DNA of 64,000 nucleotides from Methanosarcina acetivorans C2A (GTDB lineage: Archaea; Halobacteriota; Methanosarcinia; Methanosarcinales; Methanosarcinaceae). The notes beneath the pieces are model-generated. The model ran no database searches. It was not told the origin of the DNA and was given only the letters and a program-made list of their open reading frames with translations. Made by a program: the position numbers and the translations under genes. The stretch lies in contig NC_003552.1 of the NCBI RefSeq assembly GCF_000007345.1, positions 4,216,001-4,280,000 on the forward strand. Direction: 5' to 3'. Shown here piece by piece: positions 1-64,000 of the stretch (position 1 is its first letter; every line of letters starts with the position of its first letter).

Positions 1-2
1 GT

Positions 3-68
3 ACGTCCTCAGTTACATCTGTAAGCGCATCAATTCAAACTGCAGTCCAGGAAACAGCTAACATTTAA
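3..68 (+). CDS. 3' end of a gene entering from the left edge (uncertain)
   Basis: One frame is open from the window edge to a TAA at 66-68 and gives a 21-residue Ser/Thr/Val-rich tail. It is followed about 55 bases later by a hairpin with a T-rich tail, as expected at a gene end. The fragment is too short to assign a family. Confidence 0.3.
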   Translation, partial: TSSVTSVSASIQTAVQETANI

Positions 69-124
69 GGCGCTGTTAAGAAAATCATTGATTTTCAAAG
101 CCTTTAAAGGGCTGAACTGATCTT

Positions 125-160
125 GATATCCTTTAACGGGATATCTTGAGTTTTTCTTTT
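125..160 (+). terminator. Hairpin followed by T-rich tract
   Basis: GATATCC (125-131) pairs with GGATATC (139-145) around a 7-base loop, followed by TTGAGTTTTTCTTTT. It sits after the putative gene end at 68 and before the next promoter, so it probably ends the upstream transcript. Confidence 0.5.
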
Positions 161-239
161 CATTCTACTTTTTGTTCTGCTTTTCATTCTACTTTTTGTT
201 CTGCTTTTCATTCTACTTTTTGTTCTGCTTTTCATTCTG
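157..239. repeat. 24-bp tandem repeat, about 3.5 copies
   Basis: Three identical copies of a 24-base pyrimidine-rich unit (core TTTTCATTCTACTTTTTG) run 157-180, 181-204 and 205-228, followed by an 11-base partial copy. It lies between the terminator-like hairpin and the AlbA_2 gene. It is a simple non-coding tandem array. Confidence 0.9.
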
Positions 240-404
240 TAACCTTTTACTTCCTTTTTTCCCTGTTTTTGGGAGAAAAATGAAATTTTAAGTAATTTGA
301 AAAGAAAAAGGTATATGAGTCTTAAAATTCAATACGCAACATCAACTTTAATAGTACAATCCTGAAGTAACTTTAACACCAGAAAACCTCTCTGTTTGAT
401 CCGC

Positions 405-1676
405 ATGGTCGAAAAAGAAATAGATTCCTTATGCAATCAGTATGGTCTGAAGCCTACAAGCCTCTCTGACCTTATGCTGAAGGTCAATTTTCCTGACCCT
501 GACCTTGAGTACGGCTTTGCCGAAGAAGAAAACTCTCTTTATCTCTCCCTTTATGAAGAGCTGAATGCCGCCAGTTCTCTTTCCGGGGTGGGTGGCAATT
601 TTCAGGCTTACATCCAGCTTACTCTTGACCCCGAGAAAGCAAGTTCGGAATACCTTGCGGACTTTTTCAACAATCCCCTTGGCCTGAAGATCCGGAAGGC
701 CTGGGAAGCGAGGGGCTTTATCTCGAGACCTGAAATCCGGGAATCCGAAGAACCGGCTGCGGTTATCTCCAAGGGTTCTGCCCTGCATGACACTTCCGGA
801 GATGCTTCTTTTTCAGGAGAATCTGGATTTTCAGGGATTATTTCTTCCCTGGCAGCAAATGAAAGCGAATTTTCAGGTGAAACTCCGGATGAGAATATAT
901 GTGCGGAAACCGGAGAAAGCACTTCTGTCCTTTCAGACGCGGCTGTTTCTCTTCCGCCCGGAATTTCATCGTTACCTAATGTGGATCTCTATTCTCTTAC
1001 GCACAGCAAACTCTATCTCCCCGACCTGCAGGTCCAGCTTGAGATCCTTAAAATCAAAGATATCACAAGAGAGCTTATTTCCCAGCTAAATTTGTTCGAG
1101 TGCAGGCTTTCAACCTATCCCAAGAGTATAACCCATATCCGTAGGAATCTCGAACTTATCCGGGAAGCGGTGAAGCTTGCAAATGATTCGGACTACATTC
1201 TGGAACTGATCAGGAGGGGGGAGAGCAAGAAACTCGAGTTCAAGTCCACGCTGCGGATGAACCTTATTACCGGAAAGCCTGACTGGAATATCGAACATGC
1301 GGTGCTGAAGACAATAGTTGCTTACCTGAACACTGAAGGCGGTGTTCTTCTTATTGGCGTCTCCAATAATGGGGAGATCCTTGGAATCAAAAACGATGGT
1401 TTTCCTAATGAGGATAAGTTCCTCCTGCATTTCAAGCAGCTCATAAAACAGCACATAGGCCTTAACTACGCTCCCATGATAGAGTATGCCCTTGTGCCCG
1501 TAAGTGGCAAAAAAATCCTGGAAATAGAATGCAGAAGAAGTGATGAAGTTGTTTTCCTTAAACCGGATAAAAATGACGAAGAGTTCTATATCCGCATAGG
1601 TCCCTCAAGTGAAAGGCTCACAGGCAGTAAACTGATCGAATACGTGAACCGGCACTATAATGGAAAAACAGAATGA
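405..1676 (+). CDS. AlbA_2 (Schlafen/AAA_4-like) domain protein
   Basis: The C-terminal part (about residues 275-400) carries the AlbA_2 signature: G-E-S-K-x-L-E-F-K, then an invariant-looking N-T-E-G-G-V-L-L-I-G-V and a G-I-K-N-D-G segment. The family is known as a putative DNA/ATP-binding domain of regulators and Schlafen-like nucleases. The first 270 residues are family-unspecific, acidic and Ser/Glu-rich in the middle, with a helical stretch just before the domain. ATG at 405 is preferred over the TTG three codons upstream. It stands alone, divergent from nothing and convergent with the MarC gene. Its function is unknown; regulator or accessory factor is plausible. Confidence 0.75.
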   Translation: MVEKEIDSLCNQYGLKPTSLSDLMLKVNFPDPDLEYGFAEEENSLYLSLYEELNAASSLSGVGGNFQAYIQLTLDPEKASSEYLADFFNNPLGLKIRKAWEARGFISRPEIRESEEPAAVISKGSALHDTSGDASFSGESGFSGIISSLAANESEFSGETPDENICAETGESTSVLSDAAVSLPPGISSLPNVDLYSLTHSKLYLPDLQVQLEILKIKDITRELISQLNLFECRLSTYPKSITHIRRNLELIREAVKLANDSDYILELIRRGESKKLEFKSTLRMNLITGKPDWNIEHAVLKTIVAYLNTEGGVLLIGVSNNGEILGIKNDGFPNEDKFLLHFKQLIKQHIGLNYAPMIEYALVPVSGKKILEIECRRSDEVVFLKPDKNDEEFYIRIGPSSERLTGSKLIEYVNRHYNGKTE

Positions 1677-1734
1677 TCAGCCCTTTTTCGGGATCTGAAG
1701 GTTTAAGAGTTCTGGGCCCTCAAACCTGGAGGTT

Positions 1735-2373
1735 TCAAGTTCCCAGTCCGAATATATTTATTATTCCCGTGGAAGTCAGATCCACTGCCAGAGCTGCAAG
1801 CAAAAGTCCCATGAGCCTTGTGAAGACGAGCATTCCGTTATAGCCTATGAACTTGTGGAGTCTCCTTGAAAAGTGGAAGACGATAAGGCAGATGAGGAAT
1901 GTAGCTATTATCGATACGAGCACAACTCCTTTTTGTTGAACGCCATCTGCCATCCCCATGAGGACAATAACCGTGCTGATCGTACCCGGGCCTGTCAGGA
2001 GCGGAAGCCCGATCGGAAAGACCCAGATATCTTCCCTTTCCTGGGACTGGGTAATTTCTTCTTCGGTAATGCTCTCCCTTGAGACCTTTGCCTGCATCAT
2101 GTCAAATGCTATAGTGAAAAGCAGAATTCCTCCGGCAACCCGAAGCGAATCAACACTGATGCTGAATAAGTTCAGGATCATACTTCCGGTAATTGCAAAA
2201 AAGAGGGCAATTGAACATGCAAGAATCACTGCTTTTTTTGCGATCTCGTTTTTTTCCTTGCGGGTCATCTTACTTGTCAGGGAGATAAAAGTTACAACTC
2301 CGCCGACAGGGCTTACAACCACAAAAATGGATGAGAATACATAAATGAAAAAACCGAGGTTTTCACTTACCAT
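1735..2373 (-). CDS. MarC family integral membrane protein
   Basis: The 212-residue protein has about six hydrophobic helices. Family marks include the N-terminal F-V-V-V-S-P-V-G segment, the mid A-G-G-I-L-L-F-x-I-A-F-D-M stretch and P-L-L-T-G-P-G-T-I-S-T in the fourth helix region. MarC/UPF0056 proteins were once linked to multiple antibiotic resistance, but that role was not upheld and the function is open. Length is normal for the family. ATG at 2373 follows a purine-rich stretch. It is monocistronic and convergent with the AlbA_2 gene. Confidence 0.85.
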   Translation of the reverse strand: MVSENLGFFIYVFSSIFVVVSPVGGVVTFISLTSKMTRKEKNEIAKKAVILACSIALFFAITGSMILNLFSISVDSLRVAGGILLFTIAFDMMQAKVSRESITEEEITQSQEREDIWVFPIGLPLLTGPGTISTVIVLMGMADGVQQKGVVLVSIIATFLICLIVFHFSRRLHKFIGYNGMLVFTRLMGLLLAALAVDLTSTGIINIFGLGT

Positions 2374-2709
2374 TTTTTTTCTCCTGCCCCTTTTTCAATC
2401 ACCAGTTTGTTTATATATTTTTGGCATACTTATAATAATTATCTTTTGAATTTTATCAGATTTTTTGTATTTGTTTTTCTTAAAATTGAGTTATAAAGGT
2501 TAAAACAATATAATCTGTATACTCTTGATATAAAGTTTCCCGGAGGATCGGCTTGCACGATACTTTGATGAAGAATTAAGGAGATTATTCTTCAGGAGAC
2601 AGCTCTATATTAGGGGATAACTCATATAGGATAGCTCGTTGATGCCGCATGTAAGCCCTGAATAATAAATAACGGTTTACAAGCTATATAATCAAAGGTA
2701 GTGGTTCGG

Positions 2710-2910
2710 ATGACCGGGGAAAAAATTGATAAAAAAATCTTTGAAGAGCTTAATTTCATAAAGAAACAGCTTGCAGAAATTAAGGAGCATATGGTGGATA
2801 TAGATATCCTGCTCACCGCAGAAGAAAAAGAGCTTGTTTTCAGAAGCTTTGAAAACGAGGCTAAAGGAATACTTGTGCCTTTGAAAAGGCTTGAAGAAAT
2901 GAGGCTTTGA
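2710..2910 (+). CDS. Small antitoxin-like protein of a RelE/ParE pair
   Basis: A 66-residue charged protein, mostly helical. It has an N-terminal coiled-coil-like stretch (about residues 5-30) and a C-terminal E-x-x-L-V-x-R-S-F-E segment typical of small antitoxins that wrap around RelE-fold toxins. It ends one base before the toxin start, so the pair is co-translated. ATG at 2710 is taken; a GTG at 2701 in frame is the alternative. Assignment rests mainly on the downstream toxin and on size. Confidence 0.65.
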   Translation: MTGEKIDKKIFEELNFIKKQLAEIKEHMVDIDILLTAEEKELVFRSFENEAKGILVPLKRLEEMRL

Positions 2911-2911
2911 A

Positions 2912-3169
2912 ATGTTCGAAGTTTTTTTAGATATTCCTGCACAGGATTTCATGAGAGGCACGGACAAGGGCACTCATTCCCGGGTCAGTGAAATCCTTGC
3001 AGAGCTTGCTTTTGATCCCGTGCCCCAGGGTGCAAAAAGAATAATCGAAAGCCAGGATAAAATTTTCCGGTTTCGCTCCAGGCATTTAAGACTGCTTTAT
3101 AGAGTGGATTATGAAAAATTAACCCTCATAGTAATTAAAATAGAGCCAATAAGCCGTATGTACCGTTGA
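2912..3169 (+). CDS. RelE/ParE-family toxin
   Basis: An 85-residue protein with the RelE/ParE pattern: N-terminal helices ending in P-V-P-Q-G-A-K-R-I, then beta strands with I-F-R-F-R-S-R-H-L-R-L-L-Y-R-V-D and the terminal I-V-I-K-I-E-P-I-S-R-M-Y-R. In this family the basic C-terminal strand cleaves ribosome-bound mRNA (RelE) or inhibits gyrase (ParE). The arginine-rich strand and terminal Tyr-Arg favour a RelE-like RNase. It starts one base after the antitoxin stop. Both genes look intact. Confidence 0.8.
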   Translation: MFEVFLDIPAQDFMRGTDKGTHSRVSEILAELAFDPVPQGAKRIIESQDKIFRFRSRHLRLLYRVDYEKLTLIVIKIEPISRMYR

Positions 3170-3572
3170 ATCAAAATCCGGGATTTTACTGGCAATTTCT
3201 TCTTTGATCTGCTCTTTATCAATCTGCTCTTTATCAATCTGCTCTTTATTCTCAATTTATCTGCCTTTATATGCTCCTCTTCTGTTTATCTGTTTTTATA
3301 TCTCTGGCTCTGTTTGTCTGTCTTTATATACTCTGTCTCTGTTTATCTGCCTTTAGATATTTTCCAGTCTTTCCGGTTTTCTTCTTTAATACCCCTGACT
3401 GATAAGCCTAATTTTGATAAGAACGATTTTTGTATAATTAGAATTATAATTATAGTTTACTTATAGTTATGATGCTAAGTTGAAATTACAGGTTGATTTG
3501 TGAATTATAATTTAAGTAAATCATACTTATCGGGGAAATTTCAGTTATAATTCAATTTATGGGGGGTCTGTA
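3170..3572. other. Intergenic region with 15-bp repeats and AT-rich promoter zone
   Basis: No gene is seen. Three tandem copies of ATCTGCTCTTTATCA occupy 3207-3250, followed by loosely repeated CTGTTTATCTG motifs to about 3360. The last 130 bases are very AT-rich with several TATA-like stretches, and a run of six G (3561-3566) lies just upstream of the DUF4870 reading frame. Confidence 0.7.
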
Positions 3573-4040
3573 CTGAACGACAAATCGGAAATCGAGATTA
3601 CATCTTCCGGGACATCTCTGGGTTTGAAAGAAAATATTGAGGGAATTTTATGTTATTTTCTGACCTGGGTAACAGGCTTGATTTTCTTTGTGCTTGAGAC
3701 TAAAAACAGGTTTGTCAGGTTTCATGCAATGCAATCTTTTTTGACTTTTCTGGTTCTTTCAATAGTTCTAAGTCCCTTGCAAGCTTTTTTCGACCCTGAA
3801 CCCAATAGATTTTTCGATTATTTTCTGGTCAACCTCAACCCTGAATTGCTTCCTTACCTTATCATATACACTCCCAGCATAATTTCTGAGTATTTACTTG
3901 CCGGAATGCTGGTTTTTAGCCTTATCCCATTTTTCCTGTGGCTTTTCCTTATGTATAAAGCATACAGAGGAGAAAGATACAGGTTGCCTGTAGTCGGGCC
4001 TTTTGCAGAAAAAGTAATCGAAAACATATACAAATCCTGA
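3573..4040 (+). CDS. DUF4870/Tic20-like small membrane protein
   Basis: The protein has three to four hydrophobic helices and the DUF4870 signatures C-Y-x-L-T-W-V-T-G near the start, the N-R-F-V-R-F-H-A-x-Q-S segment, and K-A-Y-R-G-E-R-Y-R-L-P-V-V-G near the end. The frame remains open upstream of the first TTG (3624). The upstream codons (L-N-D-K-S-E...) look like a normal soluble N-terminus, and a strong G-rich ribosome-binding sequence (3561-3566) sits 5-10 bases before CTG 3573. I therefore take the near-cognate CTG as start, giving 155 residues. TTG 3624 is the conservative alternative (138 residues). Function is unknown. Confidence 0.75.
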   Translation: MNDKSEIEITSSGTSLGLKENIEGILCYFLTWVTGLIFFVLETKNRFVRFHAMQSFLTFLVLSIVLSPLQAFFDPEPNRFFDYFLVNLNPELLPYLIIYTPSIISEYLLAGMLVFSLIPFFLWLFLMYKAYRGERYRLPVVGPFAEKVIENIYKS

Positions 4041-4141
4041 AGGGCTGATCTCCGGAAAAAGGAATCAGTTTCGGCTGTCTAACAGAATAAATATTTATAT
4101 AATTAAATACTACTTTTTAATATTTAATGGAGTGATCCTGA

Positions 4142-4411
4142 ATGGTGCGTATAGTATCTTTAAATAACAAATCGATGGCAAAAGTCCTCGGGCTTATGTA
4201 TCTGATTCTTGCTATTATCTTTTCGCCGTTCATTCTTCTTATGGCGAGTGCAGAGGGACCTATCGGCCTTACCGAAAGTATACTTATAATGATAGTTTTT
4301 GTTCTCTTTTATGGACTTGCGGGAGGAATCTTTGGGTTCCTTGTTGGCGTAATTTATAATTTTGTTGCAAAGAAAGTAGGCGGCATCGAAATGGAACTCG
4401 AAACTAGCTGA
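4142..4411 (+). CDS. Small two-helix membrane protein (DUF3566-like)
   Basis: An 89-residue protein with hydrophobic segments at about 14-34 and 48-72. It ends in Y-N-F-V-A-K-K-V-G-G-I-E-M-E-L, the motif that closes DUF3566-type transmembrane proteins. ATG 4142 follows TGGAGTGATCCTGA. A TATA-rich promoter (about 4090-4115) stands in front. Function is unknown. It is transcribed in the same direction as the DUF4870 gene but probably separately. Confidence 0.7.
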   Translation: MVRIVSLNNKSMAKVLGLMYLILAIIFSPFILLMASAEGPIGLTESILIMIVFVLFYGLAGGIFGFLVGVIYNFVAKKVGGIEMELETS

Positions 4412-4479
4412 ACCCGCTTCCAGAATGATATAAAAAGCTTTATTCTTCAATTATTTTTTTCTTGTTCCCTATTTTTTCC

Positions 4480-5142
4480 TCAATATCCGAAAAAAGCCGA
4501 AAGTTTTGTCTGCTCAATTTTCCGGACCTCATCCTGTTGAAGTTCTTCTTGTTGAGCAGCTTCTTGTTGAGAAAATTTTTGTGGAGAACATTTTTGTTGA
4601 AGTCCTTCTTTCAATGGTTCTTGTAGTTCGTCCTGTGCTTGCTTGGATTTTACTTTTAAGCAGCTTCCTGAAAAATCCTCTATATAATCCTCTATATAAG
4701 TGCCTTCTTTTTCCTGAGCAAGCGAATCCCTGTAATGCTGTATCGTCTTTTCCTGCCAGTTTCCGGGAAGAAGCAGAAACTTCATACCTCTTTTCTGCTC
4801 GTTCCATTCCCAGACTCCGGAATGATAATAAATAGCCGCTAACTGGCTTGCAAGCTGGGCATACGGGACCTCTCGCCTTAGCCTGTACAGGAATTTACCT
4901 ACACCTTCTTTTTCGGTTCCCAGATACAGCTTTGCTGCATTGTTTGCCAGGGCTTTCCATTCCCTGTCCTGCATGAAATTCTGGAGTTTATCCAGATGGT
5001 TGCAACTAACTTTGTCGATCCTGGGGAATCGACCATTCCTGAACTTCCTTTTTATGAAAATATTCCCCCGGCTATCTATCCGCCACGAAAAAACTTTTTC
5101 TCTTGTTCCAAGGGTGTGGGATTCGGACCAGGAGGCAGCCAT
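4480..5142 (-). CDS. Hypothetical protein with Gln-rich tail
   Basis: A 220-residue protein I do not recognise. Residues 1-130 look globular (K-V-F-S-W-R-I-D-S-R-G-N-I near the start, then basic and aromatic residues). Residues 150-210 are low-complexity, rich in Gln, Glu and Lys. The tail ends Q-T-K-L-S-A-F-F-G-Y, which resembles the short C-terminal PCNA-interacting (PIP) motif Q-x-x-L-x-x-F-F. That suggests, without proving, a link to the replication clamp. ATG 5142 is the only good start. Confidence 0.6.
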   Translation of the reverse strand: MAASWSESHTLGTREKVFSWRIDSRGNIFIKRKFRNGRFPRIDKVSCNHLDKLQNFMQDREWKALANNAAKLYLGTEKEGVGKFLYRLRREVPYAQLASQLAAIYYHSGVWEWNEQKRGMKFLLLPGNWQEKTIQHYRDSLAQEKEGTYIEDYIEDFSGSCLKVKSKQAQDELQEPLKEGLQQKCSPQKFSQQEAAQQEELQQDEVRKIEQTKLSAFFGY

Positions 5143-5328
5143 GAGGGTAAATCGGATTTTGAAATATAAAAAATTGTTTGTTGTCCGTGCAACTGTGCCT
5201 TTGCCTTAACGAAAAAACGAAGCCAGTTTTCTCTTTTTAGGAGGAAGGTTATAAAAAAGAATTTCTACGGTTTAAAAGTATTGTATATTGAAAGGGTTAA
5301 GAGTATTAATACTTGAAAAGGTTTGAAA

Positions 5329-5377
5329 GTATTATATATTAATTAAAATATATAATACTGACCATCCGTTGCGGATG
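5329..5377 (-). promoter_or_regulatory. Perfect 11-bp inverted repeat plus short hairpin between eS1 and the 5142 gene
   Basis: GTATTATATAT (5329-5339) and ATATATAATAC (5348-5358) are exact reverse complements around 8 bases. Next to it CATCCG-TTG-CGGATG (5363-5377) forms a tight hairpin 25 bases after the eS1 stop. The hairpin probably ends the eS1 transcript, and the AT dyad may be the promoter or operator of the gene at 5142. Confidence 0.5.
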
Positions 5378-5401
5378 ACCAATTTTCAAATAAAAAAGAA
5401 A

Positions 5402-6524
<1,123 letters not shown>

Positions 6525-6644
6525 GTGGAAAATAAAGAAACACACATTGATGTTAACCAGATCCGGCTTCTTATCCTGGAAAGAAAGGATGAAATTAAAG
6601 AAAAATTCAAAGCTGAAGTCGTTGGAATTTTCGGTTCATTACCG
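6525..6644 (+). pseudogene. Truncated MNT-type nucleotidyltransferase (N-terminus only)
   Basis: A GTG start with a good AAAGGAG site opens a frame whose first 38 residues end V-V-G-I-F-G-S. This is the hallmark of minimal nucleotidyltransferase (MNT) antitoxins, which continue with Y-A-R-G-E and catalytic Asp residues. Here the sequence switches at once to unrelated DNA with a duplicated 20-mer and runs into the antisense of the TPR gene. The catalytic part and the usual HEPN partner are absent, so this is a remnant of an MNT/HEPN module. Confidence 0.7.
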
Positions 6645-6665
6645 GCCTGCCCTCAGACAATAAGA

Positions 6666-6708
6666 TTTCCAGGCAGCAAATTACACCCTTTCCAGGCAGC
6701 AAATTACA
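6666..6708. repeat. 20-bp direct repeat at the nucleotidyltransferase breakpoint
   Basis: TTTCCAGGCAGCAAATTACA occurs at 6666-6685 and again at 6689-6708, three bases apart. It lies right after the point where homology to the nucleotidyltransferase stops, so it may mark the deletion or rearrangement junction. Confidence 0.85.
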
Positions 6709-6731
6709 TCCCTGTCCTTATCCACTGGAAA

Positions 6732-9041
6732 TCAGGTCTCTTTTTCAGGGACATCTTCTCCCAGTTTCTTTTTCAGTTCTTCAGATTTTGCACTGTATTC
6801 CTCCACTTCTTCATTCCGGTCGAGTTTTCTAAGCAACTTCGCATATTCCTCAAATGTCGCAATTGCATCTCCCATGTACATGGGACTTTCCGGATCTTTT
6901 CCAAGCAGTTTTGCGTTTATGGACAGGGCTTTTTCAAAGGCTTCTTTTGACTTTTCGAGTTCATCGGTTGAAAGGTAAACAATGCCGAGCTGGGTATATA
7001 CGATGTTAACTTTTTCCTGGTATTCAAGATTTTCAGGATCGGACCCAAGGTGTTTGTTGAGAATCGGAAATATTGATTCATACCTTTCAATAGCCATCCC
7101 ATAATTTTTCATAGACTCCTGTAAAATCCCTTCAAGGAGCTGAATTTCGTAAAGATTTTTCCAATTTTTCGGGTTTTCAGGATCGTTTTCGTACAGTTTT
7201 TCGTAGTAGTCACGGACAAGGTCCAGGTATTCTTTTGCTAAGTTGTGCTTTTTTTCACGGGCGAAGAGCGTTATCTGCATCCTGAGATTCATGGCCAGCA
7301 GGTCTTTTGTGAGGGGGTCTTCCGCTTCATATTGCAGAACCTGCCTGAAGGTTTCTACTGCTTTTGAATACTGCTGCTTTGCAAGTTCCGGTTTTTCTGC
7401 CCTTTCAAAAAAGAGCCCTAACTCACTGAAAGCAGAACCCAGAGCTTTTTTATGCTCCAAGTCCCCCGGATTTTTCCTGACCATTTCCAGGTGGAGTTCT
7501 GCAATACGCTCATGCGCCTTAATTGCGCTTTCATACTGCTTTTGCTCGATATTTAAGGACGCAAGATTTTTCAGGGTGTAAATGAGTTCTTCCCTGTAAT
7601 CGGTACCTTCAGGAAACATTTTCACTACTTTTTCGTTTATAGTGAGAGCTTTTTCAAAATAATAGCGGGCGGTTTCAGGTTCAAGGTAATCGTACAGTTT
7701 TCCGATGTAATTGAAGGAATCTGCAATGCCGACTTCGTATTCGGGGTTTTCGGGATCGGACTCGAGCAGCTTTTCATAGATTTCAATTCCCTGTTCATAA
7801 TACTGTTTTGCAGGCTCCGTTTCCCTTCGTCCTGCGTGGAGGTGCCCGATCTGGTCAAGGGTTGCAGCTATATTGGTTACACTCACCAGGTCCTCAGGAT
7901 CTTTTTCGTGTATATTTCTGTAGATTTCGATTTCCTGCATACGGCACTCTTTTGCATGTTCGAGATCCCCGAGATCTCCAAGCAGTTCCCCAAGCTCGGT
8001 GAAGTCGTCGGAAATATCATGTTGATAGTCCAGATCCTCAGGCTTTTTCCCTGGCAGTTTTTTGAGGATTTCAAGGGCTTTTTCAGCGTATTTACCCGCC
8101 TTTTCACTCTCCCCTTCCCGATAAAGGGACCTGCTGAGGGACTGGAGGATTTCACTCTGCGTCCTGATGTTAGAAATGTCCCCTGGCTGTTTCCGAATTT
8201 TTTCTTCCAGGGCTTCGAGGGCTTTCAGGAAGGTTTCTTCAGTTTTCTCGATGTCCCCTATTTCTGAGTACAGGTCCCCGAGATCTTCATATAAGGATAT
8301 GAGTCCACTGAAAGCCATGCTGTTCCCGGGTTCTTTTTTAAGGACTCTTCTATAGACTTCTTCAGCCTGCGCAAAGACCTCTTTTGCCTCCTCGGGCTTC
8401 CTGAAAACAAAGCAGTAAGTCTTAAACTCGTCAATCAATTTGTTCAGGGTATCAAACAGTTCTTCTTTTTTTGACTGCATTTCAAATATTTTTTCATAGT
8501 TCTTCAAGATCATTCGCATGATCGGAGTCTGATTTTCATACTGCTGGGCTCTCATGTAGTAGCCACGGACGTTTTCCAGCGTATTCAAATAATTTTCAAT
8601 TGATTCTAAATCCTCAGGCTCCCTTGCAATCAGCTTTTCAAATGCATCAAAGGTTTTCCCGAAATATTTTTCATTTCTGGAAAGAGACTCTTTGGTTTTT
8701 GAAATATCGCCAATTTCTCCAAGCGTTCTTGCAGTAAAACCTATAGAATTGTAGACAAAGTACTGGTATCTGTTATCCTCTGAATCCTCTAAAAAGAGAG
8801 AAACAGAAAGCTCCAGAAGCCTCTCAAACTCAACCAGAGCCTCCTCCTTCCTGTTCAGGGCAAGCAGAGCCCTTCCCTTAAACAGCAGGGTCTGGCATAA
8901 GAGGTCCGGCCTATTTACTTTCTCCGAAAGCTTTTCAGCCTTTGCAAGGTTTTCGAGCGCTTTTTTGTACTGCCCCTTTTCAACCTGCAATATAGTATTA
9001 TCGAAAATGCGATCTATTGAATCTACAAGCTGCCTGGACAT
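6732..9041 (-). CDS. Large TPR-repeat protein
   Basis: A 769-residue cytoplasmic protein made almost wholly of degenerate tetratricopeptide repeats. Recurrent patterns are A-x-x-x-Y-E-K-x-L-x-x-D-P-E-N-P and G-x-L-Y-x-x-x-G-D-x-E-x-A, with units every 40-50 residues because of inserted D-P-E-D/N loops. It has no signal peptide, membrane helix or catalytic domain. Such proteins are abundant in Methanosarcina and act as protein-interaction scaffolds; a specific partner cannot be read from the context. ATG 9041 is a clean start. Its 3' end overlaps DNA that ends the broken nucleotidyltransferase remnant. Confidence 0.9.
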   Translation of the reverse strand: MSRQLVDSIDRIFDNTILQVEKGQYKKALENLAKAEKLSEKVNRPDLLCQTLLFKGRALLALNRKEEALVEFERLLELSVSLFLEDSEDNRYQYFVYNSIGFTARTLGEIGDISKTKESLSRNEKYFGKTFDAFEKLIAREPEDLESIENYLNTLENVRGYYMRAQQYENQTPIMRMILKNYEKIFEMQSKKEELFDTLNKLIDEFKTYCFVFRKPEEAKEVFAQAEEVYRRVLKKEPGNSMAFSGLISLYEDLGDLYSEIGDIEKTEETFLKALEALEEKIRKQPGDISNIRTQSEILQSLSRSLYREGESEKAGKYAEKALEILKKLPGKKPEDLDYQHDISDDFTELGELLGDLGDLEHAKECRMQEIEIYRNIHEKDPEDLVSVTNIAATLDQIGHLHAGRRETEPAKQYYEQGIEIYEKLLESDPENPEYEVGIADSFNYIGKLYDYLEPETARYYFEKALTINEKVVKMFPEGTDYREELIYTLKNLASLNIEQKQYESAIKAHERIAELHLEMVRKNPGDLEHKKALGSAFSELGLFFERAEKPELAKQQYSKAVETFRQVLQYEAEDPLTKDLLAMNLRMQITLFAREKKHNLAKEYLDLVRDYYEKLYENDPENPKNWKNLYEIQLLEGILQESMKNYGMAIERYESIFPILNKHLGSDPENLEYQEKVNIVYTQLGIVYLSTDELEKSKEAFEKALSINAKLLGKDPESPMYMGDAIATFEEYAKLLRKLDRNEEVEEYSAKSEELKKKLGEDVPEKET

Positions 9042-9213
9042 AAGAGATAGATAGGAAAGAGAATATTATAATTTAACCCCGAATTTTCGGCTCATAAGCA
9101 CGTGGTAAGGAAAAAGAGTAATGTATTAAGGGAGCTTGTGCCGGTATGAGATTTCCTTCTATATTGTCCGAGATAATCAACGGAATTTATCCCGAAAAAC
9201 GATAAATGAATAG

Positions 9214-9492
9214 ATCACATACTCAGAAGAGATCAAGAATGAACCTGACAGGTGCAGTTTTTGTAAAGGCAAACTCGTCGAAGGTAAAACCGGGTTTGTG
9301 GCAAAAGTCGGAGAGCAGATCATCGCCATTAAAGATGTTTCCGCCTATGTCTGTGAAAACTGCGGGGAAGCATACTATACTCCGGAGGTTTCAAGAAAGA
9401 TCGATATAATCATGAAAAAGTTCCATGAGTCCAAGTTGCTTCTCCATCTCGTAGCTGCCGGAGAATTGAGTTTTGACGAAATAGTTGCGTGA
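9214..9492 (+). CDS. YgiT/MqsA-type zinc-finger protein with no normal start codon
   Basis: The frame gives D-R-C-S-F-C-K-G-K-L ... V-C-E-N-C-G-E-A-Y, two CxxC pairs as in YgiT-type zinc-finger antitoxins, then a helical tail ending L-S-F-D-E-I-V-A. The first in-frame ATG/GTG/TTG is GTG 9298, which would lose the first CxxC. The frame itself opens only at 9214 after a TAG. Either an ATC/near-cognate start is used or the 5' end is mutated. Members usually follow a DUF4258 toxin; upstream (9130-9210) only a short frame without such a domain is seen. The partner has probably been lost. Confidence 0.6.
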   Translation: MTYSEEIKNEPDRCSFCKGKLVEGKTGFVAKVGEQIIAIKDVSAYVCENCGEAYYTPEVSRKIDIIMKKFHESKLLLHLVAAGELSFDEIVA

Positions 9493-9517
9493 TATCAAGT
9501 TAATTCTTATTCCTGAC

Positions 9518-9531
9518 CCTATCCGAAAAGT
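9518..9531. repeat. Solo copy of a MITE end
   Basis: CCTATCCGAAAAGT matches the terminal inverted repeat of the small element at 45595-45723. No second end is nearby, so this is a relic end or a chance partial copy. Confidence 0.45.
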
Positions 9532-9582
9532 TGATTGAAAGCAAAGTAAAAAAGAGAAAAGAAAAGGAGAATTAAAAAATAG

Positions 9583-10425
9583 TTAAAAATATTCAATCTG
9601 CAGGCCAACTCCGACTTCTTTAAGCCTGCAAACCTTTGAAAGCTCAATTTTTGAGTTTAAGTCCGTACAGTGGCAGGCGTGGACGCATCCGGGGTCAAGT
9701 TTTTTAAGGTAGTCAAGGGTCCCGCGCATCCGTTCTTCTGAGGGTTCCAGAAGATGAAAGCCGCCTACTATGTCAAGGATCCTGCTGTCTCCACAGACTT
9801 CCTTTGCATATTCGGTAATATTGCAGATCCCGGAGTGGGAACAGCCCGTGATGATTACGAGCCCTGCTTCTGCCATATATACGAGTGCCGTGTCGTCCGG
9901 AAGGAGGTCGGGAATTTTGTTCCCCTCGCTGTCTCGCACATATCCGACAGCTGCCTCTGCCTCAAAAGCGAAGTTCCCGGGGATTTCCCCAAGGAAAACG
10001 AGCCTCTCGCTAAGCCAGAAGGGAGTACCTGAGAGCTGTAACCTGAAGTGTTCTGAAAGCTTTTTGGGAGTGAACAGACTCCCGATTTCCCCCATCCCTT
10101 CAATTTTTTTGCTTTCGAAGGCCAGGGGATGGGCAACGAGAACCGGCGACCTGCCGGGCAGCCTTTCTATCCCTGCTTCCGTGAATAAACGGATCAGAGG
10201 TCCGAGTCCCCAGCTGTGGTCCAGGTGCCCATGGGAGAGGACCAGGTAATCAAGGTCCAGAAGTGAAAGCCCCATTTTCCGGGCATTTGTAAGGAATATA
10301 TCCGAATACCCGGTATCAAAAAGAACTCGTGCGCCCGAATACTCCAGCAGAAAAGACAAACCGGGCTCGGCAAAGAAATACCTGTCAATAAGGGTGTTAT
10401 TATCAACAAGGACGGTGAGTTTCAT
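9583..10425 (-). CDS. MBL-fold metallo-hydrolase
   Basis: A 280-residue protein with the metallo-beta-lactamase signature S-H-G-H-L-D-H (His65, His67, Asp69, His70). It also has I-T-G-C-S-H-S-G (late His ligand) and D-I-V-G-G-F-H-L (C-terminal His), predicting a two-metal site. It resembles the group annotated as 7,8-dihydropterin-6-methyl-4-(beta-D-ribofuranosyl)-aminobenzene-5'-phosphate synthase-like, an enzyme type of methanopterin metabolism. That activity is not proven for most relatives. It is cytoplasmic, with ATG 10425 as start. No operon partner is evident. Confidence 0.85.
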   Translation of the reverse strand: MKLTVLVDNNTLIDRYFFAEPGLSFLLEYSGARVLFDTGYSDIFLTNARKMGLSLLDLDYLVLSHGHLDHSWGLGPLIRLFTEAGIERLPGRSPVLVAHPLAFESKKIEGMGEIGSLFTPKKLSEHFRLQLSGTPFWLSERLVFLGEIPGNFAFEAEAAVGYVRDSEGNKIPDLLPDDTALVYMAEAGLVIITGCSHSGICNITEYAKEVCGDSRILDIVGGFHLLEPSEERMRGTLDYLKKLDPGCVHACHCTDLNSKIELSKVCRLKEVGVGLQIEYF

Positions 10426-10498
10426 AAAGTGTTTATTTTGCCTGCGGTCTATAATAGCATTATTACCAAATGTCCTGAAAAGCCAACCCGTGAAATCT

Positions 10499-10798
10499 TT
10501 ACATCCTTGCCTTTTCCTTATTCAGTGCATCTATTTTTGCCTGAATCTCATCCTTCTGCTGTTTGTACCTGATTTTGATTTCTTTAACCTCTTTGTAGAT
10601 AAGCATGCTTTCGTCGCTGATTCCTTTCATTGCCTCTATATGCATTACGAGTTCATCTACCCCTTCGTCAAGTCGCGGTTCTACTTCCCTCCATTCTGTA
10701 TACTTAGCCTCTAATTCTTCCTTACTTTTGTCATCAAGATCAAAGATCTCATCCCAGAGGTCCATGATCTGGCTGTCTATCTCTTCTTTAGTAGGCAT
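10499..10798 (-). CDS. Small coiled-coil hypothetical protein
   Basis: A 99-residue, strongly charged and almost entirely helical protein (M-P-T-K-E-E-I-D...; the second half K-E-V-K-E-I-K-I-R-Y-K-Q-Q-K-D-E-I is a coiled coil). No known domain is seen. ATG 10798 is preceded on its strand by AGGGGGAGAATATA, a strong ribosome-binding site, which supports it being real. It lies 73 bases upstream of the MBL-fold gene on the same strand, so the two may be co-transcribed. Confidence 0.65.
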   Translation of the reverse strand: MPTKEEIDSQIMDLWDEIFDLDDKSKEELEAKYTEWREVEPRLDEGVDELVMHIEAMKGISDESMLIYKEVKEIKIRYKQQKDEIQAKIDALNKEKARM

Positions 10799-11272
10799 TA
10801 TATTCTCCCCCTGTTCGTTAAATCTTTTTATAAGGGCACTCTTATTAATTTATTTCAGTAACTTTTTTCTGTCAGCTTTCAGGCCGGCTTTTTCAACCTG
10901 TGCCGGTATAATTAATAGTACTTTTATTTGTTCAAAAGATAAATTTGTTGTGGAGAAGAACCTCAAAGTCAAAGATTGCCGGTCCTGTCAAGAATTTTCC
11001 ATTCCGGAGTCCTGGTTGAAGTTTTATGATTTTGAGGATTTTGTTGAGGACCGGTTTGGTACGGATCAAAAACTGATGAGAGGTGGGGGGAGAGAGGGGA
11101 GCAGTAGGTGCCGGAAATATATTTTAACAGAAATACAACGAGAATCCCTTTGAAATCAGCTTTTCTATAATCTTCTTTCTGAAACAGACCTGCAAAGAGT
11201 AAACGAGGAGTTAACACAGCTATAAATAAAATCATTGGAATGTGATTTATATCTGAAAGACGAGACCAATCA
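10799..11272. other. Intergenic region with one doubtful small frame
   Basis: Mostly AT-rich. A GTG-started plus-strand frame at 10950-11153 encodes 67 residues with D-C-R-S-C-Q-E-F near the start. Its codon use and lack of a ribosome-binding site make it weak, and I do not call it a gene. The last 50 bases form the promoter of the HicB-like gene. Confidence 0.5.
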
Positions 11273-11431
11273 ATGAGAGAATTTACTGTTGTTATTGAAC
11301 AGGACGAAGATGGGGTTTACGTAGCTTCTGTGCCTGAACTTCCAGGATGCCACACCCAGGCAGAGACGCTTGATGAATTAAACAGGAGAATTAAAGAAGC
11401 AATCGAATTATACCTTGAGGTTGAAGCCTAA
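11273..11431 (+). CDS. hicB: HicB-like antitoxin (orphan, copy 1)
   Basis: A 52-residue protein with the HicB core: F-T-V-V-I-E-Q-D-E-D-G-V-Y-V-A-S-V-P-E-L-P-G-C-H-T-Q-A, then T-L-D-E-L-N and an I-K-E-A-I-E-L-Y-L-E helix. This is the partial RNase H-like fold that blocks HicA toxins. It has no C-terminal DNA-binding domain and no hicA next to it. It is nearly identical in its core to the gene at 13506, so the two are recent duplicates. It is easily missed because of its length. Confidence 0.8.
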   Translation: MREFTVVIEQDEDGVYVASVPELPGCHTQAETLDELNRRIKEAIELYLEVEA

Positions 11432-11526
11432 CAATTTAAAAGAGACCTTTAAAAGAGACCTTAAGATTTGACAATATTAGACAAAACAGCCGTTCAAATT
11501 ACTATTTTCTTTAACCTGTACTTCTT

Positions 11527-11682
11527 TTAACCTGTCACTTCAAGAACAAGCTGGATGGCTTCCTTAACGTTTTCAAGCGCCTTTTCTTTTGTATCTCCTT
11601 CGCTAATGGCCGCAGGAATTTCAAAGCACTGGGCGGTATAGCCTCCTTCCTCAGATTCTTCAAGTTTAATTGTAAACCGCAT
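11527..11682 (-). CDS. hicB: HicB-like antitoxin (orphan, minus strand)
   Basis: A 51-residue protein: M-R-F-T-I-K-L-E-E-S-E-E-G-G-Y-T-A-Q-C-F-E-I-P, then S-E-G-D-T-K-E-K-A-L-E-N-V-K-E-A-I. The G-G-Y-x-A/V and G-D/E-T-x-x-E-A pattern is the HicB core. It lacks a DNA-binding tail and an adjacent hicA. It is more distant from the two plus-strand copies than they are from each other. ATG 11682 and TAA at 11527-11529 are clear. Confidence 0.75.
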   Translation of the reverse strand: MRFTIKLEESEEGGYTAQCFEIPAAISEGDTKEKALENVKEAIQLVLEVTG

Positions 11683-11864
11683 AAAAAATAATTGGTGATT
11701 TTGTTATTAATCTACTTCTTATACCAGAACCGGACTGATTGTCCTGCAAGGAATAAACCACAATTATCAAAAGGATAGATAGAGTCGGATAAAATTACAA
11801 AACTTGGAAGAAAAGCTTCTCTCTAGAAGATTCGGATGTGAAGAAATCAAAGAAGCTTGATAAA

Positions 11865-12071
11865 TTATTCATCAGTCATTCCTGCTTGCCGAATAATGGA
11901 CTTTAAAGTTCCTGCAGGTATTTCTGAATGATCTGGAATAATAACAATATGCGTTTCAGTCAAAACCACCTTTTTCATATTGATGTGACTGCCTCTGAGA
12001 TACAACCTGAAATCCATGGCTGCTGAGAGCCCTCATGACTTCACGAGTGACAGAGTGGGAAGTTTTGGCAT
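11865..12071 (-). pseudogene. hicA: hicA mRNA interferase with two frameshifts
   Basis: The start reads M-P-K-L-P-T-L-S, the normal HicA N-terminus. After Ser8 the HicA sequence continues one frame over (R-E-V-M-R-A-L-S-S-H-G-F-Q-V-V-S-Q-R) and then returns to the first frame (G-S-H-I-N ... V-I-I-P-D-H-S-E-I-P-A-G-T-L-K-S-I-I-R-Q-A-G). The catalytic His of the G-S-H motif is still present, but no single frame encodes it. The first shift fits one lost base near 12045-12050, the second two lost or one gained base near 11993-11997. The toxin should be dead. Confidence 0.8.
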
Positions 12072-12285
12072 GAAAAGAGACCTCTACCGTTGTAGTAAAA
12101 AACTGTCCGGCAGCCGGGATCTGGGAATTTTCATCCTCGAGGTAGAGTTCAATTGCCTCCTTCAGATTCTCAATGGCTTCTTCAATTGTTTCTCCCTGGC
12201 TTGCAATATCAAGCTCAGGACACCAGGAAACATACCACTTTCCTTCCTTCTGAACGACAGCTGAAAATCTGTACGTTTCTCCCAT
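11956..12285 (-). CDS. hicB: HicB antitoxin reading into the broken hicA
   Basis: Residues 1-70 are a full HicB core: Y-R-F-S-A-V-V-Q-K-E-G-K-W-Y-V-S-W-C-P-E-L-D-I-A-S-Q-G-E-T, then E-A-I-E-N-L-K-E-A-I-E-L-Y-L-E and a F-F-T-T-T-V-E-V-S tail. No stop separates it from hicA. Its frame continues through the frameshifted middle of hicA, so the last 38 residues are HicA-derived. In the ancestral pair hicA began inside the end of hicB at ATG 12071. The antitoxin part looks intact although the toxin is broken. Confidence 0.8.
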   Translation of the reverse strand: MGETYRFSAVVQKEGKWYVSWCPELDIASQGETIEEAIENLKEAIELYLEDENSQIPAAGQFFTTTVEVSFHAKTSHSVTREVMRALSSHGFQVVSQRQSHQYEKGGFD

Positions 12286-12545
12286 AATTAAGAGATTTCC
12301 TCAGTGCTATAAAACGTTTCTTTTAAGGCTACTCGTCTGGATTCTGGTGTGTTAACCCTTTAGTCATGAAACCTCCTATGAAAAGCGGTGAAGAGCAGCA
12401 ACCTGGTCATGAATGCACAGGAAAGTACCGAGATTTTTTATTTATTGAATTAACCTTTTAATCCTAAACAAAAGATAGCTTTTAAATCTAAAAACTTGAT
12501 TAATGTTAACATTAGATGAGCGGATAATAAAGGAGAATATTACTT

Positions 12546-13478
12546 ATGGAAATGTCCGAGAATGCAGAGAAAGATTTCAACAATATGAACAAAATGTTTA
12601 AGGAAATGGTTGGACCTGGCAGCAAGACAGCCATGGGAGTTTTACTTGTCAGATTCTTTGAATCTCAGAAGCCTGAAAACGAACGAATCTGTTATGATCC
12701 ATATGCAGTCTACTTCATCAACCCGGAGACTTTGGAGTGGGGAGCTAACCATCCGGATGAAGCAGGAAAAATGCATGAGCAACTGGACAGATTTTTTCCG
12801 GGAAGAAATAACTCAATCGTTGCTAGAGTCAGATTTTTTGACGATTTTGTGAAAAAGTCAATCGATGAAGGTATAGAGCAACTGGTTATATTAGGTGCAG
12901 GATATGATTCACGTGCCTATCGGATTGAAGGATTGGAGAAGATCAAAACTTTCGAGGTAGACCATCCTGCTACGCAAAATCTCAAAATGGAAAAACTAAA
13001 AATAATCTTTGGAAGTTTGCCGGATCATGTTGTCTATGTCCCTTGCAATTTAGAAACCGAAGACTTCGGTCAAAGGTTGATAGACATGGGATATAACCGG
13101 CATGTTAAGACTCTCTTCCTGATGGAGGGGCTCTTAATGTACCTCCAGCCAGGGGTGGTAGACGAGATCTTATCTTTTATTGTAAAGAACTCAGGAAAGA
13201 ACAGTAGCATTCTCTTCGATTATTTTCCCCAATCTGCAGTTGATGGAAGTTCCAAGCTTGAGGCGGGAAGGAATATTCGGAATCAAGTGTCACAGCTGGG
13301 AGAACCATTTAAGTTCGGTATCAAGGAAGGAACTGTTGAGACATTCCTTACACAGCGTGGATTTACACAGGCATGCAATGTAACCATGGAAGACTGTAAA
13401 AAAGCCTATTTTCAAGGAATAAATAAAAACAGAATAGTTGATAGCCTGAAGTCTTTCGTCTACGCCGTTGTTCAATAA
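12546..13478 (+). CDS. LCMT/COG3315-type SAM-dependent methyltransferase
   Basis: A 310-residue protein of the leucine carboxyl methyltransferase-like group (COG3315). It shows V-I-L-G-A-G-Y-D-S-R-A-Y-R-I (SAM-binding loop, about residues 115-128), F-E-V-D-H-P-A-T-Q and F-L-M-E-G-L-L-M-Y-L. Relatives methylate carboxyl or hydroxyl groups of small metabolites; the substrate here is unknown. ATG 12546 follows AAAGGAGAATATTACTT. It stands between HicB-like genes in the accessory zone, and a TATA-like element lies near 12480. Confidence 0.85.
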   Translation: MEMSENAEKDFNNMNKMFKEMVGPGSKTAMGVLLVRFFESQKPENERICYDPYAVYFINPETLEWGANHPDEAGKMHEQLDRFFPGRNNSIVARVRFFDDFVKKSIDEGIEQLVILGAGYDSRAYRIEGLEKIKTFEVDHPATQNLKMEKLKIIFGSLPDHVVYVPCNLETEDFGQRLIDMGYNRHVKTLFLMEGLLMYLQPGVVDEILSFIVKNSGKNSSILFDYFPQSAVDGSSKLEAGRNIRNQVSQLGEPFKFGIKEGTVETFLTQRGFTQACNVTMEDCKKAYFQGINKNRIVDSLKSFVYAVVQ

Positions 13479-13505
13479 ATTTATTGAATCGGCTAAAAAG
13501 AGACC

Positions 13506-13676
13506 GTGACCGAATTCGTGATTATCATCGGACAGGACGAAGATGGAGTTTACGTAGCTTCTGCGCCTGAATTTCCGGGCTGCCATACCCGGGCAATAAC
13601 ACTTGATGAACTAAACACGAGAATAAAAGAAGCAATTGAACTTTATCTTGAAGTCAAAGCCGAAAAAGAAAATTAA
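13506..13676 (+). CDS. hicB: HicB-like antitoxin (orphan, copy 2)
   Basis: A 56-residue protein from GTG 13506: F-V-I-I-I-G-Q-D-E-D-G-V-Y-V-A-S-A-P-E-F-P-G-C-H-T-R-A, then T-L-D-E-L-N-T-R-I-K-E-A-I-E-L-Y-L-E-V. Its core matches copy 1 at 11273 almost residue for residue, and the DNA is also close. It has no hicA and no DNA-binding domain. It begins 28 bases after the methyltransferase stop and may be read through from it. Confidence 0.75.
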   Translation: MTEFVIIIGQDEDGVYVASAPEFPGCHTRAITLDELNTRIKEAIELYLEVKAEKEN

Positions 13677-13745
13677 GGAATCTACCCCCTTCTTCACCCC
13701 CCTCAAACCAGACCGAAGCCGCCAAAAAAAGTTTAAAATTCCTGT

Positions 13746-14369
13746 TCACCTGTGCAGCAGCTTCTCGTTTGCGGTCAGAATCTCAACTCCCATATCGCTG
13801 AAGTCCTTATCATGGGTCACGAAGACCAGCCCTTTGGCGCGGCAGATTTCTGCAAAGAGCAGGTCGTTGAAGTCGTACTTTCCCTGTTCAAAGAAACTCA
13901 TGATTTCCGGCAGGTCTATGACATTTAAGTCGGGGTCGCAGGCAAGGGTGTTTCGGAGGATTTTCTTTACGTTTGAGGTAATGTCTTTGGCAATTGGACG
14001 GAAGCTAAGTGAGTTTCTGAAATCCTTGAACCTTGAGTAATCCGTCTGCTGTTTGAACTCGATTCTGGAAAAGGCATTGATAAATTCCGAGATTATCATG
14101 CAGTTTATGTAGATCGTACCGTTTGAGTTCCGGATTTCTCTTAAGGTTCTGGAATATATGGCAGATTTCTGGTCAGGCCAGCCTATGGGGCCGTAGATAT
14201 AGAGCCAGATATTGGTGTCAAAAAAATAACTCTGTTCAGGAGGAAAATCGTAGGTTTCTGTGGAATGGATAGGTGCCGGGCTTGGCTTCACAGGCAGGGT
14301 CTTTCCGGGGCGGAGCCTGACACTGCGCTTTAAAGGATAAACTACCGCGCGGTGGACACTCTTATGCAT
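13746..14369 (-). CDS. PIN-domain putative RNase with basic N-terminal extension
   Basis: A 207-residue protein. The PIN core begins at Y-F-F-D-T-N-I-W (Asp51). It continues with S-E-F-I-N-A-F (Glu95), K-Y-D-F-N-D (Asp166/Asp169) and F-V-T-H-D-K-D-F (Asp187/Asp189), so the acidic metal site looks complete. Residues 1-45 form a basic, Pro-rich extension not typical of VapC. Its start overlaps the last 8 bases of the upstream DUF4325 gene (same strand), so the two are translationally coupled. It probably acts as the toxin of a two-gene module. Confidence 0.82.
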   Translation of the reverse strand: MHKSVHRAVVYPLKRSVRLRPGKTLPVKPSPAPIHSTETYDFPPEQSYFFDTNIWLYIYGPIGWPDQKSAIYSRTLREIRNSNGTIYINCMIISEFINAFSRIEFKQQTDYSRFKDFRNSLSFRPIAKDITSNVKKILRNTLACDPDLNVIDLPEIMSFFEQGKYDFNDLLFAEICRAKGLVFVTHDKDFSDMGVEILTANEKLLHR

Positions 14370-14733
14370 CTTCTCCTCCTATCACATCCCTGAGAGCCTT
14401 TCTGCAGGAATACGCATGTTCAAAATAGCCTTTTGCCCTCTCCATAACCCTCTTGAGGACAGCCTCGTCTTCAGGATCAAGATCCGCAAAAGAAAGGTTT
14501 TTTTCAATCAGTTCAGCCGGAAAAGTCCCATAAAGCTGCCCCACAGCAGAATTCAAAAAAGCAGGTGTAAGTTCGTCATTCTCTGCAAAAGAGAGTTCAA
14601 CTTTTCGGTTTTTGCGGAATAAGTCTACAATTATGTCGTGCACTTTTTGCCCGTCACAGGCTGCAACACAGAAATTGCTGCCTGCAGCCTCGATAATTCT
14701 TACTTTCACCCTCTTTTCCTTAACCTTCCTCAT
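14362..14733 (-). CDS. STAS-like DUF4325 protein paired with PIN gene
   Basis: A 123-residue protein. Its middle reads E-L-T-P-A-F-L-N-S-A-V-G-Q-L-Y-G, the STAS-like DUF4325 motif (D-E-L-T-P-S-F-x-N-x-x-x-G-x-L), preceded by a strand rich in Val/Ile. DUF4325 proteins often sit next to histidine-kinase-like or toxin genes. Here the partner is a PIN nuclease with an 8-base overlap. I infer an antitoxin or sensor role. ATG 14733 is preceded by a purine-poor region, so the exact start is less sure. Confidence 0.75.
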   Translation of the reverse strand: MRKVKEKRVKVRIIEAAGSNFCVAACDGQKVHDIIVDLFRKNRKVELSFAENDELTPAFLNSAVGQLYGTFPAELIEKNLSFADLDPEDEAVLKRVMERAKGYFEHAYSCRKALRDVIGGEDA

Positions 14734-14847
14734 TCAGTCACCCCGCCCCGTGTATCAGGAAGCATAATTAGAAGCATAATTTTGAGTCGGATGCCTTAAG
14801 CCAAAAAACCTGCATCCTTTGTCATATTCCCCCAGTTTTTTTGTCAA

Positions 14848-14966
14848 TTCTTTCCTTCAATGCCTTTGCCTATTATTCTTTCCTTCAATGCCTTTTACCT
14901 ATTATTCTTTCCTTCAATGCCTTTGCTTATTATTCATTCCTTCAATGCCTTTTACCTATTATTCTT
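14848..14966. repeat. 28/29-bp tandem repeat, four copies
   Basis: Copies of a pyrimidine-rich unit (core CCTTCAATGCCTTT) start at 14854, 14882, 14911 and 14939. Spacings are 28, 29 and 28 bases, alternating two unit variants (TTTGCC/TTTTACC). The array is in the non-coding gap between the DUF4325 gene and the phosphoesterase. Confidence 0.9.
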
Positions 14967-15048
14967 TAACTCTTTTTCCTGTTACCTTCAATAACTTTAA
15001 CGGTTTACCTTTAAGCTGATTGAAATAACCCTCTCTCCTGATAGCTGT

Positions 15049-15519
15049 TCAATCGGTTTTTTTCCTGAAAAAAAGCCATCCTTTGCCCTCTTTTCCGTAC
15101 TTTGTCCTTATCAGCACATAATCGCCTTCGAGTTTTTCTCCGTGAAGCGTTACGGCAATTTCTTTCTCGTTATGTTTCTGAAGCTCGAAGCTTCCCTTGT
15201 CCCAGATCTCAACCTTTCCGGCTCCGTACTCTCCTTCGGGGATTTCTCCTTCAAAATCGGCATATTCGAGCGGATGGTCTTCAGTCTGGATGGCAAGCCT
15301 CTTAATGCCGGCACTTTCAGGTGGCTCCTTTGGGACTGCCCAGCTTTTCAGTACCCCGCCCAGTTCCAGGCGAAAATCATAATGAAGGTTAGTTGCATCA
15401 TGGCGCTGGACTACAAAAACAGGCTCATCCGAACTTTTATCCGAACTCTTTTCGACCCCGTTAGCAGGAGGTTCGGAGGTCTTTTTAAAATCTCTCTTCT
15501 TCGCATATTCCTCAAGCAT
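15049..15519 (-). CDS. Stand-alone LigD-type 3'-phosphoesterase domain
   Basis: A 156-residue protein equal to the phosphoesterase (PE) module of bacterial LigD: V-V-Q-R-H-D-A-T-N-L-H-Y-D-F-R-L-E (His, Asp and Arg metal/catalytic residues), K-S-W-A-V-P-K, the T-E-D-H-P-L-E-Y segment and P-E-G-E-Y-G-A-G. The known family removes 3'-phosphates and terminal ribonucleotides from DNA ends during end joining, and free-standing archaeal forms have been characterised biochemically. No ligase, polymerase or Ku gene is in the window. The N-terminal 30 residues are Lys/Ser-rich and probably disordered. Confidence 0.92.
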   Translation of the reverse strand: MLEEYAKKRDFKKTSEPPANGVEKSSDKSSDEPVFVVQRHDATNLHYDFRLELGGVLKSWAVPKEPPESAGIKRLAIQTEDHPLEYADFEGEIPEGEYGAGKVEIWDKGSFELQKHNEKEIAVTLHGEKLEGDYVLIRTKYGKEGKGWLFFRKKTD

Positions 15520-15675
15520 GGAAGATCAATAGAAAATATAGATGCGCCGGATATAAATGATTATGCAGTAAGGTTTGAAAAAGCGGCTTACGAAGAAGAT
15601 ATTCTTATGTTTGCCGAAAGTCTGTGAAAGAAAATCCTGAAAAATTTAAAAAAGAATCCGAAAACCGTTCTTCTT

Positions 15676-15990
15676 TCACATTCTGGCAAGTGAGTAATTG
15701 GAGTAAACCTGTAAGAATTCACTGTCAGTTTGCAGGAGCACGGTCTCAAACATCGCTAGATGGACTTTTTCCTCCCTGGCGATGTCAAGAAGAATTATAC
15801 GGATTTCCTCGTTTTTTGTCAGGTTTGCCATCTGTTCGTATAGGTTAATTGCATCCAGTTCTGCGATCATTGCAGCTCTCAGGATTTCTTTATCAAGGTC
15901 TTCCTGGTTGGTATTCTCAAGGTCTGCAATTGTTTCCGAAAACAGGCTTTTCCCCCCTGTAAGTATGCCTGTAATGATATGGAAAGACAA
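15676..15990 (-). CDS. Ferritin-like protein resembling encapsulin-cargo ferritins
   Basis: A 104-residue two-helix protein: A-E-L-D-A-I-N-L-Y-E-Q-M-A, then I-I-L-L-D-I-A-R-E-E-K-V-H. The ExxxxxxYE and EExxH pairs are the half-site of the encapsulated ferritin/rubrerythrin-like group, which completes its iron ferroxidase site by dimerising. Those proteins usually sit beside an encapsulin shell gene, but none is in the window. The start is TTG 15990 (no ATG is in frame), so the first 20 residues are uncertain. Confidence 0.75.
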   Translation of the reverse strand: MSFHIITGILTGGKSLFSETIADLENTNQEDLDKEILRAAMIAELDAINLYEQMANLTKNEEIRIILLDIAREEKVHLAMFETVLLQTDSEFLQVYSNYSLARM

Positions 15991-16563
15991 ACTTAATGTT
16001 TCTTTCTATTGGAACTAACCGTTAGAAACAGACCCTCTTAGAAATAGATCCTAGTTGAAACAGATCTCATTGAGTACTGTGGTTAATTAGGATTAAGACT
16101 ACAACAGTATCTATAAATTAATCCATTTTTCATTCTACAACTGAGTATATAATTTTTAGTTAATAATTTTTTTTATTTTGAAAAATATTTTATTTGTGAT
16201 CCAGTAAAATTTCAGATAGACTCTGACTTATTCACCTTGAGTAGTTAAATATTACAGGGCTTTAAACTCTTATTTTCAAAAAAAGTCCAATTTGAAAGCT
16301 TGTTATATACGCAAGTAATTTAATTCCTTTTTATAAAAAAATATGTTATGTTAGAAAAAAACTTATACATAAATTTCATAATTTATACATATGAATTTTA
16401 ATTCAAAATGGAGTTACTTAAGAATATTACTTCTACTGTACTCTGCTGACAATATGATTATGATTCGTATAAAGTTCTGAAATTAACCCTCAACCTGGTG
16501 CAGTTTTCTTAGTACCATCTAATCAGTTAACCAGAAATTTACCCTAGCCGAGGCCGATAATTC
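15991..16563. other. AT-rich intergenic region
   Basis: About 570 bases, very AT-rich with long A/T runs, and no plausible gene on either strand. GAAATAGATC/GAAACAGATC motifs repeat near 16039-16066. It probably holds divergent promoters for the ferritin-like gene and the protease. Confidence 0.65.
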
Positions 16564-18789
16564 TTGAAGAAAATAAATTCCCTACTGTTTGCATTTATGA
16601 TCTTATTTCCGTGTTTTTACGGCAGTTCTTCCCTTGCCGCCGGAAGTTCCGAAAACTTCGAGTTGTCCCAGAACAATACTTCTCTTTCAGAACCTTCGAT
16701 TGAAACGGCTCCCCTGAACCCTGACTTTCTGGAACCTGAAGGCTCAGAGTCAACTGACCCTATTTCTTCTTCTGAAGAGGAAGATTTTTCAGGTACCGGA
16801 TATACTCCATCTCCGGTAAGCCTATCAGGGCTTTCAAGGCCTGCCGAAAGGCTTTTACTTAGAGCATCAGCTTCGGAACTCCCCGCAACTTTCGATCTGC
16901 GCACTGAAGGCCTGGTTAGCTCTGTGCAAAACCAGGGAAATACCGGAAGCTGCTGGGCTTTTTCAAGCCTTGCATCCTTTGAATCTTACATTCTGGGGGC
17001 AGAAGGAGAAAGTTGGGACTTTTCCGAAAATAACATGAAAAACCTCGTTACAAAATACTATTCCGACGGTTTTGACTTTGATGTCAATGACGGAGGAAAC
17101 GCTTTCATGGCTATGGCATACCTTGCCCGATGGGCAGGGCCTGTAAACGAAACTGAAGACCCTTTTAGTGAGACCTCTATCTCCTCCCCTACAGGACTTC
17201 CCGTGCAAAAACATGTTCAAGAAGCGCTCATACTGCCTGACAGAACGGGCCCTCTGGACAATGGGGTGATAAAACAGGCACTTATGGATTACGGAGCTGT
17301 GTATTCCACGATGTACATAGATAAAACGATCTATTACCAGGAAAATAACCATGCCTATCTATACACAGGATCGGGTAAAGTCAACCATGCAATAACCATC
17401 GTAGGCTGGAACGATTCATTTGACAGGAACATGTTCAAACAAATCCCCGCAGGAGACGGGGCTTTTATTGTAAAGAATAGCTGGGGCGAGTCCTGGGGGG
17501 AAGGAGGATATTTCTATATTTCCTATTATGACACCAGGCTCGGATACGAAGAAAATGCCGTGTTTACGGCTGCAGAGCAGGACAACTTTGACTACAATTA
17601 CCAGTATGATCCACTCGGATGGATAAATCAGATCGGGTACTCCGGATCTTTAACTGCCTGGGGTGGCAATGTATTTACTTCGGGAGGGGACGAAATACTT
17701 GAGGCTGTAGGATTCTATACTACGGATCTCGATACGGCTTACGAGATATATGTTTACAAAAACCCGACAGATGGTCCCCTCAGTCAGTCGGGGAGTTTTG
17801 TTGCAAATGAAAACGGGACCTGTGCATTTCCTGGCTACCATACTCAGCTGCTGAGCTCGCCAGTAGACCTGAGTGCAGGGGAAAAATTTTCAGTGGTTAT
17901 CAAGTTCAGCAATCCTTCCTCCGAAAACCCGCTTGCCCTTGAGTATAAGCTTTCCGGTTATAGCAGCAAGGCACGGGCCAATTCCGGAGAAGGTTATATC
18001 AGTTCAAATGGAATCAGCTGGCAAGACCTGACATTAGTAGAAGATAAAGTATACGACTATTCCGAAGCAAACCTCTGCATAAAGGCTTTCACCATTGTTA
18101 GCGGTCTCCCTGAGGCTGACTTCTCGTCAAATATCACCAGCTGGGTTTCTCCTCTTACAGTCCAGTTTACCGACCTCTCTAAGGATGCCTTTTCCTGGGA
18201 ATGGGACCTGAACGGGGACGGAATTGTGGACTCAACAGCCCAAAACCCGGTCTATACCTATAGCTCCAACAAAACTTATACCGTTTCGCTGAATGTCAGC
18301 AACAGGAACGGGCTTGACTCCGAGACAAAGACCAATTACATAACAGTTGCCCCACTCTCAATCCTCTCTGCAAGCCCAAACGAAAATGTTACAACCTATG
18401 AAGAAGAAGGGGAGCAGGCGTTCAGCATCAGCACAAACCATAACAGCACTGTACGCTGGTACCTTAACGGGGTGTTAAAGAGTTCCGAATCCGGTGTTAC
18501 AAGCAGCTCCTATTCCAACAGTGCCCTCTCCCCCGGAACTTATACTGTTACCGCTCGCGCTGTAACAGGAAGCGAAACGGTTGCACGCACCTGGACCTGG
18601 ACAGTCCGCGACTGGAACCCCTGGGACGATTCGACCTCTCAGGAAGGAACTGACATAAGCACAGGAGAACTCCAGGAAGCGATACATGTCTATAAAAACA
18701 ATCTCCCTGTCCCGAACACAGGGGTAGAACTGACAAGTTCCAGGCTCGAGGAACTTATATGGCTCTGGCGTGAAGGGTCTGCAAATTGA
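16564..18789 (+). CDS. Secreted papain-family (C1A) cysteine protease with PKD domain
   Basis: A 741-residue exported protein. Signal peptide is residues 1-26. An acidic linker leads into the peptidase core: oxyanion Gln124, N-T-G-S-C-W-A-F-S with nucleophile Cys130, V-N-H-A-I with His275, and K-N-S-W-G-x-S-W-G with Asn305. A lectin-like beta region follows (about 330-515), then a PKD domain (A-D-F-S ... W-E-W-D-L-N-G-D-G ... Y-T-V-S-L) and a W-T-W-T-V-R surface-protein repeat. It lacks a membrane anchor, so it is probably released or held by the S-layer. The start is TTG 16564. Substrates are likely extracellular proteins. Confidence 0.92.
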   Translation: MKKINSLLFAFMILFPCFYGSSSLAAGSSENFELSQNNTSLSEPSIETAPLNPDFLEPEGSESTDPISSSEEEDFSGTGYTPSPVSLSGLSRPAERLLLRASASELPATFDLRTEGLVSSVQNQGNTGSCWAFSSLASFESYILGAEGESWDFSENNMKNLVTKYYSDGFDFDVNDGGNAFMAMAYLARWAGPVNETEDPFSETSISSPTGLPVQKHVQEALILPDRTGPLDNGVIKQALMDYGAVYSTMYIDKTIYYQENNHAYLYTGSGKVNHAITIVGWNDSFDRNMFKQIPAGDGAFIVKNSWGESWGEGGYFYISYYDTRLGYEENAVFTAAEQDNFDYNYQYDPLGWINQIGYSGSLTAWGGNVFTSGGDEILEAVGFYTTDLDTAYEIYVYKNPTDGPLSQSGSFVANENGTCAFPGYHTQLLSSPVDLSAGEKFSVVIKFSNPSSENPLALEYKLSGYSSKARANSGEGYISSNGISWQDLTLVEDKVYDYSEANLCIKAFTIVSGLPEADFSSNITSWVSPLTVQFTDLSKDAFSWEWDLNGDGIVDSTAQNPVYTYSSNKTYTVSLNVSNRNGLDSETKTNYITVAPLSILSASPNENVTTYEEEGEQAFSISTNHNSTVRWYLNGVLKSSESGVTSSSYSNSALSPGTYTVTARAVTGSETVARTWTWTVRDWNPWDDSTSQEGTDISTGELQEAIHVYKNNLPVPNTGVELTSSRLEELIWLWREGSAN

Positions 18790-18809
18790 AAAAAAAGTTT
18801 AGCAACAAC

Positions 18810-18843
18810 CGGGAAACTGAATCAGGGTTTCCCGTTTCTTTTT
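18810..18843 (+). terminator. Hairpin terminator after the protease gene
   Basis: CGGGAAAC (18810-18817) pairs with GTTTCCCG (18827-18834) around a 9-base loop and is followed by TTTCTTTTT. It begins 21 bases after the stop codon. Confidence 0.7.
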
Positions 18844-18952
18844 AAATTTGCTTTTTAGTTCTTGTTTAGTTTTTTTAACTTCTTTTCAGTTCCTCTCTTA
18901 ATTACTTTCTTATTTTTCTTTGATTCCTTTCTTGATTTTTCCTTTCCTTCGA

Positions 18953-19192
18953 TTATTTTTCTTTTTCCAGAGTCTGTTCGACTCCTTCCCCTATTTTTAC
19001 ATTCATAAGAAAATCGTCAACAGTTGCAAGAAGAGAACCGATTTTCTCGGAATGAAAGCGCACAGCAACCCTTTCATCACTGATTTCACTTTCCATACTC
19101 CTCAGGTTGTCCGGGGAAAGGGCTTTGAGGATTCTGGTTGCCGATTGTCTTGACTTTGGGTCAGGAAACTCAATTGTACCTGTGATTTTCAT
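18953..19192 (-). CDS. pcc1: KEOPS complex subunit Pcc1
   Basis: A 79-residue protein of Pcc1 length: I-T-G-T-I-E-F-P-D-P-K at the start, I-L-K-A-L-S-P-D-N in the first helix, R-V-A-V-R-F-H-S and V-D-D-F-L-M-N-V-K. Pcc1 dimerises and holds Kae1 in the KEOPS complex, which makes t6A37 in ANN-decoding tRNAs. It lies downstream of recJ on the same strand with a 148-base gap. Pcc1 and RecJ-like genes are often neighbours in archaeal genomes. Confidence 0.88.
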   Translation of the reverse strand: MKITGTIEFPDPKSRQSATRILKALSPDNLRSMESEISDERVAVRFHSEKIGSLLATVDDFLMNVKIGEGVEQTLEKEK

Positions 19193-19340
19193 AAATATGC
19201 CTCGTGCGTTTTTTCCTAATTCCCTGCTTTTTCCTTTTTATTGTTTAGTTTTTGCTGTTTTTCTTCTTATTGCTTAGTTTTCTGCCATTTCATATTTTCC
19301 TGCTTAATTCCCTTTTTTTACGTTTACTGCTAATTTCTTT

Positions 19341-20678
19341 TTACTTTGCCTTCCCACTGATATTTTTCCTGAGCTGGTCTCCTATGATCTGGTCAACGAT
19401 GCTCAGAAACTCTTCCGTACTTCCTAAGGGAATTGAGGCCCCGGATGCGACACTATGCCCGCCTCCGTTTCCACCGACTGCACCTGCAGCTTCCCTGAGG
19501 GCAAAGGCAAGGTCAAGGCCTCTTGATACAAGTTCGCGGGTCCCCCTGGCAGAAACCTTCAGGATTCCCTCGGATTCGTTTACGCAGATGAAGGGGAGTT
19601 CGGGGTGAAGGTATCTGACCACGGTTGTGGCAAGGCTTCCTGTAGAGAGGGCATCAACCGTGTTGATGTACCAGATGTTTTCCCCTTTACGGGTTTTTTC
19701 CACGCTTTCCCGGATATCCATAGCAAGGTTCTTTTCATGCTCCTTTGTAAGAGAGAGGGCTTCTCCAACAATGGTCGGGTCTTTCAGACAAAGCGCAAGG
19801 GCAAGCCCGTAAACCTTTTGCTTCCCGCAGGTATTGAGAATGGAGATGAAGTCATATACGTTATGCACCAGCTCCCGGTTCAGCAAAAAGATGTCTCCTA
19901 TGACGGCTTCGATTGCCTCAGTACTTGCCTGCCTGACAAGTTTCAGGGCAATGGCACTTGCAAGTTTCGATACCTCTTCTTCGGACAGGTTTTCAATGTT
20001 TCCGGAAAGCCCTAACTGATTTAAGAATTCGGCTGCTTTTTCCGGGTAGCCGGTTACATCCAGGAAAGGTTCCGTGCTGTATGCGAGTACATCCGCAAGG
20101 GCTCCATCCCCCACCTTCAGCCCTTTCCTGATGGACACGACTCCTGCTTTCAAGGCTTCGTCCAGAATAAAAGCGTTTGCAGTCCGGAAAAGCTGCCTGT
20201 CTCCGACTGCGCCTGCAATTGCCAGCCCTGCAAGGTCGATGTTTCCTGTCCCGAGTTCTCTGGCTACAAGATAGCAGGTGCCTGAAGCCGAGATATCCGT
20301 TGCCCCGTCGATTCCTACTAGATGGGCGTTTACCATGACTTTTGCAGGGGACTGCCCTACCGGCTTGTGGTGGTCAAGCACCACGACGTCGGCCGCAACC
20401 TTAGCTGTAAGTTCCGGTTGTCCGCTGCCCATATCACAGAAAATGACCATGTCTCCTTTCGATACGGTCCTGTTCACTTCTTCGATTACAGTCTCGTCCA
20501 GTTTCCCTGCTATTGAAAGCTGGAAACCTATACCTGCTCGTAACAGAGTCAGGGCCATGATCCCGGCTGAAGTCAGCCCGTCGGCATCATTATGTGAAAC
20601 TATGCGCACAAATCTATGCTTCCGGATTTTATCGGCTGCATTTTTTGCAAGGTTAATCAGTTTTTCAAGCTCGCTCAA
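19341..20678 (-). CDS. recJ: Archaeal RecJ-like DHH-family single-strand nuclease
   Basis: A 445-residue protein with the RecJ/DHH motifs: S-H-N-D-A-D-G-L-T-S (motif I), F-C-D-M-G-S-G, V-V-L-D-H-H-K-P (DHH), a mid G-D-R-Q region, and a C-terminal DHHA1 segment with G-G-N-G-G-G-H-S-V-A-S-G. Archaeal members include the GINS-associated nuclease that works with the Cdc45-MCM-GINS replisome and in repair. The key acidic and His residues are present. TTG 20678 is the apparent start. TATA-like elements (about 20715-20755) stand upstream on its strand. Confidence 0.9.
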   Translation of the reverse strand: MSELEKLINLAKNAADKIRKHRFVRIVSHNDADGLTSAGIMALTLLRAGIGFQLSIAGKLDETVIEEVNRTVSKGDMVIFCDMGSGQPELTAKVAADVVVLDHHKPVGQSPAKVMVNAHLVGIDGATDISASGTCYLVARELGTGNIDLAGLAIAGAVGDRQLFRTANAFILDEALKAGVVSIRKGLKVGDGALADVLAYSTEPFLDVTGYPEKAAEFLNQLGLSGNIENLSEEEVSKLASAIALKLVRQASTEAIEAVIGDIFLLNRELVHNVYDFISILNTCGKQKVYGLALALCLKDPTIVGEALSLTKEHEKNLAMDIRESVEKTRKGENIWYINTVDALSTGSLATTVVRYLHPELPFICVNESEGILKVSARGTRELVSRGLDLAFALREAAGAVGGNGGGHSVASGASIPLGSTEEFLSIVDQIIGDQLRKNISGKAK

Positions 20679-21558
20679 AACCTATCACTCATAAAACTCA
20701 ATATCAAAGTCAGAAACCCGGTATATAGACCGATATATTTTCGATATATATAATACTTAGTTGCCAGCTCACGAAAGATGCCAATCTATACTGGCTTGAT
20801 AATATAAAATATTCTACTGTCTAATAAATCATTCCTGATCTATCAACTGCCTAATAAAGAAATTTGTATAAAGATTAATGCTCAAAACGGTTTTGTTTTC
20901 AGTTCTCTGGACTCTTATCTTTTAGACTAACGGTTAACCTGATTAATGAACTCGACCTAGTTATATCTAAAGCTTCAAAAACCTGTATCCGGGTTCCCAT
21001 AAAGGAGGGAATGAAAAAAAGCAGGTAGGGTAGGGGAAAGGGAAGGGGGAATAGGAAGAAAAGGGAGACAGGGGATAAGGGGTGAAAGATTTGAAAGCTT
21101 CTTTTTGATCGGTTCGGGATGAAAAATATCTGTTTTCCTGGTTTAAAGGGTTTGTTTAAAAAAGTTATGAAAAAGGGTCGGAGTTGAAAGGAAAGGGTTT
21201 CTCCTCTCATATTTTGGCGGTTGTTGAAAGGATGGGAGGTGCCTTATCCGACCCTGGTGTTCTTATAGTTGTCAAGCTATGCACACTTGATATTTATTGT
21301 AACACTCTCATACTATTTATATTTTATGAGGGAGTTGTCGGTGTGTGTTAAAGAAAAGTATCACTTGCCTATTAAGTATGAAGCTATTTAGTTCAGGATG
21401 AAAAAAAATCTGTTTTTCAGGCTTCAAGGATATAATTAAGAGCTCATCCTAAAATCAATTATTAACGCTTCTTTACTTTTTTCTTCCTATTGATTATTGG
21501 TTTTTTATAAGTTTTTTCTTTCGATAAAAAAATAGCCTCTTATGTATATGTCCATATC
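20679..21558. other. Long intergenic region left of the IS21-type element
   Basis: No supported gene. The left 100 bases carry TATA-like promoter elements for recJ. A purine block (about 21003-21090) on the plus strand opens a long but pyrimidine-biased minus-strand frame that I reject. The right end is AT-rich up to the element boundary at 21559. Confidence 0.6.
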
Positions 21559-21654
21559 TGTCAAGGGCGGTTAACTTTTTTCCATTTTGGGCGGTTTAGA
21601 ATTTGCCAACCTTTTAATATAAATTTTACTCAATTTTTCATAAACTTTTAGAAA

Positions 21655-22428
21655 TTACTGGCATATATTTCCTGTTTTTATTCCCTGTTTCTTCCTTTCT
21701 TTCAGCCTGTAACTTTCCCCTTTGATGTTAATCGTAGTTGAATGGTGGAGAATCCTATCAAGTACAGCAGCCGCTATTACATGGTCCTTGAATATCTCTC
21801 CCCATTCTCCATATGATTTATTTGATGTCAAGATCGTTGAACTCTTTTCATACCGTCTTGAGATCAGCTGAAATAGGCAGTGAGCTCCTTCTTCGTCAAA
21901 TGGGAGATACCCTATTTCGTCAATTATCAGCACTTTATATTTCATCAAGTCCCTTAGTTTCTTTTCAAGCATTCCTTCTCGATTTGCTATTTTCAACTTC
22001 TCGATAAGGTTTCCTGTATTGGTAAAGTAAACCGAAATCCCTGCTTTTGCTACTTCAATCCCAAGAGCGATTGCAAGATGAGACTTTCCAACTCCGGGAG
22101 GACCAAGGAAAACGACATTCTCTGAATTATGAACAAATCTCAAGGTTGCAAGGTCTTCGATTGCTTTTTTATCAATGGATTTCTGAAATTCAAAATCGAA
22201 TTCCTCAAGAGTCTTTTTAACGGGAAAAACTGCACTTTTCATCCTTCTCTCAATTGCAACAGCTTCTCTGTGTTTCTTTTCCTGTTCAAACAAGTAATCA
22301 AGGACTTCCATTGTTGTCTTGTTGTCCCTTGCAGCAATTTCAAGGTAGTTATCCAGAAGCTCTTCGATAGAATTAAGTTTCAGGTATTGCAGGTTATTGT
22401 GAAGTCTCTCATAGGTGAAGTTGTTCAT
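21655..22428 (-). CDS. istB: IS21-family helper ATPase IstB
   Basis: A 257-residue AAA+ ATPase with G-P-P-G-V-G-K-S (Walker A, residues 109-116) and L-I-I-D-E (Walker B, 167-171). An arginine-rich C-terminal region ends D-R-I-L-H-H-S-T-T-I-N-I. It is the target-selection partner of the IstA transposase. Its ATG overlaps the istA stop in ATGA, the usual IS21 coupling. The gene is intact. Confidence 0.93.
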   Translation of the reverse strand: MNNFTYERLHNNLQYLKLNSIEELLDNYLEIAARDNKTTMEVLDYLFEQEKKHREAVAIERRMKSAVFPVKKTLEEFDFEFQKSIDKKAIEDLATLRFVHNSENVVFLGPPGVGKSHLAIALGIEVAKAGISVYFTNTGNLIEKLKIANREGMLEKKLRDLMKYKVLIIDEIGYLPFDEEGAHCLFQLISRRYEKSSTILTSNKSYGEWGEIFKDHVIAAAVLDRILHHSTTINIKGESYRLKERKKQGIKTGNICQ

Positions 22429-23668
22429 TCAAAACCACCTTCACTAAATATTTCATAGACATCAAGAGACCTTTTTTCAACTTCGGGATCTGAGAACTTC
22501 AACGGGATCTGTGAATCTTTTTTGCATTTTGAGTTCTCTTTAAGAATCTCACTCAGGAGACCCTGGAAATGTTCCTTTTTCCTTGAAACTCTGCAGTTTC
22601 CAGGAAGGATTTCATGTTCACAGACTTTCTCATAATCAACATAGACCTCGAATATTCCTTCAAGGATCTGAAGCTCTGCAGTTCTCCCTGCAAACCTGTA
22701 AGGAACAGAATACTTATTCCAAGGAACGAAATATAACAGTCTCTGGAGACCTTTCTGGTCTCCTTATGGACAACTTTGTAAGGAGGAACCTGATCCAGAG
22801 GGCTCAGTTTCTCCTCCTTAAAGCGTTCAAGAGGGATTTGATAGGTTGTTCCGTGGACAGTTGAATTTACCCTTTCCAACCAACTGTGAACTTGGGCGTT
22901 CAGGTCTTCGAGAGAGGTAAACCTTCTTCCAAGGAAGAAATCCCTCTTGACGAAACCGACTGTATTTTCAATTTTCCCTTTTGTCTGAGGCCTGTAAGGC
23001 CTGCATAACCTTGGAATAAAACCAAAGCATTTGAAGAAATCCTCAAACTGTGGGTTCCATTCGGAATCTGATGATTTTAAGGCTCTTTTGATAACAACCT
23101 GTTTCATGTTATCATAGAGGATCTCCTGTGTAAATCCTCCAAAGTACTCAAAAGCGTTCAGATGACACTGAATAAGAGTGGGAGTGTCTATGCTCAGTGT
23201 AAATTCAACATATCTCATTCTGGAATATCCAAGAATCATGTTGAAGCAAAAGAGTTTCTTTACCTTTCCATCAACCTCAACTGTTCCCATCTCTGCCCAG
23301 TCAACCTGAGCCTGTACACCTGGTTTTGTTTCATAGCGGAGTACAGCAGGGACTCCCTGTTTAGGTCGGACTTCTCTTACGAAGTCCTTGACTATGGTTT
23401 TTCCTCCATCAAAACCCATTTCTTTGATTTCCCTATAAAGGCGAACAGCAGTATAAGGACCTTCTTTGAGTTTTTCTTGTATGTAAGGTTTGAAAGGATC
23501 AAGTTTACTCGGTTTTGGCGGACGTTTCTGAGGTTCTGGGGCAGTTTTCTTTTTAAGATATTTCCTCACAGTTTCCCTAGCATAACCTGTTCTTCTAGAG
23601 ATCTCACTGATGCTGAAGCCTTGTGAATACAAATCTCGTATCAATAGCCATTCCTCCGTTTTCAGCAT
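22425..23668 (-). pseudogene. istA: IS21-family transposase IstA, frameshifted
   Basis: The N-terminal helix-turn-helix (residues 14-38) and the DDE core are present: Q-V-D-W with Asp123, L-Y-D-N with Asp186, and K-I-E-N with Glu234. After I-S-F-L-G (about base 22728) the frame is lost. Shifting by one base restores N-K-Y-S-V-P-Y-R-F-A-G-R and a normal C-terminus that ends in the ATGA overlap with istB. One indel near 22725-22730 thus truncates the product at 22553 with about 50 aberrant residues. Confidence 0.88.
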
Positions 23669-23756
23669 TATCTACAATCCTCGAACTTTTCACAAGGATT
23701 GAGAATTGGAAGTTTTTAAACCGCCGAAATTGGAAGATTCTTAACCGCCCTTGACA

Positions 23757-24738
23757 ATATCATTGTTTTAATGGGGAATTCCATAAATTTCTCATAGGGG
23801 GTTTCTATGATTGAAAGAATTTTAGATCAGATAGTAGCAGAGAAACCAAACAAAACTGGAATGTGTTTAACCGTATTTTTTTAGAAAAACAATTCGATAT
23901 AAAAATGTACATGTGCATAAAAAGTCAATCTGTAATTAGAGAGAACTGGAAGCAAAAAATCACTCCCGAAGTTTTGTTTCTCCTGTTTGGTCTGAAAATT
24001 TTCCCTGACACGGTTCTCACTTCGTTCCTTAATCTTTGATATGTATTTGCAAAGAAAACCTCAGTTATTCCGAGCAGTTTTTAATATGTAAATTATTCTA
24101 TTTTATGGATCAGTTTCAGAACTGAATACCCTCTACATTTTTAAAATATACTCTGCCTTCTTTTTTGGTGAAGCTGATCTTATGCTGGATATTTCTTGAT
24201 TACTTTCAGCCAGTTTGACTACTTCTTATATATTTAGGATGTTTTATCTCTTAACAAAATGGGGGTTAAAAAATGTTTATAAAAGTACATTACCCGGTTT
24301 GTGATACTGATGTTTATCATAATGTAAGGTTGCACGCTTTTGAGCATCTGAATTTTGAGGGAGGGAGGGAGGCTTGCAGGTATGCGGTTGAAGGCGACAG
24401 GGAATAGAACCTGGTAAAAAAATAAGGAGTAAAAATAAGAAGTAAAAAAATAAGGAGTAAAAATAAGAAGTAAAAAAATAAGGAGTAAAAATAAGAAGTA
24501 AAAAAATAAGGAGTAAAAATAAGAAGTAAAAAAATAAGGAGTAAAAAATAAAGAATAAGAAAAAGATGAATTTTAAAGGTGAGAAATGCAGCCCGAACCG
24601 GCGCATAAAAACCCCTACGGTCGGAAACGAATTGTGTTTTTATACGGGACCAATACCTGCAAAATCTCTCCGGGGGTCAACTTAATTAATAAGAAAGTAT
24701 ATAGTTAGAAAAGCGGCAGGGCGCCCTGCCAGCTTTGA
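23757..24738. other. Intergenic region between the IS element and tRNA-Gly
   Basis: No convincing full-length gene. A 25-residue ATG frame at 23807-23884 (M-I-E-R-I-L-D-Q-I-V-A-E-K) with a GGGGG site before it may be the stub of a truncated gene. A 28-bp tandem array lies at 24415-24550, and a TATA-like element (AGTATATAGT, about 24693) precedes the tRNA. Confidence 0.6.
24415..24550. repeat. 28-bp A-rich tandem repeat, about 4.8 copies
   Basis: TAAGGAG recurs every 28 bases (24423, 24451, 24479 and so on). Each unit holds TAAGGAGTAAAAATAAGAAG and a run of seven A. The array is non-coding and purine-only apart from T. Confidence 0.9.
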
Positions 24739-24810
24739 ACATCAGTAGTGTAGCGGTCATCACCGGGCGTTGCCAACGCTCGAACCCGGGTTCGAATCCC
24801 GGCTGGTGTA
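24739..24810 (+). tRNA. tRNA-Gly (anticodon GCC)
   Basis: The cloverleaf folds fully. The 7-bp acceptor stem is ACATCAG/CTGGTGT with one G-U pair. The D arm has AGCGG in its loop. The anticodon stem GGGCG/CGCTC holds the loop TTGCCAA with anticodon GCC at 24772-24774. The T arm is CCGGG-TTCGAAT-CCCGG, and the discriminator is A24810. CCA is not encoded. Position 1 is A, unusual for glycine tRNAs, which normally start with G. No intron is present. Confidence 0.92.
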
Positions 24811-25129
24811 TATTTTTATTCTGACTTTGCCTTTATGAATTGTGACTTTCTTTTTTCTTTTCTTTTTTCTCTGGCATGAAAGTACCTGATTTGAAAAGTG
24901 CTTTCATTACTTTGTGCCTGCTATTCGAAGAACTTCATGTTTGTTTTTCTGCTCTTTTTACTGATTTTTGATGGTTCTTGATCAGGTTGTTTATTCTGAA
25001 CACCCGAAGCTGGAATTTTTTGTTTTTTCTCTTCTGCTCCTTGAAGAGCTGAAATTGTCTCATCTGGCCCGAAAGAAAAAAAGAACACGCGAATTCCCGC
25101 TGGTATTAAGAGAAAACGAGAACTGCATA
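24811..25129. other. Gap between tRNA-Gly and the MscS gene
   Basis: About 320 bases. A T-rich tract (24811-24880) just after the tRNA can end its transcript. Short frames on both strands lack ribosome-binding sites and family features, so no gene is called. Confidence 0.55.
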
Positions 25130-26080
25130 TCATCCTTTTTCCGGAGCTTTCATAAGGTCGATACTCGTTGCGGTTCCCACCATGATATCCTCTTCTTTTT
25201 CCAGGAATTCCAGAATGTTTGAGATAAGAAGGTGGCTGATTGCTCTCCTTTTTCTGGGATCTACCACATACCTCAACCGCATTTCGATCCAGTTTTCCTG
25301 CATCTTTGTGTAGAGTTTTGTCTGCACATCATAGGTTGTAATGAAATATTTTTTCCCCATGAGACTGAGTTCCTTCTGCGCCATGTCCTCAAACTCCCCT
25401 ACAATCGGTCCGGCGGTTTTAAGGGCAATTTCTTCGGCTTTTTTCCAGTTGCTGCCGTAAATCAGCATAACCCGGATTTCGTCCCAGATAAAGGAATAAT
25501 CCCGCGTATAGTTTTTTATCGTCTGGTTGAGGGCAAAGCTGTTAGGGATCTGGAGAATCCTTCCTGTATACTGGTCTGCATCCACCCATTCCCGGATTTC
25601 CATAATTGTTGTGCTGAAACTTCCTATATCGAGCACGTCGCCTACATTGTCCCCGACCTGGATCCTGTCACCTGCTTTGAAAGGGCGGGATATGATTATG
25701 AGCACTCCTCCGGCTATGTTTCTCAGGAGGTCCTGAAGGGCAATTGCAATTCCTGCGCTCAGGATCCCATAGGCAATAAGCAGGGTGCTCGTTCGCTCAA
25801 CCCAGATTGCAAAAAGAGAGGCAACAGCAAAGATGGTGATGAGGATGGATACGGTTTTCCTCAAGGCATATCGGTCTTTTGAAGTCGATACTCTTCTCAT
25901 GATCAGGTTGTCGGCAAGGGAGTTTGCCAGGTAAGCAAGCAGGACGACAACTAAAGAGACAAGAAGAGCATCCAGAAAAAACCGGTTCTGGATAAAAAAG
26001 TCAGTCAGGTACCGGATGTAGGCAAGAAAAAGGATTAAAACCAGCAGGATAAAAACATTCAGTCTCTGGAGAATCCTCAT
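25130..26080 (-). CDS. MscS-family mechanosensitive channel
   Basis: A 316-residue membrane protein. It has N-terminal hydrophobic helices (about 8-25, 36-56, 78-98), then the pore-lining helix I-A-L-Q-D-L-L-R-N-I-A-G-G and the MscS beta domain R-P-F-K-A-G-D-R-I-Q-V-G-D, V-x-D-I-G-S-F-S-T-T and I-P-N-S. It opens under membrane tension to release osmolytes. The C-terminal alpha/beta domain is complete. ATG 26080 is the start, and a TATA-like region lies just upstream on its strand. Confidence 0.93.
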   Translation of the reverse strand: MRILQRLNVFILLVLILFLAYIRYLTDFFIQNRFFLDALLVSLVVVLLAYLANSLADNLIMRRVSTSKDRYALRKTVSILITIFAVASLFAIWVERTSTLLIAYGILSAGIAIALQDLLRNIAGGVLIIISRPFKAGDRIQVGDNVGDVLDIGSFSTTIMEIREWVDADQYTGRILQIPNSFALNQTIKNYTRDYSFIWDEIRVMLIYGSNWKKAEEIALKTAGPIVGEFEDMAQKELSLMGKKYFITTYDVQTKLYTKMQENWIEMRLRYVVDPRKRRAISHLLISNILEFLEKEEDIMVGTATSIDLMKAPEKG

Positions 26081-26275
26081 GCAATTAAATATGAGCCTAT
26101 TTATATATCAATATGGGCAGGCTTATAAGTACTCCGATTTTTTAGAAAAATCGCAGATTTTTCCTGTTATATGATAAGGCTCACGATATTTATTCGGCGC
26201 CTTTAAATATAATAAGTGCAATTTCTGTTTTTCTTCTTCAGACAAAATGAGGCAAAGAGTGAAAGAAGAGATAGT

Positions 26276-27091
26276 ATGACTGAAAAGGAGGTAAAAAGGT
26301 ACGAAACAAGGGAAGGGGATAGGGACCTTTTCCTGAGTGCTCTCAAGACTACGGTTCCCGTGTTTCTCGGATACATACCCCTCGGAATGGCTTTCGGATT
26401 TCTGATGGACGGAGCCGGATACCACTGGATTTATGCTTTCCTTATGAGCCTCCTCATTTATGCGGGTGCGGGTCAGTTCCTTGCAGTCGCTTTACTTGCT
26501 GCAGGAGCCGGGCTTCCGGAGTTTGTTATAGCCACGCTGCTCCTGAACCTCAGGCATGCCTTTTACGGTTTGTCCCTGCTGGATAAATTTTCCGATATCG
26601 GGAAAGTCAAGCCTTACCTTATCTTTGCATTAACTGACGAGACTTATGCCCTCCTGACCACAGCCGAAGTTCCGGCAGGCGGGTCAAAGGCAAGGTTTTA
26701 CTTCTACATTTCAGCTCTTGACCACTTCTACTGGGTGGCAGGGTCGGTGCTCGGGGCAGGACTTGGCTCCCTGCTGAATCTTAACCTTGAAGGCATGGCC
26801 TTTGTACTGACTGCCCTCTTTGTGGTGCTGACAATCGAGCAGTACTTCAACTCCAGCATACGCTTCCCTTTCGTAGCCGCAGTGGGTGCAGGAGCCGCAT
26901 CCCTTATACTCTTCAGCCCTGAAAACATGCTGTTAATCTCGATTATTCTGGGGACCCTGATTCTGATAGCCAGGGAAAAATTTGGGCAGAGAGATACGCA
27001 ATTAAATGAAGGCATCAGACAGGTCAAAGGGATCGGACAGGCTCATGCTACAGCACAGCCTGTTCAGGACAGTTCACAGGAGGAAAACTGA
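26276..27091 (+). CDS. azlC: AzlC-family branched-chain amino acid exporter subunit
   Basis: A 271-residue membrane protein with the AzlC marks P-V-F-L-G-Y-I-P-L-G-M-A-F-G, A-G-A-G-Q-F-L-A-V, L-N-L-R-H-A-F-Y-G and F-A-L-T-D-E-T-Y-A-L. AzlC works with the small AzlD subunit to export branched-chain amino acids in bacteria. ATG 26276 is chosen over upstream starts because the extension is only polar and Phe-rich. Its TGA overlaps the azlD ATG by one base. The last 30 residues are Gln-rich. Confidence 0.92.
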   Translation: MTEKEVKRYETREGDRDLFLSALKTTVPVFLGYIPLGMAFGFLMDGAGYHWIYAFLMSLLIYAGAGQFLAVALLAAGAGLPEFVIATLLLNLRHAFYGLSLLDKFSDIGKVKPYLIFALTDETYALLTTAEVPAGGSKARFYFYISALDHFYWVAGSVLGAGLGSLLNLNLEGMAFVLTALFVVLTIEQYFNSSIRFPFVAAVGAGAASLILFSPENMLLISIILGTLILIAREKFGQRDTQLNEGIRQVKGIGQAHATAQPVQDSSQEEN

Positions 27092-27429
27092 TGCCCGATA
27101 CTTTGCAAATGCTTGCAACCATCACTGTAATAGCCCTTGCCACTTTTGCTACAAGGGTTCTTCCTTTCCTGTGTTTCGGTTCAAGAGAACCCCCTGCAAT
27201 GCTCTCCACCATAGAAAAAAACCTGCCACCGATGATCCTCCTGCTTCTGGTCATTTACTGCCTGAAGGATGTACAGTGGTTTTTGGCTCCTTACGGGATT
27301 CCGGAACTGTTCACAATAGGGATTGTTGCAGGGCTCCATTTATGGAAAAGGAATGCAATGCTCAGCATTTTTGCAGGCACAGGGCTTTATATGGCACTTG
27401 TGCAGTTCAATGTTTTTTCTTTTCTTTGA
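27091..27429 (+). CDS. azlD: AzlD-family transporter subunit
   Basis: A 112-residue protein with four hydrophobic helices. It shows T-F-A-T-R-V-L-P-F-L in the first helix, L-P-P-M-I-L-L-L-L-V-I-Y-C-L-K near the middle and A-G-L-H-L-W-K-R-N, all typical of AzlD. It starts in the stop codon of azlC (TGATG), so the two are co-translated as one exporter. Confidence 0.9.
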   Translation: MPDTLQMLATITVIALATFATRVLPFLCFGSREPPAMLSTIEKNLPPMILLLLVIYCLKDVQWFLAPYGIPELFTIGIVAGLHLWKRNAMLSIFAGTGLYMALVQFNVFSFL

Positions 27430-27458
27430 TTTTTACATTAAATTTTTTTTAAATTTTA

Positions 27459-27485
27459 ATATATCTCGGAATATTTATATACCGT
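27459..27485 (+). promoter_or_regulatory. TATA-box promoter of the Dsr-like gene
   Basis: TTAATATATC and ATTTATATACC lie 35-60 bases upstream of ATG 27519, matching the archaeal box A. Confidence 0.5.
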
Positions 27486-27518
27486 TTCTATTATGCCTCT
27501 TAACGTGAAGTGACTTAT

Positions 27519-28376
27519 ATGGCTGAAAAAAAAATTGACTTATCTTCAATTAAAAGTAAAGGTTTTCTGCCTCAGAGGCAGGAGAATATGTTTTCAATGC
27601 GGCTGAAAGTTGTGAGTGGCAATCTGGATGCCGAAAAACTGCGAGCAATTGCAGACGCAGCCGAAAAATACGGTTCCGGCTATGTCCACATAACTTCAAG
27701 GCAGCAGATTGAGGTGCCTTTTGTCAAACTCGAAGATGCGGAAACAGCAAATAATGAACTTGAAAATCAGGGAATTTCGGGAGGTTCTGCCGGAAAAAGG
27801 GTACGGGCTGTCGTTGCCTGTCAGGGAGACAGGGTTTGTAGAAACGGGTTGATTGACTGCCAGAACCTGGCGTGCAGAATTGATGAAAAATACTTTGGGG
27901 AAGCTGTCCCGAAAAAATTCAAAGTTGCAGTAACAGGATGTCCTGCAGCCTGTGTAAGACCCCAGGAAAATGATTTCGGAGTCATGGGCACGGTGAAGCC
28001 TGAAATTCTTGAGGAGAACTGTGTCGGCTGCAAGCTCTGTGAAAAAGCATGTAAAGTGGGAGCAATAACAGTTCTGGATGATAAAATCCGTATAGATCTC
28101 GAAAAATGCATCCTTTGCGGGGCATGCATTGCAGCCTGCAGGAAAGATGCCCTGAGGGCGGAAAAAACCGGGTGCACGATCTTTGTCGGAGGAAATGGAG
28201 GGCGTCATCCCAGGCAGGGGACAAAGCTTCTTGAGCTTGCAGCCGAGGAGCAGCTATTTTCAATCCTTGAAAAAACCTTTGAGTATTACAGAAGAGAAGG
28301 GCTTGATGGGGAGAGGTTCGGAGACCTCCTTGAAAGGCTTGGATTTGAAAAATATAGGGAAGAAGTCCTTCCCTGA
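27519..28376 (+). CDS. Small dissimilatory sulfite reductase-like protein (Dsr-LP) with inserted ferredoxin domain
   Basis: A 285-residue protein. The siroheme/[4Fe-4S] cysteines lie in A-C-Q-G-D-R-V-C (Cys101, Cys107) and T-G-C-P-A-A-C (Cys141, Cys145). A two-cluster ferredoxin insert follows (C-x2-C-x2-C-x3-C at 168-178 and again at 197-207). H-I-T-S-R-Q-Q-I near residue 57 contributes siroheme contacts. This is the short group of methanogen Dsr-like proteins related to Fsr, with no F420H2 domain. It may reduce sulfite, nitrite or another small substrate using ferredoxin. It is monocistronic. Confidence 0.88.
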   Translation: MAEKKIDLSSIKSKGFLPQRQENMFSMRLKVVSGNLDAEKLRAIADAAEKYGSGYVHITSRQQIEVPFVKLEDAETANNELENQGISGGSAGKRVRAVVACQGDRVCRNGLIDCQNLACRIDEKYFGEAVPKKFKVAVTGCPAACVRPQENDFGVMGTVKPEILEENCVGCKLCEKACKVGAITVLDDKIRIDLEKCILCGACIAACRKDALRAEKTGCTIFVGGNGGRHPRQGTKLLELAAEEQLFSILEKTFEYYRREGLDGERFGDLLERLGFEKYREEVLP

Positions 28377-28420
28377 ATGTCCTTAATCTCGCGGAAGATG
28401 AATTTGAGAGAGTCAACCGC

Positions 28421-29488
28421 TTAACTTTCCTGCCTTGCAACCTTTCCAAGCCAGATTCCGAGCGTCCCCAGCCCTACCAGCAGGGCAACAAGCTGTATGA
28501 GCCAGCCAAGGTAGGGTATTTCATACAATACTGCAAATATAACTGCGCCGATGAGGTAATATATCATATTCCCCGCTTCTTTTTTGAAGACCTTAGTGTA
28601 AATCATCTCTCCAGCGAGCAGTTTGACCGGTATTGTAGCGATAAGGGCTGCCAGGGTCAGGAGCAGCATCAGCAAGAGAGAAAGGCTCCACCCGAAGATT
28701 GTAATTAGCAGGACAAAGGAGAGGACCGGAACGAAGATCAGGAGCAAGAAGCCAAGTAGCCCGGCTTTCAATGCTGAGTCCCTTACAATTTCCGCAAGCT
28801 CGGTCACAAAATCCGGGAAGGTGTAGATAAGGATAAAGCCCAGGGCAAGAGATGCCAGCAGCCCTATAAAGAAGAAAACGATCCATAAACCTCCAATTTC
28901 ACCCGCATACTGGTTTTGATCTCGGGTTTGGGGTATGATACTCAGGTTTTCCCCCACATTGTTTTCGAGGTCGGAGGGGTAATTTTCGGCTTCAAGTTCA
29001 AGGTTCCCTTCAAGCTCAAAGTTCTCTCCTGTCTGGAGGGTCCCGGCAGAGACCGACCCGTTTCCATTAACAATCCCGTTAAGAGTTACCTGCCCTCCGG
29101 CAAGCAGGATATCGCCTTCAACCGTGCTGTCTTTTGAGAGTATAATCTGCCCTCCGGCTGCTACAAGGTCTCCTCCGACATTCCCATTTACTCGAATCGA
29201 GCCTCCCATTGCTATGATGTTCCCCGAAACATCTCCGTTAATTATCAGTTCTCCCCCGGCTCCGATGAAATCATCCATAACGTTTCCGTTTATCTCAAGT
29301 CTTGACCCCCCAAGCACCAGGTCTCCCGGGGTATCCGGGTCGATCTGAAGGTAGTCTCCACCACCGAAAACGTTTCCCGAGCTCGTATATCTGAGCGTGC
29401 TTTCTTCGTCAACGGCACCTGCCGAAAAAGGCAATGCGGCAAAAAGGATCATGAATAAAATAAGTAGTGATGTTAGCTTCTTTTCCAT
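28421..29488 (-). CDS. Bactofilin-like beta-helix membrane protein
   Basis: A 355-residue exported protein. Signal peptide is residues 1-25. Residues 55-165 form a repetitive right-handed beta-helix (turns such as D-L-V-L-G-G-S, I-I-N-G-D-V-S-G, I-I-A-M-G-G-S, V-N-G-N-V-G-G-D-L-V-A-A-G-G) like polymer-forming bactofilins. Three to five transmembrane helices follow (about 200-345). Bactofilins self-assemble without nucleotides as scaffolds. Here the helix would lie outside the membrane. The gene is intact and alone. Confidence 0.82.
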   Translation of the reverse strand: MEKKLTSLLILFMILFAALPFSAGAVDEESTLRYTSSGNVFGGGDYLQIDPDTPGDLVLGGSRLEINGNVMDDFIGAGGELIINGDVSGNIIAMGGSIRVNGNVGGDLVAAGGQIILSKDSTVEGDILLAGGQVTLNGIVNGNGSVSAGTLQTGENFELEGNLELEAENYPSDLENNVGENLSIIPQTRDQNQYAGEIGGLWIVFFFIGLLASLALGFILIYTFPDFVTELAEIVRDSALKAGLLGFLLLIFVPVLSFVLLITIFGWSLSLLLMLLLTLAALIATIPVKLLAGEMIYTKVFKKEAGNMIYYLIGAVIFAVLYEIPYLGWLIQLVALLVGLGTLGIWLGKVARQES

Positions 29489-29760
29489 AAAATCCCCTAC
29501 TCTGGTATATTGAGTTTTTTCGGTTATTTCCGGTTAAATTGAATCTTTCCGGTTAACTGTTCCTGACTAATATGAGGGTATTATACCAGGCTATTTTTGC
29601 CAGTATATTCCCCTTTTCAATACAGATGAGCGCTTATGAAACGGATAGAGATGAAAAACCTTTAGAAAAATAAAAGGCGGTTAAATATGAAAAAATCGGG
29701 AGAGAAAGCCTCATTCAGTCCATGTCCTGTATTAGTCCCTGTCCTGTATTTAGCGAGGCT

Positions 29761-30270
29761 TTACCAGGAATTGTCGTGAATTCTTGAGCCTTCATACCTG
29801 GCCCTTCCGGGTTTTTCTTCGGCAGGGTGCCCGATTGCGATTGCTGAAAATGGGATCACATATTCAGGGATCTCAAATAATTCCCGGATTCCGGTGACGA
29901 GTTTTTCAGCCGGGTAAACCCCTATCCAGACGGCCCCCAATCCCAGGTCATGGGCAGCGAGTAACATGTTTTCACTTGCTGCCGAGCAGTCCTGCACCCA
30001 GAAATCCCTGAATTTCGGAATATTCTGGTCTGCACAGATCAGGAGTGCAGCCGGAGCGTTCTTTAACATCTTTGCATAAGGGTGCATTTCCGATATTTTT
30101 TCAAGTAGATCCCGTCTGTCAATTATAATGAAGTGCCAGGGCTGTTCATCCCCTGCTGAAGGTGCACTCATCCCGGCTTTCAAAATTTCCTCAATCATCT
30201 CCCTGCTAACCGGTTTCGGCAGGTATTTCCGGATGCTTCTTCTGGTGAGAATCGCGTCCATTGTTTCCAT
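29761..30270 (-). CDS. Nitroreductase-family flavoprotein
   Basis: A 169-residue protein with the FMN-binding pattern T-R-R-S-I-R-K-Y (residues 8-15) and A-P-S-A-G-D-E-Q-P-W-H-F. It also has A-A-S-E-N-M-L-L-A-A-H-D-L-G-L-G-A-V-W-I-G and the C-terminal G-H-P-A-E-E-K-P. It should bind FMN as a dimer and reduce nitro compounds or quinone-like substrates with NAD(P)H or another donor. ATG 30270 is preferred; an in-frame start five codons upstream is possible. Confidence 0.9.
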   Translation of the reverse strand: METMDAILTRRSIRKYLPKPVSREMIEEILKAGMSAPSAGDEQPWHFIIIDRRDLLEKISEMHPYAKMLKNAPAALLICADQNIPKFRDFWVQDCSAASENMLLAAHDLGLGAVWIGVYPAEKLVTGIRELFEIPEYVIPFSAIAIGHPAEEKPGRARYEGSRIHDNSW

Positions 30271-30483
30271 AAATATTACCCCCATTCATTAATTTATTAT
30301 AATAACGGATAAAACTATTGTTAAAATAAATAATTTGCATGGCAGTTAAGAAGATAAAATCATGTCCAAGAATAGAAAAAGTATGAGGCTCAGAAAATAA
30401 TTGAAAAATTCAAAAGAAAAGCTGCTGAGAATTTTTTGAAGCTGCTTTTCTCAGTTTGAATAGTAATCAATTAACTTATTGAA

Positions 30484-31125
30484 TTACAGTGGGCGCTCAA
30501 CAGCTTCATGTAGAGCAGGAGCTGAAATCATTTTTGTAGCTGTAATTATCATTCCATCTGATCCTTTATTATTTATTTTTTTAGCAGGAACGCCTGCAAT
30601 CGAGATCCCCTTTTCATAGAAGGATTTGTTTACTACAGAATTCGCTCCGATTGCAATATTATCAGCAATTTCGACATTTCCAAAGATTTTGACGCCAGGG
30701 CCGATGTATACGCAGTTCCCTATTTTCGGTGCCAGAAGAATGCTATCTCTGCCAGATCCTGTTCTACCAGATCCTATATTAGTACAGGCATGTATTCTGC
30801 AGTTTTCTCCAATTCTGGCATCTTTGTTTACAACAATGGTTCCTCTATGGGCTATGCATAATCCAGGACCAAAAACATTTATTGGAATACTGTACCCGAG
30901 ATGGATGCTCATCCTGTGGAATCTAAAAAATATGTATTTTGAATAGAGTTTATGAATCAAGGACTTTTGACAGTTATTGTAATACTCGGTCTTTCTTAAT
31001 AATCGCTGAAATTTCCATATCTCGTCACCTATTAGTTTAGGTCTTTTATAATTCTTTCCTAAAGCTAATCTATCTGCCTCAATGTATAAATCATAATCTC
31101 TCTTTGATTTAATGGTAATAGAAAT
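30484..31125 (-). CDS. Serine O-acetyltransferase-like hexapeptide transferase, start unclear
   Basis: The C-terminal 100 residues are a left-handed beta-helix with hexapeptide turns (P-G-L-C-I-A-H-R-G-T-I-V-V, I-G-E-N-C-R-I, N-C-V-Y-I-G-P-G-V-K-I-F-G, I-A-I-G-A-N-S-V-V) and a G-V-P-A-K loop, as in CysE relatives of polysaccharide loci. The first ATG is at 30960. The frame is coding for another 55 codons upstream (Y-I-E-A-D-R-L-A-L-G, D-E-I-W-K-F-Q-R-L-L-R-K-T-E-Y-Y) with no ATG, GTG or TTG. ATT 31125, after a G-rich site, is a tentative start. The true N-terminus may be damaged by the adjacent IS remnant. Confidence 0.72.
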   Translation of the reverse strand: MSITIKSKRDYDLYIEADRLALGKNYKRPKLIGDEIWKFQRLLRKTEYYNNCQKSLIHKLYSKYIFFRFHRMSIHLGYSIPINVFGPGLCIAHRGTIVVNKDARIGENCRIHACTNIGSGRTGSGRDSILLAPKIGNCVYIGPGVKIFGNVEIADNIAIGANSVVNKSFYEKGISIAGVPAKKINNKGSDGMIITATKMISAPALHEAVERPL

Positions 31126-31247
31126 CCCCCACCCAAGATAATTATTTGTACAACTTGAAGTCTCATACTGCTGGTTTCTCAGTTTAATTGTACAAGTTCA
31201 AAAGTAAAAATCCAAAAATATTGAAACCCTCTTTTACCTGACTCATC

Positions 31248-31636
31248 GAGCTCGTCCCAAAAGTAGTATTATATTAAAATTATATATTTACTTTTATGTC
31301 ATTTCATGAAATAGAGATGTTCTATGGGAATCCATAGAACCTTATCTTCCCCCACAGAAATCACATGCAGGAAGACCACGTGAAAATATTAGGAAGTTAT
31401 TTAGCGGTATTTTGTACGTTGTTATGACAGGTTGTACCTGGAAAGATGTTCCTCGCCGCTATGGATCTAAGTCAACGGTCCATAGATTTCGTCTTCACCT
31501 GTAAGCCGATCCCAAAACTCAAAATTTGCTTATTTGGATCTCTTAGTTTAAGTGACTAATCGGGCTTTTGATTACGAAAGCAATCCTGAATAACGTTCTG
31601 ATAATCGAAATTAAAACTGGGTTTTGGGATGAGCTC
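31248..31636 (+). mobile_element. Deletion derivative of an IS5-family element
   Basis: A 389-bp element has terminal repeats GAGCTCGTCCCAAAA (31248-31262) and the reverse complement of GAGCTCATCCCAAAA (31622-31636), one mismatch. Inside is a transposase fragment. A clear target duplication is not visible. The left end sits about 120 bases upstream of the acetyltransferase start. Confidence 0.75.
31325..31504 (+). pseudogene. IS5-family transposase N-terminal fragment
   Basis: The frame reads W-E-S-I-E-P-Y-L-P-P, R-P-R-E-N-I-R-K-L-F-S-G-I-L-Y-V-V-M-T-G-C-T-W-K-D-V-P and ends T-V-H-R-F-R-L-H-L stop. This is the N-terminal DUF4096-type domain of IS5/IS1182-like transposases. The start codon and the whole DDE core are missing. 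Confidence 0.82.
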
Positions 31637-32369
31637 ATTGTATTCCGCTACTAACTGTGTGAGGGGTTAAATTCGAACCCTCATGTAACTCATACAGAGC
31701 CTCTGTGACGGATTTTATAATGGATAAAATATTGGCTCTTCGCTATTTCCTGTGGCTTGGAAATATTTGCATAGTTATAAAGTAGCCAAGCCAAAAAGAG
31801 AAATATTGAGTTTGAATGTGATTTACAACGGCAAATGTATCCAAATTTTATAGATGTTCTTTCGATATTTAGGAGATGATTTAAGTTACCCATCCGAAAC
31901 AGTGAAGAGCCGAAATATATTAATAATCTTCTCTAATCTCTTTTTCGCATTATCTGCCAGTTCACAACATTAGCCAAGAGATTGAAAAAGGAAAATGACA
32001 AATATGAATAAACCGGCAGCCAAGCCGTTTATAAAAATATCAATAGGAATAAAAGATTCGATTCCAACCGCTTTTGACATTTAAACCCCTCTCTAACATC
32101 TCCGTTTGCTCCTTTTTGGAGATGACCAGTATAGAATACTTCTTTACTGTATAAAAATCTAAGTGGTGCAGGGTGAAGATATTCTTTAGTCCCGCTTTAA
32201 CTGTAAATACCTTGTTTATCATTTTTCGTTATCGTTTACCGGTTAGTTTGCAGGTTAACTATATTGTTTCTCTAAATACGGATAATTCTTAATATAAATT
32301 GATTTCGAAAATACTTACTTTATCTGTCTTTTTATAGTGCAGCCGCATTGTAAATCTTGTGACTGTAAC
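31637..32369. other. AT-rich intergenic region left of the nuclease/HEPN pair
   Basis: About 730 bases with only short frames (for example minus-strand 31690-31893 and 32040-32222). They have no recognisable family or ribosome-binding site. It probably contains the promoter of the nuclease gene (AATATAAATTG near 32289). Confidence 0.55.
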
Positions 32370-33350
32370 ATGGATGAGCCAATACTTGACAATTTTTCGT
32401 ATCATTATCCACCTGAGCTTCTAGAAGTTTTGATAGAAACAATTCCAACGCTTGTCAAGTCGAAGCAAGCTTTACTTTCGTTTTTTAGAAATGCTGGCGT
32501 GAGCAGCTCTACGTTAAAACCTTATGAGGATATAGTATCAAGGGATAGAAATGCTATCAAGATGTACGATATTGCTCGTGGTGTATTGATAGAGTTGAAT
32601 GAGCAAGGAGATAAATCTCTTTCCACAAGGCGTAAGATTCTAAAGGCAGTTGTTGATTTTGAAGACTTTGATACCTGCTGTTATGAAAATCGACGTAACG
32701 AGGCTAGAGGTTTGGTTTGGAAGGTGCGAGAAATCGTAAATAGGAAAGATTCCTTCACCAGAATGCGTATTGAGAGAGACAACGAGAAACTTAAGAATAT
32801 TCGGGAGAAGGAAGCTGCTTTAGTTGCAGAGAAGAAGAAAAAACAGGAACGTATCAAAAGAGTACAAGCTGATTTATCTTCGTTGCTTAAGAGTGAAAAC
32901 CCTCACAAGAGAGGTAAAGATCTTGAAAAGGTGTTAAATGAACTCTTTGCCTGTTATGGAATTCTAGTTCGTGACTCCTTCGTGATAAAAGGGGATTGTT
33001 CTGAAGGGATTATCGAACAGATTGACGGAGCGATTGAGCTTGATAATGCCTATTACATAGTTGAAATGAAGTGGTGGAAAAATACTATAGGTAGACCTGA
33101 AGTGATAGACCATATAGTTCGTATAGCTAACAGAGGCGGGCAGGTAAGAGGACTTTATATATCATTTTCTGACTACTCTGATGCAGCTATTAGTGAGTGC
33201 AAGAATGCTTTAAATCGAAATGTGTTAGTGGTATTGGCAACAATTGACGAAATATTTAGAGTACTTGAAGCTGATGCTGATTTGAAGAGCTGGCTAAAAG
33301 CGAAAGAACAAGCTGCTGTTCTGGACAAAAAACCCTATGTGAAAGTATGA
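32370..33350 (+). CDS. PD-(D/E)xK restriction-endonuclease-like protein
   Basis: The protein has 326 residues from ATG 32370; a GTG at 32337 would add 11, including C-K-S-C-D-C. Numbering here is from the GTG. Residues 20-140 are an all-helical N-terminal domain ending in F-T-R-M. Residues 145-180 are a Lys/Glu coiled coil. Residues 190-320 form an Mrr-like nuclease: G-K-D-L-E-K-V-L (Glu197), Q-I-D-G-A (Asp230) and I-V-E-M-K-W-W (Glu243, Lys245). The catalytic set is complete. It has no methylase partner and is followed 30 bases later by a HEPN-like gene on the same strand. A DNA-cleaving defence protein is the likely role. Confidence 0.82.
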   Translation: MDEPILDNFSYHYPPELLEVLIETIPTLVKSKQALLSFFRNAGVSSSTLKPYEDIVSRDRNAIKMYDIARGVLIELNEQGDKSLSTRRKILKAVVDFEDFDTCCYENRRNEARGLVWKVREIVNRKDSFTRMRIERDNEKLKNIREKEAALVAEKKKKQERIKRVQADLSSLLKSENPHKRGKDLEKVLNELFACYGILVRDSFVIKGDCSEGIIEQIDGAIELDNAYYIVEMKWWKNTIGRPEVIDHIVRIANRGGQVRGLYISFSDYSDAAISECKNALNRNVLVVLATIDEIFRVLEADADLKSWLKAKEQAAVLDKKPYVKV

Positions 33351-33380
33351 TTGTACTGAGAGTATCAAGAGCTGTTGAAT

Positions 33381-34268
33381 ATGGAACAAAATTATCATAT
33401 CGTGCCAATAAGATATGACTATTCTGATTTTGAATTGTTTCTAAGGTTTATTGATACTATTGAGCCTCCGATATTTCTCGAGTACAATGATTCTAAAAAA
33501 CGAGATATAAAAATCTCTTATGCGTACAAATGGGCCGATTCACTTAGAGATAAATTTGATGCCGTATCAATCCTCTATAATGAAGTTTTGTATCAGATAC
33601 CGAGATGGAAAAGTGAATTACAACAAACAAAAGAAAAAGGGTATGGTACTACTATTCAGCAAACAATTCTTTTAGTCAGGTATGAGACATTCATTAATTC
33701 AATATACAGTTTTTGCGAAAACATTGGTTTCCTTGTGACAGAACTTTACCCTAAAGCAAATTTACCACGTAAATTTAATGAACAAAAATCAAAACGTTTG
33801 GAAACTATAAGAGGTTTTGATGATTACTACGCAAAGATGTTAGAATCTGCGGATTGGTATGATGAAGTTCATTCTATGAGATCAGAAGCAACTCACTATT
33901 TATCAGTATTCATATTTATTTCAGATATAGAGGAACCAGGCTATTTAAACAATAAAGTGTATAGCGAAAGAAAAGGGCATCCTGAAGGAATTGAAGTAGA
34001 AAACATAGAGAAACATATTAGAGAAACATATAGTAAGTTATATTCTTTTGTAAATGAATTCTCCAAGCATATTATAGAACTAAGGTGTAATAAAGAAAAG
34101 CCAGTTTGCTCTCTATGTTTATATGGTGGTGGAGGTCTAAGTGGAGTCCGTACAATGACACTAAATGATTATTTCCTTAGGAATCCTCCCAGATGTGAAG
34201 CGTTATGGTTTAATTGTCCTATTGATGAAAAATGTAGTGCGTCAAATAAACCATCTGAGAGAAAATAG
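33381..34268 (+). CDS. HEPN-like (Cthe_2314-type) protein, putative RNase partner
   Basis: A 295-residue helical protein that I cannot place with certainty. The segment S-M-R-S-E-A-T-H-Y-L carries R167-x4-H172, the catalytic motif of HEPN ribonucleases, in a helix as in Cthe_2314-like HEPN domains. An aromatic-rich four-helix core surrounds it. The C-terminal 60 residues hold V-C-S-L-C-L and three more cysteines (R-C-E, N-C-P, E-K-C), perhaps a metal-binding tail. Only 30 bases separate it from the nuclease gene, so they are probably co-transcribed. ATG 33381 is the chosen start. Confidence 0.6.
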   Translation: MEQNYHIVPIRYDYSDFELFLRFIDTIEPPIFLEYNDSKKRDIKISYAYKWADSLRDKFDAVSILYNEVLYQIPRWKSELQQTKEKGYGTTIQQTILLVRYETFINSIYSFCENIGFLVTELYPKANLPRKFNEQKSKRLETIRGFDDYYAKMLESADWYDEVHSMRSEATHYLSVFIFISDIEEPGYLNNKVYSERKGHPEGIEVENIEKHIRETYSKLYSFVNEFSKHIIELRCNKEKPVCSLCLYGGGGLSGVRTMTLNDYFLRNPPRCEALWFNCPIDEKCSASNKPSERK

Positions 34269-34272
34269 TAGA

Positions 34273-34287
34273 TGAGCTTATCCCAAA
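34273..34287. repeat. Solo IS-end sequence to the right of the nuclease/HEPN pair
   Basis: GAGCTTATCCCAAAA matches the 15-bp ends of the 31248-31636 element with one or two changes. It faces the right end of that element in inverted orientation, so the two genes between lie within an inverted pair of IS ends. Confidence 0.6.
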
Positions 34288-34356
34288 AGCCATTTTTACT
34301 CCCATATTGGGAGGTGCCCATAACTATTTTCCTGATCAGTATTTCGATCGTTCCTT

Positions 34357-34536
34357 TCAAAGAGCTATTGTATACTCTTTTTCATTCTCGCTCTCATTTT
34401 CTTTCTCTTTAGCACGACTTTCTATGTACTTTTCAGCTTCATTGAGCTTTTTCCCTAAATGTGAGAATATAAGTAAAGCGGCTATAACAATGACAATTAA
34501 AATTGCAATTATTTGCAAAGATTCAGAATCGATCAT
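34357..34536 (-). CDS. Small single-pass membrane protein
   Basis: A 59-residue frame: M-I-D-S-E-S-L-Q, then a continuous hydrophobic helix (I-I-A-I-L-I-V-I-V-I-A-A-L-L-I-F, residues 9-24), then a highly charged Lys/Glu tail predicted to be cytoplasmic and coiled. The composition is that of a real membrane anchor rather than noise. It has no known family. It lies opposite the nuclease/HEPN pair at the edge of the AT-rich island. Confidence 0.5.
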   Translation of the reverse strand: MIDSESLQIIAILIVIVIAALLIFSHLGKKLNEAEKYIESRAKEKENESENEKEYTIAL

Positions 34537-34719
34537 TATTTTGAATTTGCCACTTGACTATATACTAAATTTAAAACAGTAAAAAGGGATTTAGAATAAA
34601 GCGGTTATTCGGGTAGGAGAACTTTTGCAGCCGGTAGGAAAGATGTCTTCAGGAACTCTCGAACCGGTAAAGGGCAAAATATCAAAATATTTATCCGTTT
34701 AATCGGATACTTCCATTTA

Positions 34720-35829
34720 ATGAACAATCATAGCGAAACAGAAAGTTCAGGTCATAATTCAGTTCACGGTAACAACGATAATATTCCAGGCTGGAATGAA
34801 GAGCTTGAGCTGGCATTTTCTGCCTACAAAGGCCTCTATCTTGCCGGAAGAATCTCATCAAGGCATAAAACGGTCTGCGAGGTCCTTGTACCGGGAGCTG
34901 TCGTACAAGCAGGAATTTCCGGAGCCCTCCAGCGAATCGGTAAGCAGCCGGTTGTAGGGGATTTTGTCGTTTTGCTTGACCAGCCTGAGACTGGTTCACG
35001 CATGGTTGTGAATATCCTGCCCCGAAGAACTTGCCTTTCAAGGGGTGCAGCAGGAGACGGGGGCGGAGAGCAGTTAATTGCCGCAAATCTTGATACCATC
35101 TTTATCGTTACTTCCGTGGGAAAGGACCTCAACCTTCGAAGGCTTGAACGGTATCTTGCCATTGTATATTCTTCCGGGGCAAGCCCGGTGATTTTGCTTA
35201 ACAAGATTGACCTTGCGGATGACCCTGCCCGATTGGTCGAAAAAATCCGGGACGTTACAGGGGACGTGCCGGTAATTCCATTAAGTGCCCTTTCGAAAAC
35301 CGGGCTTGATGCGCTTGGCCCTTATCTCAATCCAGGGGAAACCGTGGCACTCGTAGGTTCTTCAGGGGTCGGGAAATCCACGCTTATCAACGCTTTTCTT
35401 GGCGAAACCGTCCAGAAAACCGCAGATATCCGAAAAGACGATGAAAAAGGCAGGCATACAACTACAGTCCGCCAGATGTTCCTTCTTCCGAACGGAGCAG
35501 TTCTTATAGACAACCCCGGAATCAGGGAAATCCAGCTCGGAGACTCTGCAGAAGGGCTTGAGAAAGCTTTTTCCGAGATCGTTGATGCAGCACGTAATTG
35601 CAAGTTTAAGGACTGCACTCACCGAAACGAACCGGGTTGTGCTGTCCTGCAGGCGGTAAGGGACGGGATTATTCCTGAGGAGAGGCTGGAGAGCTATCAC
35701 AGGTTGACTGACGAACTCTCATTCCAGTCAAAAAAAGCTGAAATCGGACTGAAGCGGCTGGAAAAGGAAAGATACAGGGAAATGGCAGTGAACATTAAGA
35801 AATATCGGAAATTTACGGGAAAACCGTAA
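34720..35829 (+). CDS. rsgA: Ribosome small-subunit-dependent GTPase RsgA
   Basis: A 369-residue circularly permuted GTPase: OB-fold N-terminal region (about 35-105), N-K-I-D (G4, 161-164), S-A-L (G5), G-S-S-G-V-G-K-S-T (G1, 213-221), T-T-T (G2) and D-N-P-G (G3, 264-267). A zinc knuckle follows with Cys294, Cys299, His301 and Cys307. RsgA checks late maturation of the 30S subunit. It is mainly bacterial, so its presence in this archaeon reflects old transfer. The first 28 residues are a polar extension. ATG 34720 follows a TATA-like element near 34685. Confidence 0.93.
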
Positions 35830-36035
35830 GATGAAAAGTGTACTTTTTTTGAATCTGAGGGCTAACTGATATCCGTTTTTTCTACTTACATCCATTTTAT
35901 TTTTCGAGTTTCAGATTATTGAAAGAGGAAGTTGTGTGTAGAATCTGCATTTTACTTTCTTCCTTAACAGCGTAACACCTAAAAATGAAAAAGGCTTTCT
36001 TGACTACGCAGGACGGGTAGAGTAACAATTCGATT

Positions 36036-36065
36036 CATTTGATTTGATTTGATTTGATTTGATTT
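36036..36065. repeat. TTTGA pentanucleotide repeat
   Basis: GATTT repeats about six times in tandem about 30 bases upstream of the start of the DUF362 gene, within its leader or promoter. Confidence 0.85.
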
Positions 36066-36095
36066 AAGTCGATTTCTTTCATGGGAGGTATTTGA

Positions 36096-37205
36096 ACGGC
36101 AAGTAAAGTCTATTTCGCAGACCTGAGGGCAAAAAACCCCAATGAAAACACGATAAGCAAGATCCAGAGACTTTTTGACGAAGCAGGTTTTGTCGAACTG
36201 CTGGGAGTAGACGACCTGACGGCAATCAAGATCCATTTCGGAGAGTACGGAAACGACGGGTATATCAATCCGGTCTTTGTCCGGCAGGTGGTGGAAAAGG
36301 TCCGGGCAGCCGGGGCAAAACCGTTTGTTACGGACACGAACACCCTTTATTCCGGAAGCCGGCATAATGCGGTTGACCACCTGACAACAGCCATTGAACA
36401 CGGGTTTGATTATTCCGTGGTCCGGGCTCCACTCATAATCTCGGACGGGCTCAGGAGCCAGAACATAGCTGAGGTCGAGATCCGGCAGAAGCACTTCAAG
36501 GCCGTGAAAATAGGGTCCGACATCGTTTCGGCCGACTCCATGATCTTGATGTCCCACTTCAAGGGGCATATCATGGCAGGCTTTGGAGGCGCGATTAAGA
36601 ACCTGGCAATGGGCTGTGCACCTGCGGCAGGCAAAAAGGACCAGCACTACCCGACAAGCCCGCATGTTGTCGAAGCAAAGTGCATCGGCTGCGGGAGATG
36701 CGTGGAAATCTGCCCTGTGGGAGCGGCATCCCTTGAAGGGGATGTTTCCAGGATTGACCCCGGCATCTGCATCAGCTGCGGGCAGTGCATGGAGGTCTGT
36801 CCCGAAGGCGCTATTGACATTAACTGGGAAGAGGACATCCCCGAATTCCTGGAGTGCCTGACCGAATATGCGTACGGGGCAGTAAAAGGAAAAGAGGGCA
36901 GGGTAGGCTATATCAATTTCCTGCTCAAAATAACTCCGGACTGCGATTGTGTGCCTTGGAGTGACGCCCCTATTGTGCCTGACATCGGAATCCTTGCATC
37001 AACTGATCCCGTGGCCCTGGACCAGGCAAGCTACGACCTTGTGAACAGGCAGAAAGGGCTTGTTGGCTCTGCTCTGCACTGCAACCATGAAGCCGGGGCT
37101 GACAAGTTCAGAGGGGCCTGGCCTAAAGTTGACGGCACCCACCAGCTTGAATATGCTGAAAAAATCGGATTCGGAAGCAGGGAATACGAGCTTATTGAGA
37201 TATGA
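36096..37205 (+). CDS. DUF362 protein with ferredoxin domain; apparent ACG start
   Basis: DUF362 core: K-V-Y-F-A-D-L-R-A at the N-terminus, I-K-I-H-F-G-E-Y-G, F-V-T-D-T-N-T-L-Y, and S-H-F-K-G-H-I-M-A-G-F-G-G-A-I-K-N-L-A-M-G. Two CxxCxxCxxxCP clusters follow (C-I-G-C-G-R-C-V-E-I-C-P and C-I-S-C-G-Q-C-M-E-V-C-P). It is a 369-residue iron-sulfur protein of unknown reaction. The frame begins right after a TGA. The codon at the normal start position, six bases after GGGAGGT (36083-36089), is ACG. The first ATG/GTG in frame, GTG 36288, would delete the conserved first 64 residues. Confidence 0.8.
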   Translation, partial: TASKVYFADLRAKNPNENTISKIQRLFDEAGFVELLGVDDLTAIKIHFGEYGNDGYINPVFVRQVVEKVRAAGAKPFVTDTNTLYSGSRHNAVDHLTTAIEHGFDYSVVRAPLIISDGLRSQNIAEVEIRQKHFKAVKIGSDIVSADSMILMSHFKGHIMAGFGGAIKNLAMGCAPAAGKKDQHYPTSPHVVEAKCIGCGRCVEICPVGAASLEGDVSRIDPGICISCGQCMEVCPEGAIDINWEEDIPEFLECLTEYAYGAVKGKEGRVGYINFLLKITPDCDCVPWSDAPIVPDIGILASTDPVALDQASYDLVNRQKGLVGSALHCNHEAGADKFRGAWPKVDGTHQLEYAEKIGFGSREYELIEI

Positions 37206-37912
37206 GTTAAACGGTTTTTGACTTTTTGATTAACTCATTCTCATTATTTTTTAATTCCTCTATTTTTTGACGGTCCTGTATTATATCAGTTGAGATTATT
37301 CAGCTATCTAAAACTGGTATCTTTTATTTTTGATCCTACCCCTTGCAGGGCTGAACTTGTCTTGTCTGCAACGCAAAAAAGGAGCAGACAAACTCATATC
37401 TTGACCGAATGGACCTTCTTAAAATTCACAAATAAATATAAGCGCCTCCGCCAGCTTGTCTGGTGGCCCTGCACAAAAAGCAAAAAAAGTAGAAATTAAA
37501 GGAAATAAGACCAAAATTTCTGCCTTTTGACCTACTGTTTTCTTTTCCACTCACAAGCGTCTCAGAAACTTTTACTTGCTGGTATGTTGTTTTTATTCTT
37601 TTTACGTTCTCTTTTTCTTCTTTTTTGCGGGAAAGACCGCTCTCCTGCGTCTATCGGGACAAGAACGACTCGATATAGAGAGTAACATTGTATAGGGAAG
37701 AAATCTTAATTTAGTTCGGCTGAGTGAAGCGCCTGTCTCTAATCTATAAAATAGTCTGCTTGAGCGGAGCGAAACAGACCTCGTGCTCCCGAAGCGAAAC
37801 TCGGGAAGCGAAACTCGGGATTTTTTAATTTCTCTTCCTAATTTTTTGTCTTTTCTAATTTTTGTGATTTTAGGGAAGTGTTTCTTTAGGGAAACATTCA
37901 GGGATTTATAAC
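37206..37912. other. Intergenic region with hairpin cluster
   Basis: About 700 bases without a supported gene. The left half is AT-rich. The right half (37700-37830) contains repeated GCGAA-type motifs and stem-loops described separately. Confidence 0.6.
37754..37826 (+). ncRNA. Possible small structured RNA or terminator
   Basis: GTCTG (37754-37758) pairs with CAGAC (37775-37779) around GAGCGGAGCGAAA. Then CCCGA (37788-37792) can pair with TCGGG at 37801-37805 or 37815-37819 through a duplicated GAAGCGAAACTCGGG, followed by a run of six T. This could be a terminator with two alternative stems or the 3' end of a small RNA. No homology is recognised. Confidence 0.3.
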
Positions 37913-38275
37913 TCAGCAGGTCACATGGAACATTGCGATTACCCTGCCCCTGTCTTTATTCCAGAGTTTTATTGCTTCAGGGGTTGGAAGGAGTTTGACC
38001 TTACAGTCTTTTTTCCTGAAATATTTCTTTGCCTTTTTCGAAAGCTCTACATAGCCGATCTGTCCGGTTCCAACAACGAGCTTTTCTGCCCCCTTTTCAT
38101 AGATATATTTCGCTTCGGCAAGCGAGATCTTATGAGACGTTCCGTAGAGCTTTTTCGAGAGCTTCTTTCTGCGCTTTTTGACCTGCCCGTCCAGTCGGAT
38201 GAGGATGTCGTTCTCAAAAGTTTTTCTTTCGACCGTAATTGAACCGAAACTTGTGGAATTTATCTCTGGTTTCAT
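37913..38275 (-). CDS. Mth938-like (DUF498) domain protein
   Basis: A 120-residue protein with the Mth938/NDUFAF3-like fold pattern: F-G-S-I-T-V early, E-K-L-V-V-G-T-G-Q-I-G-Y-V-E-L in the middle and V-K-L-L-P-T-P-E-A-I-K-L-W-N-K near the end. Family members include an assembly factor of mitochondrial complex I, but archaeal functions are unknown. It is basic (K-K-R-R-K-K-L-S-K-K, residues 34-43), unusually so for the family. ATG 38275 follows AAAGGGGGAAGC on its strand. Confidence 0.85.
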   Translation of the reverse strand: MKPEINSTSFGSITVERKTFENDILIRLDGQVKKRRKKLSKKLYGTSHKISLAEAKYIYEKGAEKLVVGTGQIGYVELSKKAKKYFRKKDCKVKLLPTPEAIKLWNKDRGRVIAMFHVTC

Positions 38276-38466
38276 TATAGCTTCCCCCTTTCAAAACAAA
38301 TGATCTTCTTCTGACGTGGAAAAAACCTCCGCAGGAAGAAAAAAATGCAAACAATATTGTTTATGAAACCACAGGCTTATTACCCTGCAGGAAACAAACG
38401 AACAGAGGATAACATTATCACACCTTTTTCAATAACTGCATAATCTGAAACAGGGGATTTAATATA

Positions 38467-39495
38467 GTGATTCAGGAAGCCATGTTTTATGAGAAGATTG
38501 AAGACAACAGGGTTCGCTGCAAGCTCTGCGCCCATAGGTGCAAAATCAATCCCGGAAAAAGGGGCATATGCCGGGTCCGGGAAAACTGTGAGGGTTCCCT
38601 CTTTTCCCTGGTCTATGGGGCTGTTGCAAGTGAGGCAGTGGCAAATATCGAAATAAAACCTCTTTACCACTATTATCCTGGCTCCCGCGCCTATTCGGTA
38701 GGAACCGTAGGCTGCAACTTCAGGTGCAGGCACTGCCAGAACTGGCTGCTTTCCCAGAAAGCTCCGGAAGAGGCTTCTCTGGAAACCCTCGGCCCTTTGC
38801 AGCTTGTCCTGCAGGCTAAAATGGCGGGCTGCCAGTCGGTTTCCTGGACTTACAATGAGCCTACTGTCTGGTATGAGTACACTTATGACGGGGCAAAACT
38901 TGCAAAGGAGGCAGGTCTCGGGACAAGCTATGTGACCAACGGTTACATCACTCCCGATGCCCTTGAGCAGATAGCTCCTTACCTCGACGCCTTCAGCGTG
39001 GACATAAAGGCATTTTCTGAAGAATTCTATCGGGATGTGTGCAGTGCAAAATTGGCTCCTGTACTTGAAGCCACTCTGCTTGCAAAGCAGCTTGGAATCC
39101 ATGTGGAGGTTGTAAACCTGATAATTCCCACCCGCAACGACTCCCCTGACGAGCTCCGGGAACTTTCCCGCTGGGTCTACAAAAACCTCGGGCCTGACAC
39201 TCCTCTTCACTTCAACCGCTTCCACCCCCAATACGAGATGAAGGGCCTTCCTCCGACCCCTGTAAAAACCCTTGACCTGGCACGCTCGATTGCAATTGAG
39301 GAAGGAATGCGTTTTGTGTATGTGGGCAATGTCCCCGGACATCCCCATGAGAATACTTACTGTCCCGAATGCGGGACCCTTTTGATTGCAAGAGGGTTTT
39401 TTGAGGTCCAGGAGTACAAAATAATCCCTCAAAATACCTGCCCTAAATGCGGAGAAGCTATTCCGATTGTTGGGGAATATGTCGGGGAAGAGTAG
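38467..39495 (+). CDS. amrS: AmmeMemoRadiSam system radical SAM enzyme
   Basis: A 342-residue radical SAM protein with the C-x3-C-x2-C cluster in C-N-F-R-C-R-H-C (Cys83, Cys87, Cys90). An N-terminal Cys-rich stretch is present (R-C-K-L-C-A-H-R-C), with S-W-T-Y-N-E-P-T, a C-terminal zinc ribbon (Y-C-P-E-C-G and T-C-P-K-C-G) and the P-G-H-P-H-E-N-T-Y segment. The group resembles pyruvate-formate-lyase activating enzymes and belongs to the AmmeMemoRadiSam triad; the Memo and AMMECR1 partners are not in this window. GTG 38467 or ATG 38482 may be the start. Confidence 0.92.
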   Translation: MIQEAMFYEKIEDNRVRCKLCAHRCKINPGKRGICRVRENCEGSLFSLVYGAVASEAVANIEIKPLYHYYPGSRAYSVGTVGCNFRCRHCQNWLLSQKAPEEASLETLGPLQLVLQAKMAGCQSVSWTYNEPTVWYEYTYDGAKLAKEAGLGTSYVTNGYITPDALEQIAPYLDAFSVDIKAFSEEFYRDVCSAKLAPVLEATLLAKQLGIHVEVVNLIIPTRNDSPDELRELSRWVYKNLGPDTPLHFNRFHPQYEMKGLPPTPVKTLDLARSIAIEEGMRFVYVGNVPGHPHENTYCPECGTLLIARGFFEVQEYKIIPQNTCPKCGEAIPIVGEYVGEE

Positions 39496-39869
39496 ATTCT
39501 ATTTTCTCAATTGCCGGGCTGGCTTGAAGGTTGTGTTTTTCCGATGGGTGACGCTCTTTAGATCTCTGCGGCGCAGGAAAGAAAGCTAAGAGATTTCCTC
39601 GGGATTCCGGAAATGATCAATTGATTAATCCGAGGACACTTCGTTTTAGAAGGAGAATATTTCGAAAGTTTTATAAATCTTGAACCTTTTTTTCTTATCT
39701 GAGCATAAAAATCTTAAGAATATTAACAACAAATGCTAATTCAATCGCTCTGAATTTTAATTAGTACTTAATTAATTGGATATTGTGTACAAAATTAATT
39801 GGATGTATATCCAAAATTGAAAACTTTCTTTGTTTATTGAAACAATAAGGTTCAAAAAGAGGTTTGAAA
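39496..39869. other. Leader and promoter region of the cooC/metal-uptake locus
   Basis: About 370 bases without a gene. The last 150 bases are AT-rich with TTAATTA promoter-like stretches and the TTGGAT dyad described separately. Confidence 0.6.
39776..39814 (+). promoter_or_regulatory. Candidate operator: TTGGAT dyad plus half-site
   Basis: TTGGAT-GTAT-ATCCAA (39799-39814) is a perfect 6-bp inverted repeat. A further TTGGAT half-site lies at 39776-39781 within a repeated AATTAATTGGAT. It lies 55-95 bases before cooC, where a metalloregulator would bind. Confidence 0.5.
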
Positions 39870-40634
39870 ATGAAAGTTCTTGTATGCGGAAAAGGTGGAA
39901 GTGGCAAAAGTACGATTACTGCCCTGCTCGCAAAGGAAATGTCAAGAAAGGGGTACAATGTGCTTGTGGTGGACAGCGACGAGTCGAACTTCGGGCTGCA
40001 CAGGCAGCTTGGGGTTGAAATGCCGGAAGATTTCATGAATTACCTGGGAGGAAAAAAAGCCCTGGGACAAAAAATGATGAAAGCTTTTCAGAGTGGGGAA
40101 GCTGCAAGCATTTTTGAAGAAAAATGGGGGATACCTGAAATTCCTGAGGCTTACACGGTGGCGAACGGGAACATAAAAATGATGGCTGTGGGCAAAATCC
40201 ATGATTTCGGGGAGGGCTGTGCCTGTCCTATGGGTGCACTGGCAAAGCACCTGCTGAAAAACATTGAAACCACATCCGAAGACCTGGTGCTTGTGGACAC
40301 TGAAGCGGGTATCGAACACTTCGGAAGAGGGGTTGAGGAAGGCTGCGACCTCGTGTTGATGGTCCTTGACCCGTCTTATGAGTCCATACGGCTTTCCGAG
40401 AAAATAAGGCAGCTTGCAGAAAAAGCCGGAAAACCCCTGTATTTCATTCTCAACCGTGCGGACAAAATAGGGACCCATTTTATGCTGGAAACCGTGGACA
40501 AGACTCATGTCCTGGCTTCAGTGCCATCGGATATGGACGTTTTCAGGGCAGGGTTTGCAGGAGAGGAGCTGAAAGTGGAACTCCCGGAAATAGAAGCCGT
40601 TGCTGATTTCCTGATCTCTGGGGACTGGGCCTGA
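39870..40634 (+). CDS. cooC: CooC-like nickel-insertion P-loop ATPase
   Basis: A 254-residue MinD/Mrp-type ATPase: deviant Walker A G-K-G-G-S-G-K-S-T (residues 7-15), V-V-D-S-D-E-S-N-F-G switch I region, C-A-C (Cys117, Cys119) and L-V-D-T-E-A-G-I-E-H-F-G-R-G (Walker B). The CxC motif binds nickel between the two subunits of CooC dimers, which mature the nickel-iron-sulfur cluster of CO dehydrogenase. No CODH subunit is adjacent; a metal/chelate importer follows instead. ATG 39870 is preferred over TTG 39864. Confidence 0.92.
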   Translation: MKVLVCGKGGSGKSTITALLAKEMSRKGYNVLVVDSDESNFGLHRQLGVEMPEDFMNYLGGKKALGQKMMKAFQSGEAASIFEEKWGIPEIPEAYTVANGNIKMMAVGKIHDFGEGCACPMGALAKHLLKNIETTSEDLVLVDTEAGIEHFGRGVEEGCDLVLMVLDPSYESIRLSEKIRQLAEKAGKPLYFILNRADKIGTHFMLETVDKTHVLASVPSDMDVFRAGFAGEELKVELPEIEAVADFLISGDWA

Positions 40635-40781
40635 AATAATTCAAGGAAGAATGATTCGGGGAAGGGAATTACAATGAATAAACGGGTTTCTGGACCGCCC
40701 TCTAGGCTGCCGGGCGGACGGCTTGAAAATAGACTATATAACTGGAAAACGAAAAATCAGGACAGAATGGATGTGCAGGGG

Positions 40782-41411
40782 ATGAAGAAGTTTTTTCTTC
40801 CCTGCGTTTTCCTTTTCCTGTTGGGGCTTGCCTTTCTTCCTACAGGAGCTGCAGCAGGACATGTGAATGTAAAAAGTATTACTAGAGACGTACCGGATGA
40901 ATTTTCTGGAGGGGAACCGATGGAAGTGACCCTGAGCATCGAAGGTGAGCTTCCTCTGGCTGTGGGAATAGTAGAGAAAATTCCTGAAGGCTTCCAGTTC
41001 CCGGAAAATGATGAGGAAGTGTCTGATGCTGCCTACTTCCAGGTGGACCGGGAAAACGGAAAAATAGCTTTTTCTGCGCTTAATGTAACAGAAATCAAAT
41101 ACAGGGTCATTACTTCTTCTGCAAAGGGAAAAGACGGCTTTGAAGGGCAGTGGGTTGATCTTCTGGTACAGACCCAGGAGCTTGATGAAGGAAAAGAACG
41201 CTGGGAATCCGTATTCGATTCCAATACGCTTGCCTCTGACATAGAAAGCAGAAATGTCAAAGCTGCCAGTGGAACCGATACCGAAAATAAAGAAGAGTCC
41301 AGCGTTTCGGCTCCGGGATTCGGAACAGGCCTTACCTTGCTCTCCCTCCTTTCCTGTTTGTTTGCGTCCCGTACTCAGGTTTCTAAAGGAAAAATTGGGG
41401 AGGAAAAATAA
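40782..41411 (+). CDS. Exported surface protein of the metal-uptake operon
   Basis: A 209-residue protein. Signal peptide is residues 1-24 (M-K-K-F-F-L-P ... A-A-A-G). A single beta-rich domain follows (V-P-D-E-F-S-G-G-E-P-M-E-V-T-L-S, typical of DUF11-like or archaeal surface proteins). It ends with a Glu/Ser-rich linker and a hydrophobic tail (F-G-T-G-L-T-L-L-S-L-L-S-C-L) plus basic residues, resembling an archaeosortase-type or simple membrane anchor. ATG 40782 is chosen because the signal starts there. Its TAA overlaps the ATG of the binding-protein gene. It probably assists substrate capture. Confidence 0.75.
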   Translation: MKKFFLPCVFLFLLGLAFLPTGAAAGHVNVKSITRDVPDEFSGGEPMEVTLSIEGELPLAVGIVEKIPEGFQFPENDEEVSDAAYFQVDRENGKIAFSALNVTEIKYRVITSSAKGKDGFEGQWVDLLVQTQELDEGKERWESVFDSNTLASDIESRNVKAASGTDTENKEESSVSAPGFGTGLTLLSLLSCLFASRTQVSKGKIGEEK

Positions 41412-42685
41412 TGAAAAGGACTTTTTTGCTCTTTGCCCTGCTGTTGCTGTTTTTAACTCCTTTACTGCTCCTGATAAACCCTGCTGCTGCGTCCGGGACT
41501 CAACTCCCCTGTGCCGGGGAGGATAACGAGATAAGTGAAGAAGAACTCTCGGCTGCTGTCTGTGCCTATATGCTCGGGGACGAAAGCTACTCTCTTGACG
41601 ATATCGGAGATGCTGCTTTCGTTTATGTTTTCTGGGAAGGCAGGCCAAAAACGCTTACTGACATGAGCGACCGCCAGGTGACTTTTTACAGGCCTGTTGA
41701 GAGGATCATAACTACAAATCCTGACAATTCCAGAATAGTTATCGCGTTAGGGGACCTGGAAAAAATGGTGTCTACGGATGAGGCTACAAGGGGAAGCAGC
41801 GTACTCCCGAAGGATGAGGAGGGAAACAAGCTTGCCCCCGAAGCCTGGGAGGCTTTGCAAATTTACGGTGGCGGCCAGCTTGATGAACTTCCCGAAACTA
41901 ATACGCGGCGTGAGATTGATTATGAGACTATGGCTCTTCTGAAACCTGATGTGGTCTTCGATAGCCTTGGGTACAACCGTGGAGACCTGGTGGAAGAAAA
42001 GGTCGGATGTCCTTGTGTGGATGCTGAAACCGGTTTTACCTTTGAGGAAAACTACGTCCAGATTCGTCTCCTGGGTGAGGTGCTTGACAGGGAAGCGGAG
42101 GCAGAAGACCTTGAAAACTTTATCCAGTCTAAAGTTGATATGGTAAAATCCGTGACAGATCAGCTTGATGACAGTGAAATCCCAACCGTTTATTTTGCTC
42201 CCAGAGGAGCAAAAAAGGGGTTCTACGATTCCGTTGAAGGCAGGGATTTTACAAGGACAGAAGCCGTATATGAACCCCTTACCATTGCGGGGGGAAATAA
42301 CCTTGCAAAGGACTGTACCGGAGAAAATATCAACGTAGCCCCCGAACAGATCGTTGCCTGGGCTCCTGAATATATTTTCGTTGCCTGGAGCAGCTGGGAT
42401 AACCAGACCGGCAAAGACTTCGTAATGGAAACCCCGGAACTGTCCGAGATCCCTGCTGTGAAAAACGGGAATGTGTACGACTGCTTCTACCCTCATGCCA
42501 GGGGCCGGCCTCTTGACCGTAGTCTTCTGAACATGATGTATATGGCCAAGTGCCTCCATCCCGAGGAGTTCAAAGACCTTGACCTGGAAATGGAAGGCAA
42601 CGATATTTATAAAAAACTCCTTGGAGTTGACGGGGTATTTACGGCCATTGCTGATTATCAGGAGTTTCCCAAAGATGTTTACTGA
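41411..42685 (+). CDS. Periplasmic-type binding protein of a metal-chelate ABC importer
   Basis: A 424-residue exported protein: signal peptide 1-27, then an N-terminal acidic segment (E-I-S-E-E-E-L-S-A-A-V-C-A-Y-M-L-G) reminiscent of a dockerin-like helix pair. The FepB/BtuF-type class III binding fold follows with V-E-R-I-I-T-T, M-A-L-L-K-P-D-V-V-F-D-S and A-P-E-Q-I-V-A-W-A-P-E-Y-I-F-V. Ligand could be an iron, cobalt or nickel chelate, or a corrinoid. It precedes the FecCD-type permease and ATPase in one operon. Confidence 0.86.
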   Translation: MKRTFLLFALLLLFLTPLLLLINPAAASGTQLPCAGEDNEISEEELSAAVCAYMLGDESYSLDDIGDAAFVYVFWEGRPKTLTDMSDRQVTFYRPVERIITTNPDNSRIVIALGDLEKMVSTDEATRGSSVLPKDEEGNKLAPEAWEALQIYGGGQLDELPETNTRREIDYETMALLKPDVVFDSLGYNRGDLVEEKVGCPCVDAETGFTFEENYVQIRLLGEVLDREAEAEDLENFIQSKVDMVKSVTDQLDDSEIPTVYFAPRGAKKGFYDSVEGRDFTRTEAVYEPLTIAGGNNLAKDCTGENINVAPEQIVAWAPEYIFVAWSSWDNQTGKDFVMETPELSEIPAVKNGNVYDCFYPHARGRPLDRSLLNMMYMAKCLHPEEFKDLDLEMEGNDIYKKLLGVDGVFTAIADYQEFPKDVY

Positions 42686-42733
42686 TTATTCAAAGTGGGA
42701 AATGATGTCGAAAGTTTCAGGGAGGAAAAAATA

Positions 42734-43828
42734 ATGGGAAGCTTTCCGGGAAAGCAGAACCCCGGTATGGAAGGGACTTTCTCCAGCAGGTCAGCCTACC
42801 GCCGCTATGTGGGGAAAAAGCTCCTTTTCATGGGCTTTCTCCTTTTTCTGGTCGTATTCCTCTCAGGTTTCATCATAACAATAGGCCCTCTTGATATTTC
42901 AGTCCTTGAAGTCTACCGCATCCTGCTTGACAAGTTAATACCCGGCTACTTTGCCACGGATAGCCTCCCTGTCCAGATTGTGTGGAACATCCGTTTCCCC
43001 AGGATAGTGGGAGGGCTTCTTGCAGGGTTCGGGCTTGGAGTCTGCGGCTGTGTGATGCAGGCTGTCCTGAAAAACCCAATGGCAAGCCCCTTTACTCTCG
43101 GGATTTCCGCAGGGGCGCATTTCGGGGTTGCGGTTGCAGCCGTTCTCGGAGTTGGAATCATAAGTGGGCCCTACCTGCTGGTGGGAAATGCATTTTTGTT
43201 TGCCATGCTCTGTTCTCTTTTTATCATATCTCTTTCAAGCCTTAGAGGGGCAAGTTCCGAGACCCTGATTCTTGCAGGCATAGCTGTAAATTACCTTTTC
43301 AGTGCCCTCAGCAGCCTTTTTCAGTACTTTGCAACGGATGAACAGCTCCGGATTATGGTAAGCTGGGGGATGGGAGATCTTTCGGCCTTTTCCTGGAGGA
43401 ACTTTCCTCTGATGTTTGGTCTCTTTGCAGTTTGCTTACCCTTTATTTACCTGAAGGCAGGAGACCTGAACATCATGACTGCGGGAGACGAGAGCGCAAA
43501 AAGCCTTGGGGTCGATGCACATAGGATCAGGATATTCAGTATGCTGCTTGCAAGTCTGCTTGTGGCAACAATTGTCTGCTTTACGGGCACAATTGCCTTT
43601 ATCGGACTCGTTGCTCCCCATATGGCCCGGATGGTCATTGGGTCCAACCACAGGTATTTGTTCCCTGCTTCCGGCATTCTGGGAGCTCTTATCCTGATTT
43701 CTGCCGATGCTCTGGGTATGAACATCATAAGGCCTACGATTATTCCCACAGGCATTACCAGTTCGCTTCTAGGAGTCCCATTTTTCATGTACCTCATCCT
43801 GAAAAGGAAAAGAAAAGAATTCTGGTGA
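42734..43828 (+). CDS. FecCD-family ABC permease
   Basis: A 364-residue membrane protein with about ten helices and the family motifs W-N-I-R-F-P-R-I-V-G-G-L-L-A-G, N-P-M-A-S-P-F-T-L-G-I-S-A-G-A, T-G-T-I-A-F-I-G-L-V-A-P-H-M-A-R and P-T-I-I-P-T-G-I. This family transports siderophores, haem and cobalamin. ATG 42734 with AGGGAGGAAAAA in front is preferred to the earlier GTG. The next gene begins 157 bases later after a repeat array. Confidence 0.93.
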   Translation: MGSFPGKQNPGMEGTFSSRSAYRRYVGKKLLFMGFLLFLVVFLSGFIITIGPLDISVLEVYRILLDKLIPGYFATDSLPVQIVWNIRFPRIVGGLLAGFGLGVCGCVMQAVLKNPMASPFTLGISAGAHFGVAVAAVLGVGIISGPYLLVGNAFLFAMLCSLFIISLSSLRGASSETLILAGIAVNYLFSALSSLFQYFATDEQLRIMVSWGMGDLSAFSWRNFPLMFGLFAVCLPFIYLKAGDLNIMTAGDESAKSLGVDAHRIRIFSMLLASLLVATIVCFTGTIAFIGLVAPHMARMVIGSNHRYLFPASGILGALILISADALGMNIIRPTIIPTGITSSLLGVPFFMYLILKRKRKEFW

Positions 43829-43860
43829 TACGGAACACAGGAGAATTGTGAAAGAAGGAA

Positions 43861-43971
43861 TGGAAAGAAGGAGTGGAAAGAAGGAGTGGAAAGAAGGAGT
43901 GGAAAGAAGGAGTGGAAAGAAGGAGTGGAAAGAAGGAGTGGAAAGAAGGAATGGAAAGAAGGAATGGAAAG
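43861..43971 (+). repeat. 13-bp tandem repeat, 8.5 copies, in front of the ATPase gene
   Basis: TGGAAAGAAGGAG is repeated from 43861 with two last units ending GAA. Each unit contains AAGGAG, a Shine-Dalgarno sequence. The array fills most of the gap between the permease stop (43828) and the ATPase ATG (43985) and is open in the ATPase frame. Confidence 0.92.
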
Positions 43972-43984
43972 AGGAGATGCTAAG

Positions 43985-44764
43985 ATGGTAAAGTTGCAGG
44001 TAAAAGACGTAGTCTTCGGGTATACGGGCACTAATATTCTGAAGGATATCTGCCTTGAGATCCGGGCTTCGAGCCTGGTCAGCATTGTAGGTCCCAACGG
44101 GGCCGGGAAGTCTACACTTTTAAAATGTATCGACAGGATCCTGAATGTAAAAACCGGGAAAATCACTGTTGACGGCAAGGACATTAAGCAGATGGGTCGG
44201 CTGGAAGTTGCAAAAAACGTGGCTTATGTCCCTCAGAGTTCGAACCGGGTATTTCCGACTACCGTTTTTGAGACCGTGATGATGGGAAGGCGCCCTCACC
44301 TCAGCTGGTTCGACAGCAAAAAAGATGAAGAAAAGGTCTGGGAAGTTCTGGAAATGCTGGGGATAGAAGACCTGTCTCTCTCTATTTTCAATGAACTGTC
44401 GGGGGGACAGCAGCAGAAAGTGTTGATTGCAAGGGCTCTTGTCCAGGAGACAGGAGTAATTCTCCTGGATGAGCCGACCAGCAACCTTGATATCTGGCAC
44501 CAGCTGGACGTCATGGAAACGGTAAAGAAACTTGTACGGGAAAAGCAGGTAACAGCAATCATGGCAGTCCATGACCTGAACCTTGCTTCCAGGTATTCGG
44601 AGAGTATAATCATGATGCAGCAGGGAAAAATCATTGCTGCGGGCTCCCCTGGCTCGGTTCTTACCTCAGAGAACATAGCAGAGGTTTACGGGGTCGAGGC
44701 CCGTATAAGCACACACGCCGAAGTTCCGTATGTCGTGCCTCTGAGGCAGCTTGAAATTGCCTGA
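43985..44764 (+). CDS. FecE/BtuD-type ABC ATPase
   Basis: A 259-residue ATPase: Walker A G-P-N-G-A-G-K-S-T, Q-loop Y-V-P-Q-S, signature L-S-G-G-Q-Q-Q-K-V, Walker B I-L-L-D-E-P-T-S-N-L-D and the H-loop V-H-D-L-N. The subfamily energises FecCD permeases. ATG 43985 is chosen because the sequence upstream in frame is repeat-derived; a start within the repeats would add up to 33 Lys/Glu/Gly residues. It completes the four-gene importer begun at 40782. Confidence 0.93.
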   Translation: MVKLQVKDVVFGYTGTNILKDICLEIRASSLVSIVGPNGAGKSTLLKCIDRILNVKTGKITVDGKDIKQMGRLEVAKNVAYVPQSSNRVFPTTVFETVMMGRRPHLSWFDSKKDEEKVWEVLEMLGIEDLSLSIFNELSGGQQQKVLIARALVQETGVILLDEPTSNLDIWHQLDVMETVKKLVREKQVTAIMAVHDLNLASRYSESIIMMQQGKIIAAGSPGSVLTSENIAEVYGVEARISTHAEVPYVVPLRQLEIA

Positions 44765-45078
44765 GGAGCAGGTCTGGGAATGGGAACCTTAAGGTTAAAA
44801 ACTCAGTTTTGAGGTTGAAAATTTTGTTTCCCGGGGTTCGGGATCAATTTTACATCCAGTCTTACGCTCAGCCCTTCAGCTTTACATCTGGGTTTGCCTG
44901 TTTTTAAGCTATTCGGGGAGTATACGGTTTCTGCTGAATAACCGGAAACTGGTTTTTGTTTGAACTCAATTTAAGTTGATTTAATCGCAAATCTATTTTT
45001 TAAAAAGATACATATAGAAGATTCCACCAGTTAATATATAGTATAATATTAACCCAATTTTACTGGAGATGAATCGAA
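44765..45078 (+). other. Gap with promoter of the DUF4177-like gene
   Basis: About 310 bases without a gene. TTAATATATAGTATAATATT (45031-45050) is a strong archaeal TATA region 30-45 bases before ATG 45079. Confidence 0.6.
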
Positions 45079-45264
45079 ATGACCATCTGGGAATACGATG
45101 TTAAAGAGATTAGGTTCAGTGAGTGGTCAAAAGCAAAAGAAGATCTTAACAACCTGGGAGTTGAAGGTTGGGAGCTGATCAGGTTTTCAAACGAGATCGA
45201 CGAAAACGGCATGATCACAGCGGTTTTCAAAAGGTCCGTTGATTATGTTGATGCAGCCTTCTAA
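45079..45264 (+). CDS. DUF4177-like small protein
   Basis: A 61-residue protein with the DUF4177 pattern: W-E-Y-D-V-K-E-I at the start, L-N-N-L-G-V-E-G-W-E-L-I in the middle and V-F-K-R near the end. It is a single small beta-alpha-beta domain of unknown role. It has a clear ribosome-binding site (TGGAGATG) and a strong TATA promoter, so it is likely well expressed on its own. Confidence 0.75.
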   Translation: MTIWEYDVKEIRFSEWSKAKEDLNNLGVEGWELIRFSNEIDENGMITAVFKRSVDYVDAAF

Positions 45265-45594
45265 AACCCTTTTTTTCTGATTTATCATTTCCTGTTTTGT
45301 TTTCTTCTTCGTAATAATTTCGGTCGTCCACTATTAGATGGCTGATATCCCTGGTTGATCTGCCCGAGTTGGCCCACCCTGGTTTTGCCCTGGGATCAAA
45401 AGAAATTGAAAATTTCCTGGAAGGTGAACTGCAAGTGCAAAAACACAGGGTCTTTTTTGTTCTGCTTTGTTTTGCTCAGGAGGACCAATGAACAATTCTC
45501 AGTTCTTTGCAGAGGAAAGAGGTTTTTCCAGAAGAATTAGTAAGCAAAAATATAAGCCTGAAAGCTAAAATTACTGCATGTGTCTTCGGTTAAG
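45265..45594. other. Intergenic region
   Basis: About 330 bases with a T-rich stretch after the DUF4177-like gene. Short frames are present but none is supported. Confidence 0.5.
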
Positions 45595-45723
45595 AGCCTA
45601 TCCGAAAAGTCAGTAATGCATGTTGAAAAGTCACAATAGGTTTATACAATCGGTGTATCTGTTCCGGTTTTTTATATTGCATTTTGTAAGAGTTATAGCA
45701 GGGAACCACTTTTCGGATAGGCT
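45595..45723. mobile_element. 129-bp MITE-like element
   Basis: Ends AGCCTATCCGAAAAGT (45595-45610) and ACTTTTCGGATAGGCT (45708-45723) are perfect 16-bp inverted repeats. There is no coding capacity. TTA/TAA-type flanks are present but a target duplication is not certain. Confidence 0.8.
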
Positions 45724-45726
45724 ATA

Positions 45727-45951
45727 AGTTGATGAATCGTGACAAATTGCCTCTATTTCCACAACAGTTGTTGAATTTTTTTAGAATATTGTATTTTTAG
45801 AATATTGTATTTTTAGAATATTGTAATATGTAACAGGGCATTGTTTTCATACAAACAGGCCAGAATTTAAGGCCGGCTTCTAATGCAAAGTAGATAGCTT
45901 TCAGGCAAGAAAATTCCTTAACCGATGACCAATGACCGGGCTTTTAATAAT
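45727..45951. repeat. Repeat A, left copy (about 200 bp)
   Basis: Closely matches 54222-54412 in the same orientation, roughly 80 percent by eye. This copy also holds three tandem TTTTTAGAATATTGTA units (45777-45826). On the minus strand a conserved peptide track is visible in both copies (H-W-S-S-V-K-x-F-S-C-L, K-F-W-P-V-C-M-K), so the repeat may derive from a coding element. Confidence 0.75.
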
Positions 45952-45974
45952 GACCTGCCTCGTGGTATCTTAAG

Positions 45975-46010
45975 AATCTCCTGTACAAATCCTCCAAAAT
46001 ACTCAAAACA
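45975..46010 (-). repeat. Short remnant of IS21-type istA
   Basis: A 36-base stretch (ATCTCCTGT...TCCTCCAAA...TACTCAAAA) matches the istA gene near 23122-23157 with three or four differences. It marks an older IS21-family insertion next to the transporter cluster. Confidence 0.6.
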
Positions 46011-46066
46011 GCCGGCCTGAGTCTGTATTTTCCGTAGAATCTGTATTTTCGTAATAATTAGCTCAC

Positions 46067-46825
46067 TTACTTGTAGGCAATTACACGAAATTTTTTTCCC
46101 TGATACCCGTATCTCCAGAATTCAAGACGTAATGGACTGTTGCGGAAAGAATCTTTTGTCACCTCAACTTTTGAAAAACCTGCCTTCAGCAACAGTTCCC
46201 GATCATATTGCGGTCGCCTGTGCCTAATCATCGGCAGTTGCTCGAATCCGTTGCCTGCGGAACTATGATGTTGTTTTTTCCGTTGTTTTCCTTCCGTAAA
46301 GAGATTAATCAGGTCTGAGGTCGATTTCAATACGTAGTAACGAAAAGACGATTGATCCCGCCTGTAATCGCCATCATAAATGACGATTTTACCACCCGGT
46401 TTCAGCAGATTTTTCCACCTGAGGAAAGCGCCCTCAGGGTCATAGAGTGTCCAGACAACATCACGCGATACTATGGCGTCAAGGCTGTCTTCCTTCTCTT
46501 TATCCAAAAGCACGGCGTCACCTTTATACACTTTTGCATTTAAAGTCTCGTTTTTGATATTGGTGCCGGCGCGCTTTACCATTCCCTCAGCGCCATCAAC
46601 AGCTGTTACATTATGTTTTAACCTGGCAAGCATAACTGTAAAAAATCCCGGTCCACACCCGACATCAAGTACATGTAACGGTTCCTCACCAAGCACCTGC
46701 CGAAGTTCATCCTGCCAATGTTTTACGTCTTTTTTATTGCTTAGCTGTTTTTGAATCCCCCGGTCATAACCCCCGGCATCGGCAGACCAGGCTGTTTCGA
46801 TCCGTTCAAACAAGGTTTCCTGCAT
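46067..46825 (-). CDS. Class I SAM-dependent methyltransferase (last gene of minus-strand transporter cluster)
   Basis: A 252-residue methyltransferase: V-L-D-V-G-C-G-P-G-F-F-T-V (motif I, about residues 50-62), acidic V-D-G-A-E-G-M, V-W-T-L-Y-D-P-E-G-A-F and L-K-P-G-G-K-I-V-I-Y-D-G-D. The C-terminal R-P-Q-Y-D-R-E-L-L-L-K-A-G-F-S-K-V resembles the same region of the methyltransferase at 52347. The two are paralogues at the two ends of the operon. ATG 46825 with GGGGGCAAAGC before it is the start; it lies 12 bases after the binding-protein gene. The substrate is unknown, perhaps a transported ligand. Confidence 0.88.
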   Translation of the reverse strand: MQETLFERIETAWSADAGGYDRGIQKQLSNKKDVKHWQDELRQVLGEEPLHVLDVGCGPGFFTVMLARLKHNVTAVDGAEGMVKRAGTNIKNETLNAKVYKGDAVLLDKEKEDSLDAIVSRDVVWTLYDPEGAFLRWKNLLKPGGKIVIYDGDYRRDQSSFRYYVLKSTSDLINLFTEGKQRKKQHHSSAGNGFEQLPMIRHRRPQYDRELLLKAGFSKVEVTKDSFRNSPLRLEFWRYGYQGKKFRVIAYK

Positions 46826-46836
46826 GCTTTGCCCCC

Positions 46837-48453
46837 TTACTTTGCCATGGTGAGCATCTGCCACTCTATGCCTTCATAGTTCGTCGGTGCAACTGTCACG
46901 TTTTGCAAGCGGGTATTATATGCATACTGTTTATTGGGATAGCACAGAGGAACAACAAGCGCCTCGTCGTTGATCAGCTCAAATATCCGATCATACTTTG
47001 CCTGACGTGTTGTCTCATCCTGTGTTTTAATGACCTCGTCAAGATATGTATTTAGCTGCGGGTCATACCAGCACACGGAAGTGCTGCCCTCGGTCTGATA
47101 AAACATGGAGCGCAAAAATCCGTGCGGATTCCATGAATCCTCGTATGTGCGGTAAATAATCATGTCAAAATCCCGGTTTTTCCAGATCGCGTCATAGTAG
47201 GCCGAAGTGTCCCGTTGTTCAAGCTGGATATCAATTCCTACCTCTCTGGCAGCTGCCTGCATGTATTCGCACATAGATTTCCAGCTTGCATATTCCTCAG
47301 ACTGGAAAACAAGCTTAAGAGACAGCGGTACCCCGTCTTTCTCAACAATGCCGTCCCCATTACTGTCCGTATATCCCGATTCGGCCAGCAGTTCTCTGGC
47401 TTTTTCCGGGTTATAGGAGTATCCCTCGCTGTTTTCGTCAGTGACGTACGGTACCGTCTCAGGTAAAATGCCTTTCGCGGCAACTCCGTCACCTCCAAGT
47501 ATATTTTCCACGATACTGTCTTTGTCTATTGCATAATTTAACGCAAGACGAACATTTTTATCCTGCAGAGCTTCATTTTCTTGATTTAGCATGAGGAAAA
47601 ATCCCATTGTACCTTCAGCGGTTTTAACGGCAAGATTTTTTGAGGACTCGATGATTGATTTGCTTTCTGCGGGCAAATCGGCAAGAGAAAGGTCGGCTTC
47701 TCCGGCCTGAAGCGCCATAATTCTTGATTCGCCGTCAGTAACTTTTCTGATGGTTATCTTTTTAATATCCGGTTTTGTTCCGTAGTAATACGGATTGGGC
47801 ACCATGACCACTTCTTCTTCGGGGACATAACTCTCCACCATCCACTCCCCTGTTCCGATCATTTTTATAAAGTTGCCGTTTGCATCAAATGAATTCTCAG
47901 ATGCGCTGCGGAACGGCCGGGGATAGGTCAGTTCGATTAATACGGGGTAGCTGTTTTCCTTAAATGTCAGCCTGACCGTGTAGTCGTCTAATTTTTCCAC
48001 ATTTGTAAGCGGTGTGGAAAATCTCGTGGGATCCCAGCGCTTTGCACTGCTTACCACGCTGTCAGCGTTAAAGCCGGTACCATCTGAAAATTTGACATCT
48101 TTACGTAAGTAGAAAGTATACTGCGTTCCATCATCGCTGATATTCCAGCTCTCAGCAAGCCCAGGCTCAATCACGCCGTCTTTTCCGTATTTGACCAGCG
48201 GTTCGTACACCATTTCGTAAAGGCACATTTCCGTGCTGGATTCTATCGGGCTGGCATCTTCCGGATTCAGTTTGCCGGAAACCATAATTGTAATGGAATC
48301 GGACTGATTACTGACGGTCGTGACGGGGGCAGCTGAAGAAACAGAAGTGTCGTTAGGAGCATTGTTTGATGCTTGATTTGAGATGCATCCGCTCAGCAAT
48401 AGCACCAGTGAGAGTGCTGACACGGTAATTGCCCAGATATATTTTTTCTTCAT
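46837..48453 (-). CDS. nikA: NikA-like substrate-binding lipoprotein
   Basis: A 538-residue class II extracellular binding protein (SBP family 5). It has a lipobox L-L-L-S-G-C near residue 23, a Ser/Asn/Thr linker, M-V-Y-E-P-L-V-K-Y-G, P-G-L-A-E-S-W, and Y-P-R-P-F-R, which matches the Arg-bearing nickel-site loop of NikA. It also has R-T-Y-E-D-S-W-N-P-H-G-F-L-R-S-M, similar to the NikA H-R-T-W region. These support a nickel or metallophore ligand over peptides. A Gly-Asp-Gly EF-hand-like loop lies near residue 365. Confidence 0.85.
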   Translation of the reverse strand: MKKKYIWAITVSALSLVLLLSGCISNQASNNAPNDTSVSSAAPVTTVSNQSDSITIMVSGKLNPEDASPIESSTEMCLYEMVYEPLVKYGKDGVIEPGLAESWNISDDGTQYTFYLRKDVKFSDGTGFNADSVVSSAKRWDPTRFSTPLTNVEKLDDYTVRLTFKENSYPVLIELTYPRPFRSASENSFDANGNFIKMIGTGEWMVESYVPEEEVVMVPNPYYYGTKPDIKKITIRKVTDGESRIMALQAGEADLSLADLPAESKSIIESSKNLAVKTAEGTMGFFLMLNQENEALQDKNVRLALNYAIDKDSIVENILGGDGVAAKGILPETVPYVTDENSEGYSYNPEKARELLAESGYTDSNGDGIVEKDGVPLSLKLVFQSEEYASWKSMCEYMQAAAREVGIDIQLEQRDTSAYYDAIWKNRDFDMIIYRTYEDSWNPHGFLRSMFYQTEGSTSVCWYDPQLNTYLDEVIKTQDETTRQAKYDRIFELINDEALVVPLCYPNKQYAYNTRLQNVTVAPTNYEGIEWQMLTMAK

Positions 48454-48480
48454 TTCTCCTTCTCCTTTTCTATAATGGCT

Positions 48481-49446
48481 TTATACGATATGACATGCTA
48501 CAAAATGACCGCTTGCGACCTCTTTTAGCAATGGCTCTTCATTTATGCAACGTTCCGTACAGTAAGGACAGCGTGGAAAGAACCGACAACAGTGTCTTGA
48601 ATCAGGTATAACTGTTGTATCGATTATGCTCTCCATCGTGCATTTTTTTCTTTCCGAAGGCATCTTTGCCGGTATACACGAAAGCAGCAGGTTGGTGTAC
48701 GGGTGAAGTGCATCCTGCATCGATTTTTTCTTTAAATCGATTTGCTCCATTATCTTACCCGCATACATAATGGCCATCATATCGCAGACATAAGGCACGC
48801 AGTTAAGGTCGTGGGTGATAAACAGGTAGGTTAAACCAAATTTATTTCGTAAATCATTAAGTAAAGTCAGAATTTGTTTACGCAGTGAATAATCAAGGCT
48901 GGAAACGGGTTCGTCGCAAACAACAAACTCCGGGTGAAGAACAAGTGCACGTGCAATATTGACACGCTGGCGCTGCCCTCCGCTCAACTCCTTTGGATTT
49001 CGCTGCGCGTATAAGGCATCCAGTCCCACCTGTTCCAATATTGTCTCAATTTTTTCTAAGCATTCGGTTTTTGATACTTGCTCGCTGTTTTTAATGACCT
49101 CGGCAATACTTTCGCCTACGGTATAGGACGTATCAAAAACGCTGCTGCTATTTTGAAAGATCATCTGGATATTACGTCGTAGTGGGCGCATTTTTCTAAG
49201 GGAAATATTTGAGATTGGTCGGCCCCGGAACAGTACATCTCCTTCAGTCGGCGTTTCCAGTCCGGCCGTCATCCTGCCAAGTGTGCTTTTTCCGCTTCCG
49301 CTCTCCCCTACAAGGCCTATCGAACATCCCTTCTGAATTTTGAGAGATACCCCGTTTACGGCAGACACCTGCTCTCGCTTTTTTATGAACAAATTTTGTT
49401 TTTCGTAGGATTTTCGTATGTTTTGGGTTTCCACCAATACTTCCAT
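48481..49446 (-). CDS. nikE: Nickel/oligopeptide ABC importer ATPase, NikE/OppF-type
   Basis: A 321-residue ATPase: Walker A G-E-S-G-S-G-K-S-T, L-S-G-G-Q-R-Q-R-V-N-I signature, Walker B F-V-V-C-D-E-P-V-S and I-T-H-D. A C-terminal oligopeptide-type domain carries C-C-R-F-F-P-R-C-P-Y-C and C-I-N, a possible iron-sulfur cysteine group. ATG 49446 is chosen over TTG 49452. The codon use differs from the plus-strand system and looks bacterial. Confidence 0.88.
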   Translation of the reverse strand: MEVLVETQNIRKSYEKQNLFIKKREQVSAVNGVSLKIQKGCSIGLVGESGSGKSTLGRMTAGLETPTEGDVLFRGRPISNISLRKMRPLRRNIQMIFQNSSSVFDTSYTVGESIAEVIKNSEQVSKTECLEKIETILEQVGLDALYAQRNPKELSGGQRQRVNIARALVLHPEFVVCDEPVSSLDYSLRKQILTLLNDLRNKFGLTYLFITHDLNCVPYVCDMMAIMYAGKIMEQIDLKKKSMQDALHPYTNLLLSCIPAKMPSERKKCTMESIIDTTVIPDSRHCCRFFPRCPYCTERCINEEPLLKEVASGHFVACHIV

Positions 49447-49457
49447 GACCAAACCTC

Positions 49458-50270
49458 TTAGAGCGCCGCCGCCAGTAATTTGCGTGTATACATATTTTGT
49501 GGATTATAGAATATGTCGTCTACCGTGCCTCTTTCCACAATCTGTCCGTCTTTCATGATACACACCTCGTCTGCTATTTCTGCGACGACTCCCAGATCAT
49601 GAGTAATAAGCAGAATTGCAGTTCCGTCTCTCTTCCGCATCGAATCCAGTTGATACAGAATTTGGGCCTGAACCGTTACATCAAGAGCGGTCGTTGGCTC
49701 ATCTGCAATGAGAAGCGGTGGGTGGAAAACACTTGCGATGGCAATCATAACCCGCTGACACATCCCTCCGCTCAGCATAAAAGGGTATTTTTTCATCAAT
49801 TCCTCCGGCTGCGGTAGGCTGACCGCCAGAAGTTGATTAAGTGCAATGGCACGAGCTTGTTTTTTTGTTATTTTTTCATGTATCAGGATCGTCTCCATTA
49901 ACTGCTCTCCAATAGTTAATAACGGATTCAGCGAATCAATCGGATCCTGAAAAATAATTCCGGCATGGTTTGATATGTAAGACCGCATATCTTTTTTAGG
50001 TATAGAGAGTACATCCATCCCTGCAAGGTAAATCTCACCACTTGAAATGATAGCGTTTTTATCCTGAATACCCATTACCGCAAGTGCGACAGTGGATTTT
50101 CCACTGCCGCTTTCCCCAACGAGTGCGGTGATTTTTCCCATTTTAGCAACAAGGTTCAAGTCTACCACGGCGTGGATGTTTTGATCCGGCATGACATAGT
50201 CCAGAGAAAGGCCCCGGATATCTAATGCCGCTTTTTCACTCTGAGCTCCCTGTTCAGTCTTGTATTGCAT
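49458..50270 (-). CDS. nikD: Nickel/oligopeptide ABC importer ATPase, NikD/OppD-type
   Basis: A 270-residue ATPase with Walker A G-E-S-G-S-G-K-S-T, F-Q-D-P-I-D-S-L-N-P Q-loop, signature L-S-G-G-M-C-Q-R-V, Walker B L-L-I-A-D-E-P-T-T-A-L-D and H-loop I-T-H-D-L-G. It is shorter than OppD and lacks the long C-terminal oligopeptide domain. Its start overlaps the end of the permease gene by 17 bases. Confidence 0.9.
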   Translation of the reverse strand: MQYKTEQGAQSEKAALDIRGLSLDYVMPDQNIHAVVDLNLVAKMGKITALVGESGSGKSTVALAVMGIQDKNAIISSGEIYLAGMDVLSIPKKDMRSYISNHAGIIFQDPIDSLNPLLTIGEQLMETILIHEKITKKQARAIALNQLLAVSLPQPEELMKKYPFMLSGGMCQRVMIAIASVFHPPLLIADEPTTALDVTVQAQILYQLDSMRKRDGTAILLITHDLGVVAEIADEVCIMKDGQIVERGTVDDIFYNPQNMYTRKLLAAAL

Positions 50271-51123
50271 TTTTCAGTCCTTCCCCCAGAAGATTAAATG
50301 CCATGACTGTAAAGAGAATTGCAATTCCCGGATAAATCATCAACTGCGGCTGTGTCTGCATAAATTCTTTGCTGTCGCTGAGCATAATACCCCACTCGGG
50401 AGTAGGCGGCTGTGCACCCAGGCCGATAAAAGAAAATGATGCGATAGCCAGTATAATCGAACCGATTTCAAGTGTGGCCATTACAATAATCGGGGAGGCG
50501 ATATTGCGAAGTATATGCCGAAAAATAATCTGACAGTGAGTGCAGGCGGCTGCTTTTGCTGCAAGCATAAAATCCTGCTGCTTTATCTGCATCGCCATAC
50601 CACGTATTATTCTTGCATAAGGTGCCCACCACACACTGGCCATGGCGATAATCATATTTTTCACACTGGGTCCCAGCATACCGGCGATGGCTAATGCCAT
50701 CAGAAAAGTCGGAAGTGATAGAAATATGTCGGTAACCCGCATAATAAACGTGTCCATGCGACCGCCTGCATACCCGGACAGGAGCCCTATCGGAGTACTA
50801 ATTGCCATCATAAGGCCCAGCACGCACAGGCTGTATATCAGTGACATCCGGGCGCCCCAAATCAGACGGGATGCAATGCATCGCCCCAGATTGTCGGTGC
50901 CAAGCCAATATAACGAGCTTGGACCTTTGAAACGCATTGACATATTTACCTTAAGAGGGTCATTTGGCGCGATTACGGATGCAGCTATGGCAACGAAGAT
51001 GATCAGAGCCACTATCAAAAGACCGAAAACTGCTGCTTTTTGCGTAAGTATACGATTTTTAATGCCATCGGATGAACGAAACCATGCATTCGATCTCTTT
51101 ATTGCTTGAGTTTTGACCTGCAT
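50254..51123 (-). CDS. nikC: Nickel/oligopeptide ABC importer permease, NikC-type
   Basis: A 289-residue permease: N-terminal cytoplasmic extension, first helix about 31-52, then F-K-G-P-S-S-L-Y-W-L-G-T-D-N-L-G-R-C, and the coupling loop A-A-K-A-A-A-C-T-H-C-Q-I-I-F-R-H-I-L-R-N. It ends with P-P-T-P-E-W-G-I-M-L and a final helix. The family subunit pairs with the NikB-type protein. It starts 13 bases after that gene. Confidence 0.9.
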   Translation of the reverse strand: MQVKTQAIKRSNAWFRSSDGIKNRILTQKAAVFGLLIVALIIFVAIAASVIAPNDPLKVNMSMRFKGPSSLYWLGTDNLGRCIASRLIWGARMSLIYSLCVLGLMMAISTPIGLLSGYAGGRMDTFIMRVTDIFLSLPTFLMALAIAGMLGPSVKNMIIAMASVWWAPYARIIRGMAMQIKQQDFMLAAKAAACTHCQIIFRHILRNIASPIIVMATLEIGSIILAIASFSFIGLGAQPPTPEWGIMLSDSKEFMQTQPQLMIYPGIAILFTVMAFNLLGEGLKNAIQD

Positions 51124-51135
51124 CCTTTGTTCCTC

Positions 51136-52065
51136 TCATTCATATCTAAGACGCGGATCAATGATGCCGCATACAATATCTACTGTCAGGTTAATTAGCA
51201 CCATCAAAACAGCCATAAACAGCACATATCCCTGGACTACCGGGTAGTCTTTGAGTTTAACCGATTCGAGTGCCAGGTTTCCAAGTCCGTTCCATGAAAA
51301 TATCGATTCAATAATGGCAGATCCGGCTAACAAAGAGCCGAATCCGATTCCAAGCTTGTTGATTACAGGGAGCGTTGCGTTTTTCAGAGCATGTTTTGTT
51401 ATAATTTTATATTCGCTAACGCCTTTTGCTCTGGCTGCACGGATATATCCTTTGTTCAGTACTTCCTCCATATTTGTACGAATAAGTCGGACATAAATCC
51501 CCCCACTGCATATAGACATTGTGAGAGCAGGTATTATTGGAAATTTCATTGAACTTCCACCAAGCACCGATATTAGTCCAAGCCGAGCGCCGAAAATATA
51601 CAGTAAAATGAGTCCCAACCAGAATTCGGGCATTGATACACTCCAAAAACAGTATATTCTGGAAACCTTGTCGATCCACGAGTCGGAAAACACCGCTGAT
51701 AAAATCCCGAGAGTAAATGAAATTATAACTAAAAACAATAGTGCGAGAAGTGCCAGCTGTAATGTTTTAGGAAAATATCGAACGATTTCCTCAACTACCG
51801 GCCTGTCATTTGAATAAGAAAAGCCCAAGTCACCCCTCAACGCATCTTTAAGCCAGCTGAGGTATCGGACGAGCACCGGCCTGTCAAATCCCATTTCTAC
51901 TCGTATTTCCTCAATCTGCTCATATGTTGGCCTGTCATATTTCTTTTCAGCTAGCGTACGTGCCGTGTCGCCGGAAGACATGCTGCCAAGGGTAAAAGTT
52001 ATTAATGAAACAGCTAGGAGTACCGGAATCAATGTGAATAACCGTTCGCCTATGTCTTTAAGCAT
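51136..52065 (-). CDS. nikB: Nickel/oligopeptide ABC importer permease, NikB-type
   Basis: A 309-residue permease from ATG 52065, which follows GGAGATGAAGTA. It shows L-F-T-L-I-P-V-L-L-A-V-S-L in the first helix, M-G-F-D-R-P-V-L-V-R-Y-L-S-W-L, G-D-L-G-F-S-Y-S, W-S-V-S-M-P-E-F-W-L-G, the coupling motif R-A-A-R-A-K-G-V-S-E-Y and S-I-F-S-W-N-G-L-G. It is the first intact transporter gene of the minus-strand operon. Confidence 0.9.
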   Translation of the reverse strand: MLKDIGERLFTLIPVLLAVSLITFTLGSMSSGDTARTLAEKKYDRPTYEQIEEIRVEMGFDRPVLVRYLSWLKDALRGDLGFSYSNDRPVVEEIVRYFPKTLQLALLALLFLVIISFTLGILSAVFSDSWIDKVSRIYCFWSVSMPEFWLGLILLYIFGARLGLISVLGGSSMKFPIIPALTMSICSGGIYVRLIRTNMEEVLNKGYIRAARAKGVSEYKIITKHALKNATLPVINKLGIGFGSLLAGSAIIESIFSWNGLGNLALESVKLKDYPVVQGYVLFMAVLMVLINLTVDIVCGIIDPRLRYE

Positions 52066-52221
52066 TACTTCATCTCCCGTGGCCTGTGACGTTACTCGCA
52101 GTTTGAACAGCATCTCATTTTTGAAACTGTGGCTCAATAATGTGGCTCAATAAGGGCTCTCTGAAAGCCGGGCTGCTTTATTAATTAGCCGTGGGTGTCG
52201 ACTTATACAATACGGACATTT

Positions 52222-52323
52222 TTAAAAACCGCACTTTGTGGACAAAAGCCCAACTGTTACTTTGCTTGCTACATCTTTTTTGAATCCACGCAGGAATCGT
52301 ACAAGCCGTAAATGTTTTGCCAT
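52222..52323 (-). pseudogene. Truncated N-terminus of an ABC exporter-like gene
   Basis: ATG 52323 opens a 33-residue frame (M-A-K-H-L-R-L-V-R-F-L-R-G-F-K-K-D-V then V-T-V-G-L-L-S-T). It resembles the start of the first transmembrane domain of CydDC/lipid-exporter-type ABC proteins and then stops. It begins 24 bases after the methyltransferase stop. It is probably a leftover of a gene once present in the operon. Confidence 0.4.
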
Positions 52324-52346
52324 AAGACGCAACTAGTGTGTCCCCT

Positions 52347-53096
52347 CTATTTTTCTCCTCCTGCTAAAAACGGAGGGTGCATACTGTTTCTATCCTGTTG
52401 CTCTTCATTTAGTACTCGTTCACCTACTGAAGTATCCGCAAATACCTTTGAAAATCCGAGTTTAAGCATTATATCCAAATCCCACTGCGGTCTGACTTTG
52501 TCACTCATAAACAGCTTCCGGCTGAGTGCATCGTCTTCGGCTTGATTCTTGTGCTGGTGCATTGGGTGCCCGTATTTCATGAGAACTTCTTTTTCCTTTT
52601 TCTCATAGGCTATTTTCAGATTCTCATCAAACCGGTGCAGATACCAGCAAGCGTCGAAGATAAGAATCCTCCCACCTGGTCTCAGGACTCGGTACCATTC
52701 TTTATATGCTCTGGCGGGGTCGTCAAGTGTCCACGTGAGATTGCGGCAAACTAACAGATCAAAACTATTATCCGGGAATTTCAAATTCTGACAATCCATA
52801 GTCATCAAATTTGCATTAACACCTTCACGTGCAAGGTTAAAACGTGCAAATTCGATCATATTTTCGGTTAAGTCTATACCGGTAACATTATGCCCGCCCT
52901 GAGTTAAGACGATTGGAAAAAATCCCGGTCCGGTGCCAATATCCAGTATATCAAGACAATCTCTGGAAGGGGCATATTCCAGTACCAAATCAGCCCATGC
53001 TTTTCTCTCAAAACCGTTTAGTTCATCTTCAATTGCTTCACTGTAACCTTGTGCCTCGCCTTCCCAATAATTTTTAATGCGGGTGTTTAAATTCAT
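52347..53096 (-). CDS. Class I SAM-dependent methyltransferase (first gene of minus-strand transporter cluster)
   Basis: A 249-residue methyltransferase: I-L-D-I-G-T-G-P-G-F-F-P-I-V-L (motif I, about 49-63), G-I-D-L-T-E-N-M, L-T-W-T-L-D-D-P-A-R-A-Y and L-R-P-G-G-R-I-L-I-F-D-A-C. A Trp/Tyr-rich linker and R-P-Q-W-D-L-D-I-M-L-K-L-G-F-S-K-V follow. It is paralogous to the gene at 46067. Both flank the importer, suggesting that they act on the same or related molecules. Confidence 0.88.
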   Translation of the reverse strand: MNLNTRIKNYWEGEAQGYSEAIEDELNGFERKAWADLVLEYAPSRDCLDILDIGTGPGFFPIVLTQGGHNVTGIDLTENMIEFARFNLAREGVNANLMTMDCQNLKFPDNSFDLLVCRNLTWTLDDPARAYKEWYRVLRPGGRILIFDACWYLHRFDENLKIAYEKKEKEVLMKYGHPMHQHKNQAEDDALSRKLFMSDKVRPQWDLDIMLKLGFSKVFADTSVGERVLNEEQQDRNSMHPPFLAGGEK

Positions 53097-54221
53097 TTTT
53101 CTGTCCCTCTAACGTATAATATTTGTTTGACCAGGTTCATGATAATCCGAATAAAATTGCTATTTCAAACAACTTAGAAAAATTCTACAATTTTTTCATT
53201 TAACTATTTTTCAATTTTTCAACCAATTTTCTCAATGTTTTAACCATCCTTGAATGACTAGCGTGTGATTTATTAATAGTATTCTATTTATTGTTAATTT
53301 TTATTACTGGTTCCTTTTAATGTAATTAAATATGATATAAATATTACTATTAATGTTAATTAACGAGTTATCCCTAAATGTTTTTTAGCAGATCTATTTA
53401 AAAATTGTATCCTTTTCGGATCGTATGGGTAAAAGTAAATTTCATGTATTCGCTGAGAATTTAAAAATTTAGCAAAGTATGAGAAACAACCTCAAGTGAC
53501 GTATTTAACTATATAACTATATGATAAAATTATTACATATTTCGAGTCGGAAAATTCTTCCTTGAATTTGAAGAGGATACATTGTTTGCTTTGTATTCAT
53601 TAGCCGATACGTCCTGTGCAAGCAGTAAAAAAGCCACCGCACATAAAATCAATAACTTGTTTTGTGCCGTATACATCTATTTATAGACAACGTAATGAAC
53701 CTATAGACAACGTAATGAACCGATATACAATATAATGAACCTATAGACAATATAATGAACCTGGAACGGACTGAAAGTAAAATAATCAGAAAGTTTGGCT
53801 TACGATATCAAATTTATTTGAAAATTTGCTGATTTTCGGAACTTACAAAGAAACCGCTGTCTGTCATTTAAAAGAAGTTAGACGTTTTAGATTCTGATTT
53901 TTAAATTCAATCCGTAACTTCTAAATATTCATGAGCAGCTGGCTACGTAGTTCTATTCAATATCTATGAGAATTGAGAGGAAAAAATATATAAAATTCTT
54001 TTTTTGGCTCACAATTATTATCTCCTACAAAAAGGTAGTTGTATAACTTTTTTAGAAAATTGTGAGCATAATTCTTCTCTAATTTTTGAATAAACAATAA
54101 CGAAGCCGAAATTCTAAAAAAAGGAAATATTCTGGCAGTGTTTAAAAAGAATAGAATGGGTTGCTTATTATCGACGCCTTTTTCCAAATACAAATTTAAT
54201 TTTTTCTCATGCTTTTTCGTT
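53097..54221. other. Long AT-rich region between the divergent transporter clusters
   Basis: About 1.1 kb without a supported gene. It contains TATA-rich DNA near 53270-53350 for the minus-strand operon and the four-copy 20-bp array at 53681-53760. A minus-strand frame (53957-54400) ends in repeat A and has no recognisable domain. Confidence 0.55.
53681..53760 (+). repeat. Four tandem 20-bp iterons
   Basis: CTATAGACAACGTAATGAAC and close variants (TTATAGACAA..., CGATATACAA..., with CG or TA at position 11) occupy 53681-53700, 53701-53720, 53721-53740 and 53741-53760 exactly. The 20-bp spacing is near two helical turns. The position is between the divergent operons. Confidence 0.88.
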
Positions 54222-54412
54222 AAGTGATGAATCGTAATAAATTGCCTCCATTTTTCACAACAGTTTTCAAATATTTGCGAAAATTGAAAAACAGAATCAG
54301 GCATTGCTTTCATGCAAACAGGCCAAAATTTAAGGCTGGTTTCCAATGCAAAGTAGATAGCTATCAAGCAAGAGAATTTTTTGACCGATGACCAATGCAA
54401 CTGATTTTAATA
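54222..54412. repeat. Repeat A, right copy
   Basis: Direct repeat of 45727-45951. The conserved parts run from GATGAATCGT through CAAACAGGCC and CAATGCAAAGTAGATAGCT to ACCGATGACCAATG. The two copies bracket the minus-strand transporter cluster (8.5 kb apart). Confidence 0.75.
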
Positions 54413-54426
54413 CAAAATTTTCCGGA

Positions 54427-54632
54427 TGTAACACCTTCAGTTAACAGCGTTTACCTGTTTTGCTATAAGAAAAAATTTTTATCTTATCAAATGTTATAAT
54501 TTTCTAAAAAAATAATAATGAAAGGGTAAATGCATAGGGAATTAGCAGGCTGAAATAAATGAGCTGCAAGGTAGCTTGAGCGCAGTTAACCGGGGCGTCT
54601 GGAGTCTTTTTAATGGCTTGAATTCCTCCGGT
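54427..54632. repeat. Repeat B, copy upstream of the plus-strand transporter operon
   Basis: Matches 61433-61640: TGTAACACCTTCAGTTAACA, a near-palindrome around ATAAGAAAAA/TTTTTATCTTAT, AAATGCATAGGGAATTA and TTTTAATGG-TTGAATT. It ends about 35 bases before the binding-protein ATG, so it can carry the promoter or leader. A minus-strand peptide (I-K-x-T-P-x-x-P-x-N-C ... I-P-Y-A-F) is conserved in both copies. Confidence 0.75.
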
Positions 54633-54668
54633 TTGTTGAATTTTTCCCACAAAAATTGAGGATTGTCT

Positions 54669-56243
54669 ATGAATCGGGTTTTTAAGTTCATTTTGATCAT
54701 TTTTATGCTGCTTGTTGTAATCGGAGCAAGCGCCTGTATAGATGAAGAAACGGAAGGGACTGCAGAAGGTGCAGAGGCCGGAGAGGGCTCTCAGGACCTT
54801 GTGGTGGGTGTAGGTACGGATGTCAGCAGCTGGTACCTTGATATGTTTGCATCGGGGGATGCACGTTTTGTCTGGGCTCAGGTCTATGAAACCCTTGTGA
54901 GGCTTGATTCGGACCTGAACGTTATCCCTGGGCTTGCGGAGTCCTGGGAAAGTTCTGATGACGGCAAAACCTGGATCTTCCACCTGCGTGAAAATGTGAC
55001 TTTCCATGACGGGACTCCTTTTAATGCGGATTCGGTTGTTTTCTCTTACTCCAACCAGTCCTATGTGAGGCAGGCAGTTTTAAGACCGGTCCAGAGTGTG
55101 GAAGCTCTTGACGACCATACCGTGCAATTCGTCCTGGCAAAACCCATGCCTCTGCCTTTTTACCTGACCCACATAGCCTGGCCTGTTATGGGCCCGAGCT
55201 GCCTTGATGCCGAAGGGAATTTTGTCAAACCTGTTGGAACCGGACCGTTTAAGTTTGATACGCAGGCAAAGGACCAGGAAATAGTGCTCACAAAAAACGA
55301 AGCTTACTGGGGAGAACAGCCGTTGCTTGATAAGGTTACTTTCAAAGTAATCCCTGAGGCAGCTACGCGGGTAATTGCTCTTGAGACCGGAGAGGTGGAC
55401 ATGATCATTAAGGTTCCTGAGTACGATGTCGCAAGGCTCGAAGCCGAAGAAGGAATCCAGATCCACAGGAAACTTACGACCTTTACGGACTTCCTGCAGT
55501 TTAACTGCGAAAAGTCTCCCTTCGATGATACGAGGGTGCGCCAGAGTGTTGCTTATGCAATCGATACCGAGACTCTCGTAAACGAAGTGCTTGAAGGTAT
55601 CGGGGAGCCGGCGGGCGGAAGGGCCTATTCCCCTGTAATGATGTACTCAGACCCTGACCTTGAGACATATACCCCGGATCTTGATAAGGCAAAGGATCTC
55701 CTTGAGGAAGCCGGGTGGAAAGATGCTGATGGAGACGGGATTGCAGAAAAGGACGGAGAACCCCTGCATGTGACCCTCATAGTAAGTAAAGGGGTCTGGG
55801 CAGCTAGGCATAACCCCATGGCTCAGGTTGTGCAGGGAACCCTTCGGGAAGTCGGAATGGATGTGGAAATCCAGGTGCTTGATGAAGGAGCCATAAGTAA
55901 ACTCGAAAGCGCAGGGGACTTTGATATGATACTCAGAAGCGGTTATTTCGTCTGGGGCCCCTACCCGAGGCATTTCTTCGTACACCATTCCGGAAACCCT
56001 TATTCGCATTACAATAATGAGACCTATGACCAGCTCGTCGATGAAGCCGATATGACCCTTGATTCGCAGGAGCAGGAAGAACTCTACCATTCCCTGCAGG
56101 CTTTTGTGACAGAAGAAGTTCCGGCTTTTTACCTTGTACATGAGGAAAAGGTCGTTGCAACCGGACCTGCGGTAAACGGGTATGTCATAAGTTCTGAAGA
56201 TCCCTGGTTGAACCTTTCAGGGATCTATCTGGAAAGAACGTAA
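54669..56243 (+). CDS. Nickel/peptide-type substrate-binding lipoprotein
   Basis: A 524-residue SBP family 5 protein: signal and lipobox G-A-S-A-C near residue 22, an acidic Glu/Gly linker, Y-E-T-L-V-R-L, P-G-L-A-E-S-W, F-H-D-G-T-P-F-N-A-D-S-V, G-T-G-P-F-K-F and R-Q-S-V-A-Y-A-I-D. It belongs to the NikA/DppA group but lacks the P-R-P-F-R loop of the 46837 protein, so the ligand may differ. ATG 54669 is preferred over TTG 54663. It is the first gene of a five-gene operon. Confidence 0.85.
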   Translation: MNRVFKFILIIFMLLVVIGASACIDEETEGTAEGAEAGEGSQDLVVGVGTDVSSWYLDMFASGDARFVWAQVYETLVRLDSDLNVIPGLAESWESSDDGKTWIFHLRENVTFHDGTPFNADSVVFSYSNQSYVRQAVLRPVQSVEALDDHTVQFVLAKPMPLPFYLTHIAWPVMGPSCLDAEGNFVKPVGTGPFKFDTQAKDQEIVLTKNEAYWGEQPLLDKVTFKVIPEAATRVIALETGEVDMIIKVPEYDVARLEAEEGIQIHRKLTTFTDFLQFNCEKSPFDDTRVRQSVAYAIDTETLVNEVLEGIGEPAGGRAYSPVMMYSDPDLETYTPDLDKAKDLLEEAGWKDADGDGIAEKDGEPLHVTLIVSKGVWAARHNPMAQVVQGTLREVGMDVEIQVLDEGAISKLESAGDFDMILRSGYFVWGPYPRHFFVHHSGNPYSHYNNETYDQLVDEADMTLDSQEQEELYHSLQAFVTEEVPAFYLVHEEKVVATGPAVNGYVISSEDPWLNLSGIYLERT

Positions 56244-56266
56244 GGTGCAAAGCCCGGAAGATTCCC

Positions 56267-57208
56267 ATGTGGAGGTACATAGCAAAACGTCTGGCAATGG
56301 TTTCCGTCGTAATCGCAGGAGTTACGCTTGTAGCTTTTTCTGCGATGTACCTTGCTCCCGGTGACCCTGCCGAGGTTATAGCCCTTGCAAGGTACGGAGA
56401 TGACCTGAGTACCAGCCAGATTGAAACCCTGAGAGAGGCAGAAGGGCTTGATGCCCCCGTGCATATGCAGTACCTCATATGGATGGGTCACCTGCTCAGG
56501 CTGGACTTCGGAAAATCACTTGTGACCTCCGAAGATGTCCTTTCCGAAATCCTCCAAAAACTGCCTGCAACTGTAGAACTTGCAATTGTCAGCCTGCTGG
56601 TTTCCCTGCTAATTGCCCTGCCCGCAGGTGTTCTGGGCGCACTCAGGAAAAACACCCTGCTTGACAGCGGCTGTATGTTTGTTTCTCTGGTAGGGGTTTC
56701 TATCCCGAACTTCTGGCTCGGGCTTCTTCTGATCTGGCTTTTTGCCCTGATCCTCCCTCTCTTCCCAAGTTTCGGGTACGGAAGCCTGGAACACTTTGTA
56801 CTTCCTGCTCTCACCCTTGGCAGCTCAATGGCTGCGGTTACTGCAAGGCTTACCCGGGCAAGCCTGCTCGAAGTGCTGGGGCAGGAATATATAGTGGCTG
56901 CCCGGGCCAGGGGCTTTGACGAGCGCACTGTCCTTTTCCGGCACGCCCTGAAAAATGCTTTGCTCCCGGTTATCACATTTGCAGGAATGCAGTTTGGATA
57001 CCTTCTGGGGGGAGCCGTGATTGTGGAAAGCATTTTTTCCTGGCCCGGCATTGGAAAACTTCTTGTCGACTCGATTTTTGCGAGGGATTTTTCCATGGTT
57101 CAGGGTTGTGTCCTCTTTATTGCCGTGCTCTTTTCCTTCTCCAGCCTTGTAGTCGATATCCTGTATGCAGTGCTTGACCCGAGGATAAGATATGACAGAT
57201 CTGATTGA
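56267..57208 (+). CDS. Nickel/peptide-type ABC permease (NikB/DppB-like)
   Basis: A 313-residue permease with M-W-R-Y-I-A-K-R-L-A-M-V-S at the start, M-Y-L-A-P-G-D-P-A-E-V, L-R-L-D-F-G-K-S, the coupling motif V-A-A-R-A-R-G-F-D-E-R-T-V and S-I-F-S-W-P-G-I-G-K-L-L-V. The end is L-D-P-R-I-R-Y. Its last 17 bases overlap the next gene. It forms the channel with the NikC-like subunit. Confidence 0.92.
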   Translation: MWRYIAKRLAMVSVVIAGVTLVAFSAMYLAPGDPAEVIALARYGDDLSTSQIETLREAEGLDAPVHMQYLIWMGHLLRLDFGKSLVTSEDVLSEILQKLPATVELAIVSLLVSLLIALPAGVLGALRKNTLLDSGCMFVSLVGVSIPNFWLGLLLIWLFALILPLFPSFGYGSLEHFVLPALTLGSSMAAVTARLTRASLLEVLGQEYIVAARARGFDERTVLFRHALKNALLPVITFAGMQFGYLLGGAVIVESIFSWPGIGKLLVDSIFARDFSMVQGCVLFIAVLFSFSSLVVDILYAVLDPRIRYDRSD

Positions 57209-58091
57209 AAGAACGGTGAGAACTGAAAAGGCATACCTGGCTGAAAAAAGGTTGAGTTTCGGGGAATTCAGGAAGAACAGGCTTGCAGTCTCAGGTATAC
57301 TGCTTATCGCCGTCCTCTGCGTTCTGGCCCTATTTGCCCCAAAACTTGCTCCGCACGACCCCCTTGCCCAGAGGCTTGACAGCAGGCTTCTTTCGCCTTC
57401 TCTGGAATATCCTTTCGGGACCGATGAATTGGGGCGCTGCATTTTTTCAAGGGTTATCTACGGCACGCGCATTTCTCTGGGTATCGGTCTCCTTGTAGTT
57501 GCGGTAACATCCATTGCAGGCACATCCCTGGGGCTGCTTTCCGGGTACAGGGGCGGCGTGCTGGATGAAGCCATAATGAGAGGAGTAGATATTGTGATGG
57601 CTTTTCCCAACATCATCCTTGCCCTCGTGATTGCAGGGCTGATGGGTCCTGGCTTTTCAAGTGTGGTCTTCGCCCTTGTTTTTACTCAGTGGCCTGCTTA
57701 TGCCAGGCTTGTACGCGGACAGGTGCTGTCTCTCCGGAAGAGGGCTTTTGTGGAGGCTGCAAGGGCTCTGAGACCTTCAAGCTTCTACATAATGCGAAAA
57801 CATATCCTTCCGAACTGCATGGAGCCCGTAATCGTGCTTGGAACTCTTGAAATTGCGCACGTTATTATCTTTGCTTCGGCCCTGAGCTTTCTCGGGCTAG
57901 GAATTCAGCCCCCTGTTCCGGAATGGGGCTCCATGCTCAAAGCCGGGATTCCGTACCTCCGCACGGCTCCACATCTCACATTCTTCCCGGGTCTGATGAT
58001 TATCTTCACGGTTTTTGCGTTCAATTTTGCAGGAGACGGTTTGAGGGACAACCTTGGGCAGCCTGCAGATCAGGAGGTGCTGTCAAGATGA
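57192..58091 (+). CDS. Nickel/peptide-type ABC permease (NikC/DppC-like)
   Basis: A 299-residue permease: an N-terminal soluble stretch, first helix about 34-54, Y-P-F-G-T-D-E-L-G-R-C-I-F-S-R-V-I-Y-G, the coupling motif E-A-A-R-A-L-R-P-S, and I-Q-P-P-V-P-E-W-G-S-M-L. Its stop overlaps the ATG of the ATPase gene (ATGA). Confidence 0.92.
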   Translation: MTDLIERTVRTEKAYLAEKRLSFGEFRKNRLAVSGILLIAVLCVLALFAPKLAPHDPLAQRLDSRLLSPSLEYPFGTDELGRCIFSRVIYGTRISLGIGLLVVAVTSIAGTSLGLLSGYRGGVLDEAIMRGVDIVMAFPNIILALVIAGLMGPGFSSVVFALVFTQWPAYARLVRGQVLSLRKRAFVEAARALRPSSFYIMRKHILPNCMEPVIVLGTLEIAHVIIFASALSFLGLGIQPPVPEWGSMLKAGIPYLRTAPHLTFFPGLMIIFTVFAFNFAGDGLRDNLGQPADQEVLSR

Positions 58092-59119
58092 GTTCTCCTC
58101 TTCTCTCAATAGAGGATCTGAATGTCACTTTCAAAACCTCAAAAGGCCCTGTAAGGGCCAATGAGGGTATTTCCCTTGAGATAAGAGAAGGGGAGATCCT
58201 GGGACTTATCGGGGAGACAGGGTGTGGAAAGACCACTCTTGGAAAGGCCATTTTGAGGCTACTCTCTGGTAACGCAAAAATTGAAGGAAAAATAGTTTAC
58301 AGGGACACGGATCTTCTTTCCCTCCCCGAGAAGGAAATGAGATTCTTCAGGGGGAAAGAAATCGGAATCATGTTCCAGAACCCTTCGGCCTGTCTCAACC
58401 CTGTCCTTTCTACAGGAAGGCAGATTGCAGAAATCTACCGCTACCACGAAGGCATGGGAAAAAAAGAAGCAGAAGAGAAAGCCGGAGAGATACTTGAGCT
58501 TGTGGGAATAAACTCTTTGAGAGGGCATGATTACCCGCACCAGTTCAGCGGCGGGATGCTGCAGAGAGTCATGGTTGCAATCGGGCTTGCCCTCAGTCCC
58601 GGGCTTCTGATAGCAGACGAACCAACAAAGGGGCTTGACACGGATACTAAATTGCAGATTGCGGAGCTGATTGCCGGGCTTGTCCGGAGGGAAAATGCTT
58701 CAATGCTTCTTATCACGCATGACCTGGAGCTTGCCGGCAGCTTTGTTGACAGAATTGCAGTCATGTATGCCGGAGAAATCGTAGAAGTCGGAAAGACAGC
58801 TGAGGTAATTTCCAACCCCAAACATCCTTACACCCTTGACCTGTTGCATTCGCTTCCCGGGAGTGGGTTCAGGACCGTTTCAGGGCAGGCTCCGGGTCTC
58901 CTTTCTCCTCCTCAGGGATGCAGGTACCATCCTCGTTGCAGCTTCCGGCTTGAGGTCTGTTCACAGGTCCACCCGGCACTTCGGGGGTTTTGTGATGAAC
59001 ACCTTACCCGTTGCTTTCTCTCCGAAAAGGGCAGGAGAAAGGAAACTGCAGCTCGGCCTTCTCTTACTTTACAATCTGCTCCCTCGGGTGTGGAGAAGGA
59101 GGGAGCATGGAACTGTTGA
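58088..59119 (+). CDS. Nickel/peptide-type ABC ATPase (NikD/DppD-like)
   Basis: A 343-residue ATPase from ATG 58088: Walker A G-E-T-G-C-G-K-T-T, Q-loop F-Q-N-P-S-A-C-L-N-P, signature F-S-G-G-M-L-Q-R-V, Walker B L-L-I-A-D-E-P-T-K-G-L-D. The C-terminal oligopeptide domain has G-C-R-Y-H-P-R-C ... V-C, and is followed by an extra Ser/Arg-rich tail. The start is fixed by the ATGA overlap with the permease. Confidence 0.92.
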   Translation: MSSPLLSIEDLNVTFKTSKGPVRANEGISLEIREGEILGLIGETGCGKTTLGKAILRLLSGNAKIEGKIVYRDTDLLSLPEKEMRFFRGKEIGIMFQNPSACLNPVLSTGRQIAEIYRYHEGMGKKEAEEKAGEILELVGINSLRGHDYPHQFSGGMLQRVMVAIGLALSPGLLIADEPTKGLDTDTKLQIAELIAGLVRRENASMLLITHDLELAGSFVDRIAVMYAGEIVEVGKTAEVISNPKHPYTLDLLHSLPGSGFRTVSGQAPGLLSPPQGCRYHPRCSFRLEVCSQVHPALRGFCDEHLTRCFLSEKGRRKETAARPSLTLQSAPSGVEKEGAWNC

Positions 59120-59805
59120 AGGTAGAGGACCTGAAAAAGTACTATTATTCAGGGCTGTTCAAAAAAGAGGTCCGTAAGGCAGTTGACGGGGTTAGTTTTG
59201 AGATCGAAAGAGGAGAAACTCTCGGGCTTGTCGGAAAGAGCGGTTGCGGAAAATCTACGCTCGGAAGAACGGTTTTAAGGCTGCTTGAACCTACTTCGGG
59301 GCGGGTTCTTTTTACGGGCCAGGATATCTCGGGCTTTAAGGGTAGTGCCCTGAAAAATCTGGGGACCAGAATGCAGATTATTTTTCAGAATCCGGAATCT
59401 TGCCTGAACCCGAAGATGAAGGTTTATGAGGCGATTGTAGAACCCCTGAGGCTTCACAGGCTTTGCAAAAGGGACGAAGAAAGGGAACGGGTACAGGAGC
59501 TTATCGAGACAGTTTCCCTGAGTGAGGAACTGCTTTTCCGTTATCCCGGGGAATTGAGCGGAGGTCAGCTCCAGAGAATTGCAATAGCCAGGGTCCTTGG
59601 CATGAAACCTGAGTTCATAGTTGCGGATGAACCTACATCCATGCTTGACCCGCTTGTCCAGGCCCAGATTCTTTCCCTGCTAAAAAGCCTTCAGGAAAAC
59701 TACGGGATCAGTTTCCTTTTCATCTCACATGATACGGAAGTTGTAAAGTGGATGAGCGATGAGATCGCGGTTATGGAAGAGGGAAAAATAATTGATTTCA
59801 GGTGA
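59107..59805 (+). CDS. Nickel/peptide-type ABC ATPase (NikE/DppF-like), short
   Basis: A 232-residue ATPase from ATG 59107: Y-Y-Y-S-G-L-F-K-K-E, Walker A G-K-S-G-C-G-K-S-T, F-Q-N-P-E-S-C-L-N-P, L-S-G-G-Q-L-Q-R-I, Walker B F-I-V-A-D-E-P-T-S-M-L-D and I-S-H-D. It ends right after the nucleotide-binding domain, lacking the 70-90 residue oligopeptide domain. It overlaps the previous gene by 13 bases and ends the transporter operon. Confidence 0.9.
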   Translation: MELLKVEDLKKYYYSGLFKKEVRKAVDGVSFEIERGETLGLVGKSGCGKSTLGRTVLRLLEPTSGRVLFTGQDISGFKGSALKNLGTRMQIIFQNPESCLNPKMKVYEAIVEPLRLHRLCKRDEERERVQELIETVSLSEELLFRYPGELSGGQLQRIAIARVLGMKPEFIVADEPTSMLDPLVQAQILSLLKSLQENYGISFLFISHDTEVVKWMSDEIAVMEEGKIIDFR

Positions 59806-59806
59806 T

Positions 59807-60013
59807 CTCCAATTGATTTTCGATTAGCTTCCAATTGATTTTCGATTAGTTTCCAATTGATTTTCGATTAGTTTCCAATTGATTTTCGATTAGTTTCCAA
59901 TTGATTTTCGATTAGTTTCCAATTGATTTTCGATTAGTTTCCAATTGATTTTCGATTAGTTTCCAATTGATTTCAGATTTGTTACCATCGTTTCCGATTG
60001 ATTTCCAATTGAT
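59807..60013. repeat. 22-bp tandem repeat, about 7 copies plus degenerate tail
   Basis: Units with core CCAATTGATTTTCGATTAG recur every 22 bases from 59807 to about 59970, then decay to 60013. The array begins one base after the ATPase stop region and separates the transporter from the methyltransferase gene. CAATTG is palindromic in each unit. Confidence 0.92.
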
Positions 60014-60106
60014 TCTTTCATATTTGGCAGTTACATGCTCGCAATTACATTCAATGCAAAGACGAAAAGAAAGCGTAAAAAAAGAAAGTGTAAAAGGAGA
60101 TTGAAC

Positions 60107-61201
60107 ATGAAAGTAAAGAACGAATTAATGGAAACTCCAGATGTGGACGTGGACCGCCTCGTCAAGACCATGGAAAACTCGACCAGGGGACTGAAAGAGT
60201 ACAGGTTGCTCGTTACGGCTCTTGAACTTGAGGTGTTTGAAGCTCTGAAAACCCCCCTTCGGGCAGGGGAGCTTGCCGAAAAAATGGGGCTTGATCGGGT
60301 GTTAGTTCCCCATTTCTGCGAGGCTCTTGTCAGGCTCGGGCTGCTGGACATGGTTGAGGAGGTAGCTGAGGAAGAGGGGACGGAAAAAGAGGGCGAAGGA
60401 AAAGCCGGAAAAAGCACGGTTTTTCCCCGGTATGTGAATTCGGAACTTACCGCTACATATCTCCTTAAGGAAAGTCCTTTTTCTCAGCATCAATATCTTT
60501 CCGAAATGTCCAGGAATGCTGCTCTCTGGACCCGTTTGCCCGAGCTTATGAAGAAAGGGCCTGTAGTTGTCGATAAAGGTCCTTTTTTCTGGGGGATTAT
60601 AAGTTGCATGGCTGAAAACACCCGTTGTGGGCTGCTCCAGGAAGCCGTAAGTACGGTTATGGAAAGCGTTGATTTAGGAAAGGTCAGAAAACTCCTGGAC
60701 ATGGGAGGAGGACACGGGCTTTATTCCATTGCTTTTGCAAAAATGAACGAGCAGTTAGAAGCCTTTGTATTCGACCTTCCCCCTGTAACCATAAAAACGA
60801 AGCAGTATATTGAAAAATACGGGGCTTCCAATGTGGATGTAATTCCCGGAGACTTCTTTAAGGACGAACTTGGGACCGGGTACGACATGATCTTCTCATC
60901 CTTTAACCCTGGCGGCAAGGCTCCCGAACTTATTCCTAAAATCGCTTCAGCCCTGAATGAGGGGGGTTTTTTCGTAACCCTGCAGGTCCCTGATGAAAAT
61001 ACTGAAGCTGATCCTCTCTTCAGCCTGGACTGGAACCTCTGGATCTTTGAAGACACAAAGAAAGGAGGTACCGGATACTGCTTTGAAAATAGCGTTCCTT
61101 TCAATGAATATATAGGGATGCTGGGAGATTACGGGCTTGAAGTATTCAGGACCCTGGACCTGAAAGAGGGGTCAAGGATGGTGTTTGCAAAGAAGAAATG
61201 A
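60107..61201 (+). CDS. O-methyltransferase-like SAM-dependent enzyme (copy 1)
   Basis: A 364-residue protein with an N-terminal winged-helix dimerisation domain (about 20-90: A-L-E-L-E-V-F-E-A-L, E-K-M-G-L-D) and a C-terminal methyltransferase domain: L-D-M-G-G-G-H-G-L-Y-S-I, F-D-L-P-P-V, G-D-F-F-K-D, and S-F-N-P-G-G-K. It has the layout of plant/actinobacterial O-methyltransferases (PF00891). ATG 60107 follows AAAAGGAGATTGAAC. It shares about two thirds of its residues with 61937. It is placed directly after the transporter operon. Confidence 0.9.
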   Translation: MKVKNELMETPDVDVDRLVKTMENSTRGLKEYRLLVTALELEVFEALKTPLRAGELAEKMGLDRVLVPHFCEALVRLGLLDMVEEVAEEEGTEKEGEGKAGKSTVFPRYVNSELTATYLLKESPFSQHQYLSEMSRNAALWTRLPELMKKGPVVVDKGPFFWGIISCMAENTRCGLLQEAVSTVMESVDLGKVRKLLDMGGGHGLYSIAFAKMNEQLEAFVFDLPPVTIKTKQYIEKYGASNVDVIPGDFFKDELGTGYDMIFSSFNPGGKAPELIPKIASALNEGGFFVTLQVPDENTEADPLFSLDWNLWIFEDTKKGGTGYCFENSVPFNEYIGMLGDYGLEVFRTLDLKEGSRMVFAKKK

Positions 61202-61432
61202 AACTTCGGGGCGTTGAACGAGGCCATTGTCATGCTCGACACAGAAAAGTGTTCCTGCAAATGGTCTTGCAAATAGTGAAGAATAATGAAGGAGTGAAAA
61301 GAGAGCAGATCAAAAATATAGCCAGAAATTGGAAACTGCTGAGGGCACTGTAAGAAACTAACGGATAGAAATATCTATGGAGTTTTTCCAATACATTACT
61401 AATGCCTGATTCCTAAGATCTGATTTCCTTAG

Positions 61433-61640
61433 TGTAACACCTTCAGTTAACAGCGTTTACCGCCATTGCTATAAGAAAAATTTTTTATCTTATCAAATGT
61501 CATGATATTTTGGTAAAATAGTAATTTTAGGGGCAAATGCATAGGGAATTATCATTTGAAATAATAGATCATCAAGGTTTGGCTCAACACAGTTAATTGG
61601 AACACCTGGAGTCCTTTTAATGGTTTGAATTTTTCCGTTT
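61433..61640. repeat. Repeat B, copy upstream of the second methyltransferase
   Basis: Matches 54427-54632 over about 200 bases, same orientation, with small indels. It lies about 300 bases before the gene at 61937. Confidence 0.75.
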
Positions 61641-61689
61641 TTGACTCTTTCATTCATTCCTTTAAAAACGGGGGTCAAAGGGTTTCAGC

Positions 61690-61812
61690 TGATCTTTACT
61701 GTGAAACTGTCTCCGTAAAACTGCCTTCATCAAATTGCCTTCATTAAACTGTCTCCGTAAAACTGCCTTCATCAAATTGCCTCCATAAAACTGCCTCCAT
61801 CAAACTGTCTAC
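61690..61812. repeat. Imperfect 14-15-bp tandem repeats
   Basis: Seven to eight alternating copies of AACTGTCTCCGTAA- and ACTGCCTTCATCAAA-like units lie in the leader of the second methyltransferase gene. Confidence 0.8.
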
Positions 61813-61936
61813 CACTCAACGAATTCATTTTACCTGGTTTACTTTCATTATCATAAACTGTAAATGTCCTGTCGAATCAGAGAGATGGGTAAAGAAGTAA
61901 TGAATCGAAGAAATATATGGGAATAGGAGAAATGGT

Positions 61937-63088
61937 ATGGAAAATAACGAAAATCAAACTGAATCATTTTTTGACTTGCTGGAAAAGCCTGATGTAGACC
62001 CGGACCGATTTTTCAAGCTTGTTGATTCTTCCGTTCGGGGTCTGAGGGAGTTCAGGCTCATTGCTGCAGCGATTGAACTTGGGGTATTCGAAGCTCTAAA
62101 AGTTCCTCTATCAGCAGGGGTCCTGGCTGAAAAGCTTGGCTGTGACCCGGTGCTTATGCCTCACTTCTGCGAGTCTCTCCACAGCCTCGGGCTCCTTGAC
62201 AGGTTTGAGGAAGGGGTACATGAGAACGGAAAAGCGCAGATGCGGGAAAAAGGTGAATCTGAAGCCGGTACTGAGAACCTGAACCATGATTCCGGGGGAA
62301 CAAATGTGGGGGCAGTGTACCTGGTCTCGGAACTGAGTGCAACGTATCTTCTGGAGAGCTCTCCTTTTTCCCAGCAACATTACCTTGCCGAAAGACTCAG
62401 GAATGCTGAACTCTGGACCCGGCTTCCGGAGATTATGATGAAGGGGCCTGAGATCGTCGAGAAAGGGCATTTCTTCGGAGAGGTAGTCCACTGCATGGCT
62501 GAAAATGCGCACTGCGGGCTTCTTCAGGATACGATCCGGGTTGTGCTGGAAAATGTAGATTTTACAAATGTCAAAAAGATGCTAGACCTCGGGGGAGGAC
62601 ACGGGCTTTATGCAATCGTTTTTTCTAAGTTGAATGAAAGCCTTCAGGCTTTTGTTTTTGACCTTCCTCCGGTTACTCACAAGACTAAATATTTCATAGA
62701 AAAGTATGGAGCCTCAAATGTGGACATAATTCCAGGAGACTTTTTTACTGATGAAATCGGAAGCGGGTATGATCTTATCTTTTCTTCCTTTAATCCCGGG
62801 GGAAAAGTTCCTTCCCTTATCCCGAAGATTTCCGAAGCCCTCAGCCCCGGAGGCGTTTTTGTAACCCGGCAGGTCCCTGATGAAAAAATGAAATCCAGCC
62901 CCCTGATAAGCCTTGATTGGAACCTCTGGACCTTTGAGGATGTAAAGAAAGGAGGATCAGGATACAGTTTCGAAAACAGCGTACCCTTTTCCGAATATAT
63001 AGAGATGCTGGGCAATTACGGGCTTGAAGTCTTCCGGGCCCTTGATATGAAAGACGGGTCAAGGATCGTATTTGCCTGGAAAGTATGA
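61937..63088 (+). CDS. O-methyltransferase-like SAM-dependent enzyme (copy 2)
   Basis: A 383-residue paralogue of 60107: same winged-helix domain (A-I-E-L-G-V-F-E-A-L), L-D-L-G-G-G-H-G-L-Y-A-I, F-D-L-P-P-V, P-G-D-F-F-T-D and S-F-N-P-G-G-K. It has a longer acidic insert (about residues 100-130). Conserved W-T-R-L-P-E and C-M-A-E-N-x-x-C-G-L-L-Q segments mark the pair. ATG 61937 follows AGGAGAAATGGT. The pair may act on related substrates or as a heterodimer. Confidence 0.9.
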   Translation: MENNENQTESFFDLLEKPDVDPDRFFKLVDSSVRGLREFRLIAAAIELGVFEALKVPLSAGVLAEKLGCDPVLMPHFCESLHSLGLLDRFEEGVHENGKAQMREKGESEAGTENLNHDSGGTNVGAVYLVSELSATYLLESSPFSQQHYLAERLRNAELWTRLPEIMMKGPEIVEKGHFFGEVVHCMAENAHCGLLQDTIRVVLENVDFTNVKKMLDLGGGHGLYAIVFSKLNESLQAFVFDLPPVTHKTKYFIEKYGASNVDIIPGDFFTDEIGSGYDLIFSSFNPGGKVPSLIPKISEALSPGGVFVTRQVPDEKMKSSPLISLDWNLWTFEDVKKGGSGYSFENSVPFSEYIEMLGNYGLEVFRALDMKDGSRIVFAWKV

Positions 63089-63367
63089 GGGGAATTTTAC
63101 GGGAAAAGGGAGCCTCATCAAACCTGTACAGGTCAAAATTCTATATAGCAGGAATTCTCTACTCACGAATTCCATGCTTACCATTTTCTTCCTGAATTTC
63201 CTGTGATCCGGAGCTTTAGACCAGGGGTGCTCCTTCCATGGCGCTTCTTCTATCAGCTAAAATGGTTCCAGCATTTACATACTTCTTATACCCTTTGATT
63301 TTCTTCATAGATTCTCAGGTCAGTATGGAAAAAGCCCTGTTTAAGTCAAAAAAGCCCGAAAAATATC

Positions 63368-63850
63368 TCAATTTCCTTTACCATGAACTGGACACTTATC
63401 CCTGTTTTCAGGGGAGCAGCTTATATATTCACCTGTCTGGACAAAATATCTGAAATGTTCTATCCAGATTCTTGATTCATCTTCTTTATCCGTAAATTCT
63501 ATGAATTTTTTTAATGCCTGTGCCGTTTTTGGATTCAGGATATGTTCAATTTTGCACGCGTCTTCTTCTGCGGTCTTTTCATCAATCCCCAGATGCATGA
63601 GAAAATCCTTTAACATGCTGTATTTTTCCCTTGTTTTTCTGGCGATTTCCATACCTTTTTCGGTAAGGGTTACTCCACCGTACTTTTCATAATTTATGTA
63701 ACCTTCTTTATCCAGTTTTTTGAACATACCTGTAACAGTTGAAGGGCCGAGTTCCAGCTCGTTTGCTACATCTTTAACTTTAGCGTACCCTTTTTCTTCT
63801 ACAATTGATGCAATAATTTTCAGATAGTCTTCATCTCTTTCCGTTGTCAT
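63368..63850 (-). CDS. DtxR/MntR-family metal-dependent repressor
   Basis: A 160-residue regulator: winged helix (Y-A-K-V-K-D-V-A-N-E-L-E-L-G-P-S-T-V-T-G-M, residues 22-42; G-V-T-L-T-E-K-G wing) and a dimerisation domain with E-D-A-C-K-I-E-H (Cys99, Glu102, His103). Cys at this position resembles DtxR/IdeR (iron) rather than MntR. It lacks an SH3 domain and ends in Cys-rich C-P-V-H. It probably senses Fe2+ or a similar metal and may control the neighbouring importers. Confidence 0.88.
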   Translation of the reverse strand: MTTERDEDYLKIIASIVEEKGYAKVKDVANELELGPSTVTGMFKKLDKEGYINYEKYGGVTLTEKGMEIARKTREKYSMLKDFLMHLGIDEKTAEEDACKIEHILNPKTAQALKKFIEFTDKEDESRIWIEHFRYFVQTGEYISCSPENRDKCPVHGKGN

Positions 63851-63900
63851 AAAACTCGAACCCTTTTTTGAGTACCGAATATATTTCGATTACTACATTC
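63851..63900 (-). promoter_or_regulatory. Promoter of the DtxR-family gene with a CGAA dyad
   Basis: CGAATATATTTCG (63877-63889) is a short inverted repeat (CGAA/TTCG around TATAT) overlapping the TATA-like element about 30 bases upstream of ATG 63850 on its strand. It may be an autoregulatory site. Confidence 0.35.
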
Positions 63901-64000
63901 AGTTATGCGGGAAAGACATATAAGGATAGCTGTATGAAAGTGATGGTTATGTGAAAGGTGGCTATGTAATTGAAATGAAAAAGGTCGGAATATGACTGAA

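Follow-up and report, generated by a model that had tools for sequence, protein, structure and literature searches.

Type IV methyl-directed restriction enzymes of the Mrr_cat family (PF04471) are built around a PD-(D/E)xK core with a D-ExK site and stand alone, without a methylase. A second group of interest is Lamassu, an ABC-three component (ABC-3C) system encoded by an lmuA-MC2-lmuB operon. A third is the HEPN superfamily of RNases, which has R-x4-H as its defining active-site motif; examples include AbiF/AbiD, AbiJ, Cthe_2314, HepT of MntA-HepT, and DUF3644, the last of these described as a HEPN domain (PMC3710099). In archaea, antiviral genes are poorly catalogued (PMC12988326).

Here we compare these systems with two adjacent genes of Methanosarcina acetivorans C2A, designated A (32337-33350) and B (33375-34268, or from 33381 with the alternative start). 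Coordinates refer to the window, the whole 64,000-nucleotide stretch of DNA that was analyzed (positions 4216001-4280000 of the single-contig, 5,751,492-bp genome). The pair had been put forward as an undescribed two-gene defense module, and both open reading frames were found, on the plus strand. The predicted spacing of 30 bases is exact when B starts at the ATG at 33381. Such a gap between genes on a shared strand is the arrangement expected of an operon, and A and B are probably co-transcribed in M. acetivorans. Their GC contents, 38.8% for A and 32.1% for B, compare with 49.4% for an rsgA-type GTPase gene, 48.6% for a nitroreductase-like gene, and 43.1% for the window, in agreement with the description of the pair as AT-rich relative to its ordinary neighbors (48-49%).

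Mobile-element pieces lie upstream of A, and gene B is followed by the rsgA-type gene (34720-35829, plus strand; PF03193, E = 3.8e-49). This gene serves as a conserved flank for synteny, with matches, mostly full-length, in 22 of 31 genomes of the genus. Three relatives carry a partial second rsgA copy, made up of start and end pieces, just upstream of the full gene (L105:4566-5036, L106:4540-5076, and L107:5101-5723). A PADLOC scan of 10 other window proteins revealed no credible defense gene. The matches obtained were DrmD (E = 6.3e-48), a misleading hit to the IstB of an IS21-type istA/istB pair at 21655-23668, and mad2, which corresponds to ordinary methyltransferases. Elsewhere in the window we noted a Schlafen/AlbA_2-domain gene (396-1676; PF04326, E = 2.3e-23) that is possibly defense-related or regulatory, and a papain-family protease with PKD and lectin-like domains (16564-18789), a probable cell-surface protein.

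Gene A and the defense contexts of its relatives

Gene A spans 337 codons from a GTG at 32337; however, the ATG at 32370 is the likelier start, because a homolog with 72% identity (L032) starts MEEPILDNFSYHYPP. The C-terminal half of the protein matches Pfam Mrr_cat (E = 1.1e-6; 29.2 bits against a cut-off of 21). The complete D-ExK site originally noted in A (D230, E243, K245) is present; across 13 homologs its first two residues never vary, and K245 is kept in at least 90%. An AF2 model (mean pLDDT 85) is all-helical to residue 185, which confidently reproduces the helical N-terminal domain that had been proposed, and then adopts a restriction-endonuclease fold. Foldseek searches with this model returned PD-(D/E)xK proteins, the best being MspJI (E = 4.9e-4), with FokI and Cdn1 ranking lower. 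The Pfam assignment, the conserved D/E/K residues, and the fold match together make the identification of A as a PD-(D/E)xK nuclease of the Mrr kind well supported, as had been predicted. Like the type IV enzymes, A has the D-ExK core and stands alone without a methylase, but it differs from them in its long all-helical and coiled-coil N-terminal half. A itself has no match in PADLOC; a bacterial homolog (L007) matches the PADLOC model mREase_IV (E = 7.7e-8).

Within the order, A-family matches are found in 18 of 186 genomes at E<=1e-3, about ten of them close (at least 44% identity). Homologs are also carried on three plasmids, from Azotobacter, Klebsiella, and Citrobacter (41-43% identity), and on one viral contig (44%). 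In all four the A homolog lies directly upstream of the ABC-3C/Lamassu genes lmuA-MC2-lmuB and overlaps the next gene by 4 bases, forming a four-gene Lamassu-type operon with an extra Mrr-type nuclease gene before lmuA (L007:5983-10428, L008:5974-10422, L009:5983-10431, and L064:5974-10422). In L007 the genes downstream of the homolog match LmuA (E = 1.9e-134), MC2 (E = 2.2e-52), and LmuB (E = 3.6e-201). The lmuA of this operon has a weak Mrr_cat match of its own, and the L064 copy adjoins an integrase-like gene. Although these bacterial relatives (41-44% identity) constitute the first gene of the operon, A is not LmuA: it has no CTD and corresponds to the extra gene upstream. Neither lmuA, lmuC, nor lmuB is found beside A in the M. 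acetivorans window, and Lamassu membership, judged by an LmuA/LmuB operon, is therefore true of the bacterial relatives only.

A different setting was found in two archaeal genomes, G141 and G143. There the A homolog overlaps hsdS on one side and, by 4 bases, a DUF3644 gene on the other (PADLOC PDC-S19, E = 1.8e-169), the three genes running head to tail within a type I restriction-modification locus (L039:6411-9591, minus strand; L040:4971-8166, plus strand); hsdM and hsdR were confirmed in G143. As in M. acetivorans, an A-family nuclease directly precedes a HEPN-type protein. However, no relationship between DUF3644 and B could be detected, and in G141/G143 the pair sits within the operon, with hsdS on one side and hsdR on the other. 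The other A homologs are solitary and lie beside housekeeping genes. Intact solitary copies occur in several genera, and broken archaeal copies include one that is split (G173) and one with a stop (G133).

Since A-family genes join different defense operons, A is probably a portable defense nuclease. Judging from its motifs and family, the C-terminal PD-(D/E)xK domain would cut invading DNA, and the helical, coiled-coil N-terminal half probably oligomerizes or docks to a sensor. The protein might act alone or, as its relatives in Lamassu and type I restriction-modification operons suggest, plugged into larger defense operons.

Gene B and a candidate HEPN-like family

Gene B encodes 297 amino acids from a TTG at 33375 or 295 from the ATG at 33381. 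Residues are numbered here from the TTG; R169 and H174 are thus R167 and H172 in the numbering from the ATG, under which an R-x4-H motif and a Cys-rich tail had been recognized, both of which we find. Pfam, PADLOC, NCBIfam, and PHROGs assigned B to no family, and searches of PDB sequences with the single sequence and with a profile gave nothing meaningful. Relatives occur in 5 of 186 genomes of the order, the M. acetivorans genome included, and in 6 of 393 genomes of the phylum, with two more recovered by a wider profile. None was found by tblastn in plasmids and phages or in viral contigs, and genome contigs yielded only the copy already found in a Methanosarcina MAG.

Six aligned members of this family, with identities down to 17%, share 14 invariant positions, among them R169, H174, W161, E104, C274, C281, P282, and C287. 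The C-terminal C-CP-C signature is kept in all six, as is a further cysteine near C248, upstream of the tail, whose alignment position is slightly shifted between members. The neighbors of two family members were noted. One member, at the end of a contig, is preceded by genes for an N6_N4_Mtase DNA methyltransferase and for an uncharacterized 450-amino-acid protein, and the arrangement resembles an operon of the restriction type (L054:96-4062). The other, a distant relative, lies between a PLD-like nuclease with a weak DrmC match and another gene that we take to be DUF2971 (L065:4863-8929).

The R-x4-H motif of B is predicted to lie in a helix after long helices, as in the HEPN superfamily, and is invariant across the family. 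In contrast to that superfamily, B shows no significant match to a curated HEPN model; the best HEPN Pfam model, HEPN_Cthe2314, reaches E = 0.024, below the cut-off, and does so only in a distant relative (L066). B also differs in its conserved C-CP-C tail, which follows a beta-hairpin, and in that no nucleotidyltransferase, CARF, or ATPase partner was seen for it. A structure model of B has low confidence (pLDDT 64.8 overall and below 50 around R169-H174), and a Foldseek search with it gave no match at E<=0.001. VIA-align of the same model placed the HEPN toxins 8xeh, 8xdj, 6m6w, 7bxo, and 3jrt at Z 7.0-7.7, a helix-bundle level, given that unrelated helix bundles scored up to Z 10. The original assignment of B as HEPN-like therefore stands with regard to the motif, which is conserved across a divergent family; the HEPN fold was not confirmed by the model or the structure searches.

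With this good motif evidence, the B family fits a new HEPN-like RNase family, for which it is a candidate. As predicted from the motif, B would be a metal-independent RNase using R169 and H174, and the probable ligand of its cysteine tail is zinc or an Fe-S cluster. Upon infection, the likeliest action of B would be to cut RNA, either cellular or viral, and so to halt growth.

Pairing and mobile-element surroundings

Whether A and B relatives occur together was assessed by tblastn (E<=0.01), using four B proteins as queries at 16 A loci and, conversely, four A proteins as queries at 11 B loci; positive controls were recovered. B-like sequence was found near none of the 16 A-family loci, and A-like sequence near none of the 11 B-family loci. 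The sample comprised nine other B-hit genomes, several of them with fragments, and some loci end near contig edges. A full A homolog is present in one of the nine (G174), on a different contig and in a genome in which B is truncated; in another B-hit genome (G171), a weak, partial A match (E = 5.2e-6) lies on another contig. The co-occurrence of homologs anticipated by the original prediction is thus not borne out. The prediction had held that rare adjacency of the two genes elsewhere would count against a module, and no adjacent pair was detected in any other genome. A conserved two-gene system is therefore not supported by these comparisons, and the negative result prevents the naming of a spurious one. 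What survives of the proposed defense role is the presence of A homologs in known defense operons, not the pair as a module. Because the relatives do not travel together, A and B are probably two separate defense genes rather than one new system.

Mobile-element ends lie on both sides of the pair. An IS remnant, presumably IS5-like, occupies 31247-31500 on the plus strand and consists of an imperfect IS end (31246-31262) and a transposase fragment recognized in translation (RKLFSGILYVVMTGCTWKDVPRRYG). Beside it lies a MITE-like element of about 138 bp with inverted ends (31501-31638), which is 81-87% identical to copies in L073 and L074; other copies in the genome measure about 118-135 bp. The ends of this family (TTTTGGGANNAGCTCAT) have 14 exact genomic matches, compared with 0 for a reversed control. 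On the right, the boundary stretch at 34274-34361 is made up of an element end (GAGCTTATCCCAAAAG) and the sequence that follows it, 88 bp in all, and is 89% identical to a stretch of G168. That genome keeps the 88-bp stretch upstream of rsgA in the same orientation, and both similarity and synteny break off exactly at 34274.

Short inverted repeats, read earlier as IS ends enclosing the pair, are indeed present at 31622-31638 and 34272-34288; they are, however, the ends of two separate elements and point away from A and B. We rejected a composite transposon, since the left repeat is the right, outer end of the MITE-like element and the right repeat begins the stretch that a relative keeps at rsgA. 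Comparison with relatives for an empty site located the right junction alone, because the gene of the left flank, a hexapeptide acyltransferase, is not adjacent to rsgA in them. A and B lie between mobile-element ends and are enclosed by no single element.

Readings of the locus

We consider it fairly likely that two individually mobile defense genes have become neighbors beside mobile-element ends, in a stretch that is AT-rich and has been rearranged, and that they do not form a conserved system. The patchy distribution of both families (18 of 186 genomes for A; 5 of 186 and 6 of 393 for B) was counted in favor of two separate mobile genes. Each gene, taken separately, is a plausible defense gene on the strength of its sequence relationships.

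The B-hit genomes are few and several are fragmentary, and for this reason a rare or lineage-specific module retains some probability, although we judge it unlikely. Here the A DNase and the B RNase would serve one response, with A, for example, destroying the DNA of the invader and B shutting the cell down if restriction fails. The 30-base gap on a common strand and the AT-richness of both genes between the same mobile-element ends favor such cooperation, as does the different HEPN gene (DUF3644) that an A-family nuclease abuts in G141 and G143. The latter arrangement implies that a DNase-HEPN pairing arose at least one other time in the A family, which keeps the cooperative reading alive. 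Weighing against it, A and B are adjacent in no other genome and most B-hit genomes have no A; furthermore, the two genes differ in GC content (38.8% versus 32.1%), suggesting separate origins. In a broader and equally doubtful form, the A family would be a portable DNase module that has repeatedly teamed up with Lamassu and with HEPN RNases of different families, namely B and DUF3644/PDC-S19.

It is quite improbable that the genes are functionless orphans parked by mobile-element traffic, A being left over from a larger Lamassu or restriction-modification operon and B an unrelated accessory. The bigger operons common among A relatives are absent from the window locus, the archaeal relatives of A include several solitary genes and some broken ones (G173 and G133), and the B relative in G174 is truncated. 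However, both genes are intact in M. acetivorans with all catalytic residues kept, and the intact solitary A relatives of several genera likewise speak against decay. Finally, B is very unlikely to be a helical protein devoid of RNase activity, such as an RNA- or nucleotide-binding regulator with a coincidental R-x4-H: although all HEPN Pfam models fall below cut-off and an hhalign comparison of the B and DUF3644 profiles falls short of significance (probability 0.5%), the arginine and histidine are among only 14 positions kept in six members as divergent as 17% identity, and the sole stretch aligned in the hhalign comparison is the R-x4-H motif itself.

If the broader form of cooperation were true, A and B would make up a lineage-specific DNase-RNase defense pair, and B would found a new family of HEPN proteins whose cysteine tail binds metal. 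On the favored reading of two individually mobile genes, B would still define a HEPN-like family of archaea that is small, widely scattered, and absent from the four family libraries searched. The relatives of A offer a concrete example of plug-in effectors crossing domains: one Mrr-type nuclease occurs on its own, is reused as an addition to Lamassu, and is reused again, next to a HEPN gene, within type I restriction-modification operons.
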